Shown here piece by piece: positions 1-43,628 of a stretch of 43,628 nt of DNA; positions within the stretch are counted from its first letter, which is position 1, and the number at the start of each line of letters is the position of its first letter. The stretch comes from Dehalococcoidia bacterium (lineage in GTDB: Bacteria; Chloroflexota; Dehalococcoidia; Dehalococcoidales; JAUYDJ01): positions 924,644 through 968,271 of the forward strand of contig CP070693.1 of NCBI GenBank assembly GCA_020353235.1, in the 5' to 3' direction. Position numbers and translations under genes: made by a program. Below the pieces are notes generated by a model. The model worked only from the letters and a program-made list of their open reading frames with translations, searched no databases and was not told where the DNA came from.

Positions 1-457
1 GTGTAAAAACATCCCAGCTATTAGTAATATTAGCTGTTGGGGGTTGGTTACCAGCATTGTAAGTCTCTACAGTGTGCCAAGTTGAACCATCGTATATCTG
101 GAGTAAAATAGGATCGTCGTCGAAGTTGCTTTGATAGTGATATAGATACAGTGTAACGTTAGCAACTGGGCCAGCACCGACAGCAGAATCCTCCATACGG
201 AATGTCCAGTCATCACCATCCCATTTAGCACTAACTGCATTTGCCCAAGTCTCATCCCCAGAACCAAGGGCATTCTCTGGGTTATTCAATGTGATATCGC
301 CCGAAGAGACAGTATTATTGTCTGACCATAAACTCTCTGTATCTGGTGCAGCATAGACTATGGATGGCTGACCGAGTTGGCCGATCGGCCAGGGCCCAAC
401 CAGCATTGCGGCTAGAGCCAGTACTACGGCTACATTTATTAACCTATACCAATACAT
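1..457 (-). CDS. Exported protein, 5' part only (runs off window edge)
   Basis: An open frame starts at ATG 457 on the minus strand and stays open for 152 codons to base 1, so the C-terminus lies outside the window. The N-terminus (MYWYRLINVAVVLALAAMLV) is a typical signal peptide: positive charge, then a hydrophobic stretch. It is followed by a likely cleavage region near VYAAPDT at about residue 38. The mature part is acidic and rich in Asp, Asn, Thr and Trp, with repeated short patterns such as DGDDWTF and DGSTWHT, as seen in secreted beta-sandwich proteins. No catalytic motif is visible in this part. It is probably a surface or secreted protein; family not recognised. The start is plausible but the Shine-Dalgarno match is weak. 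Confidence 0.7.
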   Translation of the reverse strand, partial: MYWYRLINVAVVLALAAMLVGPWPIGQLGQPSIVYAAPDTESLWSDNNTVSSGDITLNNPENALGSGDETWANAVSAKWDGDDWTFRMEDSAVGAGPVANVTLYLYHYQSNFDDDPILLQIYDGSTWHTVETYNAGNQPPTANITNSWDVFT

Positions 458-1200
458 TCCATACCCGCGCTAGACTAATGGGCATTGTTGTTTGGTTTCT
501 TTCGGCGATACGAGTCAACCCTAACTATCTTCCCTTTCTTATTGATATACTTGTAGGATTTAACTTGAACTGCCCAGCCTCTTCGTCGTTGCTTAACCAT
601 TTTTTATTTTTTCCTGAACCATTTAGCGCTTATCTTGTGTTTGAAGATAATGTACTTTGAGTAATTTGTCAAGCAACCAAAAATAAATTTACTACACAAT
701 GATGTAGTCCAGTTTAATCAAGTAATTCATCGATATATTTTCGTTACCTTATATTACCATATCCAATACCATATCCAATGTATTCGAATAAAATTATGTC
801 CACTATACCTTATATTTCAAGAAGCGTAACACGTTTGGTTGGAGTAGTCATCCTCCATAAGTATGAATCTTGGACTAGTTATTCAGGGTGATTATAGGTA
901 GCTTCCCACTGGAACTCAGGAGAGCCTGATGCCACTCCCCAAAATCGTAACTACATTCCGCGCTCCAAGGGTTCATCTTCATCTTAAGATAGCGGTGCCT
1001 TATAAAACCTCAGATTATCCTGAAAGCTAACCGACCTCGTCTACCTCTGCAACATTTGACTCTTGTCACGCGGCCTTGTCGATGGTGGTCCGGCGAGTAT
1101 CTTCCTTTGTTGACAGGTCATCTTCGGCAGTCTAAAATATAGAAGTAGAGGCAGTTAGTCATCATTTTGTGATAAGGTCATGTGAAGGAGATGATGTTGC
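458..1200. other. Gene-poor AT-richer stretch
   Basis: About 740 bases separate the exported-protein gene from rpsU. Base composition is clearly more AT-rich than in the coding regions to the right, most strongly at 640-830. Frames on both strands are short and broken. On the minus strand between about 1120 and 880 there are short open segments, for example one containing KMNPWSAECSYDFGEWHQ, each ended by stops, so a decayed coding remnant is possible. I could not assign it. An rpsU promoter is expected in the last 100 bases, but I could not pick one with confidence. Confidence 0.4.
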
Positions 1201-1389
1201 GTGGCCAAAGTGAAGGCTGAGGAGAATGAGAGCTTTGAGAGCTTGCTTAAACGGTTTAACAAGGTGGTGCAGCAGGGGGGCATTCTATCTGAGATTCGTC
1301 GACGGGAACACTATGAGAAGCCTAGTGTAAAGCGCAAGCGCAAGGAAGCCGCCAAGAGACGCAAGAGTGCTCGGTCCTCAAGAAGGTAA
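1201..1389 (+). CDS. rpsU: 30S ribosomal protein S21
   Basis: The 62-residue product matches ribosomal protein S21 in length and layout: an N-terminal segment ([21 protein letters not shown]) followed by [22 protein letters not shown] and a very basic tail. S21 is a late-assembling small-subunit protein near the anti-Shine-Dalgarno end of 16S rRNA. The start is GTG at 1201, preceded by AAGGAG at 1185-1190. The gene is followed after 3 bases by the YqeY/GatB-like gene, a very common bacterial arrangement that supports both calls. Confidence 0.95.
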
Positions 1390-1392
1390 TAA

Positions 1393-1851
1393 GTGGAAGT
1401 AGAGATTTCCCCACTACAACAGAAACTAATGGATGACCTTAAGCGGGCGATGAAGGGTGGGGATCGGGTCAGGAGTTCGGTTATTCGGCTTACTATGGCG
1501 GCCATCAAAAATGCCGAAATCGCCCGACAATCAAGTCTTAATGACACTGACATCTTGGGTGTTATTGCCAAGCAGGTCAAGCAGCGCCAGGAAAGTATTG
1601 AGTCCTTCAAGCAGGGTAATCGCCCCGACCTGCTGGCTCAGGAAGAGGCGGAAATGGCCATTCTTAACGCGTATCTGCCTCAGCAGATGAGTCGGGAAGA
1701 GGTTATTGCCGAAGCCCGCCGGGTAATTGCTGAAGTTGGGGCGGCGGGGCCTGGTGATAAAGGTAAGGTCATGCCCCCGCTCATTGCCCAGCTCAAAGGC
1801 AGGGCTGACGGCCGGGTGATAAACGAGGTGGTCACTGAACTACTTAGTTAA
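1393..1851 (+). CDS. yqeY: YqeY/GatB domain-containing protein
   Basis: The product is 152 residues. It has the family pattern of an N-terminal helical domain (QQKLMDDLKRAMKGGDRVRSSVIRLTMAAIKNAEI) and a C-terminal domain resembling the tRNA-binding tail of GatB (EEVIAEARRVIAEVGA, GKVMPPLIAQLKGRADGRVINEVV). Family members are about 147-150 residues long, so it looks complete. The role is not firmly known; the fold suggests a link to tRNA or aminoacylation. The start is GTG, 3 bases after the rpsU stop, so the two genes are almost certainly cotranscribed. A terminator follows. Confidence 0.92.
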   Translation: MEVEISPLQQKLMDDLKRAMKGGDRVRSSVIRLTMAAIKNAEIARQSSLNDTDILGVIAKQVKQRQESIESFKQGNRPDLLAQEEAEMAILNAYLPQQMSREEVIAEARRVIAEVGAAGPGDKGKVMPPLIAQLKGRADGRVINEVVTELLS

Positions 1852-1878
1852 GAAAAAAGTTAGTAAAAGTGGATTATA

Positions 1879-1922
1879 TTCCTCTCCAAAGCAGTCTATT
1901 TGTGGCGGAGAGGAATTTTTTT
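1879..1922 (+). terminator. Rho-independent terminator after rpsU-yqeY
   Basis: The inverted repeat TTCCTCTCC (1879-1887) and GGAGAGGAA (1907-1915) forms a 9-bp stem and is followed directly by seven Ts (1916-1922). It ends the rpsU-yqeY transcript before purL. Confidence 0.88.
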
Positions 1923-1948
1923 ATAATTAATAAAAGGGGGGGCTGATT

Positions 1949-4150
1949 ATGGGCATTGATAAGCGGGTACTAGAGGAGGTCGCGTTAAGCGAGGCAGAGT
2001 ATGACTTAATCGTCCGCCGGCTGGGTCGGGAGCCGACCATTACCGAAATTGGCATGTTCGGCTCTCTGTGGAGCGAGCACTGCGGCTATAAGCATTCCAA
2101 GCTTCTATTCCGGTTCTTTCCGGCGCTGAAAAAGAGGATGCTGGCTGACATCGGTGCCGAGAATGCGGGGGCGGTGGCTATTGGTGGTGGGCTGGCGGTG
2201 GTGATGAAGGTGGAGTCCCATAATCACCCCTCGGCGATTGAACCCTATCAGGGGGCAGCCAGTGGCTATGGTGGGGTGGCTAGGGATGTCCTGAGCATGG
2301 GGGCCCGCCCGGTAGTGGCCATCAATTCCCTCCGCTTTGGGCCCTTAGATGACCCCCATAACCGCCACCTGTTCAGCCAGGCGGTGGCTGGCTTTACTGA
2401 TTACGTCAAAGAGCTGGGTATCCCCTGCATCGCCGGGGAGGTCTTCTTTTCCAGCTCGTATTCGGCCAACCCGCTGGTTAATGCTATGTCAGGCGGTATC
2501 GTGGCGGTTGACAAAATGGTCAGGGCAAGGGCCAGCGGCGTGGGTAACCTGCTGATGATAGTTGGCGTCAGGACCGGTCGGGACGGTGTTCACGGCGCAT
2601 CAGGGCTGGCCTCAAAGACATTTGAGGAAGAGCCGGAGGCAAGTACCGCGGTTCTGTCCAGTGACCCCGTCGTGGAGAAGCGGCTGATTGAAGCCTGCCT
2701 GGAGCTGGCGGGCACCGGCTGGCTGGTCGGTATGCAGGACCTGGGGGCGGCGGGCTTAACATCTTCCACCGTGGAAATGGCCGCCCGGGCGGACAGCGGT
2801 ATTGAGATTGACGTGCTTAAGGTGCCTCGTCGTGAGGAAGGTATAACCCCGTATGAGATTATGCTCTCCGAAACACAGGAGAGGATGCTGGTAATTATCA
2901 AGAAGGGGTGTGAGGATAGGGTGACCGACCTGTTCCGGCGCTGGGGACTGGAAAGCAGTATCATCGGTCGGGTCACCGACGATGGGCTGGCCCGAATTAA
3001 AGAGGGCGACAAGATAGTCGCTGAAGCCCCGACCAAGCTGCTTACCGACCCCCCGCTGTATCAGTACCGGGTCAGCAAGCCGAAGTGGTTAAGTGAAATT
3101 CAGGTGCTGAAGCTGGAAGGTATCCCTGACCTTGACCTTAACCGGGCGCAATCGGTCTTTCTCCAGATTTTAGCCTCATCCAATATCTGCAGCCGGGAAT
3201 GGATATTCAAGCACCCTGATGCCAGTGTCCAGACCGATGTGGTGCCTGCCGGTGGTGATGGTGGCGTGGTGCGGTTGGAAGGCAGCAAGCGGGCACTCTC
3301 GTTTACGGTAGACGCCAATGGGCGCTATTGCTACCTTGACCCTTACGCCGGTGGTTCTATTGCTGTGGCTGAGGCCTCCCGGAATCTGGTGTGCACCGGC
3401 GCCCAACCCCTGGCGGTTACCGATAGCCTTAATCTGGGCAATCCGGAGAAAAAGGATGTCTATTATCAGCTTAAGGAGTGCATCCGCGGCATAGGTAGCG
3501 CCTGCCGCAGGCTGGGTGTCCCCGTTATCAGTGGCAATGTCAGCCTGTATAACGAGGCCAAAGCCGGGCCAATCTACCCGACACCAATTTGCGGCATGGT
3601 GGGTCTGATTGAGGATATCGACCTGCGCTGTGATATCGGTTTCCGTGATGAGGGCGACCAGGTATTCTTGCTGGGTGGTGACCTTGATGGTGGTGAACTG
3701 GGGGGCAGCGAGTACCTTGAGCTGGTTCACGGCCTGGTTAGGGGGAGGCCCCGCATTGACCTGGCTCTGGAAAAGAGGGTGCAGTCCTGTTGCCTGAAGG
3801 CTATCCGGCAGGGGGTTATTGCTTCGGCGCATGACTGCTCTGAAGGTGGCCTGGCGGTTACGCTGGCGGAGTGCTGTTTGCGAAAAGGTTTTGGCTTTGA
3901 GCGGAAGGGGTGGCGAATTGAGGGCAGACTGGATGCCGCCCTGTTCGGTGAAGCCCAGTCCAGGATTGTGGTCTCGGTAAAGCCGGAGAAAGCTCGCCGG
4001 CTGGAGGAAATGGCGGCGGCCAGTCGCGTGCCGCTGATCAGGCTGGGGATGGTGGGAGGCAGGCGGTTTACCATTGAGGGCTACCTTGCCCTTCCTCTGG
4101 AGCAGATTGATTCCGCCTGGCGGGAGAGCCTGGATAAAATTATGGCTTAA
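1949..4150 (+). CDS. purL: Phosphoribosylformylglycinamidine synthase subunit PurL
   Basis: PurL carries out the ATP-dependent conversion of FGAR to FGAM in purine synthesis, working with the glutaminase PurQ and the small subunit PurS. The 733-residue length is that of the small, three-component PurL type rather than the roughly 1300-residue single-chain form. Visible hallmarks are the N-terminal SLWSEHCGYKHSK motif, VMKVESHNHPSAIEPYQGAA with GGVARD (nucleotide-binding domain), MQDLGAAGLTSSTVEMA, and a second related half with CSEGGLAVTLAEC. The ATG start at 1949 is preceded by a strong GGGGGGG ribosome-binding stretch. No purQ or purS lies in this window. The end overlaps the convergent radical SAM gene by 4 bases. 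Confidence 0.96.
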   Translation: MGIDKRVLEEVALSEAEYDLIVRRLGREPTITEIGMFGSLWSEHCGYKHSKLLFRFFPALKKRMLADIGAENAGAVAIGGGLAVVMKVESHNHPSAIEPYQGAASGYGGVARDVLSMGARPVVAINSLRFGPLDDPHNRHLFSQAVAGFTDYVKELGIPCIAGEVFFSSSYSANPLVNAMSGGIVAVDKMVRARASGVGNLLMIVGVRTGRDGVHGASGLASKTFEEEPEASTAVLSSDPVVEKRLIEACLELAGTGWLVGMQDLGAAGLTSSTVEMAARADSGIEIDVLKVPRREEGITPYEIMLSETQERMLVIIKKGCEDRVTDLFRRWGLESSIIGRVTDDGLARIKEGDKIVAEAPTKLLTDPPLYQYRVSKPKWLSEIQVLKLEGIPDLDLNRAQSVFLQILASSNICSREWIFKHPDASVQTDVVPAGGDGGVVRLEGSKRALSFTVDANGRYCYLDPYAGGSIAVAEASRNLVCTGAQPLAVTDSLNLGNPEKKDVYYQLKECIRGIGSACRRLGVPVISGNVSLYNEAKAGPIYPTPICGMVGLIEDIDLRCDIGFRDEGDQVFLLGGDLDGGELGGSEYLELVHGLVRGRPRIDLALEKRVQSCCLKAIRQGVIASAHDCSEGGLAVTLAECCLRKGFGFERKGWRIEGRLDAALFGEAQSRIVVSVKPEKARRLEEMAAASRVPLIRLGMVGGRRFTIEGYLALPLEQIDSAWRESLDKIMA

Positions 4151-5733
4151 TACTGAGCCAGGGCTCTCTCCAGCTCCTGCTTGAGGTGCGCCGTCTTGGT
4201 GCCGGAGTCGATTATATCCCAGGGCAGTTTCTGGGTTTTGTCCCACCGCTGGTGGGCGTAGAAATCAACATCCAGCTGGCACTTGGCTACCGCCCGGCGC
4301 CAGCCGGCCAGGGAAAAGTCTTCCCAGTTGGCCAGCACCTCAGCCAGTCTGGCATCACCCCGTGACAGCACTGCCTGAATCTGGCTCCAAGCGGGGCTTT
4401 CTGCCTTGACCTTAATCCCCTTTGGTTGCAGCATGCTTTTGATGAAAGACAGGCGGTGCTTCAGAGTGGCGATTGTCGCCATCGGTAGCCACTGGAAGGG
4501 CGTGCCTGCCTTGGGGACAAAGGGTGCTAAATTCAGGACGAGGCGGACGCCGGTCTGCCGTTTATCCAGAATTTGCTTGCTTTTAAGGGTCAGGTCTATC
4601 ATGGCGGCGATATCCTCATCCGTCTCCGAGGGCAGACCGAGCATGAAATAGAGCTTGAGCTGTTTTATGCCCAGCCCGGCAATTTTGTCTATCGACTGCA
4701 GGATATCGTCTTCGGAGACGTCTTTTTTGATGACCCGGCGCAGTCGCGCCGAGCCCGCCTCCGGGGCGAGAGCGATGGTGCGGGCACTTCCCCGGGCCAT
4801 TTCCCTCAATACGATGTGGGACGTGGGTTTCATTCTCAGCGAGCTGACCGAGAGCTCCGCCCCCATCTGGCGCAGTTTGATTAATAGTTCCTCTATCTGG
4901 GGGTGGTCGGGAACGGCTGCTCCCACCAGCCCTAGGCGCTGGCGATGCTTCAGCCCCCGTTCTGCCTCGGCGAGAATCTTATCTAGCGGGTGGCAGCGCA
5001 TGGGGCGGAAGGCGTTTTTGGTCAGGCAGAAGCGGCAACCCCAGTTGCAGCCCCGCTCCACCTCAATCAGATACAGGTCACCCAGTTCGGTATCCGGGGT
5101 GAGTATCACCGAACTGACCGTCGCCTCGTCTAGGCTTGGCGCCCACTGGCGTTTAACCGGGATATTAATGGGGTAGCGGGACACATAGACGCCGGGTAGC
5201 TTGGCCAGTGCCTTGAGTAGTTCGTCTCTCTTGCCGCTGATGCCCCCGCTTATCACCGGTAGCATTGCCGGCAGTATTGCCTCGGCTTCACCAATACACA
5301 AGGCGTCAAAGAAGGGGGCGAGGGGCATCGGGTTGGCGATGATACAGGGGCCGCCGGCGATAACCAGCGGGTGGCTCTCGTTGCGTTCCGCGGCATAGAG
5401 GGGCAGACCACTGGTTTTCAGAATCTGGATCACATTGAAGTAGTCAAGCTCGTAGGAAACGGTGAAGGCAAGGACGGCAAAGTCACTCAGCGGCCGCTGC
5501 GATTCCAGTGAGATAATAGCCTGCCCTTTATCCCAGAAAGCCCTTTCAGCGACGATATCCTGATAGCTGTTCAGGTAGCGGTAGAGGGTGTGCAGCCCCA
5601 GGTTGGACATGCCCACGTAGTAAGAGTTGGGGTAAATAAGGGCGATGGGGAGCCGGCCTCCCCAGTCTTTTAAGATTACCCCTTCTTCTCGGGCCAGCCT
5701 TCGTCTGGCCTCTTTGACTTCATCCCAGCCCAT
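4147..5733 (-). CDS. B12-binding-type radical SAM protein (TIGR03960-like)
   Basis: The 528-residue protein has an N-terminal B12-binding-like region (ALIYPNSYYVGMSNLGLHTLYRYLN, about residues 31-55; VIAGGPCIIANPMPLAPFFDALCIGEAE, about 124-151). The radical SAM core follows, with cluster cysteines C229, C233 and C236 in GCNWGCRFC. MLGLPSETDEDI is typical of the SAM-binding barrel. In many bacteria this module is fused or adjacent to a DUF2344 domain (TIGR03936); here the DUF2344 protein is encoded separately at 15948-16589. The substrate is unknown. The gene lies 3 bases downstream of the NYN-domain gene, so the two form an operon. Its stop overlaps purL convergently. Confidence 0.9.
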   Translation of the reverse strand: MGWDEVKEARRRLAREEGVILKDWGGRLPIALIYPNSYYVGMSNLGLHTLYRYLNSYQDIVAERAFWDKGQAIISLESQRPLSDFAVLAFTVSYELDYFNVIQILKTSGLPLYAAERNESHPLVIAGGPCIIANPMPLAPFFDALCIGEAEAILPAMLPVISGGISGKRDELLKALAKLPGVYVSRYPINIPVKRQWAPSLDEATVSSVILTPDTELGDLYLIEVERGCNWGCRFCLTKNAFRPMRCHPLDKILAEAERGLKHRQRLGLVGAAVPDHPQIEELLIKLRQMGAELSVSSLRMKPTSHIVLREMARGSARTIALAPEAGSARLRRVIKKDVSEDDILQSIDKIAGLGIKQLKLYFMLGLPSETDEDIAAMIDLTLKSKQILDKRQTGVRLVLNLAPFVPKAGTPFQWLPMATIATLKHRLSFIKSMLQPKGIKVKAESPAWSQIQAVLSRGDARLAEVLANWEDFSLAGWRRAVAKCQLDVDFYAHQRWDKTQKLPWDIIDSGTKTAHLKQELERALAQY

Positions 5734-5736
5734 AGG

Positions 5737-6276
5737 CTATTTCCAGCAACCCCGCAGCAACCTTCCGTCTATGGTGACCACTTTATCGGCCACCTTTCTT
5801 AACTGCAGGGAGGTCCGCTCCTTGCCGAAGAGAGCCACTTCCATATTCTTGCCGTTGTCCTTGACTGCCTGGATGGCAGCCACAAAATCGTTATCGCCCG
5901 CCACCAGGACGGCGGTATCATAATTGTTCTTATAACTATGAGTTATCATATCGGTAGCCAGCAGGATATCCACCCCCTTTTCGTAGGGTGGGCTGCTCGG
6001 CCAGTTGGTATAGACCAGGCGCCCCAGCCTCAGTTCGGTGTAGGGGATGGCGCTCACCCCGGCGAAGAACTTCTGCTGGTGCTGGTAGCGTTCCGGTTCC
6101 TCCCGCCGCCCCACCTGGGCGTTGTAGTAATAGATTCTGATTAGCCGGCGCTTGTCTATCAGCTTATAGCAGAACCGGCCAATGTCTATGTCCGAGCGTT
6201 TGAAGAAGTGTTTCAGGGAGTGGTACATATTGCTCCCGTCAATAAAAATCATCACCCTCTCTGACCTGTCTGCCAT
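5737..6276 (-). CDS. NYN-domain (LabA/DUF88-type) putative ribonuclease
   Basis: The 179-residue protein carries the acidic residues of the PIN-like NYN fold: VMIFIDGSNMYHSL (D13, N16), KGVDILLATDM (D103, D109) and VLVAGDNDFVAAI (D128, D130). These residues normally bind divalent metal for RNA cleavage. DUF88/LabA proteins are small single-domain members of this group, and the length fits. The ATG start is preceded by a GGGGGA ribosome-binding stretch. It is the first gene of a two-gene operon with the radical SAM gene, which suggests that the two may work on the same RNA substrate; that link is inference. Confidence 0.88.
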   Translation of the reverse strand: MADRSERVMIFIDGSNMYHSLKHFFKRSDIDIGRFCYKLIDKRRLIRIYYYNAQVGRREEPERYQHQQKFFAGVSAIPYTELRLGRLVYTNWPSSPPYEKGVDILLATDMITHSYKNNYDTAVLVAGDNDFVAAIQAVKDNGKNMEVALFGKERTSLQLRKVADKVVTIDGRLLRGCWK

Positions 6277-6365
6277 ATTTCATCCCCCTTCTGGATTATC
6301 ATTATGTTTACTGGACTAATTATATCGCCTCAGGGGGAGAATTGCGAGGGGGGTGCCAAAACAAG

Positions 6366-6398
6366 TGCCCTCTCCCTTTAGAGTTAGAGGAGAGGGCA
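6366..6398 (-). terminator. Hairpin terminator downstream of nrdJ
   Basis: A perfect 10-bp inverted repeat, TGCCCTCTCC (6366-6375) and GGAGAGGGCA (6389-6398), lies about 30 bases beyond the nrdJ stop. On the minus strand the stem is followed by CTTGTTTTGG, a moderate T-tract, so termination is likely but not textbook. Confidence 0.65.
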
Positions 6399-6429
6399 AA
6401 AATTGAAGTGAAAGGTGGAAATTCCCACC

Positions 6430-9003
6430 CTAGCACTTGGTATAACCGCAGCTGTGGCAGACGAAGCATCCTTCCTGATAGGTGAGCAGTCCACCGCAAT
6501 CAGGGCAGGGGCACTGTCCAGCCGGGCTGCGCGCCAGCCCGTAGTCCTCCGGCTTGGGCTTGCCGTCATAGCCGGTGGTGTGCTTCTCCAGGACGCTGGC
6601 GATGGCGTCAGCGCAGGAGAGGATGGACTTGCCCTCTTCCCAGGCAATATTGGGACAGCGGATGCCCCTTAGTTGCCTCACTATTGAGCTGACATCTACC
6701 CCTGACCTCAGCGCCAGGGAGATGAGCCGGCAGGTGGCTTCCAGCTGGGCGGTGGCACAGCCCCCCGCCTTGCCCAGAGTGGAGAAGACCTCGCATATCC
6801 CCTCTTCATCCCAGTTCATGGTGACATACATGTTGCCGCAGCCGGTGGTCACCTTCTCCGTTATCCCTTTGGTTGTCTTGTCCCTCTTGCGGGGGGTGCG
6901 CCCGGTACCTTCAACCTTCTCCTTCTCTTTTTTGCCCGTGGTCAGCACCTGTCCCTCACGGCTGCCGTCGCGGTAGATGGTTATCCCCTTCAGGCCCAGT
7001 TCATAAGCCATTAGGTAGACCTGGGCGATATCTTCTTTGGTCGCCTGCCGGGGGAAGTTGACCGTCTTGGAGACGGCGTTATCGGTGGACTTCTGGAAAG
7101 CCGCCTGCATCCTGACGTGCCACTCCGGACTAATCTCGTGGGCGGTGACAAACATCCGCTTGATTTTATCGGGCACTCCGGCTATGTCGTGGAGCTTGAC
7201 CCCCGAGGCGAGCTGTTTCATCATCTCCTCGGAGTAGAAGCCCTCTTTTCGGGCGACCTCATCAAAATGGGGGTTCACCTCGATGAGCTGGGCACCATCC
7301 AGGATATTCCGGGTGTAGCTCAGGGCAAAGAGGGGCTCAATACCGCTGGAGCAGCTGGCGATTATGCTCAGGGTCCCGGTGGGGGCAATGGTGGTGCAGG
7401 AGGCGTTTCTTACCCGCGGGGCATCGGGGGTATTGTAGATACTGTCCTCAAAAGCGGGGAAGATGCCACGCTCTTTGGCTAATTCCACTGAGGCCTGGCG
7501 TGCTTGGTTACTGACGAACTGCATCACCTCGGCGCCGACCCCGAGCGCCTCTTCGGAGTCATAGGGGATGCCGAGCTGGATGAGCATATCGGCAAAGCCC
7601 ATTATCCCCAGCCCTATCTTGCGCGTATTTCGGGTCATTTCGGCAATCTGGGGCAGGGGGAACTTGTTGACATCAATGACATTATCCAAAAATCTGACCA
7701 CGATTTTTACCGTCCGGGCCAGCTTCTCATAATCAATCTCAGCTGTGCCATTACGGCTTTTAAGCATCTGGTTCAGGTTAATCGAGCCCAGGTTGCACGA
7801 CTCATAGGGGAGCAGGGGTTGCTCACCGCAGGGGTTGGTGCTCTCAATGCTGCCCAGTTTGGGGGTGGGGTTGTCCTGATTGATGTGGTCAATAAAGACA
7901 ATACCTGGGTCGCCCGTTTTCCAGGCCATGGCCAGTATCTGGTCAAAAACATCTTTGGCATTGAGCTTTTTTACCACCTGTTTGGTGCTCGGATTTATTA
8001 AATTATAATCAGTGCCCGCCTTGACCGCTTCCATAAACTGGCTGGTTACCGCTACCGAGAGGTTGAAATTGGTGAAGACCGCCGGGTCCTCTTTGGCGGT
8101 GATGAACTTCATAATATCGGGGTGGTCAATACTGAGTATGGCCATGTTGGCCCCCCGCCGCATGCCGCCTTGCTTGATGACATCGGTGGCGGTGTCAAAG
8201 GCGCGCATAAAAGAGACCGGGCCGCTGGCGACGCCGCCGGTGGAGCCAACCCTATCTTTCTCCGGTCTCAGCCGGGAGAAAGAAAAGCCGGTGCCGCCGC
8301 CGCTCTTGTGGATTAAGGCGGTGTTTTTGACCGCCTCAAAGATGGACTCCATGGAGTCCTCAATGGGCAGGACAAAGCAGGCAGACAGCTGCCCCAGCTC
8401 CCGCCCGGCGTTCATCAGCGTCGGCGAGTTGGGCAAAAAATCTAGGCTGGTCATGAGCTGATAGAACTCGGCTTCCATGGCCTTGACATCCGCCTTGGGG
8501 TTGTAGTTGAGCTCAGCCGAGGCCACCGTCTGGGCAACCCGGTGGAACATCTCCTCCGCTGTTTCAATTACCTGCCCCTCTTTGTCTTTCTTCAAGTATC
8601 TCTTGCGCAGGACGTGAAGGGCGTTCTCGGTGAGACTTAAGGCGGCGGTGGTCGCCGCTTTGGCCTTTGTTTTCACTCTCATTTCCATTTTTGGTTTGAC
8701 CTCCTCTGGTGGCGCTGGCTTTCTGGCATCCAGAAATTCCTTCACTATAGACAGGATGTTAAAGTCTCTGGTCGAGCGCCGCTGGCGTTGGCTGGACTCC
8801 GGGACGAGGTGTTCCATACCGGGCAAGGGCCGCTCGGCGCGTTTCCTTTCGGCTAGCTGCCGCTCCAGGCGTTCAATCACCTGCTGCACCAGCCGCTCGA
8901 TTTGCTGCCGGTCCGACATCCCGATGGACTCGGCGATGCGGAAGATTTCGCGGGCAATCTGGTTACGGTTGAGCCTTTTTTCGGGTTGACCTGATTTATT
9001 CAT
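6430..9003 (-). CDS. nrdJ: Adenosylcobalamin-dependent (class II) ribonucleotide reductase
   Basis: This 857-residue enzyme reduces ribonucleotides to deoxyribonucleotides using a radical from adenosylcobalamin. Recognisable parts are the KSGGGTGFSFSRLRP region, the catalytic NPCGEQPLLPYESCNLGSIN segment (active-site Cys and Glu), ASCTTIAPTGTLSIIASCSSGIEPLFA, and a C-terminal zinc-ribbon-like tail (CPCPDCGGLL, CFVCHSCGYTKC) typical of the long TIGR02504-type NrdJ. The N-terminal ~65 residues are a charged helical extension. The start ATG overlaps the nrdR stop as ATGA, so the two are translationally coupled. The enzyme works without oxygen but needs B12, which fits an anaerobe. Confidence 0.95.
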   Translation of the reverse strand: MNKSGQPEKRLNRNQIAREIFRIAESIGMSDRQQIERLVQQVIERLERQLAERKRAERPLPGMEHLVPESSQRQRRSTRDFNILSIVKEFLDARKPAPPEEVKPKMEMRVKTKAKAATTAALSLTENALHVLRKRYLKKDKEGQVIETAEEMFHRVAQTVASAELNYNPKADVKAMEAEFYQLMTSLDFLPNSPTLMNAGRELGQLSACFVLPIEDSMESIFEAVKNTALIHKSGGGTGFSFSRLRPEKDRVGSTGGVASGPVSFMRAFDTATDVIKQGGMRRGANMAILSIDHPDIMKFITAKEDPAVFTNFNLSVAVTSQFMEAVKAGTDYNLINPSTKQVVKKLNAKDVFDQILAMAWKTGDPGIVFIDHINQDNPTPKLGSIESTNPCGEQPLLPYESCNLGSINLNQMLKSRNGTAEIDYEKLARTVKIVVRFLDNVIDVNKFPLPQIAEMTRNTRKIGLGIMGFADMLIQLGIPYDSEEALGVGAEVMQFVSNQARQASVELAKERGIFPAFEDSIYNTPDAPRVRNASCTTIAPTGTLSIIASCSSGIEPLFALSYTRNILDGAQLIEVNPHFDEVARKEGFYSEEMMKQLASGVKLHDIAGVPDKIKRMFVTAHEISPEWHVRMQAAFQKSTDNAVSKTVNFPRQATKEDIAQVYLMAYELGLKGITIYRDGSREGQVLTTGKKEKEKVEGTGRTPRKRDKTTKGITEKVTTGCGNMYVTMNWDEEGICEVFSTLGKAGGCATAQLEATCRLISLALRSGVDVSSIVRQLRGIRCPNIAWEEGKSILSCADAIASVLEKHTTGYDGKPKPEDYGLARSPAGQCPCPDCGGLLTYQEGCFVCHSCGYTKC

Positions 9004-9536
9004 CTCCGTCTCCGGCGCCGACTGCTGACCAGTTCGCCCGCTTTGATATCGGGCAGTAGCGGCAGCTGGCTGGTGGCCGGCGCGCTGGCTTCACTGCCGA
9101 CTAGGGTGTCCACCTCCTGCATCAGGGCAGAGATGTCGGTAAAGTCGCGGTAAACACTGGCAAAACGAATATAGGCAATCTGGTCCAGCTTCTTTAACCG
9201 TGCCATGACCATATCACCGATAATATCGCTGGCTATTTCCAGCTTGCCCAGCTGGTAGAGCTCGGCTTCAATATCATCAACCAGCTTGTCTACGGTCCCG
9301 GTAGGCAGTGGTCGTTTTTCGCAGGCCTTGCGGATACCGCTGAGCAGCTTCTCCCGGTTAAACTCCTCGCGGCGATTGTCCTTCTTGACCACGAAGAGGC
9401 TGGCTGGCTGCAGCCGCTCATAGGTGGTGAAACGCGAGCCGCAGCTCAGGCACTGACGGCGGCGGCGCACCCCATCATCAATATCGCGGGAGTCAATCAC
9501 CTTGGAATCGTTATAACCGCAATAGGGGCAATTCAT
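9000..9536 (-). CDS. nrdR: Transcriptional repressor NrdR
   Basis: NrdR is the ATP/dATP-sensing repressor of ribonucleotide reductase genes. The N-terminal zinc ribbon is clear (CPYCG at the start, then RRRRQCLSCGSRFTTYE). The ATP-cone follows (VVKKDNRREEFNREKLLSGIRKACEKRP). IAYIRFASVYRDF is the usual end of the family core. At 178 residues it is slightly longer than the ~150-residue norm because of a basic tail ending in RRRRRR. ATG at 9536 is preferred over the adjacent GTG at 9539 because it begins the conserved MNCPYCG. It shares an operon with nrdJ and has NrdR-box-like sites in its own promoter, implying autorepression. Confidence 0.96.
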   Translation of the reverse strand: MNCPYCGYNDSKVIDSRDIDDGVRRRRQCLSCGSRFTTYERLQPASLFVVKKDNRREEFNREKLLSGIRKACEKRPLPTGTVDKLVDDIEAELYQLGKLEIASDIIGDMVMARLKKLDQIAYIRFASVYRDFTDISALMQEVDTLVGSEASAPATSQLPLLPDIKAGELVSSRRRRRR

Positions 9537-9546
9537 CACATTTCCT

Positions 9547-9598
9547 ACACTATATAGTGAAACAGGGTGATACTAACACAATATGTAGTGCTTGTCAA
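9547..9598 (-). promoter_or_regulatory. nrdR-nrdJ promoter with two NrdR-box-like palindromes
   Basis: On the minus strand, TTGACA (9593-9598) and TAGTAT (9570-9575) are separated by exactly 17 bases. The spacer is filled by ACACAATATGTAGTGC (9576-9591), which matches the published NrdR box pattern acaCwAtATaTwGtgt at all but two positions. A second palindrome, CACTATATAGTG (9548-9559), lies just downstream of the expected start point. It is a perfect dyad, but its core is shorter than the consensus. The two centres are about 30 bp apart, roughly three helical turns, as expected for paired NrdR sites. Confidence 0.85.
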
Positions 9599-9640
9599 GG
9601 GTTTTGGGGGGCAATTTTTATCGGTCAGGACGAGCCTAAA

Positions 9641-9670
9641 TTGACGTTTGCTTAATGGCTTGGTTAGGAT
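9641..9670 (+). promoter_or_regulatory. Promoter of the M16 peptidase gene
   Basis: TTGACG (9641-9646) and TAGGAT (9665-9670) with an 18-base spacer fit a housekeeping promoter. They give a leader of about 25 bases that includes an AAAGGGGT ribosome-binding site before the TTG start at 9704. Confidence 0.6.
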
Positions 9671-9703
9671 ATATAGTCTATTAGCTGAACAAAGGGGTAA
9701 AAA

Positions 9704-10966
9704 TTGTATCGCAAGACTGTTTTGGATAATAAGCTGCGTCTACTTACGGCAAAAATGCCCCATACCCAGTCGGTATCTGTCAGTCTCTTTATCGGCATTG
9801 GCTCCCGTTATGAGACGGATACCGAGGCTGGTATCTCGCATTTTGTCGAGCACCTCTGCTTTCGGGGCACCGCAAAGCGCCCCACCGCCCGCGAGATTTC
9901 AGCGGCCATAGAGGGGGTGGGGGGACTGCTTAACGGCGGCACCGACAAAGAACTAACCACCTACTGGTGCAAGGTAGCCGTGCCCCATTTCGGGCTGGCC
10001 CTGGAGGTGCTAGCGGATATGCTGCTCAATTCCCGCTTTAAACCTCAGGATATCGAGAAAGAGCGCCGGGTTATCGTTGAGGAGATTAAGATGAGTTTTG
10101 ACTTCCCGCCGCAGCGGGTGGGAATGCTCATTGATGAACTATTATGGCCCGAGCACCCGCTGGGGCGCGATATTGCCGGGACTAAAAAGTCGGTTAATGC
10201 CATCAGCCGGGATATGATGCTGGGATATGTCGCTGGTCAATATCGGCCCGATAATACCGTGGTTGCCATTGCCGGTAACATCAAGCACGAGGCGATAGTG
10301 GCTGCCGTGAATCAGGCGTTGGGTAACTGGACCAACCAGCCGCAACCATCCCAATATGCTGATTTTCAGGGGGGGCTGGCGCGGCGGTTTTGTCTGGAGA
10401 CACGTGACATAGTGCAGGCCCATCTCTGTCTGGCCCTGCCCGGTTTATCGCTGGTCCACCCCAGGCGCTTTGCCCTTGATTTGCTCAACATAATTCTGGG
10501 CGAGGGGATGAGCAGCCGCCTGTTTACCGAAATTCGAGACAAGAGGGGGCTGGCCTACAGTATTCACAGCTGTGTTGACCACTATCTTGATTGTGGTTCG
10601 GTGATAGTTTATGCCGGGGTGGAGCCGAAGAACCTGGCCACCACCATTAAGGCTATTCTGGAGCAGCTCAGCAAGCTCAAAGACGAAATCCCGGAGGCGG
10701 AGCTGACCAAGGCGAAAGAACTGGCCAAAGGCCGCCTGTTACTCCGTATGGAGGACAGCCGTAATGTGGCCGGCTGGATGGGGGGACAGGAGATTCTCAC
10801 CCGGCGCATTCTGACTCCGGAGCGGGTGATTGCCCTGATTAATGCCATCACCGCTGAGGAGCTGAAGCAGTTAGCCGCGGAGCTATTAATCAGTCGCCAG
10901 CTCCGCTTGGCTGTGGTCGGTCCGGTGACTGCCGAAGAGCCATTGGAAGAACTGCTGAAATTATAA
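9704..10966 (+). CDS. M16 family zinc metallopeptidase (processing-peptidase-like)
   Basis: The 420-residue protein is a pitrilysin/M16B-type peptidase. The inverted zinc motif HFVEH (H46, E49, H50) is present. E127, in RRVIVEEIKM, lies 76 residues further on, the usual spacing for the third ligand. The C-terminal half has the family's second, non-catalytic domain with SSRLFTEIRDKRGLAYSI and the R/Y substrate-binding pair. Such proteins degrade or process peptides in the cytoplasm. The start is TTG with AAAGGGGT upstream. The gene is divergent from nrdR and ends at a hairpin shared with convergent groEL. Confidence 0.93.
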   Translation: MYRKTVLDNKLRLLTAKMPHTQSVSVSLFIGIGSRYETDTEAGISHFVEHLCFRGTAKRPTAREISAAIEGVGGLLNGGTDKELTTYWCKVAVPHFGLALEVLADMLLNSRFKPQDIEKERRVIVEEIKMSFDFPPQRVGMLIDELLWPEHPLGRDIAGTKKSVNAISRDMMLGYVAGQYRPDNTVVAIAGNIKHEAIVAAVNQALGNWTNQPQPSQYADFQGGLARRFCLETRDIVQAHLCLALPGLSLVHPRRFALDLLNIILGEGMSSRLFTEIRDKRGLAYSIHSCVDHYLDCGSVIVYAGVEPKNLATTIKAILEQLSKLKDEIPEAELTKAKELAKGRLLLRMEDSRNVAGWMGGQEILTRRILTPERVIALINAITAEELKQLAAELLISRQLRLAVVGPVTAEEPLEELLKL

Positions 10967-10996
10967 AAATAGCCGCAGCCTGAAGGCTGCGGCTAT
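10963..10996. terminator. Bidirectional terminator between M16 gene and groEL
   Basis: A perfect 12-bp stem, ATAGCCGCAGCC (10969-10980) and GGCTGCGGCTAT (10985-10996), has a 4-base loop. On the minus strand it is followed by TTTTTAT, a good terminator for groES-groEL. On the plus strand it follows the M16 stop directly but lacks a strong T-run. Confidence 0.85.
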
Positions 10997-11019
10997 CTAT
11001 CAAGGCTTTTCAGGAAGGA

Positions 11020-12642
11020 TTAATACATCCCCTCCATGCCGCCGGCACCGGGCATGGGTGGTGTCTTTTCTTTCTCCGGAATATCGCTGACCAGCGAGTC
11101 AGTAATCAGCACCATCACGGCAATACTGGCCGCATTCTGTAGGGCTGACCGGACCACTTTGGTGGGGTCAATAATGCCCTTGGCCACCATGTCACCGAAC
11201 TCGCCGGCTTCGGCGTCATAGCCCGAGCCGGGCTCGCTCTTCTTGACGGCATCAATGACCACCGAGCCGTCTTTGCCGGCGTTGATGGCAATCCAGCGAA
11301 TCGGCTCCTCAACTGCCTTCCTGATGATGTCCACCCCGGTCGCTTCATCTCCCTCAACCTTCAGCTTATCCAGAACGGGGAGGGCATTGAGCAGGGCGAC
11401 ACCACCTCCGGGCAGGATGCCTTCCTCAACCGCAGCCCGGGTCGCCGATAGGGCATCCTCCACCCGGTGCTTTCTCTCTTTGAGCTCAACCTCGGTCGCC
11501 GCGCCGACTTTAATTACGGCCACGCCGCCGGCCAGCTTGGCCTGCCTCTCCTGGAGTTTCTCGCGGTCAAATTCAGAGGTGGTCTCGTCTATCTGGACCT
11601 TAATCTGCTTGATTCTGGCCTTGAGTTCATCCTCACTGCCTTTACCCTCAACGATGGTGCACTTATCTTTATCGGCGGTCACCCGGCGGGCTCGACCCAG
11701 GTCTTCTACGGTAACCGAGTCAAGCTTGCGGCCAATCTCTTCCGAGATGACCTTGCCCCCGGTGAGAATAGCCATATCCTCCAGCATTTGCTTGCGGCGG
11801 TCACCAAAGCCGGGGGCTTTCACTGCCAGCACATTGATGGTACCGCGCAGTTTGTTGACCGCCAGGGTGGCCAGGGCTTCACCATCGACATCCTCGGCGA
11901 CAATAAGCAGGTTCTTGGTCACCTGGAGCAGCTTCTCCAGAGCCGGCAGCAGGTCAGCCACCGCCGAGATTTTCTTGTCGGTGATGAGGATATAGGGGTC
12001 TTCAATTTCGGCTTCCATCTTCTCGGCATTGGTGATGAAGTAGGGGCTGATATAACCGCGGTCAAACTGCATTCCCTCTACGTATTCGGTCTCATACTTT
12101 ATCCCTTTGGACTCCTCAACGGTGATAACGCCGTCTTTACCTACCTTTTCCATCACCTCAGCAATCAGGTCGCCAATCTCCTTGTCCTTGGCGGTAATGG
12201 TGCCGACCTGGGCGATTTGCTCTTTGCCCTTTACCTCGGTGGAAACCCGCTTGAGCTCGTCAATAACCGCCTGGGTTGCCTTTTCAATCCCCCTCTTCAG
12301 CGCCATGGGCTCGGCGCCGGCGGCGATGTTCTTAAAACCGTTGGTCACGATGGCGTGCGCCAGCAGGGTTGAAGTGGTGGTGCCATCACCACAGGCGTCA
12401 TTGGTCTTGCTGGCGGCTTCCTTGACTATCTGTACCCCCATGTTCTCAAAGGGGTCAGGGAGCTCGATGTCCTTGGCGATGGTAACCCCGTCATCAATTA
12501 CGGAAGGGGCACCCCATTTTTTATCCAGTGCCACGCAGTGTCCCTTGGGACCGAGGGTTACCCTGACGGCATCAGCCAGGGTGTCAATGCCTTTCTTCAG
12601 GGCATGCCTTACTTCCTCATCAAAGATAATCTGTTTTGCCAT
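11020..12642 (-). CDS. groEL: 60 kDa chaperonin GroEL
   Basis: GroEL forms the double-ring ATP-driven folding chamber. The 540-residue sequence has the expected length and motifs: [30 protein letters not shown], the ATPase loop [11 protein letters not shown] (residues 85-95), [19 protein letters not shown] and [13 protein letters not shown]. The C-terminal tail ends GAGGMEGMY, a short version of the usual GGM repeat. The start has AGGAGG just upstream, and the gene lies 29 bases after groES. Control is probably through the CIRCE-like operator ahead of groES. Confidence 0.98.
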
Positions 12643-12671
12643 TTTTCTCCTCCTATACTTAAGCGAATTGT

Positions 12672-12968
12672 TTACTTCGGTTTTTTGGCCAGAATGTCAC
12701 TCTCACGCAGGATGATATACTCTTCATCGTCAATCTTGATCTCGGTACCCCCGTACTTGGAGTAAATCACCCGGTCACCTACCTTGATGTCTATGGCAAT
12801 GAGTTTGCCATCCTCGGCACGCCGGCCCGGACCAACCGCCATAACCTCGCCTTCTTGGGGCTTCTCCTTGACGGTATCCGGTATCACAATCCCACCCTTG
12901 GTTATTTCCTCTTTTTCGATGGGCTTGACTACCAGACGGTCGGCTAGCGGCTGAAGTTTGATCGCCAT
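12672..12968 (-). CDS. groES: 10 kDa co-chaperonin GroES
   Basis: The 98-residue protein is full length for GroES, which caps the GroEL ring. [28 protein letters not shown] contains the start of the mobile loop. [11 protein letters not shown] and [33 protein letters not shown] are typical. The ATG is preceded by AAGGAGA. It is the first gene of the groES-groEL operon. Confidence 0.98.
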
Positions 12969-13001
12969 TTTGGTCTCCTTCCTCGTCTGAACCTCAATTT
13001 T

Positions 13002-13028
13002 TTAGCAGTCTCTCCCAGAGACTGCTAA
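13002..13028. promoter_or_regulatory. CIRCE-like operator ahead of groES
   Basis: TTAGCAGTC (13002-13010), nine bases, then GACTGCTAA (13020-13028) reproduces the geometry of the HrcA operator CIRCE (TTAGCACTC-N9-GAGTGCTAA). One base differs in each arm and the two changes are symmetric, so the dyad stays perfect. The spacer TCTCCCAGA is itself nearly palindromic. The site covers the predicted transcription start of groES, as in HrcA-regulated operons. An HrcA gene is not in the window. Confidence 0.85.
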
Positions 13029-13033
13029 ATATT

Positions 13034-13063
13034 ATCATAGCGTAAGCTGGCACTTTGCCGCAA
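13034..13063 (-). promoter_or_regulatory. groES promoter
   Basis: On the minus strand, TTGCGG (13058-13063) and TATGAT (13034-13039), spaced by 18 bases, give a housekeeping-type promoter. The expected start point falls inside the CIRCE-like dyad. Confidence 0.6.
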
Positions 13064-13216
13064 CTCAGCGAATGATTATTCACCGCCGGTATCAGTAGCT
13101 TACGGGTTTTTTAAGACCAGAAGAAGCCTGTATTCGCTATAAAAGTCTCTTTTTGTCCTTTATTCTCTTTTTTTCATCTAGTTAGCTGGCCTGTTTCGCC
13201 GGTGGGAGGTATTAAT

Positions 13217-13245
13217 TTGGGGATAACCGCCGAGTGTGCTATAAT
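13217..13245 (+). promoter_or_regulatory. Promoter with extended -10 for the small membrane protein
   Basis: A perfect TATAAT (13240-13245) is preceded by a TG, and by TTGGGG (13217-13222) at a 17-base spacing. The predicted start leaves only about 10 bases before the ATG at 13262, including GAGGT. Confidence 0.65.
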
Positions 13246-13261
13246 TTAATCGAGGTTAGCG

Positions 13262-13447
13262 ATGTCGTGTTTTCCCAGCTTTAACCAGTATCGTTATGAA
13301 GTTGCCCAGAAGGCCAAAAAGATAAGCAAGGCTCAGCCAGGTACCTGGCAGGATTTTCTCTGTGAGCTGGTCGGGCCGCTTACCATGATACTCATCGCCG
13401 CCGTACTGACGGCGGCCGCCATTTTCGTCAAGCAGCTGATTGGCTAG
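13262..13447 (+). CDS. Small single-span membrane protein, unknown
   Basis: The 61-residue product has a basic N-terminal half (YRYEVAQKAKKISKAQPGTWQDF) and one C-terminal membrane span (VGPLTMILIAAVLTAAAIFV). I do not recognise the family. A good promoter and a GAGGT site directly upstream, and normal codon use, make it likely to be real. It stands alone between groES (divergent) and tsaD (convergent). Confidence 0.65.
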   Translation: MSCFPSFNQYRYEVAQKAKKISKAQPGTWQDFLCELVGPLTMILIAAVLTAAAIFVKQLIG

Positions 13448-13513
13448 TGAGTTAGCCCCACTGCGGGTTCCACAGTATGTTGTCCTCCCTGCTCCCCCAT
13501 CTTTTTTCCCGCC

Positions 13514-14491
13514 TTACCCCAGTTTGAGGCTGGGGATGACATCAAGGTCTAAACTATCTGCCCGGCCGGCTTTGAGCCGGTAGTAACCGCAGGCGGCAAT
13601 CATGGCGGCGTTATCGGTGCACAGTATTGGTGGCGGAATCAAAACGGGCAGGGGTGAACTATCCACCAGCCGCTGGCGGAGCCGCTTATTGGAGGCAACC
13701 CCGCCGGCGAGCAAAATCTGCTTTACCCCCAGCTCTCTGGCGGCGGCTACGGTCTTGGTGACCAAGACATCAATCACTGCCTCCTGAAAGCCGGCGGCGG
13801 CGTCAGCCACCGATGAAATCTGGCCCGCTTCCGCCCGCCGAAGCAGGGCGGTCTTGAGGCCGCTGAAGCTGAAATCGTTAGTCCCCTTGAGCCAGGCGCG
13901 GGGTAAATCAATAGAGGCAGTGCTCTTGCCGGCGGCCTGCTCGATGGCGGGGCCACCGGGATAGCCCAGCCCCAGAATGCGGGCGGCTTTATCAAAGGCT
14001 TCGCCGGCGGCGTCATCCCGCGTCCTGCCCAGCACCACATAGTCCCCGTGCCCCTTCATCAAGACCAGGTCACTGTGCCCCCCGGAGACAATCAGGCAGA
14101 CTACGGGGAAATTAATGGTCTGATCGGTCAGCCAGTTGGCGTAGATGTGCCCCTCAAGGTGGTTCACCCCGCTGATGGGCAAATCATGGGCGGCGGCGAC
14201 CGCCTTGGCCATATTCACCCCGACCAGTAGCGAGCCGGCCAGACCGGGCCCCATGGTGACGGCAATGCCATCGAGGTCGCTCAGGCTGGCTTTAGCCTCA
14301 GCCATCGCCTTCTCTATAACCGGAATAATGGTCAGGAGGTGCTGCCTTGAGGCTACCTCGGGGACAATCCCACCATAGCGGGCGTGGAGCTCCACCTGGG
14401 AGGCTATCTGGTTGGCTCGGATTTTAGCCCCGTCCGCCACCACGGCGGCGGCGGTTTCATCACATGAGGTCTCGATACCCAGAATTTGCAT
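13514..14491 (-). CDS. tsaD: tRNA N6-threonylcarbamoyladenosine transferase TsaD
   Basis: TsaD transfers the threonylcarbamoyl group to A37 of ANN-decoding tRNAs. The 325-residue protein shows the family start ([16 protein letters not shown]), the metal-binding HLEGH motif (H111, H115), [11 protein letters not shown], and the C-terminal [17 protein letters not shown] and [15 protein letters not shown] segments. It appears complete though slightly short. Its partners TsaB and TsaE are not nearby. A TATACT box sits 8 bases from the ATG, so the mRNA is probably leaderless. The gene is divergent from the CNNM-type gene. Confidence 0.96.
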
Positions 14492-14499
14492 ACCTTAAA

Positions 14500-14505
14500 A
14501 GTATA
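14500..14505 (-). promoter_or_regulatory. -10 box of tsaD
   Basis: TATACT on the minus strand lies 8 bases from the tsaD ATG, which puts the start point within about 0-2 bases of the start codon. I could not find a convincing -35 element. Confidence 0.45.
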
Positions 14506-14593
14506 GCATAGATAGTTTAGTTCTTTTGACACACCTAGAAGCCAATGATATGATTTGGCTACGGGGAGTATCTTCAATAGTGGGGTGATCTAG

Positions 14594-15967
14594 ATGTCTA
14601 ATATGGAAACACTATATTGGGTGCTGCTGTTGGTTTTTCTGGTTTTATCCGCCTTCTTTTCCAGCTCGGAGACCGCCTTTGTCTCCCTGCAGCGGGTAAA
14701 GGTTGAGCACCTGGTCAGCACCGGGGTGAAGGGGGCAAAGCGGGTTTCCAAGCTGATTGAGTACCCGGAGCGGTTTCTCTCCACCATTCTGCTGGGCAAC
14801 AATCTGGTAAACACGGCGATGGCCGCTATCGCTACCGTGCTGGCGGTCTCTTTCTGGGGAGAAAAGCAGGGGGTGGTCGTTGCCACCGTGGCGGTAACTG
14901 TTGTCCTGCTCATATTCGGTGAGACCGTTCCCAAGACCATGGCTGCCCACCATTCGGAAAAGATATCACTGCTGTTTGCCCGGCCGATACAGTTAATTGG
15001 CTGGTTATTTAATCCGGTGGTGGTGGTGCTGAGCTGGATGGCTTCCGCCTTCACCAGGCTGGTCGGGGGCACGCCGGTAGCCCGGTCCATAATCAGCGAT
15101 GAGGAGATTCGCACTATGATATCGGTGGGGCACAAAGAGGGCACGGTGGAGGAAAAGGAAGCCGAGATGCTGCACAAGGTCTTTGATTTTGGCGACCGCC
15201 CGGTTCATGAGGTGATGATACCGCGCCTAGAAGTGGTCTCAATCGAGAAAGGGTCCAAGCTGTCTGATTTCCTGGCTCTGTACACCAAGTCCCCGGTATC
15301 CCGCCTGCCGGTGTATGAGGAGAATATGGATAATGTGGTCGGCATTCTCTCGGTCAAAGACGTGCTTATGGCGCTGGCCAGTAGCAGTGTGGATAGGGAT
15401 AGTCTGATTGATGACTTGATGCGCCCGGCTTACTTTGCGCCGGAGACGAAGCTAATCAATGAGCTCTTTGCCGAGATGAGGGACAAAAACTTTCGCATGT
15501 CGGTGGTTATTGATGAGTACGGCGGCACTGCCGGCATCGTTAGCCTGAGCCGTCTGGTGGAGGAGATTGTCGGCCCGGTGGGTGACGAGCTGGCGGCGGC
15601 CGAAAAAGAATACGAAGCCATCAACGAGTACACTTTCCAGATTGATGGCGGTATGCGTATTGATGAAGCCAATGACGAGATGGAGCTAAATCTACCCGAG
15701 GGTGACTATGAGACAGTGGCCGGCTTTGTTTTGCACCTGCTCGGGCATATCCCGAAGCGGGGCGAAAAGGTGAGGTATCAGGACATGAAGCTGGTCATAA
15801 CCAAGATGCGCGGCAGGAAAATTGAGGAAATTCTGCTGACCAAGAAAAAGCCACCCCGGGAAGCCAAGGCGGAGCCGGGCAAAGCAGCCCCGGCCGAACC
15901 GGGCCAGGAAACCAAGGCAGGGCCGGAGGAAGAGCCCAAAGGAAAAGATGCAGCGTCTGCGCGTTAG
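14594..15967 (+). CDS. CNNM/CorC (HlyC)-family membrane protein
   Basis: The 457-residue protein has the full family layout: a DUF21/CNNM membrane domain over residues 1-175 (FFSSSETAFVSLQR near the start, then several hydrophobic spans), two CBS repeats at about 205-330 (VHEVMIPRLEVVSI, SRLPVYEENMDNVVGILSVKDVL, FRMSVVIDEYGGTAGIVSLSRLVEEIVG), and a C-terminal CorC_HlyC domain. Relatives move Mg2+ or Co2+ or regulate that transport. A Pro/Ala/Glu/Lys-rich disordered tail of about 35 residues is added at the end. The start has GGGGTGAT upstream. The 3' end overlaps the DUF2344 gene by 20 bases. Confidence 0.92.
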   Translation: MSNMETLYWVLLLVFLVLSAFFSSSETAFVSLQRVKVEHLVSTGVKGAKRVSKLIEYPERFLSTILLGNNLVNTAMAAIATVLAVSFWGEKQGVVVATVAVTVVLLIFGETVPKTMAAHHSEKISLLFARPIQLIGWLFNPVVVVLSWMASAFTRLVGGTPVARSIISDEEIRTMISVGHKEGTVEEKEAEMLHKVFDFGDRPVHEVMIPRLEVVSIEKGSKLSDFLALYTKSPVSRLPVYEENMDNVVGILSVKDVLMALASSSVDRDSLIDDLMRPAYFAPETKLINELFAEMRDKNFRMSVVIDEYGGTAGIVSLSRLVEEIVGPVGDELAAAEKEYEAINEYTFQIDGGMRIDEANDEMELNLPEGDYETVAGFVLHLLGHIPKRGEKVRYQDMKLVITKMRGRKIEEILLTKKKPPREAKAEPGKAAPAEPGQETKAGPEEEPKGKDAASAR

Positions 15968-16589
15968 GTTTGCTCGAGGCGAAGCAGTAAAGTTCATCTC
16001 TCACCTGGATTTGATGCGGCTGTGGCAAAGGGCACTACGCCGTGCCGGCATGCCACTGGCCTATTCCGAGGGATTTAACCCCCACCCCCGCATATCACTG
16101 GCGGCACCCCTGCCCCTCGGGGTAACCAGCGACGCCGAGCTAATGGATATCCTGGTCAGCAAGTGGGTATCCCCCCATTTCTTCACCGGCGCCCTCAGCC
16201 AGCAGCTACCGGCGGGCATTGAAATCAGGCAGGTGTACCCGATGTCGCTGACCCTGCCCTCGCTGCAATCACAGGTCCGCTTTGCCGAATACCGGGTTGA
16301 GGTGGAGACGGAAGAGAAAAACATTGAGGCTAAAATTACCTCTCTGCTGGCGCTAAAGCAGCTGCCGTGGCAGCACCAGCGGGATACCGGTCCCAAGAGC
16401 TACGACCTGAGGGCATTGATTGATGACCTGTGGCAGATTAGCGCTCAGCCTGCCGTTGGCACGATAGGGATGAGGCTGCGCTGTGATAGCCACGGCTCGG
16501 GGAGACCGGAGCAGGTTACGGCTGCCCTCGGTTTTAGCCAGTATCCCCGGTCAATACACCGCACCAAGCTTATTCTGGAAACGAGTTAG
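15948..16589 (+). CDS. DUF2344 (TIGR03936-type) protein, radical SAM partner
   Basis: The 213-residue protein begins with the conserved RVRFARGEAVKFISHLDLMRLWQRALRRA and continues with LAYSEGFNPHPRISLAAPLPLGVTSDAELMDI, diagnostic of the DUF2344 family. In many genomes this domain is the C-terminal part of, or lies next to, the TIGR03960 radical SAM protein. Here that partner is 10 kb away at 4147-5733. No function is firmly established. The start ATG lies inside the preceding gene's end, so translation is probably coupled to it. Confidence 0.9.
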   Translation: MQRLRVRFARGEAVKFISHLDLMRLWQRALRRAGMPLAYSEGFNPHPRISLAAPLPLGVTSDAELMDILVSKWVSPHFFTGALSQQLPAGIEIRQVYPMSLTLPSLQSQVRFAEYRVEVETEEKNIEAKITSLLALKQLPWQHQRDTGPKSYDLRALIDDLWQISAQPAVGTIGMRLRCDSHGSGRPEQVTAALGFSQYPRSIHRTKLILETS

Positions 16590-16594
16590 CTCAG

Positions 16595-18043
16595 ATGTCT
16601 ACTCAGGAAGAAAATCAGCAGTCGCTGGAACGGAAAGTATTAGATTTTATCCGCGAGCATCACCTGGTATCGGCGGCAAAGCCGCTGGTGGTGGCTGTCT
16701 CCGGTGGTCCCGATTCGGTCTGCCTCTTTCATATTCTGTTCGGGCTACAACAGGAGCTGGGGGTAAAGCTTCATGTGGCCCACCTCAACCACCAGCTGCG
16801 TGGGGCAGAGGCGGATACAGATGCCCGCTATGTGGCTGAGTTGGCGCAGCGCTTTGCGGTTCCGGCTACCATTGAGCCGCGTGATGTCAAAGCTTATCAG
16901 GCCGAGCACCGTCTATCTCTGGAAGAGGCGGCCCGGGAAGTGAGGTATGCCTTCCTGGCCGAGGTAGCCAGGGCTGTGGGCGCGGACCGGGTGGCGGTGG
17001 GGCATACTGTTGACGACCACATTGAGACGATACTGATGCACCTGATTCGGGGCACGGGCAGCCGGGGGCTACGCGGGCTTCAGCCCAAGATTGGCTGGCA
17101 GATTTCGGGCGCCCGCCTGACCATAGTCCGGCCTCTTCTGTCAGCGAGCCGGGAGGAGACCGAGGGCTATTGCCAGCTTCATCAGCTCAGTCCCCGCATT
17201 GACAGCTCTAATCTAGGGCTGTCGCCGCTGCGAAATAGAATCCGGCACCAGCTTCTCCCTCTGCTTGAGGGCTACAACCAGCGCATCGCCGAAGCCCTGC
17301 TCCGTACTGCCGGCATCGCCGGCGATGACCTCGCCTTTCTGGATGGGGCGGTGGCTGAGGCGTGGGACAAAATTGTCCGGAGGCAGAAGAAGGCAATTAC
17401 TCTGGACAGAAGGGGCTTGCTTGAGCTGGCTCCCGCCCTCAAGCGCCATTTGCTGCGGGCCGCCATCGAAGGGCTGATTGGTAACATCAAAGACATTGAG
17501 GCGCATCACATTGAAGAAATCATGGCTATTTTAAACAAGCCGGCCGGTAAGAGGCTGTGCCTGCCCGGCGGCTTAATCTTTGCCGTGGAGTATGACCGCT
17601 ATGTATTGAGTTCCGGCGAGGCCGGTCTGTCCCCCCTCCCCAGGCTGGAGGGTGAGTTCAGTCTCAAGATACCCGGCTTAACCCGGCTGCCGGGCTGGCA
17701 GGTGACGGCAACCATCTTAAACCGAGAGCAGTTGGTAGCGGAGGAGATAGCCACCGGCGATTTCACTGCCTCCTTTGACTTTGCCAGAACAGGTGATAAC
17801 TTAACGGTGCGCACCCGCCGGCGCGGTGACCGCTTTCAGCCGCTGGGCATGGACCAGCCCAAGAAGCTGGGCGAGTTTATGATTGATGCTAAAGTCCCCC
17901 AGGCGTGGCGGGGGCAGGTCCCCCTTGTCTGCTCACCGGCCCAGATATTGTGGGTGGTCGGCTACCGCATTGACGAGAGGGTGAAGGTTACTGACCAAAC
18001 CAAGCGAATTCTGTGCCTCAAGCTAGAAAAGCAGCCCGGGTAA
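16595..18043 (+). CDS. tilS: tRNA(Ile)-lysidine synthase TilS
   Basis: TilS attaches lysine to C34 of the AUA-reading tRNA(Ile) with ATP, switching its identity from Met to Ile. The PP-loop SGGPDS is at residues 36-41. The N-terminal domain has VAHLNHQLRGAEADTDARYV and RVAVGHTVDDHIETILMHLIRGTGSRGLRGL, and the C-terminal domain has RRGDRFQPLGMDQPKKLGEFMIDAKVP. The 482-residue length fits the long bacterial form. It starts 5 bases after the DUF2344 gene, so the three genes from 14594 form an operon. Confidence 0.95.
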   Translation: MSTQEENQQSLERKVLDFIREHHLVSAAKPLVVAVSGGPDSVCLFHILFGLQQELGVKLHVAHLNHQLRGAEADTDARYVAELAQRFAVPATIEPRDVKAYQAEHRLSLEEAAREVRYAFLAEVARAVGADRVAVGHTVDDHIETILMHLIRGTGSRGLRGLQPKIGWQISGARLTIVRPLLSASREETEGYCQLHQLSPRIDSSNLGLSPLRNRIRHQLLPLLEGYNQRIAEALLRTAGIAGDDLAFLDGAVAEAWDKIVRRQKKAITLDRRGLLELAPALKRHLLRAAIEGLIGNIKDIEAHHIEEIMAILNKPAGKRLCLPGGLIFAVEYDRYVLSSGEAGLSPLPRLEGEFSLKIPGLTRLPGWQVTATILNREQLVAEEIATGDFTASFDFARTGDNLTVRTRRRGDRFQPLGMDQPKKLGEFMIDAKVPQAWRGQVPLVCSPAQILWVVGYRIDERVKVTDQTKRILCLKLEKQPG

Positions 18044-18063
18044 TCACTAGCCGGTTTTAGATT

Positions 18064-19071
18064 TTACAGGATGCGATTTAGGCGGGGGTTGGGGGTAATG
18101 CCGGGAATTCGGCCCCGTTTAGCCATGGGCTTACCGTCTATTTGGTGCAGGTCGGCGGTGAAGTCAATCGGCCGGGCGCCGCTGATATAGCGACCGGCAC
18201 CGAAGCCATCAACCGGCGCCTTGTTCTCCAGAAAGTAGGTAATGCGCTCCGGGTCAAGCCCGCCGCTGACAAAAATCTTGACATGCTTGAAGCCGGCCAG
18301 GTCCAGCCTGGCCCTGACTTCCTTGACCAAGTCAGCGGTAACCCGTCCCCGTTCGGCAGGGGTATCCAGTCTCACGCTGTTCAGCTTCTTGCCCAGTGCC
18401 TCGGCTACCCGCAGGCTCTCCTCAGCCTCGTCCTTGAAGGTATCAACCAGGGAGATGCGGGGCACTTCGGGGGGCATGTATTTATCAAAGGCGACGGTGG
18501 CTTTGACGGTATCACCGAAGGCAATAATCATGGCGTGGGGAATTGTCCCTGACGGCTCAATGCCGGCTAGCTTAGCCCCGGCGACGCTGGAGCAACCGGC
18601 GCAGCCACCCACGATGGCGGCGTAGTCCATCCTACCGGCGACCGAGGGGTGGACTCCCCTCGCCCCGAAGCTGATAATCGGTATTCCCTTGGCGGCGTTG
18701 ACGCATTCGCGGGCGGCGGTCGCCCAGCCGCTGCAGTGGGCCAGAATGCCGTCAATGGCGGTCTCGTACATCCCGTAGCTCTGGTAGGGGGCGGTGATGC
18801 GTAGCACCACTTCTTTCGCCGATATGGTGTCGCCCTCGGCCAGCGCCCATACCTCACGGTTGTCTTTCGGTAAGATCCGCTCCAGCAGTGCCTTGACCTC
18901 CTCCATACCGCACAGTACCCCCGCCTGCTGGGGGAAGACCTGCATGGTGGCTACCGGGTTAATCCCTTCTTTCTTAAGTATTTCCACGGTGCGGGCAAAG
19001 TAGATATCGGTGGTTTCCCCGGAAATAATATCTTTATCGGGTTCAAATTTGGGTAACTTCACTGGGCACAC
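18064..19071 (-). CDS. pncB: Nicotinate phosphoribosyltransferase
   Basis: The enzyme joins nicotinate and PRPP to make nicotinate mononucleotide in NAD salvage. The protein is 335 residues, matching the short NAPRTase subfamily common in archaea and some bacteria rather than the ~400-residue E. coli type. Seen motifs are EILKKEGINPVATMQVF, ISFGARGVHPSVAGRMDYAAIVGG, and the phosphate-binding end IFVSGGLDPERITYFLENKAPVDGFGAG. The start is GTG at 19071, although GTG at 19062 is also possible. It follows pncA by 3 bases and is the last gene of the purF-led run. Confidence 0.92.
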   Translation of the reverse strand: MCPVKLPKFEPDKDIISGETTDIYFARTVEILKKEGINPVATMQVFPQQAGVLCGMEEVKALLERILPKDNREVWALAEGDTISAKEVVLRITAPYQSYGMYETAIDGILAHCSGWATAARECVNAAKGIPIISFGARGVHPSVAGRMDYAAIVGGCAGCSSVAGAKLAGIEPSGTIPHAMIIAFGDTVKATVAFDKYMPPEVPRISLVDTFKDEAEESLRVAEALGKKLNSVRLDTPAERGRVTADLVKEVRARLDLAGFKHVKIFVSGGLDPERITYFLENKAPVDGFGAGRYISGARPIDFTADLHQIDGKPMAKRGRIPGITPNPRLNRIL

Positions 19072-19074
19072 CCC

Positions 19075-19593
19075 CTATCTGGTCAGTTTGGCGCCGAGCA
19101 CCTTCTCCATATGCTCCAGGGCAAATTCGTGCATCGCCTCGTCCGGTGAGGCGACGCAGTCGAGGGGCACCTCCACTTCGTAGTCACGGTTGCGGGCATC
19201 GGCGACGGTGTGGAGCACACAGATATTGGTCAGCACGCCGCAGACAATCAGCTTCTCCGGCTTGAGATCTTTCAGCTTGGCCTCCAGGTCGGTATCAAAG
19301 AAACCGCTGTAACGCCTTTTGGTGATTATCTCCCCGCTGAACTTGGCCAGTTCCGGGATCACTTCGGTCTCCGCAGTGCCGGCAATGCAGTGCGGGGGGA
19401 ACATCTTGAATTCAGCGTCATCGGGGTCGTGACGGTCGCAGATGAAGAAAATTTTTGCGTTCCGGGCGAGTTCCTCCTCCAGAAGGCGTTGAATATTGGG
19501 GATGATGCGGCGGGCTTTAGCGCCGATATACAGGGGATAGCCCTCCTCAAGAAAGCCCCTCAGCATGTCTACCACCAGAACGGCATTAGCCAT
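19075..19593 (-). CDS. pncA: Nicotinamidase / isochorismatase-fold cysteine hydrolase
   Basis: The protein is 172 residues from the ATG at 19593. It has the cysteine-hydrolase triad Asp, Lys and Cys: VVDML near residue 9, ITKRRYSGF near 92 and GVLTNICVLHT with Cys near 125. It also has the nicotinamidase metal site, Asp and His in CDRHDPDD plus the His in MFPPHC. This set, with pncB directly downstream, supports nicotinamide deamidation to nicotinate. GGAGGT (19599-19604) favours the ATG over the GTG one codon earlier. The start overlaps the end of the GalT/HIT-like gene by 8 bases. Confidence 0.9.
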   Translation of the reverse strand: MANAVLVVDMLRGFLEEGYPLYIGAKARRIIPNIQRLLEEELARNAKIFFICDRHDPDDAEFKMFPPHCIAGTAETEVIPELAKFSGEIITKRRYSGFFDTDLEAKLKDLKPEKLIVCGVLTNICVLHTVADARNRDYEVEVPLDCVASPDEAMHEFALEHMEKVLGAKLTR

Positions 19594-20689
19594 CACCCAC
19601 CTCCCTGGCTAAATACTGCCTCAGTTTGGCGGCTAAATCAAGGGGGTCGCTGGCGATGATGCTCTGCGCATAGATTTCCATACCGCCCACATCGGAAGCC
19701 CGGCTACTAGGGTCGCCCCGGTCAAGAAGCCGGACCAGTACCGGGAAGCCTGCCCAGCTCTCCTCGGTTTGAGCTAGGGGTGGGGTTATCAGGCTGAGAT
19801 TAAAACTGGTCACCCCCAGCCGGTCCCGGCAGAAAGTTAATACTTCATAGATTCTTTCCTTGAGGGAAAGATTTAGTGCCGCTGACATTAAAATAACCTC
19901 GTTGTTCTTGAAGGGGGTCAGGTGAGTAAGTATTTTAACCCCTTTCTTCTCCAGAGCACAATCTACAAGCTGGTGAACCCGGAACTGGTCGGCGAAGTAG
20001 TTGGTGCCGTAATTCTGCTGGTAGTTCAGGGCGGCCTGGCGCAGCCCTTCAATGCGGGCATAGTGCCGGTGGGTGGTCAGCATCACCTGGGCATGCCCGT
20101 GATGAATTGAGGCTCCCGCCCGCCACAGGCAGTTCCAGATAAATAGAAAATACCTGGCTTCGGGGTTGAATTTATGGGCTCGCTGCGCCCACTCCCAGCC
20201 GGTGTCAATGTAGTCAATAAGCTGTTCCCGGGAGAAATCAAGGGGGTTGAACTCATTGAAGATAACCACCCCGTGCAGCCCGTCATACTTGGCCACGTTG
20301 CTGGCGGTGATGCAGTGCCGGCCGCTCACCCGTCCGAAGATGTCTTGCGGGGTGTCTTTTTCGGGGTGGGCAAAGATATCTTGGCGGCGGGCATTTTCCA
20401 GTTGGCTCTCGATGCTCTCGGTTTCTCTGGCCAGAATCGGGCGTGAGGCACGCTGCCGGTTAAACAGGGCGCCCTCGCTGGTTATCCGGTTGGTTACCCG
20501 GACAATGGTCTGTTTTTTGACCGCGCCTACTGAGCCGAACTGCTGTCTCACCCAGGGTGCCATGCTCGGTGGGGGGTTTAGCTCGCCGACGGTGGTGGTC
20601 ACCTCATATATTCGCTGGAACAGAGCCTTATCCTGGGGCGGTAATGAAGCGACTATTTCCTCCAGGCGGTCAATATTTAAATTGGTCAT
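19586..20689 (-). CDS. GalT/HIT-superfamily nucleotidyltransferase-like protein
   Basis: The 367-residue protein carries ASIHHGHAQVM (about residues 193-203). Its HGHAQ order matches the H-x-H-x-Q active site of GalT-type nucleotidylyltransferases in the HIT superfamily. GVVIFNEFNPLDF and WRAGASIHHGH fit that fold. No galactose-pathway genes are nearby. Instead it overlaps pncA and precedes pncB, so a role in nucleotide or NAD metabolism is possible. That is inference from context. Other options are an ADP-sugar or AMP-transferring enzyme of unknown substrate. It starts 7 bases after purH. Confidence 0.72.
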   Translation of the reverse strand: MTNLNIDRLEEIVASLPPQDKALFQRIYEVTTTVGELNPPPSMAPWVRQQFGSVGAVKKQTIVRVTNRITSEGALFNRQRASRPILARETESIESQLENARRQDIFAHPEKDTPQDIFGRVSGRHCITASNVAKYDGLHGVVIFNEFNPLDFSREQLIDYIDTGWEWAQRAHKFNPEARYFLFIWNCLWRAGASIHHGHAQVMLTTHRHYARIEGLRQAALNYQQNYGTNYFADQFRVHQLVDCALEKKGVKILTHLTPFKNNEVILMSAALNLSLKERIYEVLTFCRDRLGVTSFNLSLITPPLAQTEESWAGFPVLVRLLDRGDPSSRASDVGGMEIYAQSIIASDPLDLAAKLRQYLAREVGDG

Positions 20690-20696
20690 CTTATGC

Positions 20697-22241
20697 TTAG
20701 TGTCTGAAGTGCCTCTCCCCGGTGAAGGCCATGGCTAGGTTATGCTTGTCCGCTGCCTTGATTGACTCCTCGTCGCGGATGGAACCGCCGGGCTGGATAA
20801 TGGCGGTTACCCCACAGGCGGCGGCCAGTTCCACCACATCGGAGAAGGGGAACATGGCATCCGAAGCCAGCACGCTGCCCTTGGTCTTGTCCCCGGCCTT
20901 TTCTCGGGCGATTTGGGCACTGATGATGCGGCTGGGCTGTCCGGCGCCCATACCCGCGATGGTTTTATCTTTAGCCAGAACAATGGCATTGGACTTGATA
21001 TGTTTCACCGCCCGCCAGGCAAAGAGCAGGTCGGCGATTTCAGCCTTAGTTGGCTCACGCTTGGTTACGGTTCTAAGGTTGACTTTTTCTTCGGGTACCG
21101 AGTCCGAGCCCTGAATCAGCAGTCCGCCTTTTACCCGGCGGTAGTCAAAGTAGCCCGGCTCCGCCTGGCCGTAGCTGGGGGGCAATTCGGCACGGAGAAT
21201 GCGCAGGTCCTTCTTCTTTTTCAGTGTTTCCAGTGCCTCAGCCTCGTAGTCGGGGGCAATCACTATCTCGTAGAAGACCGACCTCATCTCCTCAGCCATC
21301 GCCCGGGTGACGGTTCTATTTGAGGCGACAATGCCTCCGAAGGCGGCTACCGGGTCGCCGCTGAGCGCCCGGCGGTAGGCTTCGGCGATGTCGGGGTGAC
21401 TGGCCAGACCACAGGCGTTGGTGTGCTTGATAATAGCCACGCTGGGGTCGGCAAAATCGGTGACTACCCCCCAGGCAGCGTCCCCGTCCAGAATATTATT
21501 GAAAGAGAGCTCCTTGCCCCAGAGTTGGTCCGCCCAGGTGATGCCGGTCGGCTTCTTCTCACCGACGGTAAGCTCGGCATAGAAGGCGGCCGGCTGGTGT
21601 GGGTTTTCCCCGTAGCGAAGGCTGTAGCGCTGCTTCAGGGCGATGGTCATCTCATCGGGGAAACCGGCTTCACCCTGCCTTAAATATTGGGCAATAGCAG
21701 TGTCATATAGTGCCACGTGCTGGAAGGCTTTCTGCGCCAGGCGTTTAAGCTCCTCAGGCGGCAGGTCGCCCTGCTTTAGTTTGTCTATAATCAGCGGGTA
21801 GTCCGCCGGGTCAACCACCACGATGACGTCGGGGAAGTTCTTGGCGGCGGCGCGAATCATGGTCGGGCCACCGATGTCAATGTTCTCCAGGGCTTCATCC
21901 AGGCTGACCCCTTCTTTGGCTACCGTCTGGACGAAGGGGTAGAGGTTTACCGCCACCAGGTCAATAAGCTCAATTTTATTTTTGGCCAGTTCCTCAAGGT
22001 GGGCACTCAGATTGCGCTTGGCGAGCAGGCCACCGTGAACTGCCGGGTGGAGTGTCTTCACCCGCCCGTTAAGTATTTCGGGAAAGCCAGTAATCTCAGA
22101 TACGCTCTTTACCGGTACTTTAGCCTCGGCGAGAGCCTTCTTGGTGCCGCCGGTGGAGAAGATTTCATAACCCAGACGGCTTAATTTCTGGGCAAAATCG
22201 CTTACCCCGGTCTTGTCAGAGACACTGATAATGGCGCGCAT
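20697..22241 (-). CDS. purH: Bifunctional AICAR transformylase / IMP cyclohydrolase
   Basis: PurH carries out the last two steps of IMP synthesis. The N-terminal MGS-like cyclohydrolase domain begins RAIISVSDKTGVSDFAQKLSRLGYEIFSTGGT. The transformylase domain follows, with LRYGENPHQPAAFY, IKHTNACGLA, VKHIKSNAIVLAKD, and the C-terminal SDAMFPFSDVVELAAACGVTAIIQPGGSIRDEESI. About 514 residues is the normal length. ATG 22241 is chosen because GAAAGGAG (22247-22254) is well placed for it; a GTG two codons earlier overlaps that site. It follows purM by 14 bases. Confidence 0.96.
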   Translation of the reverse strand: MRAIISVSDKTGVSDFAQKLSRLGYEIFSTGGTKKALAEAKVPVKSVSEITGFPEILNGRVKTLHPAVHGGLLAKRNLSAHLEELAKNKIELIDLVAVNLYPFVQTVAKEGVSLDEALENIDIGGPTMIRAAAKNFPDVIVVVDPADYPLIIDKLKQGDLPPEELKRLAQKAFQHVALYDTAIAQYLRQGEAGFPDEMTIALKQRYSLRYGENPHQPAAFYAELTVGEKKPTGITWADQLWGKELSFNNILDGDAAWGVVTDFADPSVAIIKHTNACGLASHPDIAEAYRRALSGDPVAAFGGIVASNRTVTRAMAEEMRSVFYEIVIAPDYEAEALETLKKKKDLRILRAELPPSYGQAEPGYFDYRRVKGGLLIQGSDSVPEEKVNLRTVTKREPTKAEIADLLFAWRAVKHIKSNAIVLAKDKTIAGMGAGQPSRIISAQIAREKAGDKTKGSVLASDAMFPFSDVVELAAACGVTAIIQPGGSIRDEESIKAADKHNLAMAFTGERHFRH

Positions 22242-22255
22242 TGACACTCCTTTCT

Positions 22256-23266
22256 TTATTTTAACTGGGCAATAACTACGTTATCTTTCCCCACCGCCTT
22301 GACCACCTCACCGATGACTCTGGCTTCAGGCAGCTTTTGGGTGAGCTGGCGGGCATTCTGGGGTGAGGCTATAACCACCATGCCAATGCCCATATTAAAT
22401 ACCCGGTACATCTCGTCCCGGTCAACGTTGCCCCGCTGCTGGATGAGCGAGAAGATGGGCGGCACCGGCCATGATTTAGCGTTAAATCGGGCGGCTAGGC
22501 CCGGCGGCAGAACGCGGGGCACGTTGCCGATAAGCCCACCGCCGGTGATATGGGCCAGGCCTTTAATCAGGGGCAATAGCGGCTTTAGCTGGTGGTAGTA
22601 GCTGCGGTGGGGCTCAAGTAGCTCCTCACCCAGCGGACGACCCAGTTCGGGGAAGTTCTTTTTAAATTCCTCAGCCTTGAAGAGCCGGCGCACCAGCGAG
22701 TAGCCGTTGGTATGCAGCCCGCTGGAGGCTAAGCCGATGATGCTATCGCCAGCGGCGATTGACTGGCCGGTAATAATCTTCTCTTTCTCCACCACCCCGA
22801 TGACAAAGCCGACCAGGTCATAGTCCTCGCCGGCGTAAAGCCCGGGCATCTCGGCGGTTTCCCCGCCGATAAGGGCGCAGCCCACCTCGCGGCAGGCCTG
22901 GGCCAGCCCCTCGGCGATGGCGCCGACCTGCTCGGGGAGCAGCTTGCCCATGGCGATGTAGTCCAGAAAGAAGAGGGGCTCTGCCCCGCAGGTGAGGATG
23001 TCGTTAACACAGTGGTTGACGATGTCAATGCCGACGGTATTGTGCCTGCCCAGAGCCGAGGCAATCTTGAGCTTGGTGCCGACACCGTCAACGCTGGACA
23101 CCAGCACCGGGTGCTGGTACCCCTTGAACTCAAAGAGACCACCGAAGAAGCCGACACCACTCAGTACCTCGGGGCGGGAGGTAGAGCGGGCATGCTTGGC
23201 AATTAGCTCCTTGGCTTTAGCGGCCATATCAAGGCTGACACCGGCTTTAGCATAGCTTTCCTTAAT
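22256..23266 (-). CDS. purM: Phosphoribosylformylglycinamidine cyclo-ligase (likely AUU start)
   Basis: PurM closes the imidazole ring, converting FGAM to AIR. GVGFFGGLFEF, SSVDGVGTKLKIA, LIGGETAEMPGLY and HITGGGLIGNVPRVLP are clear. The first in-frame ATG (23227) would remove the conserved family start ESYAKAGVSLD. That segment is encoded upstream, and the only initiation-like codon before it is ATT at 23266-23264, 8 bases after AGGAGG. This ATT overlaps the TAA of the preceding gene (ATTAA), like an ATGA coupling site. I therefore place the start at ATT 23266, giving 336 residues, near the usual ~345. The alternative is a 323-residue product from 23227. Confidence 0.93.
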   Translation of the reverse strand: MKESYAKAGVSLDMAAKAKELIAKHARSTSRPEVLSGVGFFGGLFEFKGYQHPVLVSSVDGVGTKLKIASALGRHNTVGIDIVNHCVNDILTCGAEPLFFLDYIAMGKLLPEQVGAIAEGLAQACREVGCALIGGETAEMPGLYAGEDYDLVGFVIGVVEKEKIITGQSIAAGDSIIGLASSGLHTNGYSLVRRLFKAEEFKKNFPELGRPLGEELLEPHRSYYHQLKPLLPLIKGLAHITGGGLIGNVPRVLPPGLAARFNAKSWPVPPIFSLIQQRGNVDRDEMYRVFNMGIGMVVIASPQNARQLTQKLPEARVIGEVVKAVGKDNVVIAQLK

Positions 23267-24389
23267 CTGCTTTGCCTCCTTTAGTAGCTTTGGTTGGTTT
23301 CTGGGCCGGCATTTCGGCTACGGTTATATGCTGGCGCACATACTTGTAGATTTCGACCACAACAGCGGTAAACGGCACCGCCAGTATTAATCCCCAGAAG
23401 CCGGCAAACTTGGCGCCCAGAACTAGCAGGACAATGACAATCGCCGGGTGTATCCGCATATACCCCCCCTGCACCCGGGGGACGAGCAGCGTATTTTCCA
23501 GAAGTTGCACCGCCAGGAAGAGAACGGCTACCCAGATTGCCTTTTCCGGGACTATGGCCAGGGTTACTATCACCGCGGTGATACCGCCAATCCAGGGCCC
23601 CAGTATCGGGATAAGCTCGGTGACACCGGCAAAGGCGGCCAGCACCGGAGCCAGCTCTATCTCCAAAATTAGCAAGCCGATGAAAACGAGGTAAGCCACC
23701 ACAAAGCCGAGTACCAGCTGGGCGCGAATATATCGTCCCAGCACCCCTTCAATAATTGAGCTGATATTTCGGACGTGTTCCGCTACCGGTGGTGAAAAAG
23801 CGGTAAAAAAGCCTTCCTTTAGCTTTTCCGAGTCCTTCAGGAGGTAGAAGAGAAAGACGGGCAAGGCAGCGAAACCGAAAATTAAGCCAAAAGTGGCCGG
23901 TATGAAGGAGACACCGGTCAGGAAGATACCCCTGACGGCGGCACCGGCGGCGGTGCCCACCTCCAGCATGAAGTCGTAGACCTGCTGTTGTGCCTCTACG
24001 GGAAATTGCTGCTGGAAGAGCTTAGCAAACTGCTCCAGTTCCCACAGACCCCGGGCGATGAACTGGGGGGCATAGTTTACCAGCACATAAAAGGCATTAG
24101 CGACGGCACTGATGAGAAAGTAGGAGAGGACGCCGAATATGGCCAGCATGACGATGAAAATAATTATTATCAGGGAGACCCGCTTGGACTGCTGCCACCG
24201 GCCTTTGGCCGGCAGCCTTTGCTCAATCCACGAGATTAGGGGGAGCAAGAGGTAAGCCAGCACCAACCCGGTGGCAAAGGGGACTATGGCACTTCTCAAC
24301 GCATAGAGAAGTGAAAATACGATTATCAGCCCTACTATTAGTAATATCAGGGGTCGATGTCTGCTGAAGGTAGTTCCTGCTGTGGTCAA
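23262..24389 (-). CDS. AI-2E/PerM-family membrane transporter-like protein
   Basis: The 375-residue protein has about eight hydrophobic spans in the family pattern: two near the N-terminus (PLILLIVGLIIVFSLLYAL), a long amphipathic middle (QFIARGLWELEQFAKLFQQQF), then ALPVFLFYLLKDSEKLKEGFFTAF and the conserved ELIPILGPWIGGITAVIV. Relatives export AI-2 or small ions, but substrates are known for few. The start is TTG at 24389 with AGGT upstream. The C-terminus is basic (KPTKATKGGK). It lies between YtxH and purM, and its stop overlaps the purM start. Confidence 0.88.
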   Translation of the reverse strand: MTTAGTTFSRHRPLILLIVGLIIVFSLLYALRSAIVPFATGLVLAYLLLPLISWIEQRLPAKGRWQQSKRVSLIIIIFIVMLAIFGVLSYFLISAVANAFYVLVNYAPQFIARGLWELEQFAKLFQQQFPVEAQQQVYDFMLEVGTAAGAAVRGIFLTGVSFIPATFGLIFGFAALPVFLFYLLKDSEKLKEGFFTAFSPPVAEHVRNISSIIEGVLGRYIRAQLVLGFVVAYLVFIGLLILEIELAPVLAAFAGVTELIPILGPWIGGITAVIVTLAIVPEKAIWVAVLFLAVQLLENTLLVPRVQGGYMRIHPAIVIVLLVLGAKFAGFWGLILAVPFTAVVVEIYKYVRQHITVAEMPAQKPTKATKGGKAD

Positions 24390-24467
24390 GTTTAACCTCG
24401 CTCATCTCAGGCTAACATCGGCTACCCCGGCGCGGGAAAGGCTCTGGCTCAATATAGGCTAATTAAG

Positions 24468-24722
24468 CTATGATTCGGGTGGCGCCGGTTTCTTGGCTTC
24501 CTCCATCTTAGCCTCTGCCTTCTTCTTCACCTCGGCGGCGCTTTCTTTCACCTTTTCGGCAACCTCGGTCGCCTTCTCCTGCATCTCTTCCGCCTTCCCC
24601 TTGAGTAGCTCTCTAGTTTCCTTCCCGGTACGGGGGGCATAGAGAAAGCCGATGGCTAAACCAATGGCTATGCCGACCATGAACCCGAAACCCGAGCCGG
24701 CGCCGGTATCCTTATCACTCAT
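24468..24722 (-). CDS. YtxH-domain small membrane protein
   Basis: The 84-residue protein has one N-terminal glycine-rich span (FGFMVGIAIGLAIGFLYAPRTGKETRELL), the YtxH signature, followed by a long charged coiled-coil tail rich in Lys, Glu and Ala. YtxH proteins are linked to the cell envelope and stress; biochemistry is unclear. The start overlaps the end of the DUF948 gene by 8 bases, the usual pairing for these two families. Confidence 0.85.
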   Translation of the reverse strand: MSDKDTGAGSGFGFMVGIAIGLAIGFLYAPRTGKETRELLKGKAEEMQEKATEVAEKVKESAAEVKKKAEAKMEEAKKPAPPES

Positions 24723-25002
24723 CTTTGCCTCCCTTCTTTTTGCTGAACAGGCTGCTGATAGCGTTAACCCCCTGCCTTACGCCCTGAATAAAGGCCACCA
24801 CCTGGATTAGAGGTTTGGCGACTTCATTGGTCACATAGTTTGAAATCCCGGCGATATTCTGCGAGGTAGTTTTCACTGAGTCCAGTATAACCTTAGCCCG
24901 CCGGTAGAGTAAGAAAGTTAGCATGGCGATGAAGAGGAGCACTATGATTACTAGGACTCCGGCAATAGAGATAACCAGGTCACGGAACCAGTCAATGCTC
25001 AT
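24715..25002 (-). CDS. DUF948-type small membrane protein
   Basis: The 95-residue protein has one N-terminal span (LVISIAGVLVIIVLLFIAMLTFLLY) followed by a helical region (AKVILDSVKTTSQNIAGISNYVTNEVAKPLIQV) as in DUF948 proteins, and a basic end (FSKKKGGKDE). It is paired with YtxH downstream. It has its own likely promoter, so the membrane-protein set may be expressed separately from purF. Confidence 0.8.
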   Translation of the reverse strand: MSIDWFRDLVISIAGVLVIIVLLFIAMLTFLLYRRAKVILDSVKTTSQNIAGISNYVTNEVAKPLIQVVAFIQGVRQGVNAISSLFSKKKGGKDE

Positions 25003-25018
25003 AGACGGTGCCTCCGCT

Positions 25019-25046
25019 TTTATACTTTACTCTATTGTATCACCAA
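25019..25046 (-). promoter_or_regulatory. Possible internal promoter ahead of the DUF948 gene
   Basis: On the minus strand, TTGGTG (25041-25046) and TATAAA (25019-25024) are spaced by 16 bases, in the 85-base gap after purF. A GGAGG ribosome-binding site follows. Confidence 0.5.
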
Positions 25047-25087
25047 TGGCTAGCGTGTAAAGAGGGGCAGGTGGTGTGAGCGTGGGC

Positions 25088-26509
25088 TTACTGCTTGTTC
25101 AGGTAGTAGGGCGGGAGGTCCTGCCGTGACATGGTCTCCAGGGCCAGCTTGTCCATCTCAAGCTGCACCGGCACCGGGTAATCACCGGTGAAGCAGGCCA
25201 TGCAGAAAATATCCTTGGGCAGGGCGACCGCTTTAATCAGACCGGGGATACTGAGGTAACCCAGCGAGTCAGCGCCGATGAAGTCCCTGACCTCGGGCAC
25301 GCTTTTTTGGGCGGCAATGAGCTCCCAGCGGGTAGCCATATCTACCCCGAAGAAGCAGGGGTAGCGGATGGGTGGTGCGCAAATGCGCATATGTATCTCT
25401 TTGGTGCCCGCTTTTTTCAGTAACTCGACCACCTTGGGAGTGGTGGTACCGCGCACAATGCTATCGTCAACCACCACCACCCTTTTGCCATTCAGCATTT
25501 TGGGCAGGGGGTTGAATTTTAGCTTCACGCCGAGGTCTCTGATGCGCTGGTCGGGCTCAATGAAGGTACGCCACATGTAACGGTTCTTGAGCAGCCCTTC
25601 TCTTATCGCTATTTTGGACTTATAAGAGTAACCAAAGCCAGCAGCGGTAGCCGAGTCGGGTACTCCCATCACCAGGTCGGCGTCTACCGGGTGTTCCTCA
25701 GCCAGCCCCTCCCCCATAGCCAGTCGGGCTGAGTAAAGCAGCCGACCATTAATCACGCTGTCGGGACGGGCAAAATAGATAAACTCAAAGATGCAGAGCG
25801 CCCTTCTCTCGGATTCTCCCTGGTAGCTATCAACGCCGTTTTCGGTAATAGCGACTATCTCCCCCGGTTCAACCTCACGCGTAAAGGTGGCGCCGATATG
25901 GTCGAGGGCACAGCTCTCGGAAGCGATAACCCAGCCGCTGTTAATCGTGCCTAGGCACAGCGGGCGCACCCCGAAGGGGTCTCGGATTGCGAACAGGCTG
26001 TCTTTGGTCATCAGGACAAAAGAGTAGGCCCCTTGCAGGCGGTGGGTGGCGTATCTTATCTTGTCCAGCCAGTTTTTGGCTGGGGCAGAGAGAATAAGGT
26101 TAGCGATAACCTCGGTATCGGTGGTGGTGTAGAATTCGTAGCCCTGGTTAGCCAGTTCTTCACGGAGGTGCTTGGCATTGATGACATTGCCATTGTGGGC
26201 GATGGCAATCATGTCTGAGTCCGGACCGACCACCAGGGGTTGGGCATTATATATATGGCTGGAGCCCATGGTGGAATAGCGGTTGTGGCCGATGGCAATA
26301 TCACCCTTGAGATGGCTCAGGGAGTGCTCGTCAAATACGTGGGTGACCATGCCCATATCAGCATAGCATAGGATATCCTTGCCGTCGGTGGTGGCAATAC
26401 CGGCACTCTCCTGACCACGATGCTGAAGAGCGAATAAAGCGAAATAAGTAAGGCGAGCTACATCCTCGCCGGGGGCGTATATACCAAAAACGCCGCAACT
26501 TTCGTGCAA
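25088..26509 (-). CDS. purF: Amidophosphoribosyltransferase
   Basis: PurF commits PRPP to purine synthesis using glutamine. The 473-residue protein has a 4-residue propeptide-like start before the catalytic Cys5 (MHESCGVFGIY), the glutaminase motifs FALQHRGQESAGIA and IGHNRYSTMGSS, the PRPP loop VVVVDDSIVRGTT, and cysteines (APPIRYPCFFG, IFCMACFTG) consistent with the Fe-S-containing Bacillus type. The start is TTG at 26509, with AAAGG upstream and an in-frame stop shortly before it. It leads the long minus-strand run of purine and NAD genes. Confidence 0.96.
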   Translation of the reverse strand: MHESCGVFGIYAPGEDVARLTYFALFALQHRGQESAGIATTDGKDILCYADMGMVTHVFDEHSLSHLKGDIAIGHNRYSTMGSSHIYNAQPLVVGPDSDMIAIAHNGNVINAKHLREELANQGYEFYTTTDTEVIANLILSAPAKNWLDKIRYATHRLQGAYSFVLMTKDSLFAIRDPFGVRPLCLGTINSGWVIASESCALDHIGATFTREVEPGEIVAITENGVDSYQGESERRALCIFEFIYFARPDSVINGRLLYSARLAMGEGLAEEHPVDADLVMGVPDSATAAGFGYSYKSKIAIREGLLKNRYMWRTFIEPDQRIRDLGVKLKFNPLPKMLNGKRVVVVDDSIVRGTTTPKVVELLKKAGTKEIHMRICAPPIRYPCFFGVDMATRWELIAAQKSVPEVRDFIGADSLGYLSIPGLIKAVALPKDIFCMACFTGDYPVPVQLEMDKLALETMSRQDLPPYYLNKQ

Positions 26510-26538
26510 GACTGCCTGCCTTTCAATTTACCGTATTC

Positions 26539-26568
26539 ATTATAGACGATGTCCCGCGGCTCAGTCAA
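26539..26568 (-). promoter_or_regulatory. purF promoter
   Basis: On the minus strand, TTGACT (26563-26568) and a perfect TATAAT (26539-26544) are 18 bases apart, about 30 bases ahead of the purF TTG start. No obvious PurR-type dyad or riboswitch fits in the short leader. Confidence 0.75.
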
Positions 26569-26586
26569 TTTGCCGGAATCAGCTTT

Positions 26587-27270
26587 TTAGCGGCCAAAAT
26601 AGCTCTCATCTATATCGCCAGTATTGGAATAGCCCCGCTTTTCCCAGTAGCCGCGGTAGTCAACGTCGTCCGACAATTCGATTTTGGTTATCCACTTTAT
26701 CCATTTATAGCCCCACTTGCTTTCGGCAACGAGCTGAAAAGGAAAGCCCCTCTGCGGCGGGAGGGTAATCTCGTTCATTTTATAGGCCATTAATATGTCG
26801 TTGTCCCTGAGGTAATCAAGGGGAAACGAGGTGGTGTAGCCGTCATAGGCGTGGAAGATGACCACCTCAGCACCTGGCTGGGGGTTGGCGGCGGCAATCA
26901 AGTCTCTGACTAGCACCCCTTCCCAGAGGATAATCGCACTCCACCCCTCCACGCAGTTCAGCCTGACCACTTTCTTATAGGCTTGGTTCTGGTCAATAAT
27001 CTCGTCGTAGCTATAAATTTTGGGCTCACTGACCAGGCCGGTAATCTCAAGCTGGTAGCTCTCAATATCAATAAATTGGGGGCCTTTTATCGAATTTTCC
27101 CGGAAATCGTTTATTGAGGAGAGTTTTTCACCCTGGTATTCCCTGACCTGTACCGTGGCCAGCTCCTCGGCTACCTGACCGCGCTGGAGTAAGGCGCAGC
27201 CGCTTAGGGGCAGCCAGACTGCCGACAGCATAAAAATCAGGGCAATAGTAGTAATTATTGTTCTTTTCAT
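26587..27270 (-). CDS. Molybdopterin-binding (sulfite oxidase/MsrP-like) lipoprotein
   Basis: The 227-residue protein starts with a lipoprotein signal peptide (lipobox PLSGC, Cys25). The Moco-binding oxidoreductase fold follows: YQLEITGLVSEPKIYSYDEI, then VVRLNCVEGWSAIILWEGVLVRDLI with the Mo-ligating Cys at residue 106, then HAYDGYTTSFPL and RGFPFQLVAESKWGYKWIKWITKIEL. Related enzymes are sulfite oxidase and the methionine-sulfoxide reductase MsrP (YedY). This one is short and membrane-anchored outside the cell. Its substrate and electron partner are unknown. It sits upstream of purF on the same strand but ends before the purF promoter. Confidence 0.88.
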   Translation of the reverse strand: MKRTIITTIALIFMLSAVWLPLSGCALLQRGQVAEELATVQVREYQGEKLSSINDFRENSIKGPQFIDIESYQLEITGLVSEPKIYSYDEIIDQNQAYKKVVRLNCVEGWSAIILWEGVLVRDLIAAANPQPGAEVVIFHAYDGYTTSFPLDYLRDNDILMAYKMNEITLPPQRGFPFQLVAESKWGYKWIKWITKIELSDDVDYRGYWEKRGYSNTGDIDESYFGR

Positions 27271-27377
27271 CTAACCCCTACCCTATTTAAATTAGCCGTC
27301 TATTAGGGTCGTACAATGAAATTTTAACACCTGGCTTGTCGCCCGTCTGTGACCATAGTCACTGTTTCTATCGGGGG

Positions 27378-28103
27378 CTACTTTTGCCTGATTAAGAGCA
27401 GAAATTCCCAGTTTCCGGAGGCACCCAGGACGGGCGAGGCAACCAGCCCGTTCAGGCTAAAACCATGCTCGCTCAGCCAGGCGATAAACCGCCCTAGCAC
27501 CCGGGCATGGACGGCCGGCTCTTTGATTATGCCCCCCTTGCCCACCTCCTCCCGTCTGGCTTCAAACTGGGGTTTCAGGAGCACAATAATATCGCCGCCG
27601 GTGTTGAGCAGTTCGGCGACTGATAGAATCACCTTCTCTGCTGAGATAAAAGAAACATCTATGGTGGCTAAATCTACTTTTTCCGGTAGCGGGATGGGGT
27701 AGCGGGCATTCACCCTTTCCATGACCACCACCCGCGGGTCTTTTCTTAAATTATAATCCAGCTGGCCGTAGCCGACATCAACGGCATAGACCCGCTCCGC
27801 CCCCCGCTGGAGTAGGCAATCGGTGAAGCCGCCGGTTGACGCCCCGATATCAGCCGCTATTTTGCCGCTGACATCAAGCTGGAACTTGTCCAGGGCGTGC
27901 TCCAGCTTGAGACCGCCCCGGCTGACGAAGGGGGGTGGCTCAGTGATGGCAACCTCGGCATCCTCGGGCACTAGCGTTCCCGACTTGGTTATGGCCTGCC
28001 CGGCTACGGTCACCTCGCCGGCCATAATCAGTGCCTGCGCCTTGGCCCGGCTCTCCACCATTCCCCGCTCTAGTAGCAGACTATCAATGCGCCGCTTAGC
28101 CAC
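27378..28103 (-). CDS. tlyA: TlyA-family rRNA 2'-O-methyltransferase
   Basis: The 241-residue protein has an N-terminal S4 RNA-binding domain (RIDSLLLERGMVESRAKAQALIMAGEVTVAG) and an FtsJ/RrmJ-type methyltransferase domain (KIAADIGASTGGFTDCLLQRGAERVYAVDVGYGQL, DLATIDVSFISAEKVI, LLKPQFEARREEVGKGGII). Members 2'-O-methylate cytidines in 16S and 23S rRNA and affect capreomycin sensitivity; many are annotated hemolysin A. The start is GTG at 28103. It is divergent from the GGCT-like gene. Confidence 0.93.
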   Translation of the reverse strand: MAKRRIDSLLLERGMVESRAKAQALIMAGEVTVAGQAITKSGTLVPEDAEVAITEPPPFVSRGGLKLEHALDKFQLDVSGKIAADIGASTGGFTDCLLQRGAERVYAVDVGYGQLDYNLRKDPRVVVMERVNARYPIPLPEKVDLATIDVSFISAEKVILSVAELLNTGGDIIVLLKPQFEARREEVGKGGIIKEPAVHARVLGRFIAWLSEHGFSLNGLVASPVLGASGNWEFLLLIRQK

Positions 28104-28150
28104 AACCTAAATTTAGTTTAGTCGCTGAACTCCTGTCAAACCGGTTTGGT

Positions 28151-28179
28151 TTGCGCTGTTTTGCCCCATGGGTTATATT
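28151..28179 (+). promoter_or_regulatory. Promoter of the GGCT-like gene, leaderless layout
   Basis: TTGCGC (28151-28156) and TATATT (28174-28179) are 17 bases apart. The expected start point (28185-28187) coincides with the ATG at 28187, and no ribosome-binding site precedes that ATG. Confidence 0.6.
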
Positions 28180-28186
28180 GGTAGCG

Positions 28187-28588
28187 ATGTATTACTTCAC
28201 CTACGGCAGTAACCTGAGCAAGAAGCAGATGCGGGAGCGCTGCCCGGAAAGCAAGCCGAGACTGATAGCTATTTTGCCCAACTACAAACTGGTCTTCACC
28301 GACTGGTCGCGGCAGTGGCGGGGTGGGGTGGCCACTATCAAGCGGTTTAGCGGGGAGAAGGTGCTCGGCGCTATTTATGAGATTACCGAATCGGACTTGA
28401 GGCGGCTGGATAGATATGAGGGCTATCCCCAGAGTTACGGCCGGATAAATGTGATTGTCTTTGATGATAATAATCAGCCGATTGAGGCGATGACCTATAT
28501 CAAAACGGGCCAGCTCAAGGAAGCACCGCCGTCAAAAGAGTATCTGGCGATTATCCAGCAGGGCTACCGCGACTGGGGGATTGTCTGA
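28187..28588 (+). CDS. Gamma-glutamylcyclotransferase (GGCT/AIG2)-like protein
   Basis: The protein is 133 residues from ATG 28187. MYYFTYGSNLSKKQM carries the YGSNL substrate-binding loop of the GGCT fold, and LRRLDRYEGYPQSYGR carries the catalytic Glu. Members convert gamma-glutamyl amino compounds into 5-oxoproline. A start 12 codons earlier would put an unrelated stretch before the conserved N-terminus and overlap the promoter, so 28187 is preferred. The stop overlaps the rpe-like start (TGATG). Confidence 0.85.
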   Translation: MYYFTYGSNLSKKQMRERCPESKPRLIAILPNYKLVFTDWSRQWRGGVATIKRFSGEKVLGAIYEITESDLRRLDRYEGYPQSYGRINVIVFDDNNQPIEAMTYIKTGQLKEAPPSKEYLAIIQQGYRDWGIV

Positions 28589-29235
28589 TGACTGAAATGA
28601 CCCGGGTGGTGCCAGCCATTCTTACCGATGACCCTAAAGCCCTGGCGACGATGGTGCGTCAGGCGGAGGGGTTTACTGACTACGTCCAGTTTGACATGAT
28701 GGACGGCCAGTTTGTGCCCTCGAAGAGCATCACCACCGAGCACCTGGCCGGTCTTCGGATTAAGCTGAAATGGGAAGCCCATATCATGGTGCTCCGCCCG
28801 GAGAGCTATCTTGAGGGGCTGAAACAGGCCGGGGCCGGAAAAGTGGTCTTTCACTACGAGGCTACCCTCTCACCGAGAGAAGTCATCTCTCAAGCTAAAA
28901 GCCTCGATATCGGAGTGGGGCTGGCGGTCAATCCGGAAACGCCGGTTGCGGCAGTTCTGCCTCTGGCCAGCGAGGTGGACAGCATTCTCTTTCTGACCGT
29001 CAACCCCGGCTTCTACGGCAGCAAATTTCTGCCCGAAGTGCTGGACAAGGTGAGGCAGTTTCGTGACGCCTGCCCTGATATTGAGACCGGCGTCGATGGT
29101 GGCATTAATGAAGGCAATATCATTGATATCGCCCGCACCGGGCTGGATGTTATCTACGTGGGCAGTGCCATTTTCCTGCAGCCAGAGCCTGCGGAGAGCT
29201 TTCGTCGTCTGCTATCGCTAGCCCGAGAAGGCTAG
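28588..29235 (+). CDS. rpe: Ribulose-phosphate 3-epimerase-like protein
   Basis: The 215-residue TIM-barrel protein matches the ribulose-phosphate 3-epimerase family: VPAILTDDPKAL, YVQFDMMDGQFVP, WEAHIMVLRPESYL, LTVNPGFYGSKFLPEVLDKV, VDGGINEGN and VIYVGSAIF. The usual first metal-binding His of the HxDxMDG motif is Gln34 here, while Asp36, His65 and Asp170 are kept. Either a variant metal site or a related pentulose/hexulose-phosphate epimerase activity is possible. Translation is coupled to the GGCT-like gene. It is convergent with pgi, 6 bases away. Confidence 0.85.
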   Translation: MTEMTRVVPAILTDDPKALATMVRQAEGFTDYVQFDMMDGQFVPSKSITTEHLAGLRIKLKWEAHIMVLRPESYLEGLKQAGAGKVVFHYEATLSPREVISQAKSLDIGVGLAVNPETPVAAVLPLASEVDSILFLTVNPGFYGSKFLPEVLDKVRQFRDACPDIETGVDGGINEGNIIDIARTGLDVIYVGSAIFLQPEPAESFRRLLSLAREG

Positions 29236-29241
29236 GCAATG

Positions 29242-30861
29242 TTACTTCTGGATTGAGTCCGTCCCACCCTGCCCGAGGTGAATCCGGATAATGCGCCGCC
29301 CCAGTGACTTCAGCGTCTCAAAATCACCGATAGCCTGGGCATCGGCGAGCACGGCAAAAGAATAGGGCTCACCGGGGATGGGCAGGTCTTTGGCGTGGTC
29401 GGCGGTAAACTGGAGGAAAAGCCCCTTGTCTGGTCCATCTTTGTGGAGCTGCCCGCTGGAGTGTAGGTAGCGGGGCCCGTAGCCCATCGCCACCGGAATG
29501 TGATATTGCCTCATTATCTTCTGGCGGAGCTCATCAAGCACTTTGTCTGCTTCGGGAGTCTGCCGGAGATAGGCCATGATGGCTAGGTAGTCACCCGGTC
29601 TGATTTGAGCCAGCAGTTCTTCAATGGAGAGAGCTGTCTTAACCTGCGGCAGGCGCCGGGAAGTCTGGTATTCGGCCAGGGCGTGCTTGGTGAAATCCTT
29701 AGCCTGCTGTACCCCGGGCTGGTTGAAGGGGTGAATGCCCAGTACCGCCCCGGCGATGGCGGTGGCGAACTCCCAGCGGAAGAATTCGGCCCCCAGATCA
29801 TAGCCATCTTGCATCTTCAGTGTTACCACTGGCTGTCCCGCCGCCTTAATCTTCTCTATGGTGCCATCAATTGCCGTGTTGCCATCACCAGCCAGGCGCA
29901 GGTAGATAAAGAGGCGGTCATCACCGTAGTTTTCCGGCTCAACCAGCGGCTCGCCGGCAATAGGGATGATGCCCTTGCCTTCTTTGCCGGTGCTCTCGGC
30001 AATCATCTGCTCCACCCAGAGACCGAAGCCAGCGATGGCCGGTGAGCTGATGATGGTCAGCTTGTCCCGCCCCTTTAGGGTGAGGCTGGCGACGATGGCG
30101 CCCAGCTGGGCGGCGTCGCTTTCGGGGGCGGGGATATTAGCGGCACATCTCTGGCGCATAAAGTCCACCCGGTCCAGCAGTCTGGCGAGGTCAATGCCCA
30201 TCAGCACCGCCGGCACCAGTCCGAAGTAAGACAGCACCGAGAAGCGCCCGCCGACGTCGGCTGGGTTCAGGAAGGTATGGCGGAACTCTCTTTCAGCCAG
30301 TTCGGCGAGGGGGGTGCCTGGGTCGGTGATGGCGACGAAATTCTGCCCGCTTTCCGCTTTGCCCAAGGCTTGCCCGACCAGATGCCGGAAGTACTGGTAG
30401 AGGGAGATGGTCTCAATGGTAGTACCCGACTTGGATGAGACCAAAAACAGGCTGCGGACGGGGTCGATGGCTCCGGCCACTTGTTGCACCCAGGCAGGCA
30501 CAGTTGAATCAAGCATAATAAATTGGGGGTAGCCGGGAGCGCTGCCCAGGACCTGGCGCATCACCTCGGGGCCGAGGCTGCTGCCCCCTATCCCCAGCAG
30601 CACCACCTGGTCAAAAGCGGCACTCTTTATCTCTTCGGCGAAGGAAATTAACGAAGCTATCTGCGCCCGTATCAGGTCGGTGATGCTGAGCCAGCCTAGG
30701 CGGTTGGTTATCTCGGCGGGCTCTGGCTTCCAGACGGTGTGGTCTTTCTGCCAGATGCGGGCCATGACATTATGCTTCTGGAGGTCAGCCAGGCAGGCAT
30801 TTACCTCGCCGAGATATTCCCCCAGGCTAGTCCTAAAGTTAAAATTTGCGTTACTCGTCAT
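29242..30861 (-). CDS. pgi: Glucose-6-phosphate isomerase (TalPgi-like isomerase module)
   Basis: The 539-residue enzyme interconverts glucose-6-phosphate and fructose-6-phosphate. VVLLGIGGSSLGPEVMRQVL, LFLVSSKSGTTIETISLY and ADVGGRFSVLSYFGLVPAVLMGID are the sugar-isomerase motifs, and HPFNQPGVQQAKDFT matches the C-terminal PGI signature. The sequence and its extended C-terminus (LHKDGPDKGLFLQF, FAVLADAQAIGDFETL) resemble the isomerase half of bifunctional transaldolase/PGI proteins, here without the transaldolase part. The ATG has only a weak ribosome-binding site. Confidence 0.92.
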   Translation of the reverse strand: MTSNANFNFRTSLGEYLGEVNACLADLQKHNVMARIWQKDHTVWKPEPAEITNRLGWLSITDLIRAQIASLISFAEEIKSAAFDQVVLLGIGGSSLGPEVMRQVLGSAPGYPQFIMLDSTVPAWVQQVAGAIDPVRSLFLVSSKSGTTIETISLYQYFRHLVGQALGKAESGQNFVAITDPGTPLAELAEREFRHTFLNPADVGGRFSVLSYFGLVPAVLMGIDLARLLDRVDFMRQRCAANIPAPESDAAQLGAIVASLTLKGRDKLTIISSPAIAGFGLWVEQMIAESTGKEGKGIIPIAGEPLVEPENYGDDRLFIYLRLAGDGNTAIDGTIEKIKAAGQPVVTLKMQDGYDLGAEFFRWEFATAIAGAVLGIHPFNQPGVQQAKDFTKHALAEYQTSRRLPQVKTALSIEELLAQIRPGDYLAIMAYLRQTPEADKVLDELRQKIMRQYHIPVAMGYGPRYLHSSGQLHKDGPDKGLFLQFTADHAKDLPIPGEPYSFAVLADAQAIGDFETLKSLGRRIIRIHLGQGGTDSIQK

Positions 30862-30944
30862 TATTAAGCCGCCAATGGAACCTGAAATTTAGAGCCGATT
30901 ATATCACCCCCGAAGTTAAAAAACCAGCTTAAGTAATATTAATT

Positions 30945-31880
30945 TCAGGGTGTGTAGACCTGCCGCATATGCGCTGATTTTCGCACCAGATTCTTAACGT
31001 AGCTAATTTTTTCGGCGCCTATTTTTAGGGCTTCGGCTATTTCATGTTCTGGCCATTGGTTAGCTAAAGCCGGCAAGATTAAATCCAGTTCGGCATAGGG
31101 GATGCCGATAGCCTCTTCGTCAATCAGTCCGGGAATAATATCGGGTGACGGATTTTTATTGATAATTCGGGAGGGTATCTTTAAGTAAGCGGCCAGTTCA
31201 ATCACCTGAGTTTTATATAGATTTAATAAGGGCATAACATCAACGGCATCATCGCAGCCGTGTTTTACGAAGAAGCCGATTTCATGCTCGGTTCTATTAG
31301 CCGTGCCGATGACCAGTCTATTTTCCAGCTCTCCATAGAGATAGAGCAGCATCATTCTTACCCGGTGTTTCAGGCGGCAGTAGGCGAGTCCTTTGCTGAG
31401 GTAGGTGCTGAATTCCTTGTCCTTGAAACCCAGCAGGCTGGCCGCAAACGGTGGCTCGCCGGTTTTTCGGGCGTAGTAACGGTAGGCTTTATTCACCAGA
31501 GCGCCTTTCAGCGGTTGGGGGAGGGGGAGTCTATTCAGCTCAAATAACTGGTAGGCGCCTAGCTGTTTGAGGTAGGGGACGATATCAATAATTTTGGTCT
31601 CAATCTTTAATTTCCGGGCTAAATCAAGCGCATCTTTGAGGTGTTCTTTCTGGGAGTCTTTCTCCGGCATTAGCAGCGCCAGTGTTTGCCCGGCACCAAC
31701 CGCCCGCTGACATAGGGCAGCCACCACTGCTGAATCCAGCCCACCGCTTAAGCCTAAAATGGCGCCCTCTCGGTCCAGCTTGGTAACGTGTTCTTTGATA
31801 AAATTCTCCAGGGAGTGAGCCACAGTTCCGGCTTCAATCTTCATCTGGGATTGCAGGCTGGTTAGTTTATGGCTGCTCAT
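30945..31880 (-). CDS. nadE: NAD+ synthetase (ammonia-dependent type)
   Basis: NadE amidates deamido-NAD to NAD. The PP-loop SGGLDSAVVAAL is at about residues 45-56. GTANRTEHEIGFFVKHGCDDAVDVMPLLNLYKTQV and KNPSPDIIPGLIDEEAIGIPYAELD are typical. There is no N-terminal nitrilase domain, so ammonia is the likely donor. At 311 residues it is slightly longer than the usual ~275. ATG 31880 is preferred to GTG 31898 because GGGGGA lies 3 bases upstream of it. With pncA and pncB it completes most of an NAD salvage route; nadD is not in the window. Confidence 0.93.
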   Translation of the reverse strand: MSSHKLTSLQSQMKIEAGTVAHSLENFIKEHVTKLDREGAILGLSGGLDSAVVAALCQRAVGAGQTLALLMPEKDSQKEHLKDALDLARKLKIETKIIDIVPYLKQLGAYQLFELNRLPLPQPLKGALVNKAYRYYARKTGEPPFAASLLGFKDKEFSTYLSKGLAYCRLKHRVRMMLLYLYGELENRLVIGTANRTEHEIGFFVKHGCDDAVDVMPLLNLYKTQVIELAAYLKIPSRIINKNPSPDIIPGLIDEEAIGIPYAELDLILPALANQWPEHEIAEALKIGAEKISYVKNLVRKSAHMRQVYTP

Positions 31881-31965
31881 TTGTCCCCCAAGCACCACCC
31901 GGCTATAGAGTATTATAACAGCTTGGCGGTAGCTATCACTATGACCGGGGCGGCGTTTTGAGGCA

Positions 31966-31995
31966 TTGACAAAATCTGAGTAAAGGAACTAGACT
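31966..31995 (+). promoter_or_regulatory. Promoter upstream of the HNH-like small protein
   Basis: A perfect TTGACA (31966-31971) and TAGACT (31990-31995), 18 bases apart, point to the plus strand. They leave a leader of about 90-135 bases. Confidence 0.6.
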
Positions 31996-32061
31996 TAATT
32001 AGCAACCGGTGAAGTTACCCGAAAAGCATTATTTTGGTGTAATTTTAGGGGGTTGAGACAG

Positions 32062-32091
32062 ATGGCAAGGGCACTTGAGCCGCTGACGTAA
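32062..32091 (+). other. Possible nine-codon leader ORF
   Basis: ATG 32062 begins a 9-residue frame (MARALEPLT) preceded by AGGGGG. Its TAA overlaps another ATG (TAATG) that opens the longer version of the HNH-like frame. This could couple translation, but the reading is tentative. Confidence 0.3.
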
Positions 32092-32135
32092 TGGCGGTAG
32101 CTGGTGTCCTTTTTGTTTATCAGGAGGCTGGTGCT

Positions 32136-32435
32136 GTGAAGGAGAGGATATGCCAGACATGCGGGTGTAGCCTGAGTCAGGAGAACCTGGTGCGGCACCG
32201 AATCATCCCCGAGTCGGTTGCTACCGGGGCGGGAATATCAGGTGCTCGAACGGTAGCGTTGTGCCCCAACTGTAGCCAGGAAGTCCAGAACTGGTACGCC
32301 AAGAAAGTTCTTCATATGAATTATGATGAGGTAACCCGGCGGTTCAAACCCAAGTCACCGGCGGAGCTGGTCAAGGAATACGAAGGTGTCTATAAGACCT
32401 TCGTCAGATACAAAAAAGTGGCTTTGAAGATTTGA
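32136..32435 (+). CDS. HNH-like zinc-binding small protein
   Basis: The 99-residue product has CQTCG (residues 6-10) and CPNCS (about 43-47) flanking HRIIPES. This pattern is seen in HNH nuclease-type zinc folds, where His and a Cys2-Cys2 knuckle position the active site. The C-terminal half is basic and helical. Whether it is catalytic is uncertain, because the canonical second and third HNH residues are not clear. GTG 32136 is chosen because AGGAGG (32122-32127) sits 8 bases upstream; an in-frame ATG at 32091 would add a hydrophobic 15-residue extension. It stands alone, convergent with the acetyltransferase gene. Confidence 0.65.
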   Translation: MKERICQTCGCSLSQENLVRHRIIPESVATGAGISGARTVALCPNCSQEVQNWYAKKVLHMNYDEVTRRFKPKSPAELVKEYEGVYKTFVRYKKVALKI

Positions 32436-32444
32436 AAAGCATGG

Positions 32445-32948
32445 CTACTTTTTGAGGTCCATCCGCTTGCATTCTACCCCGTTACTAATAAAGGTCTTAG
32501 TTAATTTAAAGCCAGCTTTTTCATAAGCTCTTATCGCTCGGTGATTTCGGGCGGTAGCTTCAAGCCAGCAAAGCTGTATATTCATGTTCTGAAAGAGATG
32601 CTTGGTTAATGTTTTTAAGGCATCGGTGCCGTAGCCTTTGCTTTTGTAGATATCTTCGGCAATCAGTATATCTAGCTCGACCGAATTGCTATCTCGATTG
32701 ATTTCGTTGTAATTAATCTGCCCGATTGCCTTGTCGCCGATGAGAATGGCAAAACACCTTCCCTTTTCTGGCTCGTTGCCGTCAAAATAATACCTTTTCC
32801 AATCTCGGATAAAGGCTTCATAGGTGGGGATAATACCATCCTCATACCAGAAGGGTGTTGCTTCCGATTGTGTTGCCCATTGATAAAAAAGGGGCATCTC
32901 ATCAACCGTCATTGGCCGAAGGATAACCTTATCACCGCGGATAATCAT
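32445..32948 (-). CDS. GNAT-family N-acetyltransferase
   Basis: The 167-residue protein follows the GNAT layout: VILRPMTVDEMPLFYQWA at the start, the central strand CFAILIGDKAIGQINYNEI, the acetyl-CoA loop DIYKSKGYGTDALKTLTKHLF, and the NHRAIRAYEKAGFKL end motif. It resembles RimJ-like and AAC(6')-like enzymes, which share the GDKVILRPMT start. The substrate cannot be told from sequence. It stands alone, 9 bases from the convergent HNH-like gene. Confidence 0.88.
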   Translation of the reverse strand: MIIRGDKVILRPMTVDEMPLFYQWATQSEATPFWYEDGIIPTYEAFIRDWKRYYFDGNEPEKGRCFAILIGDKAIGQINYNEINRDSNSVELDILIAEDIYKSKGYGTDALKTLTKHLFQNMNIQLCWLEATARNHRAIRAYEKAGFKLTKTFISNGVECKRMDLKK

Positions 32949-33175
32949 GTTCTTTGACTGATAAACCTTGGGTAACTAGTCCAGCAGGCGTTTCCCGCCC
33001 CCGTAATTTATAGGCCGATTATAGCAGCCCCCAGATAGAAAACCAACGCCAGTCATAACTGCTTCCCGTTGGCTTAGCCCCAAGCAAGCGGTGAAACTTG
33101 AACCGTGTCGGGGGTGGTTGTATTATCTAGGTAAAATGTGGTTTACTTACCCCATCTCTTTATGAGGGGGGTGGC

Positions 33176-33946
33176 TTGAAGAAAAAAGCGCCTTCTGGTG
33201 GCGGTAGTTTCTGGAAACGTCTCATCGGGCTGGAATGGGATGCCATCGCTGGTGTCATCGCCGCCCTGGTGGCGCTGGTTCTGCACCTCCTGCACATTGT
33301 GGAAATAGACCTCCTGATTGCCATCCTACTGGTATTGATGGCGTTGCTCTTAATCCGGGACCTGCGGCGGGAGCAGCACGCCGAGCGGGTGTTGGCTTCG
33401 GCGGAGCGCACCGAGTCAACGCTGAGGGATATCAAATTGGCTCTGCAACCGCCCGATGTTATTCTGGTCGGGCCGGCCGGGTTGCGCTCGGCGGGGAAGC
33501 AATTTGCCCAGCGGGGGCAGGGTGAAGTAGTCTGGTTCAATGTTTGTCTCTTTATGCTGCGCTCCCCGTCGGTCTTTAACGCCCTGCTACGCCCGTTTAT
33601 TGAGAATCCCCAAATTACCTCAATTCAGTTCATTTCCAACAAGAGTGAGCAGAAACTGTGGGAGGCCGAGGTGATGGCTAAAGCTAAGGTCTGCCCCGGC
33701 TGTGAAAAGCTTAAAGAGCCGGTCTGGAGTGACTTGAAGGAAACGGTTTCCTTCATCTTTATTGAGACCACGCCGGAGGGGAGGGGCGAAGCCCTGTTGA
33801 GTTTCTGGGGGGAGCCGTTTATGTCCCGGAGCACCGGTCAGGATGTCCCCCGCTATATCTTCCATGTGCTGGAGCATTCCGAGCTGATAATACGCCTGCG
33901 GGAACTGGAGCGTGACTACCGGATTCATCCCCGAGAATCAAGTTAG
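33176..33946 (+). CDS. Unknown 2TM-anchored soluble-domain protein
   Basis: The 256-residue protein has a basic N-terminus, two closely spaced membrane spans (about residues 22-42 and 44-62, ending LLIRDLRRE), a short coiled linker (HAERVLASAERTESTLRDI), and a soluble domain of about 170 residues with a CPGC pair and a conserved-looking end (FWGEPFMSRSTGQDVPRYIFHVLEHSELI). I do not recognise the family. The start is TTG at 33176 with GAGGGGGGT directly upstream. It is convergent with the membrane-anchored HNH gene. Confidence 0.75.
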   Translation: MKKKAPSGGGSFWKRLIGLEWDAIAGVIAALVALVLHLLHIVEIDLLIAILLVLMALLLIRDLRREQHAERVLASAERTESTLRDIKLALQPPDVILVGPAGLRSAGKQFAQRGQGEVVWFNVCLFMLRSPSVFNALLRPFIENPQITSIQFISNKSEQKLWEAEVMAKAKVCPGCEKLKEPVWSDLKETVSFIFIETTPEGRGEALLSFWGEPFMSRSTGQDVPRYIFHVLEHSELIIRLRELERDYRIHPRESS

Positions 33947-33973
33947 GGCTTGGGTATTAACTCGTCATAAAAG

Positions 33974-34477
33974 CTAGCTTTTCTTTTTACCGGTTTTGGC
34001 GTCCTGTCCCACCCAGTCCTTTAGCATGTATTTTGGTTGCTGGTCAGCTTGCCAGTGGTGATTGGCACAGAGAGCAATCAAGTTGGAAGGTTGACGGTTT
34101 TTAGGGTTCCCGTCGATATGGTAAATGTCAAAAACACGCCCTTTACACCTCCGCTTACCATCACGCCATTCGCATCGATTGCCAGCTCGTTGGTATACCT
34201 CATACCTGGTTTGCTGCGGAATCTGAATGCGCGGTTTCCACAATTTCCGGGAGACATCTTTCAATATATTGCGGAACCGGGGGTAGCGAAGGGCAAGGAA
34301 AATTAGGGCTCCGATGGGAATCAACCATAATAGCCAGAACCAGATGCCGTACCGTTCCACGAATACTATCCAATAGATAAGAACAATGAGGGGTAAGAGG
34401 ACAAACCCGATTAAGACCCGATTGGATAGCTTGCGGAGCCCCTCCTTTTTTTCTTCCGGTGGCAGTTTATTGGTCAT
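33974..34477 (-). CDS. Membrane-anchored HNH endonuclease-like protein
   Basis: The 167-residue protein has two N-terminal membrane spans (about residues 20-40 and 45-63) followed by a basic linker and an HNH domain: RYEVYQRAGNRCEW, CKGRVFDIYHIDGNPKNRQPSNLIALCANHHWQADQ. The two zinc-ligand sides (C-EWRDGKRR-C and C-AN-H) and the catalytic-type HIDG and N residues are visible. HNH nucleases are usually soluble; fusion to a membrane anchor is less common and suggests action at the membrane, possibly on incoming DNA. That role is inference. Confidence 0.8.
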   Translation of the reverse strand: MTNKLPPEEKKEGLRKLSNRVLIGFVLLPLIVLIYWIVFVERYGIWFWLLWLIPIGALIFLALRYPRFRNILKDVSRKLWKPRIQIPQQTRYEVYQRAGNRCEWRDGKRRCKGRVFDIYHIDGNPKNRQPSNLIALCANHHWQADQQPKYMLKDWVGQDAKTGKKKS

Positions 34478-34506
34478 TTTATTGCCGGCGACCTCAAAAA
34501 AGCTAA

Positions 34507-34707
34507 TTAATACTCGTATTCAGTATCTTTCAAAACCTGCAGGATATTAATTACCGTCTCGACATCTTTCCAGCCCTTATTCCCCTTTTAAGCCTGTGCC
34601 CTTTTCAGGGCGTCTATCAGCCAGCCGGGGCGGTCCGATACGAACTTTTTCATGTCTTCCCCCAGTACTGGCCATAAGTCTATCAGCGTTTTTTGATTAT
34701 CGGCCAT
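34507..34707 (-). pseudogene. Small ORF interrupted by an in-frame stop
   Basis: ATG 34707, preceded by a GGGGGG stretch, opens a 39-codon frame (MADNQKTLIDLWPVLGEDMK...) that ends at TAA 34590-34588. The same frame then continues for 26 more codons (KGNKGWKDVETVINILQVLK...) to a second TAA at 34509-34507. Both parts look protein-like (helical, charged), so this is probably a 66-residue gene with a nonsense mutation or, less likely, two small genes or stop-codon readthrough. Family unknown. Confidence 0.5.
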
Positions 34708-34813
34708 CTGAATTCACCCCCCGCTTCTTAAAATTTTAATTCAATCAGGATATAGAGCCACGTTTATTTCAACTAATTTATAGCTCAATTAAATCAGAAA
34801 AACAAATACCTAC

Positions 34814-35038
34814 TTGGCCCAGCGTTTCAATTCAGGGGCAATTATCAAGACGACCAGGCTGACAGCCGAATTTGACTATGAGGCTTTTGGGAAACGCTAC
34901 GGTGATAAAGCGGTTCCGCTATTTCTCGTTGATGAGAATGGCCAGCTGGTCATCTTTACCGTGGACAGCCCACCTAAGCCCAAAATCGGTCAGAAGCTCA
35001 TCAGCCTGGTTGAGCCGGCTAAAGATAAGAAAAAGTAG
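34814..35038 (+). pseudogene. Remnant resembling the C-terminal tail of a cation antiporter
   Basis: The open frame gives 74 residues: RFNSGAIIKTTRLTAEFDYEAF, then VPLFLVDENGQLVIFTVDSPPKPKIGQKLISLVEP. The last part resembles the cytoplasmic tails of NhaP/TrkA-C-type cation transporters. No membrane domain is encoded upstream; the preceding 80 bases are AT-rich with stops. The start would be TTG at 34814 with no ribosome-binding site. I read it as a 5'-deleted gene remnant; an intact small protein is possible. Confidence 0.45.
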
Positions 35039-35145
35039 CGCTAAGGAATAAAAATAATACGATTTATTGCCGCTTACTAGCTAAGTTTTTTCTTTTTTAA
35101 TTCCCCAGAACCGTGCCAGAAATTCTTTAATTTAAGATATTCTGT

Positions 35146-36324
35146 TCAGGCTGCTTTCGGTTTCTTCGGCCTCATCCCGAACAGGAAGCGGAGCACGTTT
35201 ATCCGTCTAACCAGCAGTTCATAGATGGCCATTATAGCTACAAATGAGATGGCAACCACAATGAAGTATTTCGGGGCGATGCCCATACCCCACTGGACAA
35301 CGAAGAAACCGATAATGAGGATTACCGTCTGGTGCAGTATATAGAAGGGCAGGACGGCTTCATTGGCATAGCCCAGAAATCTATTATTAAAGTTCAAATA
35401 ACGGCTGCCCAGGCCGAGCAGGGCGACCATCCAGCACAGAGAACGCAGGCTTAGCAGGATCCCGATTACCGCATATCCCGGTGTGCCAGGTGGTATATCT
35501 AGTTTGATGACAAAGTGGCCAATATATTCCAGAACCTCTAAAACTACGGCCGTAACCAGGGCTATCACCGCGTATCTCTTTATGTTTTCCTGAATTCGTG
35601 GGTTGGAAAATATCATATACCCGCCGATGAAAAACACTAGGTAGGAGAAAAAGCTCCAGCCGCCCGGTTTTACAGGTATATCGATAAATCCTTCAAGCCC
35701 GACAAAGAGTAGGACAGGTATAATGAGCGTCCACGGCTTTTCAAATAGGGTTGCCAGCCTCGAAAAGAGGCTCCTTCCGCTTCTTTTCTGGGGGAGGAAG
35801 AATGGCAGTGCAATTAATGAGAAGATGAAAAGGAACAGTAAGAACCACAGATGCATGCCTACCCAGGCAAAGTTACCCCCAAAGCCATAAAGACCATCAA
35901 AATAGTGGGGATAGAACTGGAAAAAAGTGCCGCTGAAGTCACCGTGGGTCAGCCGCTCAAGGTAGACCTGCGGTGGAGAAATGACAAAATAGCCGATGAT
36001 GACTAAAGGAATCAGGATGCGCAGGGTTCTTTCCTTGAGAAACTGGCGCGCGGTTCGAGATTTAAGAGCGTAAAATGCCGCCGCTCCGGAGATAACAAAG
36101 AAGAGCGGCATCAGCCACTGGGCAAGGAAATCTATAAAAAGCTCCGGACCAAGACCAGTCACCCCATTCTTAACGTGCCAATCCTCAAAATTAAAGAGCC
36201 GGGCGTTATGAAAGAAAAATATTGAGAACATGGCCAGCACCCGCAGCCAGTCAATGTAGTAGAGTCGGGCGGGCCTGGTGGTTGCTCCAGATTCAGCGGC
36301 TGGCTTGGTAGTTGTGTTAGTTAT
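35146..36324 (-). CDS. Acyltransferase family 3 membrane protein (likely AUA start)
   Basis: The polytopic protein has about ten spans and the Acyl_transf_3 signature: ARLYYIDWLRVLAMFSIFFFHNAR near the N-terminus (His in FFFHNAR) and PLFFVISGAAAFYAL. Members transfer acyl or succinyl groups to sugars or peptidoglycan at the membrane. The first standard start codon in frame, GTG 36240, would cut away YYIDWLR. That motif is encoded upstream in frame, and no ATG, GTG or TTG precedes it before a TAG. ATA 36324, 6 bases after GAGGGT, is the best-placed start and gives 392 residues. The C-terminus is basic. Confidence 0.87.
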   Translation of the reverse strand: MTNTTTKPAAESGATTRPARLYYIDWLRVLAMFSIFFFHNARLFNFEDWHVKNGVTGLGPELFIDFLAQWLMPLFFVISGAAAFYALKSRTARQFLKERTLRILIPLVIIGYFVISPPQVYLERLTHGDFSGTFFQFYPHYFDGLYGFGGNFAWVGMHLWFLLFLFIFSLIALPFFLPQKRSGRSLFSRLATLFEKPWTLIIPVLLFVGLEGFIDIPVKPGGWSFFSYLVFFIGGYMIFSNPRIQENIKRYAVIALVTAVVLEVLEYIGHFVIKLDIPPGTPGYAVIGILLSLRSLCWMVALLGLGSRYLNFNNRFLGYANEAVLPFYILHQTVILIIGFFVVQWGMGIAPKYFIVVAISFVAIMAIYELLVRRINVLRFLFGMRPKKPKAA

Positions 36325-36347
36325 GTAATTACCCTCAGTCAGCTAAG

Positions 36348-37124
36348 CTATTTTTGGCTTAGTGTGGACGCACCGGAGGTATTGATGGCGCCCATGGTGG
36401 GCTCACCAATGTACTCAAGTTTTGAGGCACCGTCTAGGTTGGCATCCAGTCTGCCCGTTAGATTCACCGTGCCGGTGCTGGCACCATCGAGTTTGACATC
36501 AGCATTATTGACCGGGAAAGCGGCCAGCTTCATACGGCTGGCACCACCAACCATAGCGACCATGTCATTAGCTGAGCCTTCCAGCTGAATGCTGCTGGCC
36601 CCGCCGATAGTGAAATTAACATCAGCCGCCGTTATATCGCCGGTAACATGGCTCGCCCCGGAGATGTCACACTTAACATCGCCGGCCGATATTTCCACCA
36701 GCTCCAGGGAGCTGGCTCCAGATACTTCGATGTCAACATCCTCGGTGGAGCTAAAGCCAGAAGCGGTGCCCCGCGTCGCCCCGGAGATATCCAGGCCACG
36801 AAGTTCAGGCATGGCGATTTCAGCCTTCAGGGTTACCTGCCCCAGGTTGGTGATTGTTTTGAGGTCTATTGCTAAAGTATCGCCTGCTTTTGAAACCTGG
36901 ATGTGTTCAAATAGATTATCATCCGCGGTTATGCTGACACCATATGAATCAGAATGGACAATCTCAAACTCAAAGGCGCTGCCGATATCAACCTGGCTAA
37001 AATCACTGAAATTGAACTGCTTGGTCTCCAGCTTCCCCGAGCCTACTACCACACCCTCGCAGCCGGCAAATAGCATGGAGGTCAGGAGCACCATCATCAA
37101 TACGGCCACTGTCACTTTTTTCAT
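36348..37124 (-). CDS. DUF2807 lipoprotein (beta-helix adhesin-like)
   Basis: The protein is 258 residues from ATG 37124, which has AAAGGAGG just upstream; a longer frame from 37184 lacks such a site. It starts with a lipoprotein signal peptide (lipobox LFAGC). The mature part is DUF2807-like: FSQVDIGSAFEFEIVHSDSYGVSITADDNLFEHI, then repeated strand units that each hold a Gly-Ala-Ser turn (SGASSLEL, SGASHVTG, GGASSIQL, GGASRMKL, DGASTGTV, DGASKLEY, SGASTLSQ), forming a right-handed beta-helix. It is probably surface-exposed. It follows a small membrane-protein gene on the same strand, 34 bases away. Confidence 0.88.
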   Translation of the reverse strand: MKKVTVAVLMMVLLTSMLFAGCEGVVVGSGKLETKQFNFSDFSQVDIGSAFEFEIVHSDSYGVSITADDNLFEHIQVSKAGDTLAIDLKTITNLGQVTLKAEIAMPELRGLDISGATRGTASGFSSTEDVDIEVSGASSLELVEISAGDVKCDISGASHVTGDITAADVNFTIGGASSIQLEGSANDMVAMVGGASRMKLAAFPVNNADVKLDGASTGTVNLTGRLDANLDGASKLEYIGEPTMGAINTSGASTLSQK

Positions 37125-37158
37125 GGACGCCTCCTTTCTATCTACTTCTAAAAAGTCA

Positions 37159-37512
37159 TTAACGGTTGCCTTCAAAATAATCACGCACTTCAGACTTGGT
37201 GAGGTAGATCAGAACCAGTACCCCGATAATGGTACCTATTGGGATATTGAGCAGGTTGAGTGCCGCATTAACAATGCTGATAATGCGCCCCCAATTTTTC
37301 CCCATGAGCAGCCCTATGCCACCAGCTATGGATAAACCGATAAAAGCTAGCAGAAAGAAGATGGCTATACTTAAGCCGAAGATCGTGCCGATATCAGCTG
37401 GTCCCGCTTTAGGGAAAGCAAAAAGAGCAATTGCCGCAATACCGATAGCGCAGAAAAGAGCGTTCAAGAACTGCCAGATAGCTATCAGGATTAATAGGTC
37501 CGGTCTTCTCAT
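37159..37512 (-). CDS. Small polytopic membrane protein, unknown
   Basis: The 117-residue protein has about three to four hydrophobic spans (LLILIAIWQFLNALFCAIGIAAIALFAF, IFGLSIAIFFLLAFIGLSIAGGIGLLMG, IPIGTIIGVLVLIYLT) with MGKNWGRIISIVNAALNLLNIP between the last two. This layout is common in uncharacterised membrane proteins of Chloroflexota. AAAGGAGG precedes the ATG. A good promoter lies upstream, and the DUF2807 gene follows. Confidence 0.8.
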   Translation of the reverse strand: MRRPDLLILIAIWQFLNALFCAIGIAAIALFAFPKAGPADIGTIFGLSIAIFFLLAFIGLSIAGGIGLLMGKNWGRIISIVNAALNLLNIPIGTIIGVLVLIYLTKSEVRDYFEGNR

Positions 37513-37544
37513 ATTTCTTGCCTCCTTTTTTGTCTATGGGGGGC

Positions 37545-37574
37545 ATTGTATGTTACGGATTATTAAAATGTCAA
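37545..37574 (-). promoter_or_regulatory. Promoter of the membrane protein-DUF2807 pair
   Basis: On the minus strand, TTGACA (37569-37574) and TACAAT (37545-37550) are 18 bases apart, ahead of the gene starting at 37512. It is divergent from the parA promoter. Confidence 0.65.
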
Positions 37575-37629
37575 TATTTAAAAGTAATATTTTTTCGGTC
37601 TTTGGGGAATATAATTACGTAATAGAGTA

Positions 37630-37658
37630 TTGACGCAATTGCGCAATTGCGATAATAT
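37630..37658 (+). promoter_or_regulatory. parA promoter carrying an 18-bp palindromic operator / candidate parS
   Basis: TTGACG (37630-37635) and TAATAT (37653-37658) are 17 bases apart. The spacer and the end of the -35 box hold CGCAATTGCGCAATTGCG (37634-37651), a perfect palindrome made of two overlapping CGCAATTGCG units. A protein bound here would block RNA polymerase. In plasmid type Ib partition systems, the small ribbon-helix-helix ParB binds repeats upstream of parA that serve as both operator and centromere, so this is a good candidate for both. Confidence 0.7.
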
Positions 37659-37677
37659 ATTACCAAAGAGCTTTACT

Positions 37678-38466
37678 ATGCCGGTATTGTGCGTTGCCAA
37701 CCAGAAGGGCGGGGTGGGGAAGACCACCACTGCGGTGGCTCTGGCCGAAGGGTTGAGTGAGTATGGCAAGCGGGTGCTACTTATTGACTGGGACCCCCAG
37801 GCTTGCCTCACCATTACCGTCGGCATTAATCCCGATAATCTCAAAAGCACCATTTATGATGTTCTGGCCGGCACCATCCAGAATGAGGGCAGCCCATCGC
37901 TGAAAGAAGTTATCCTTCCCACTGACAACCCTGATATTAATATTGTCCCGTCTAATATTGAGCTCTCGCAGGCGCAGCTAGACCTGGTGGGGGTAGCCGG
38001 ACGGGAGCTGATATTGAGAAAGATGATTCAGCCGGTGCGCGGCGAATACGATTTTATACTGATTGACTGCCTGCCCAGCCTGGGCCTTATGACCATAAAT
38101 GCCCTATCGGCGGCCGATAAGGTAATCATACCCTTGCAGTCAGACTTCCTGGCGATGAAGGGACTGATGCGGTTACTGAGCACTATTATCCGGGTACAGG
38201 AAAGGATTAACCCGGGGCTGGATATATCGGGCATATTATTTACCATGACCAGCCCCCGTACCCTGCACTGCCAGGAGGTTATGGCGGTTACGCGGCGGGC
38301 TTTCGGTGACCGGATAAGAATATTTAAGGCCATAATTCCGAGCAGTGTTCGCTTCAAGGAAGCCCCGGCCGCCGGGAAATCAATCTTAAGCTATGCTCCC
38401 AGTCATGACGGAGCTCAGGCATACCGATTACTGACTGAAGAGGTGATGGAAAATGAAAAGAGTTAG
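37678..38466 (+). CDS. parA: ParA/Soj-type partition ATPase, small form
   Basis: The protein is 262 residues from ATG 37678. The deviant Walker A motif KGGVGKTT is at residues 10-17. LLIDWDPQACLTITVG (A') and YDFILIDCLPSLGLMTINAL (Walker B region) are typical. No N-terminal helix-turn-helix is present, so it is of the small (type Ib or chromosomal Soj-like) form. A longer frame from TTG 37630 would translate the promoter and is rejected. It overlaps the downstream ribbon-helix-helix-like gene by 14 bases. No oriC, dnaA or spo0J-type parB is nearby, so this is probably not the main chromosomal ParABS. Confidence 0.9.
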   Translation: MPVLCVANQKGGVGKTTTAVALAEGLSEYGKRVLLIDWDPQACLTITVGINPDNLKSTIYDVLAGTIQNEGSPSLKEVILPTDNPDINIVPSNIELSQAQLDLVGVAGRELILRKMIQPVRGEYDFILIDCLPSLGLMTINALSAADKVIIPLQSDFLAMKGLMRLLSTIIRVQERINPGLDISGILFTMTSPRTLHCQEVMAVTRRAFGDRIRIFKAIIPSSVRFKEAPAAGKSILSYAPSHDGAQAYRLLTEEVMENEKS

Positions 38467-38788
38467 TATAACCGAGGAACTGGCCTATGGAGCGGCCCTG
38501 GACCGCCTCACCGGCGCGGATAAGCCATCATTAAAAACAACCCGAAAAGCACCACCGGAACCAGCCGGGGCTCATCGCATCAAGCTATCGGTGTTTCTAA
38601 ACCAGGACGAGGATGCTTATCTTGAGAAATTGGGTTCGGTAGCCAAGTTCAGCGGCGGTAAGAAGATCAGCAAGACCAAACTCATTGAAGCCATGGTGCG
38701 GGCATTTGGCACCACCGGGCTGGATGTGCGGGGGGTAAAGACCGAAGAGGAGCTTTACCGGCGAATAACGGCGCAATTGCGTAAATGA
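38453..38788 (+). CDS. Small ParB-like / ribbon-helix-helix partner of ParA
   Basis: The 111-residue protein has a flexible basic N-terminal region of about 40 residues. A candidate DNA-binding unit follows: IKLSVFLNQDEDAYLEKLG (strand and first helix) and KKISKTKLIEAMVRAFGTTGLD (second helix), as in ribbon-helix-helix folds. Overlap with parA and a palindromic operator at the parA promoter support a centromere-binding and autoregulatory role. The assignment rests on context and secondary-structure pattern, not on a recognised family. The start has AAGAGGTG upstream. Confidence 0.7.
   Translation: MKRVSITEELAYGAALDRLTGADKPSLKTTRKAPPEPAGAHRIKLSVFLNQDEDAYLEKLGSVAKFSGGKKISKTKLIEAMVRAFGTTGLDVRGVKTEEELYRRITAQLRK
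38772..38781. repeat. Third CGCAATTGCG site, at the 3' end of the ParB-like gene
   Basis: CGCAATTGCG recurs exactly once more at the end of the cassette, within the last codons of the ParB-like gene. It could be a second binding site bracketing the operon, or coincidence, since it also encodes AQLR. Confidence 0.45.
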
Positions 38789-39139
38789 GTAACTGACTAT
38801 GAAGGGTCATCTCCTTCAACTGGGTAAAATAGCCCCTCACACTCTTAGTATCAAGCTCAGCCTTCATGTGCAGTAGTCCTGAGAGCGCCTGAAATTGATT
38901 TCTAGCCCCTTTACTGCTTCTAACCGTGGTTTTCTATAGATAACTATTAACCAGCCTGTATTTGGCTTAAAACGCGGTTAAGGCATTGGCGGTAAAGGGC
39001 TATTTTCTATTATATATATACGGGTTGACTTGGCTTATGGTCCTGTGGTATCCTCTTAAAGTTTCAACCATTTAAACTAAGGAGGTGTCGTTAAAATAGA
39101 ATAGATCAGGCGTGAAAAATCTGAGAGGAGAATAATTTT
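38789..39139. promoter_or_regulatory. Intergenic region with promoter for the binding-lipoprotein gene
   Basis: This 351-base gap contains TTGACT (39025-39030) and TATCCT (39049-39054) with an 18-base spacer, pointing to the lipoprotein gene. A perfect AAGGAGGT (39079-39086) lies about 60 bases before the gene but opens no real frame. A short (TA)n tract lies at 39009-39020. On the minus strand a frame between about 38940 and 38790 reads QFQALSGLLHMKAELDTKSV; it runs on antisense into the ParB-like gene, so I do not call it a gene. Confidence 0.5.
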
Positions 39140-40213
39140 TTGAAGAAGGGACATAACACCACCCTAAGAATAGTTTTATCAATGCTGCTGGTAGCATTGA
39201 TGGCAATTAGTATAGTAGCCTCCGGATGTGCGCCGGAAGCAGAAGAATCGGCGCCGGCTGAAGTTGCCAAGGAAACACTGGTTATCACTGAATTGAATTG
39301 GGATAGTCCCCGCTATCAGGCGTATATCTTTGGTTTCATTATTGAGCACGGCTATGGTTATCCGATAGAGTATGTTTCCGGTAGCAGTATTTCTATGTTT
39401 GAAGGGGTTATGGCCGGCGAAATTGATATTTATCCGGAGATATGGCTGCCCAATCAGCAGCAGGTCTGGGACCAAGCCATGGAAGAATCGGGTTTCATCC
39501 CGTTCATCCCGGTTACTATCACCAATGATGACAACTGGCAGAGCCTCTTCACCGTCCCCACCTTTGTCATTGAGGGGGATCCGTCTCGAGGGATAGAGCC
39601 TCTTGCGCCGGACCTGAAGAGCGTTCAGGACCTGAAACGCCCGGAAATCATAGAGCTATTTGAGGACCCGGAGGACCCCGGCAAGGGGCGCATCTATACC
39701 TGTATTCCGGGCTGGGAGTGCGAAAAAATCCACTTAAAACAGATAGATGCCCTCGGTCTGGACGAGTACTACAATGCCTTTCCACCGGGGAGCGAGGCCG
39801 GGCTGTGGGCCTCTCTTAAAGCGGCTCACGATAAGGGCGAGCCCTGGCTGGGCGTTGTCTGGGCGCCCACCTGGATTGCCGGTATGCTGGACCTGACCGT
39901 GCTGGAAGAGACCCCCTATTCACCGGAACTGTTTGAGCAGGGTCTGTGCGCGTGGCCTTCCGCTGACCTCTGGATAGTAACCAGCAATGAGTTTGGCGAG
40001 AAGGCACCCGAGTTATTCCCGTTCCTCCTGAAGATACGGATGACTACTGAAGAGCTGAATCTGGGCCTGGCCTATATGCTGGAGAACGACGCCGAGTCTG
40101 ATGAAGCGGCTCTCTGGTTTCTGAAAAACCGGCAGGAAGTCTGGCTGAAGTGGGTGCCGGATGAGGTAGCCGCCAAGGTGCAAGCGAAACTGGCCGAACT
40201 GGAAGCAGAATAG
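39140..40213 (+). CDS. Glycine betaine/choline-type ABC substrate-binding lipoprotein
   Basis: The 357-residue protein has a lipoprotein signal peptide (lipobox IVASGC, Cys30) and an OpuAC-type binding domain: TLVITELNWDSPRYQAYIFGFIIEHGYGYPIEYVSGSS, FEGVMAGEIDIYPEIWLPN, GEPWLGVVWAPTWIAGMLDLTVLEE. Many tryptophans fit the aromatic cage for quaternary amines. The start is TTG at 39140 with GAGAGGAG upstream. No permease or ATPase gene follows, so this is an orphan binding protein that must share a transporter encoded elsewhere, or acts as a sensor. A strong terminator follows. Confidence 0.88.
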   Translation: MKKGHNTTLRIVLSMLLVALMAISIVASGCAPEAEESAPAEVAKETLVITELNWDSPRYQAYIFGFIIEHGYGYPIEYVSGSSISMFEGVMAGEIDIYPEIWLPNQQQVWDQAMEESGFIPFIPVTITNDDNWQSLFTVPTFVIEGDPSRGIEPLAPDLKSVQDLKRPEIIELFEDPEDPGKGRIYTCIPGWECEKIHLKQIDALGLDEYYNAFPPGSEAGLWASLKAAHDKGEPWLGVVWAPTWIAGMLDLTVLEETPYSPELFEQGLCAWPSADLWIVTSNEFGEKAPELFPFLLKIRMTTEELNLGLAYMLENDAESDEAALWFLKNRQEVWLKWVPDEVAAKVQAKLAELEAE

Positions 40214-40313
40214 CCGTTTTAGCGGCGAATATAATTTATCAGGTTGGTTTGGTGGGCTGGGGGCTTTAGCCGCATAGTGTCTTGTTATTGCCCCCCGCCC
40301 TCTCGTAAGAAAA

Positions 40314-40346
40314 GGGGGGAGCAGTAATGCTCCCCCCTCTCTTTTT
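40314..40346 (+). terminator. Strong terminator after the binding-lipoprotein gene
   Basis: GGGGGGAGCA (40314-40323), loop GTAA, TGCTCCCCCC (40328-40337), then TCTCTTTTT. It is the G-rich variant of the hairpin repeated three more times further right. Confidence 0.88.
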
Positions 40347-40357
40347 CTATAAGTTGG

Positions 40358-40642
40358 CTAACTTTGTTCTTTTCTTATTTTCTCGGCTTCCTTCTCTATA
40401 GCTCGCTGGTCAGATCCTTTTCCAAAAACAAAGACGCGCAGATAATCACCAAGGACAAAGACACCCCAGATACCCAGTGGCCATAGGAACCACATATAGC
40501 CTTGACCGGACAAAGCCCAGATAACAACTAGTACAGCATTCACAATTAAATAAGTAGCGAGCCCACCGTAAAAACGCTTCCTATCTTTGACCTTCCTACT
40601 GGCCTCCTCATAGATCTGCTCTTCAGTCAATTGTTTTGCCAT
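40358..40642 (-). CDS. 2TM-domain small membrane protein
   Basis: The 94-residue protein has a charged N-terminal helix (LTEEQIYEEASRKVKDRKRF), two membrane spans (YGGLATYLIVNAVLVVIWAL and MWFLWPLGIWGVFVLGDYL), and a charged C-terminal helix. This is the layout of the 2TM domain family, seen alone or next to sensor kinases. Function is unknown. GGGGAGGT precedes the ATG. Confidence 0.82.
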   Translation of the reverse strand: MAKQLTEEQIYEEASRKVKDRKRFYGGLATYLIVNAVLVVIWALSGQGYMWFLWPLGIWGVFVLGDYLRVFVFGKGSDQRAIEKEAEKIRKEQS

Positions 40643-40702
40643 TTTACCTCCCCTCGGCTTAGTTGGGGTATTTTACTTTAATAGCATTTTTTTCGCAACA
40701 GG

Positions 40703-40728
40703 AAAGGGGAGCATCACTGCTCCCCTTT
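40703..40728. repeat. GGGGAGCA hairpin repeat, copy 2
   Basis: AAAGGGGAGCA, loop TCAC, TGCTCCCCTTT is a perfect 11-bp stem. It sits between the start of the 2TM gene and the end of the VOC gene, and may terminate the VOC transcript. The right side is followed by CTTTCTCT. Confidence 0.75.
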
Positions 40729-40833
40729 CTTTCTCTAAACTAGCTGTTATCATGGCACAGACATCAGGATGTATGTTAATTCATGATAAAAAGCGAGCGG
40801 TATCTTCTCTATAGCCTGTTTATACTGTTATTT

Positions 40834-41205
40834 TCATTTTGCGTTTTTATCTTCTTCCCAGAGACCAAAGGTATTATTCTCGGTATCCAAACAGACGGCA
40901 AGATAGCCCCAACCCGGCACCGGCCACTTAGCTTCGATCACCTTTCCACCGAGCCTTTCAACTTTGGCAGTGTATTCATTTATGGAATTAACACCAATGA
41001 AGTTGGTGATTTTGTCTTCCGGTTTATTTCTCTTGGCCATACCTCCGCCAATGCCTTGTTTGCCTTTCAAATCGCTTGTCTCAATCAGGTAGTATCCCAC
41101 TGGCCCGGGTAACAGCTCAATTTTCCAGTTAAACAATTCTTCATAAAATCTCTTGGCTCTCTCTGGATCATCCGCAGATATGTCGAAATGAATGATCGTA
41201 GGCAT
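40834..41205 (-). CDS. VOC (glyoxalase/bleomycin-resistance) family protein
   Basis: The 123-residue protein is a single vicinal-oxygen-chelate domain: IIHFDISADDPERAKRFYEELFNWKIELLPGPVGYYLIETSD, then the second beta-alpha-beta unit ITNFIGVNSINEYTAKVERLGGKVIEAKWPVPGWGYLAVCLDTENNTFGLWE. A metal-ligand-like His is near residue 6 and a terminal Glu near 117. Substrate unknown. AAGGAGGT precedes the ATG. Confidence 0.88.
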   Translation of the reverse strand: MPTIIHFDISADDPERAKRFYEELFNWKIELLPGPVGYYLIETSDLKGKQGIGGGMAKRNKPEDKITNFIGVNSINEYTAKVERLGGKVIEAKWPVPGWGYLAVCLDTENNTFGLWEEDKNAK

Positions 41206-41349
41206 TGATATACCTCCTTCCGGTACTAATTGTTTCCCCTAGAAGTCTTCAAGTAGGTCAGAACCCTTGATATATCCATCATAGACCTTAACAATAAAGA
41301 TTGTTTGGAGATAAGGTGTATGTTCAACTGTAGTAAAAATGGTGTATCT

Positions 41350-41718
41350 TTAGCCCTGATACTTGGCTTTAAAAACTACTGAAGTGATAACTTCAATAAG
41401 CAAACCGTAAATCATACCGAGTACTACTGTCCACAGAAACATTCCCGCTTGACTGTATTCGGGACTTTCGGGAGCCATCAGGCCGCTGAAGGCAAGCGGA
41501 AGGCTGAAAATAAGTCCCATGACTGCCCCATGAATTGCCCAGTGCCGGAGGGAAAGGCAACTGATGCCAATGGCGAAACCGATAAGGGTGCGGCTAACTA
41601 CTATCTGTGCCGCCACCGGCCAGGCAAGTGCTCCAGGACTGCTGGAAGCGATACCTAAACAGACAAAACCAAACAATATTCCAGAGAGAGTGGCTACAAT
41701 GACTCTTTTAGCTCGCAT
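41350..41718 (-). CDS. Polytopic membrane protein, unknown
   Basis: The 122-residue protein has about four spans (VIVATLSGILFGFVCLGIA, LAWPVAAQIVVSRTLIGFAIGI, AIHGAVMGLIFSLPLAFSGLM, GMFLWTVVLGMIYGLLIEVITSVVF). I do not recognise the family. AGGAGG precedes the ATG. It stands alone between the VOC gene and the DUF1801-like gene on the same strand. Confidence 0.75.
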   Translation of the reverse strand: MRAKRVIVATLSGILFGFVCLGIASSSPGALAWPVAAQIVVSRTLIGFAIGISCLSLRHWAIHGAVMGLIFSLPLAFSGLMAPESPEYSQAGMFLWTVVLGMIYGLLIEVITSVVFKAKYQG

Positions 41719-41765
41719 TATGAACCTCCTAAATAGCGTTGTTATTTATGCTGTCGGGGCCAATG

Positions 41766-42095
41766 CTACCCTTTCTCATGCACAACTTGCAACAATCGGA
41801 TAATCTTCTTTTCATCTATCTCATTCAGAGAGCGAATTTTAATATGTTTCATTGTTTTGCCGCTACCTTCAAAAAGCTCAATCTCTTTCTGGGACAAGCC
41901 CTTTAGTGTAAAACCCAGATTAACATGGTCTTTCAGGGCAACGATATAATATTTCCCCTCATACCAGGGAACGCCAAATTTCATTTCTTCCTTAATATCG
42001 GGAAATAATGCTAAGATGATCTGCCTTAATTGCTGGCTGATTTCTTTCTGGGGGGATTTCTGTTCGGCGATATAATCATCAACTTCTTTATTCAT
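41766..42095 (-). CDS. DUF1801/YdhG-like protein
   Basis: The 109-residue protein matches the DUF1801 pattern: VDDYIAEQKSPQKEISQQLRQIILALFPDIKEEMKFGVPWYEGKYYIVALKDHVNLGF and GSGKTMKHIKIRSLNEIDEKKI. Function is unknown; relatives are small soluble proteins of the frataxin-like YdhG fold. Its start overlaps the AlkD-like gene by 8 bases, so the two are cotranscribed. Confidence 0.82.
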   Translation of the reverse strand: MNKEVDDYIAEQKSPQKEISQQLRQIILALFPDIKEEMKFGVPWYEGKYYIVALKDHVNLGFTLKGLSQKEIELFEGSGKTMKHIKIRSLNEIDEKKIIRLLQVVHEKG

Positions 42096-42786
42096 CTTTG
42101 GTGGCTTTCCCTTTTAATTTTGCCTGTATCGGTTCGCTCTCAAGTTCCCTGATGGCGTCCGATGCTATCCAGCGCGCCGCCCTAGCATCTATTTTTTGGA
42201 TTTCTTTAGCCGTATTTAAGGCGGCTTGGTTCAGGTTCAGGTTTCTTTTGCCAATATTTCTGAGCGCCCAGTTGACCGCTTTCTTCACAAAGTTACGCTC
42301 GTCGGTCGCCCCTCGTATTAATACCGGGAATAGCGCCATGAATTTCTCGTCTTTCGTTTCTTTATCGTGCCAGGCGAGGCAGGCGAGCAGTGAGTAGGCG
42401 GTTCTCTTGACGAATTCTTCCTCCCGCGCTGACCAGTCAGTGATTTTCTGCCAGGCAAGGGGCGACTTCTCAAAAAGGTTCATACACACCTGGTCGCAGA
42501 TGTCCCAGGAGTTGATGCCCTTCACCCAGTCCTCCATCTGTGCTTCGGTCAGCTTATCAGGTTCGTCAATCATGGCGGCGATTATCCTGGCTTCAGCGAT
42601 GCCTGTCTCCCACAGCTCCAGCGCCAGCTGATGGTCTTTGCCCACTGCTTTGGCCATCTGTCTCATCTCAGGTACTGACGCTCCTAGTCTTTGCTCAATG
42701 GCCATACCGTAGCGGGCCATCCCGGCCAGCTGGTCTGATTTAGCCTTGCTCTTGAGTTCGGCTATTATTGCTTCCGCAGTAGCCAT
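42088..42786 (-). CDS. AlkD-like DNA alkylation repair (HEAT-repeat) protein
   Basis: The 232-residue all-helical protein follows the DNA alkylation repair family: GMARYGMAIEQRLGASVPEMRQMAKAVGKDHQLALELW, INSWDICDQVCMNLFEKSPLAWQKITDWSAREEEFVKRTAYSLLACLAWHDKE, NFVKKAVNWALRNIGKRN. The W and D residues around SWDICDQ and the VNWALRNIGK helix fit the DNA-facing groove of AlkD-type glycosylases. Whether it excises alkylated bases is not shown. Confidence 0.85.
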   Translation of the reverse strand: MATAEAIIAELKSKAKSDQLAGMARYGMAIEQRLGASVPEMRQMAKAVGKDHQLALELWETGIAEARIIAAMIDEPDKLTEAQMEDWVKGINSWDICDQVCMNLFEKSPLAWQKITDWSAREEEFVKRTAYSLLACLAWHDKETKDEKFMALFPVLIRGATDERNFVKKAVNWALRNIGKRNLNLNQAALNTAKEIQKIDARAARWIASDAIRELESEPIQAKLKGKATKDE

Positions 42787-42857
42787 AATTCACTCCCCCC
42801 ATTTTGGTGAGATGAAGCCTAGTATAGCATCATTTTCCGTAATTTATCACCTGATAT

Positions 42858-42884
42858 AAAAGGGGGAGCATCACTGCTCCCCTT
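42858..42884. repeat. GGGGAGCA hairpin repeat, copy 3
   Basis: GGGGAGCA (42863-42870), loop TCAC, TGCTCCCC (42875-42882), flanked by A and T runs. It is read on the minus strand as the likely terminator of cvpA, where the stem is followed by TTTTATAT. Confidence 0.75.
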
Positions 42885-42922
42885 ATTTGTGATATCCCTG
42901 TATAGCTCGCTTTTATGTCGAA

Positions 42923-43420
42923 TTAGACCATCGGACCCGCGGCTTTGAATACTTCCGGAAGCAATACCTGGATGAAACCAAAGATATGCACCAGAGAGGA
43001 CATGACACTGGAACCGGCTACCCATCGCGCCAGCCAGTCGAAAATGGGAAAGGCGGACAGTACGCGGGCAAAGACTACCAGCCCGATGCTGGCATTGACC
43101 GCATTCAGGGCGCCCCCGAGCAGTCGATATAGCAGCCCTCGCTTCCATATTTTCTGAATCAGTCCTCGGGGAAGGAGGAAAGCGAGTTGCAGTATGGCGG
43201 TGACAATGCCGAAAACGATGAAGAAGCCGAGGAAGTTTTCCCAGTTCTCACCGGGGATGAAGGAGAGTATTCCGGCAACCAAACGGTAGGCCAGGCCGGC
43301 AATAAAAATGGCAATGAGCACCACCACTAGGTTAAAGAAGTGCTTTACCGCCCCCTCTTTCAATCCGGCCAGCAAACTAACCAAGAGGATAAAGACGACA
43401 AAGAGACTTACCCATACCAT
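42923..43420 (-). CDS. CvpA-family membrane protein
   Basis: The 165-residue protein has four spans and the CvpA pattern: FVVFILLVSLLAGLKEGAVKHFFNLVVVLIAIFIAGLAYRL, FIVFGIVTAILQLAFLLPRGLIQKI, and LLYRLLGGALNAVNASIGLVVFARVLSAFP. The G-x-L-x-G segment near LLGGALN is typical. CvpA proteins affect colicin V production and envelope stress. The start (MVWVSL) has little ribosome-binding sequence. Confidence 0.82.
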   Translation of the reverse strand: MVWVSLFVVFILLVSLLAGLKEGAVKHFFNLVVVLIAIFIAGLAYRLVAGILSFIPGENWENFLGFFIVFGIVTAILQLAFLLPRGLIQKIWKRGLLYRLLGGALNAVNASIGLVVFARVLSAFPIFDWLARWVAGSSVMSSLVHIFGFIQVLLPEVFKAAGPMV

Positions 43421-43521
43421 ATTGAATAGTAATCTTAAAGTATTGAATACCGCTTGTCAAAGTGGTTCCGGCGGTATGGGTATGTATATCTCTTCGGCAA
43501 GAAAGGCCAGACGGTTAAATT

Positions 43522-43554
43522 AAAAGGGGAGCATCATTGCTCCCCTTTCTTTTT
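43522..43554. repeat. GGGGAGCA hairpin repeat, copy 4, with T-run
   Basis: AAAAGGGGAGCA, loop TCAT, TGCTCCCCTTT, then CTTTTTATG: an intrinsic terminator shape on the plus strand. Upstream, at about 43445-43525, the plus strand has an open frame ending YGYVYLFGKKGQTVKLK that may be the tail of a remnant gene. From 43555 to the window end I see no gene. Confidence 0.7.
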
Positions 43555-43628
43555 ATGCTATCCCAAGTGCAATCAATAGCTAAACAAGCTTTTGTTACCT
43601 TAACCTCCTAGGGGTTGGGGTTACCACC

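Follow-up and report, generated by a model that had tools for sequence, protein, structure and literature searches.

The parA locus examined here very probably constitutes a chromosomal partition system, parA-parB'-parS', that is resident in a clade of Dehalococcoidales and that, judging from its sequence, comprises an undescribed centromere-binding protein and a new parS. We also consider it likely, with somewhat less confidence, that the bacterial chromosome is segregated by this Soj-type ParA together with a centromere-binding protein whose family is new and distinct from ParB, acting on its own parS of 8-bp iterons, that the pair replaces the canonical ParB, which is missing from much of Dehalococcoidales, and that it works like the archaeal SegAB.

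The window, that is, the whole stretch of DNA analysed, is 43,628 nucleotides long (G000:C1:924644-968271). Its source genome, G000, is a single contig of 1,121,908 bases, 95% complete, whose relatives by sequence are Dehalococcoidales/Dehalococcoidia MAGs. The comparison set consisted of 156 genomes of the order Dehalococcoidales, mostly MAGs. The sequence was read directly for about half of G000 and for 31% of a second genome, G287; whole-genome counts come from pattern searches. Features of the locus are listed in Table 1. A small partner gene overlapping parA, as given in the preliminary description, is seen directly in the sequence, and the overlap amounts to 14 nt. The start of ParA, which had been placed at the TTG at 37630, was moved: that TTG lies inside the promoter, and alignment with relatives leads to the ATG at 37678. 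The neighbours of the locus are housekeeping genes that differ from clade to clade.

Table 1. Features of the parA-partner locus (window positions)
Feature	Position	Strand	Basis
parA promoter: TTGACG (37630-37635), 17-bp spacer, TAATAT (37653-37658)	37630..37658	+	sequence; hexamers conserved in relatives
18-bp perfect palindrome CGCAATTGCGCAATTGCG, operator and proposed parS	37634..37651	.	conserved in 33/33 distinct parA promoters
Degenerate upstream iteron(s) TACGTAATAGAGTA	37616..37629	+	promoter alignment
ParA, 262 aa, Soj-type	37678..38466	+	Pfam AAA_31 (E=7e-60); Soj structures; motif conservation
Partner, 111 aa, proposed centromere-binding protein	38453..38788	+	family alignments; 39/156 genomes of the order
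Second site CGCAATTGCGTAAATGAG, within the final partner codons (Ala-Gln-Leu-Arg) and continuing over the stop	38772..38789	.	rare synonymous codons kept in relatives

Direct reading confirmed that a palindrome fills the -35/-10 spacer of the parA promoter. It is made of two 8-bp CGCAATTG iterons plus CG, and it overlaps the final two bases of the -35 hexamer. At the position of the upstream iterons, relatives carry rCGCAAnnGAGyA in 8-bp phase with the palindrome, and the promoter consensus across relatives is rCGCAAnnGAGyATTGACGCAnTTrCGCAATTrCGcTATAAT; the sequence flanking this block is poorly conserved in the same alignment. TTGACG/TAGACG and TATAAT-like hexamers were kept in every promoter read, and the site was found at the same place in all the 33 distinct promoters. 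This anatomy supports a predicted second role of the promoter site as an operator.

Within the window alone, four matches to the site at no more than one mismatch were observed versus 1.9 expected, which is weak evidence. In the whole source genome, CGCAATTGCG occurs four times and its reversed control once. Three of the four occurrences are at the parA locus (two in the promoter and one at the 3' end of the partner gene), and the other is located 154 kb from there, within a radical-SAM gene. The exact 18-mer CGYANTTRCGYAANTRCG was present in 33 of the 39 genomes having the partner and in one of the 117 genomes lacking it, the reversed control being 0 throughout (Fisher p ~1e-26, an upper bound on the strength of the association, as the genomes are related). 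The sole partner-negative genome with the 18-mer, G329, is 64% complete and belongs to the same genus as the carriers. When one mismatch was allowed, 95 sites versus 5 control matches were obtained from 16 partner-positive genomes, and none from four related partner-negative genomes. The preliminary description had raised the possibility that CGCAATTGCG is merely spread at background frequency and is not conserved at the promoter. Both parts of this were checked and neither held, given the 33/33 promoters and the near-zero controls, and the background-frequency explanation was rejected. Conservation in the promoters and co-occurrence with the partner therefore make the observation decisive despite the weak count in the window.

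Alignment of 106 unique sites gave the symmetric motif CGCAATTGCGCAATTGCG, with its information concentrated in the central 18 bp and with weaker conserved flanks corresponding to 8-bp iterons in phase. Using rough ORF calls we mapped 73 sites: 17 fall within genes, 11 lie in the gaps of convergent gene pairs, and the remainder are in tandem or divergent gaps. Many of the sites, by their in-gene or convergent-gap positions, therefore cannot be promoters.

A third CGCAATTGCG, which had been reported at the 3' end of the cassette, was found at 38772-38781, within the partner gene. Relatives encode the C-terminal Ala-Gln-Leu-Arg as GCG CAA TTR CGn. GCG is retained in 24/24, CAA in 20/24 and TTR in 21/24 sequences, compared to expectations of ∼20%, 21% and 9%, respectively, and binomial p-values for this retention overstate its strength, as the sequences are related. 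CAA, TTG and TTA are otherwise seldom used in these genes. Conservation also continues beyond the stop codon (AGAGTAAnTGCGCAATTGCGnnAATGAGTAA in many relatives). This pattern of codon choice indicates that selection at the 3' site acts on the DNA, beyond the protein alone.

The distribution of the sites over the chromosomes is confined. In G287 (2.3 Mb, single contig), all five sites found genome-wide at one mismatch are located at 262–267 kb, beside parA, and a profile scan added a sixth at 268 kb and none elsewhere within the 705 kb sampled. These six sites (G287:C1:260001-270000, L216) fall within 6 kb around parA at a fairly regular spacing of ∼1.0–1.5 kb, and one of them belongs to a 28-bp perfect palindrome, ACTCATCTGCGCAATTGCGCAGATGAGT. 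The G287 cluster sits at parA, and no dnaA was detected within the surrounding 240 kb. On contig C53 of G335, 13 sites are located in a 37-kb block (76.5–113.7 kb), and the rest of the contig, 88 kb, has none; parA is at 75.7 kb and dnaA at 105.8 kb on this contig. Contigs that had been chosen solely for carrying the site proved to hold dnaA, namely G335:C53, G334:C151, G333:C31, G332:C96, G329:C86, G297:C172, G315:C67 and G325:C301. In families f9 and f95, nine contigs without parA carry the exact 18-mer, and each of them has dnaA or the conserved block around it, which consists of genes for a radical SAM protein (rSAM), gyrA, a TPR protein, lysC, apgM, mazG, fmt, dnaA and obg (identified by Pfam, with the TPR protein named from reading its sequence).

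The source genome has three sites in all and none in the dnaA stretch; its only distal site is within the rSAM gene of the dnaA-gyrA block. In this genome rSAM and gyrA are located at 1.11–1.12 Mb and dnaA at 89 kb. The gyrA-rSAM part (G000:C1:1111803-1116858) and the lysC-dnaA-obg part (84126-91580), both outside the window, are contiguous in relatives. We infer that the split would correspond to one ∼94 kb inversion if the contig is circular. In family f106 (G350, G353, G358 and G359), exact sites were observed on five parA-free contigs that do not have the dnaA block (L230, L231, L232, L233 and L126). The location of the cluster therefore varies, and family f106 may have its centromere region in another place. 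As GC skew was uninformative and DnaA boxes were sparse, oriC was not placed, so the term origin-proximal refers here to dnaA-gyrA. Taken as a whole, the arrangement of the sites is the anatomy of a putative chromosomal centromere.

The partner family was detected in 39 of the 156 genomes, as a single copy in each, and the search result was bimodal, with E-values of 1e-44 to 1e-62 or nothing. It was not seen outside the order among the sampled genomes of the class. The N-terminus of the partner carries a conserved motif, MKRxxITEELAYGxALDRLTG, in which K2, R3 and R18 are invariant in the family alignment; after it come a Pro-rich linker, which varies, and a C-terminal domain, which is conserved (family consensus IKLSVFLNREEDAYLESLASTAKFSGGKKLSKTKLIEAMVRAF). 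On inspection by eye, the C-terminal domain resembles a strand-helix-helix, and a ribbon-helix-helix of the beta-alpha-alpha type is likely, although the models and searches did not confirm it. AlphaFold models of the full-length protein (22 rows) and of the C-terminal domain (29 rows) were of low confidence (pLDDT 57 and 55, respectively) and had no strand, and two Foldseek searches with these low-confidence models gave no usable match. Profile searches against Pfam, NCBIfam and PDB returned nothing significant, and hhalign comparisons of the family with Arc, CopG, ParG and omega scored no better than shuffled controls. The only hint came from phrog_1725, annotated as 'DNA binding protein', which 24 of the 29 family members matched weakly, the best E-value being 0.002. 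Relatives of the partner were absent from 72,556 plasmids (except for one chance match of 34% coverage), from 50,697 phage records and from viral contigs.

ParA is of the Soj type and has a deviant Walker A, and the motifs KGGVGKTTT, DWDxQ and DxxPSL show no variation among 37 sequences of its family. Its nearest solved relatives are the ParA family protein 8ray (2e-56), 4pfs, and the Soj proteins of Thermus (1wcv) and Helicobacter (6iub), the latter two with E-values of 1e-47 to 1e-48. Other solved ParAs matched less well (delta, 1e-16; SegA, 7dut, 2e-14; ParF, 1e-8). The protein is also 40–45% identical to ParAs located at canonical ParB loci in other orders of the class. The preliminary description had called this ParA plasmid-type, of type Ib; its nearest structures are instead chromosomal Soj proteins (1e-47 to 1e-56), not ParF or delta. 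In the ParA tree the sequences form one clade relative to the outgroup, but the branching departs from some of the families; a degree of horizontal transfer may thus have occurred, and vertical inheritance is not proven.

The nearest ParAs among plasmids were examined for a similar partner. Those of Cohnella and Subdoligranulum are paired with an HTH ParB. On plasmids of Methanosarcina (L249:1489-2609) and Pseudanabaena (L250:1189-2315), a Soj-like ParA adjoins or overlaps a hypothetical partner of 119–124 aa that has no Pfam match; these small partners are possibly other undescribed families of centromere-binding proteins.

No match to ParB_N (PF02195) or parB_part (TIGR00180) was found in the source genome, and canonical parS (TGTTNCACGTGNAACA) gave no match there with fewer than two mismatches, its count being 16 versus 35 in the reversed control. 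ParB was below the cut-off in 37 of the 39 partner-positive genomes, the exceptions being G313 and G359, which carry one each. TIGR00180 scored above the cut-off in only 12 of the 156 genomes of the order, whereas the other orders of the class often have a strong match to PF02195. Most partner-negative members of the order also have no convincing Spo0J/ParB.

In the mechanism that we propose, dimers of the partner would bind the 8-bp iteron sites via the C-terminal domain. Bound at the promoter, the partner would repress the parA operon, since the site covers the -35/-10 spacer, and the clustered sites with bound partner would assemble into a centromere. Nucleoid-bound ParA-ATP would then bind the N-terminus of the partner, the invariant basic residues of which (K2, R3 and R18) may stimulate ATP hydrolysis by ParA. 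The centromere would follow the receding ParA, and sister centromeres would thereby move apart.

Three other explanations were weighed against this partition reading. The locus could be an autoregulated operon with a small regulon, where the partner is a repressor, the sites mark its target promoters and ParA serves another cargo. The best-conserved site does lie between the -35 and -10 of the parA promoter, and roughly half of the mapped sites fall between tandem genes, where promoters could be located. However, the 17 of 73 sites within genes and the 11 between convergent genes do not fit target promoters, and the sites track a chromosomal region (parA and the dnaA block) rather than a function. 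The six sites packed into 6 kb in G287 at intervals of ∼1.0–1.5 kb, and the 3' site kept synonymously in coding DNA, argue in the same direction, and we regard a regulon as unlikely. It would be still less likely that the partner serves a protein cargo as an adaptor resembling McdB or PadC, with the palindromes being the target of some other, unlinked protein. Such a reading gains from the fact that the structure models did not confirm a DNA-binding fold for the partner, but the sites are present in the promoter and at the 3' end of the parA-partner operon itself, and their presence tracks the partner gene across the 156 genomes.

We judged similarly improbable a plasmid or integrative element that inserted into the chromosome and retained a type Ib partition cassette. 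The logic of an operator-centromere with a small partner resembles type Ib, and the ParA tree suggests some transfer between families. Against this stand the Soj-type ParA, the lack of any partner relative in the plasmid, phage and viral collections searched (apart from the one chance match), the single copy in each of 39 genomes amid housekeeping neighbours that vary by clade, and the spread of sites over the dnaA-gyrA block, which by itself already largely refutes the reading. Membership of plasmid type Ib was rejected on the type of ParA and the absence of plasmid relatives. Of the partition reading in the preliminary description, the pairing of ParA with a small partner, the double use of the site as operator and the logic of partition have thus survived, and the assignment to plasmid type Ib has not. 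Its 'domesticated or integrated module' is likewise at odds with a single-copy locus in a quarter of the order, with housekeeping neighbours and with sites around dnaA-gyrA in relatives; as ParA is of the chromosomal Soj type, neither 'plasmid-type' nor 'integrated module' is supported.

A chromosomal partition system of this kind would be an exception to the statement in a 2016 review that every bacterial chromosomal partition system uses a centromere-binding protein of the HTH class (PMC5002424). The ParA motor would have been kept, and a different small protein with different, clustered sites would have replaced the ParB gene along with its CTPase domain and parS. If so, marking a bacterial chromosome for segregation would not require the CTP-driven sliding and spreading of ParB. 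The locus would also provide a bacterial parallel to archaeal SegAB, and a tractable centromere protein of 111 aa with sites predictable from sequence. In full-text searches of open-access papers, no description of a system of this kind in Dehalococcoidales was encountered.

Compared to canonical ParABS (Soj/Spo0J/parS), the present system has the Soj-type ParA in common and, in relatives, several palindromic sites clustered around dnaA-gyrA and parA, although of a different motif. It differs in that the source genome has no ParB_N/CTPase or ParB HTH protein and no parS, and in that the proposed centromere-binding protein is only 111 aa and has no detectable relation to ParB. With the plasmid type Ib systems (ParF-ParG of TP228 and delta-omega of pSM19035; PMC5016525) it shares a predicted operator-centromere with short direct and inverted iterons, and a small partner whose N-terminus is basic and whose C-terminus is likely to be beta-alpha-alpha. 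Type Ib partners have an arginine finger in an unstructured N-terminus; in the present partner the invariant K2, R3 and R18 precede the Pro-rich linker and may include such a finger. In contrast to those systems, the ParA is a Soj-like protein of 262 aa and not ParF- or delta-like, the system is chromosomal with no plasmid relative of the partner, and the sites are scattered over tens of kilobases. The partner also has no similarity to ParG or omega that hhalign could detect.

In the archaeal SegAB of Sulfolobales, an overlapping operon has palindromic sites upstream, sites cluster around the locus and more are present on the chromosome; 83.7% of SegB sites are intragenic, and their motif is TCTAGA-S-TCTAGA (PMC12284271). 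The present system, on the other hand, is bacterial and its ParA is nearer to Soj (1e-47 to 1e-56) than to SegA (2e-14). No solved structure is detectably similar to its partner, its motif is CGCAATTGCGCAATTGCG, and most of its sites are intergenic by rough ORF calls. The likeness to SegAB lies in the arrangement: a ParA ATPase gene overlapping the gene of a small non-ParB partner, for which DNA binding is proposed here, palindromic sites in the promoter or upstream, a cluster of sites around the locus with further chromosomal sites, and neighbouring genes that vary between clades.
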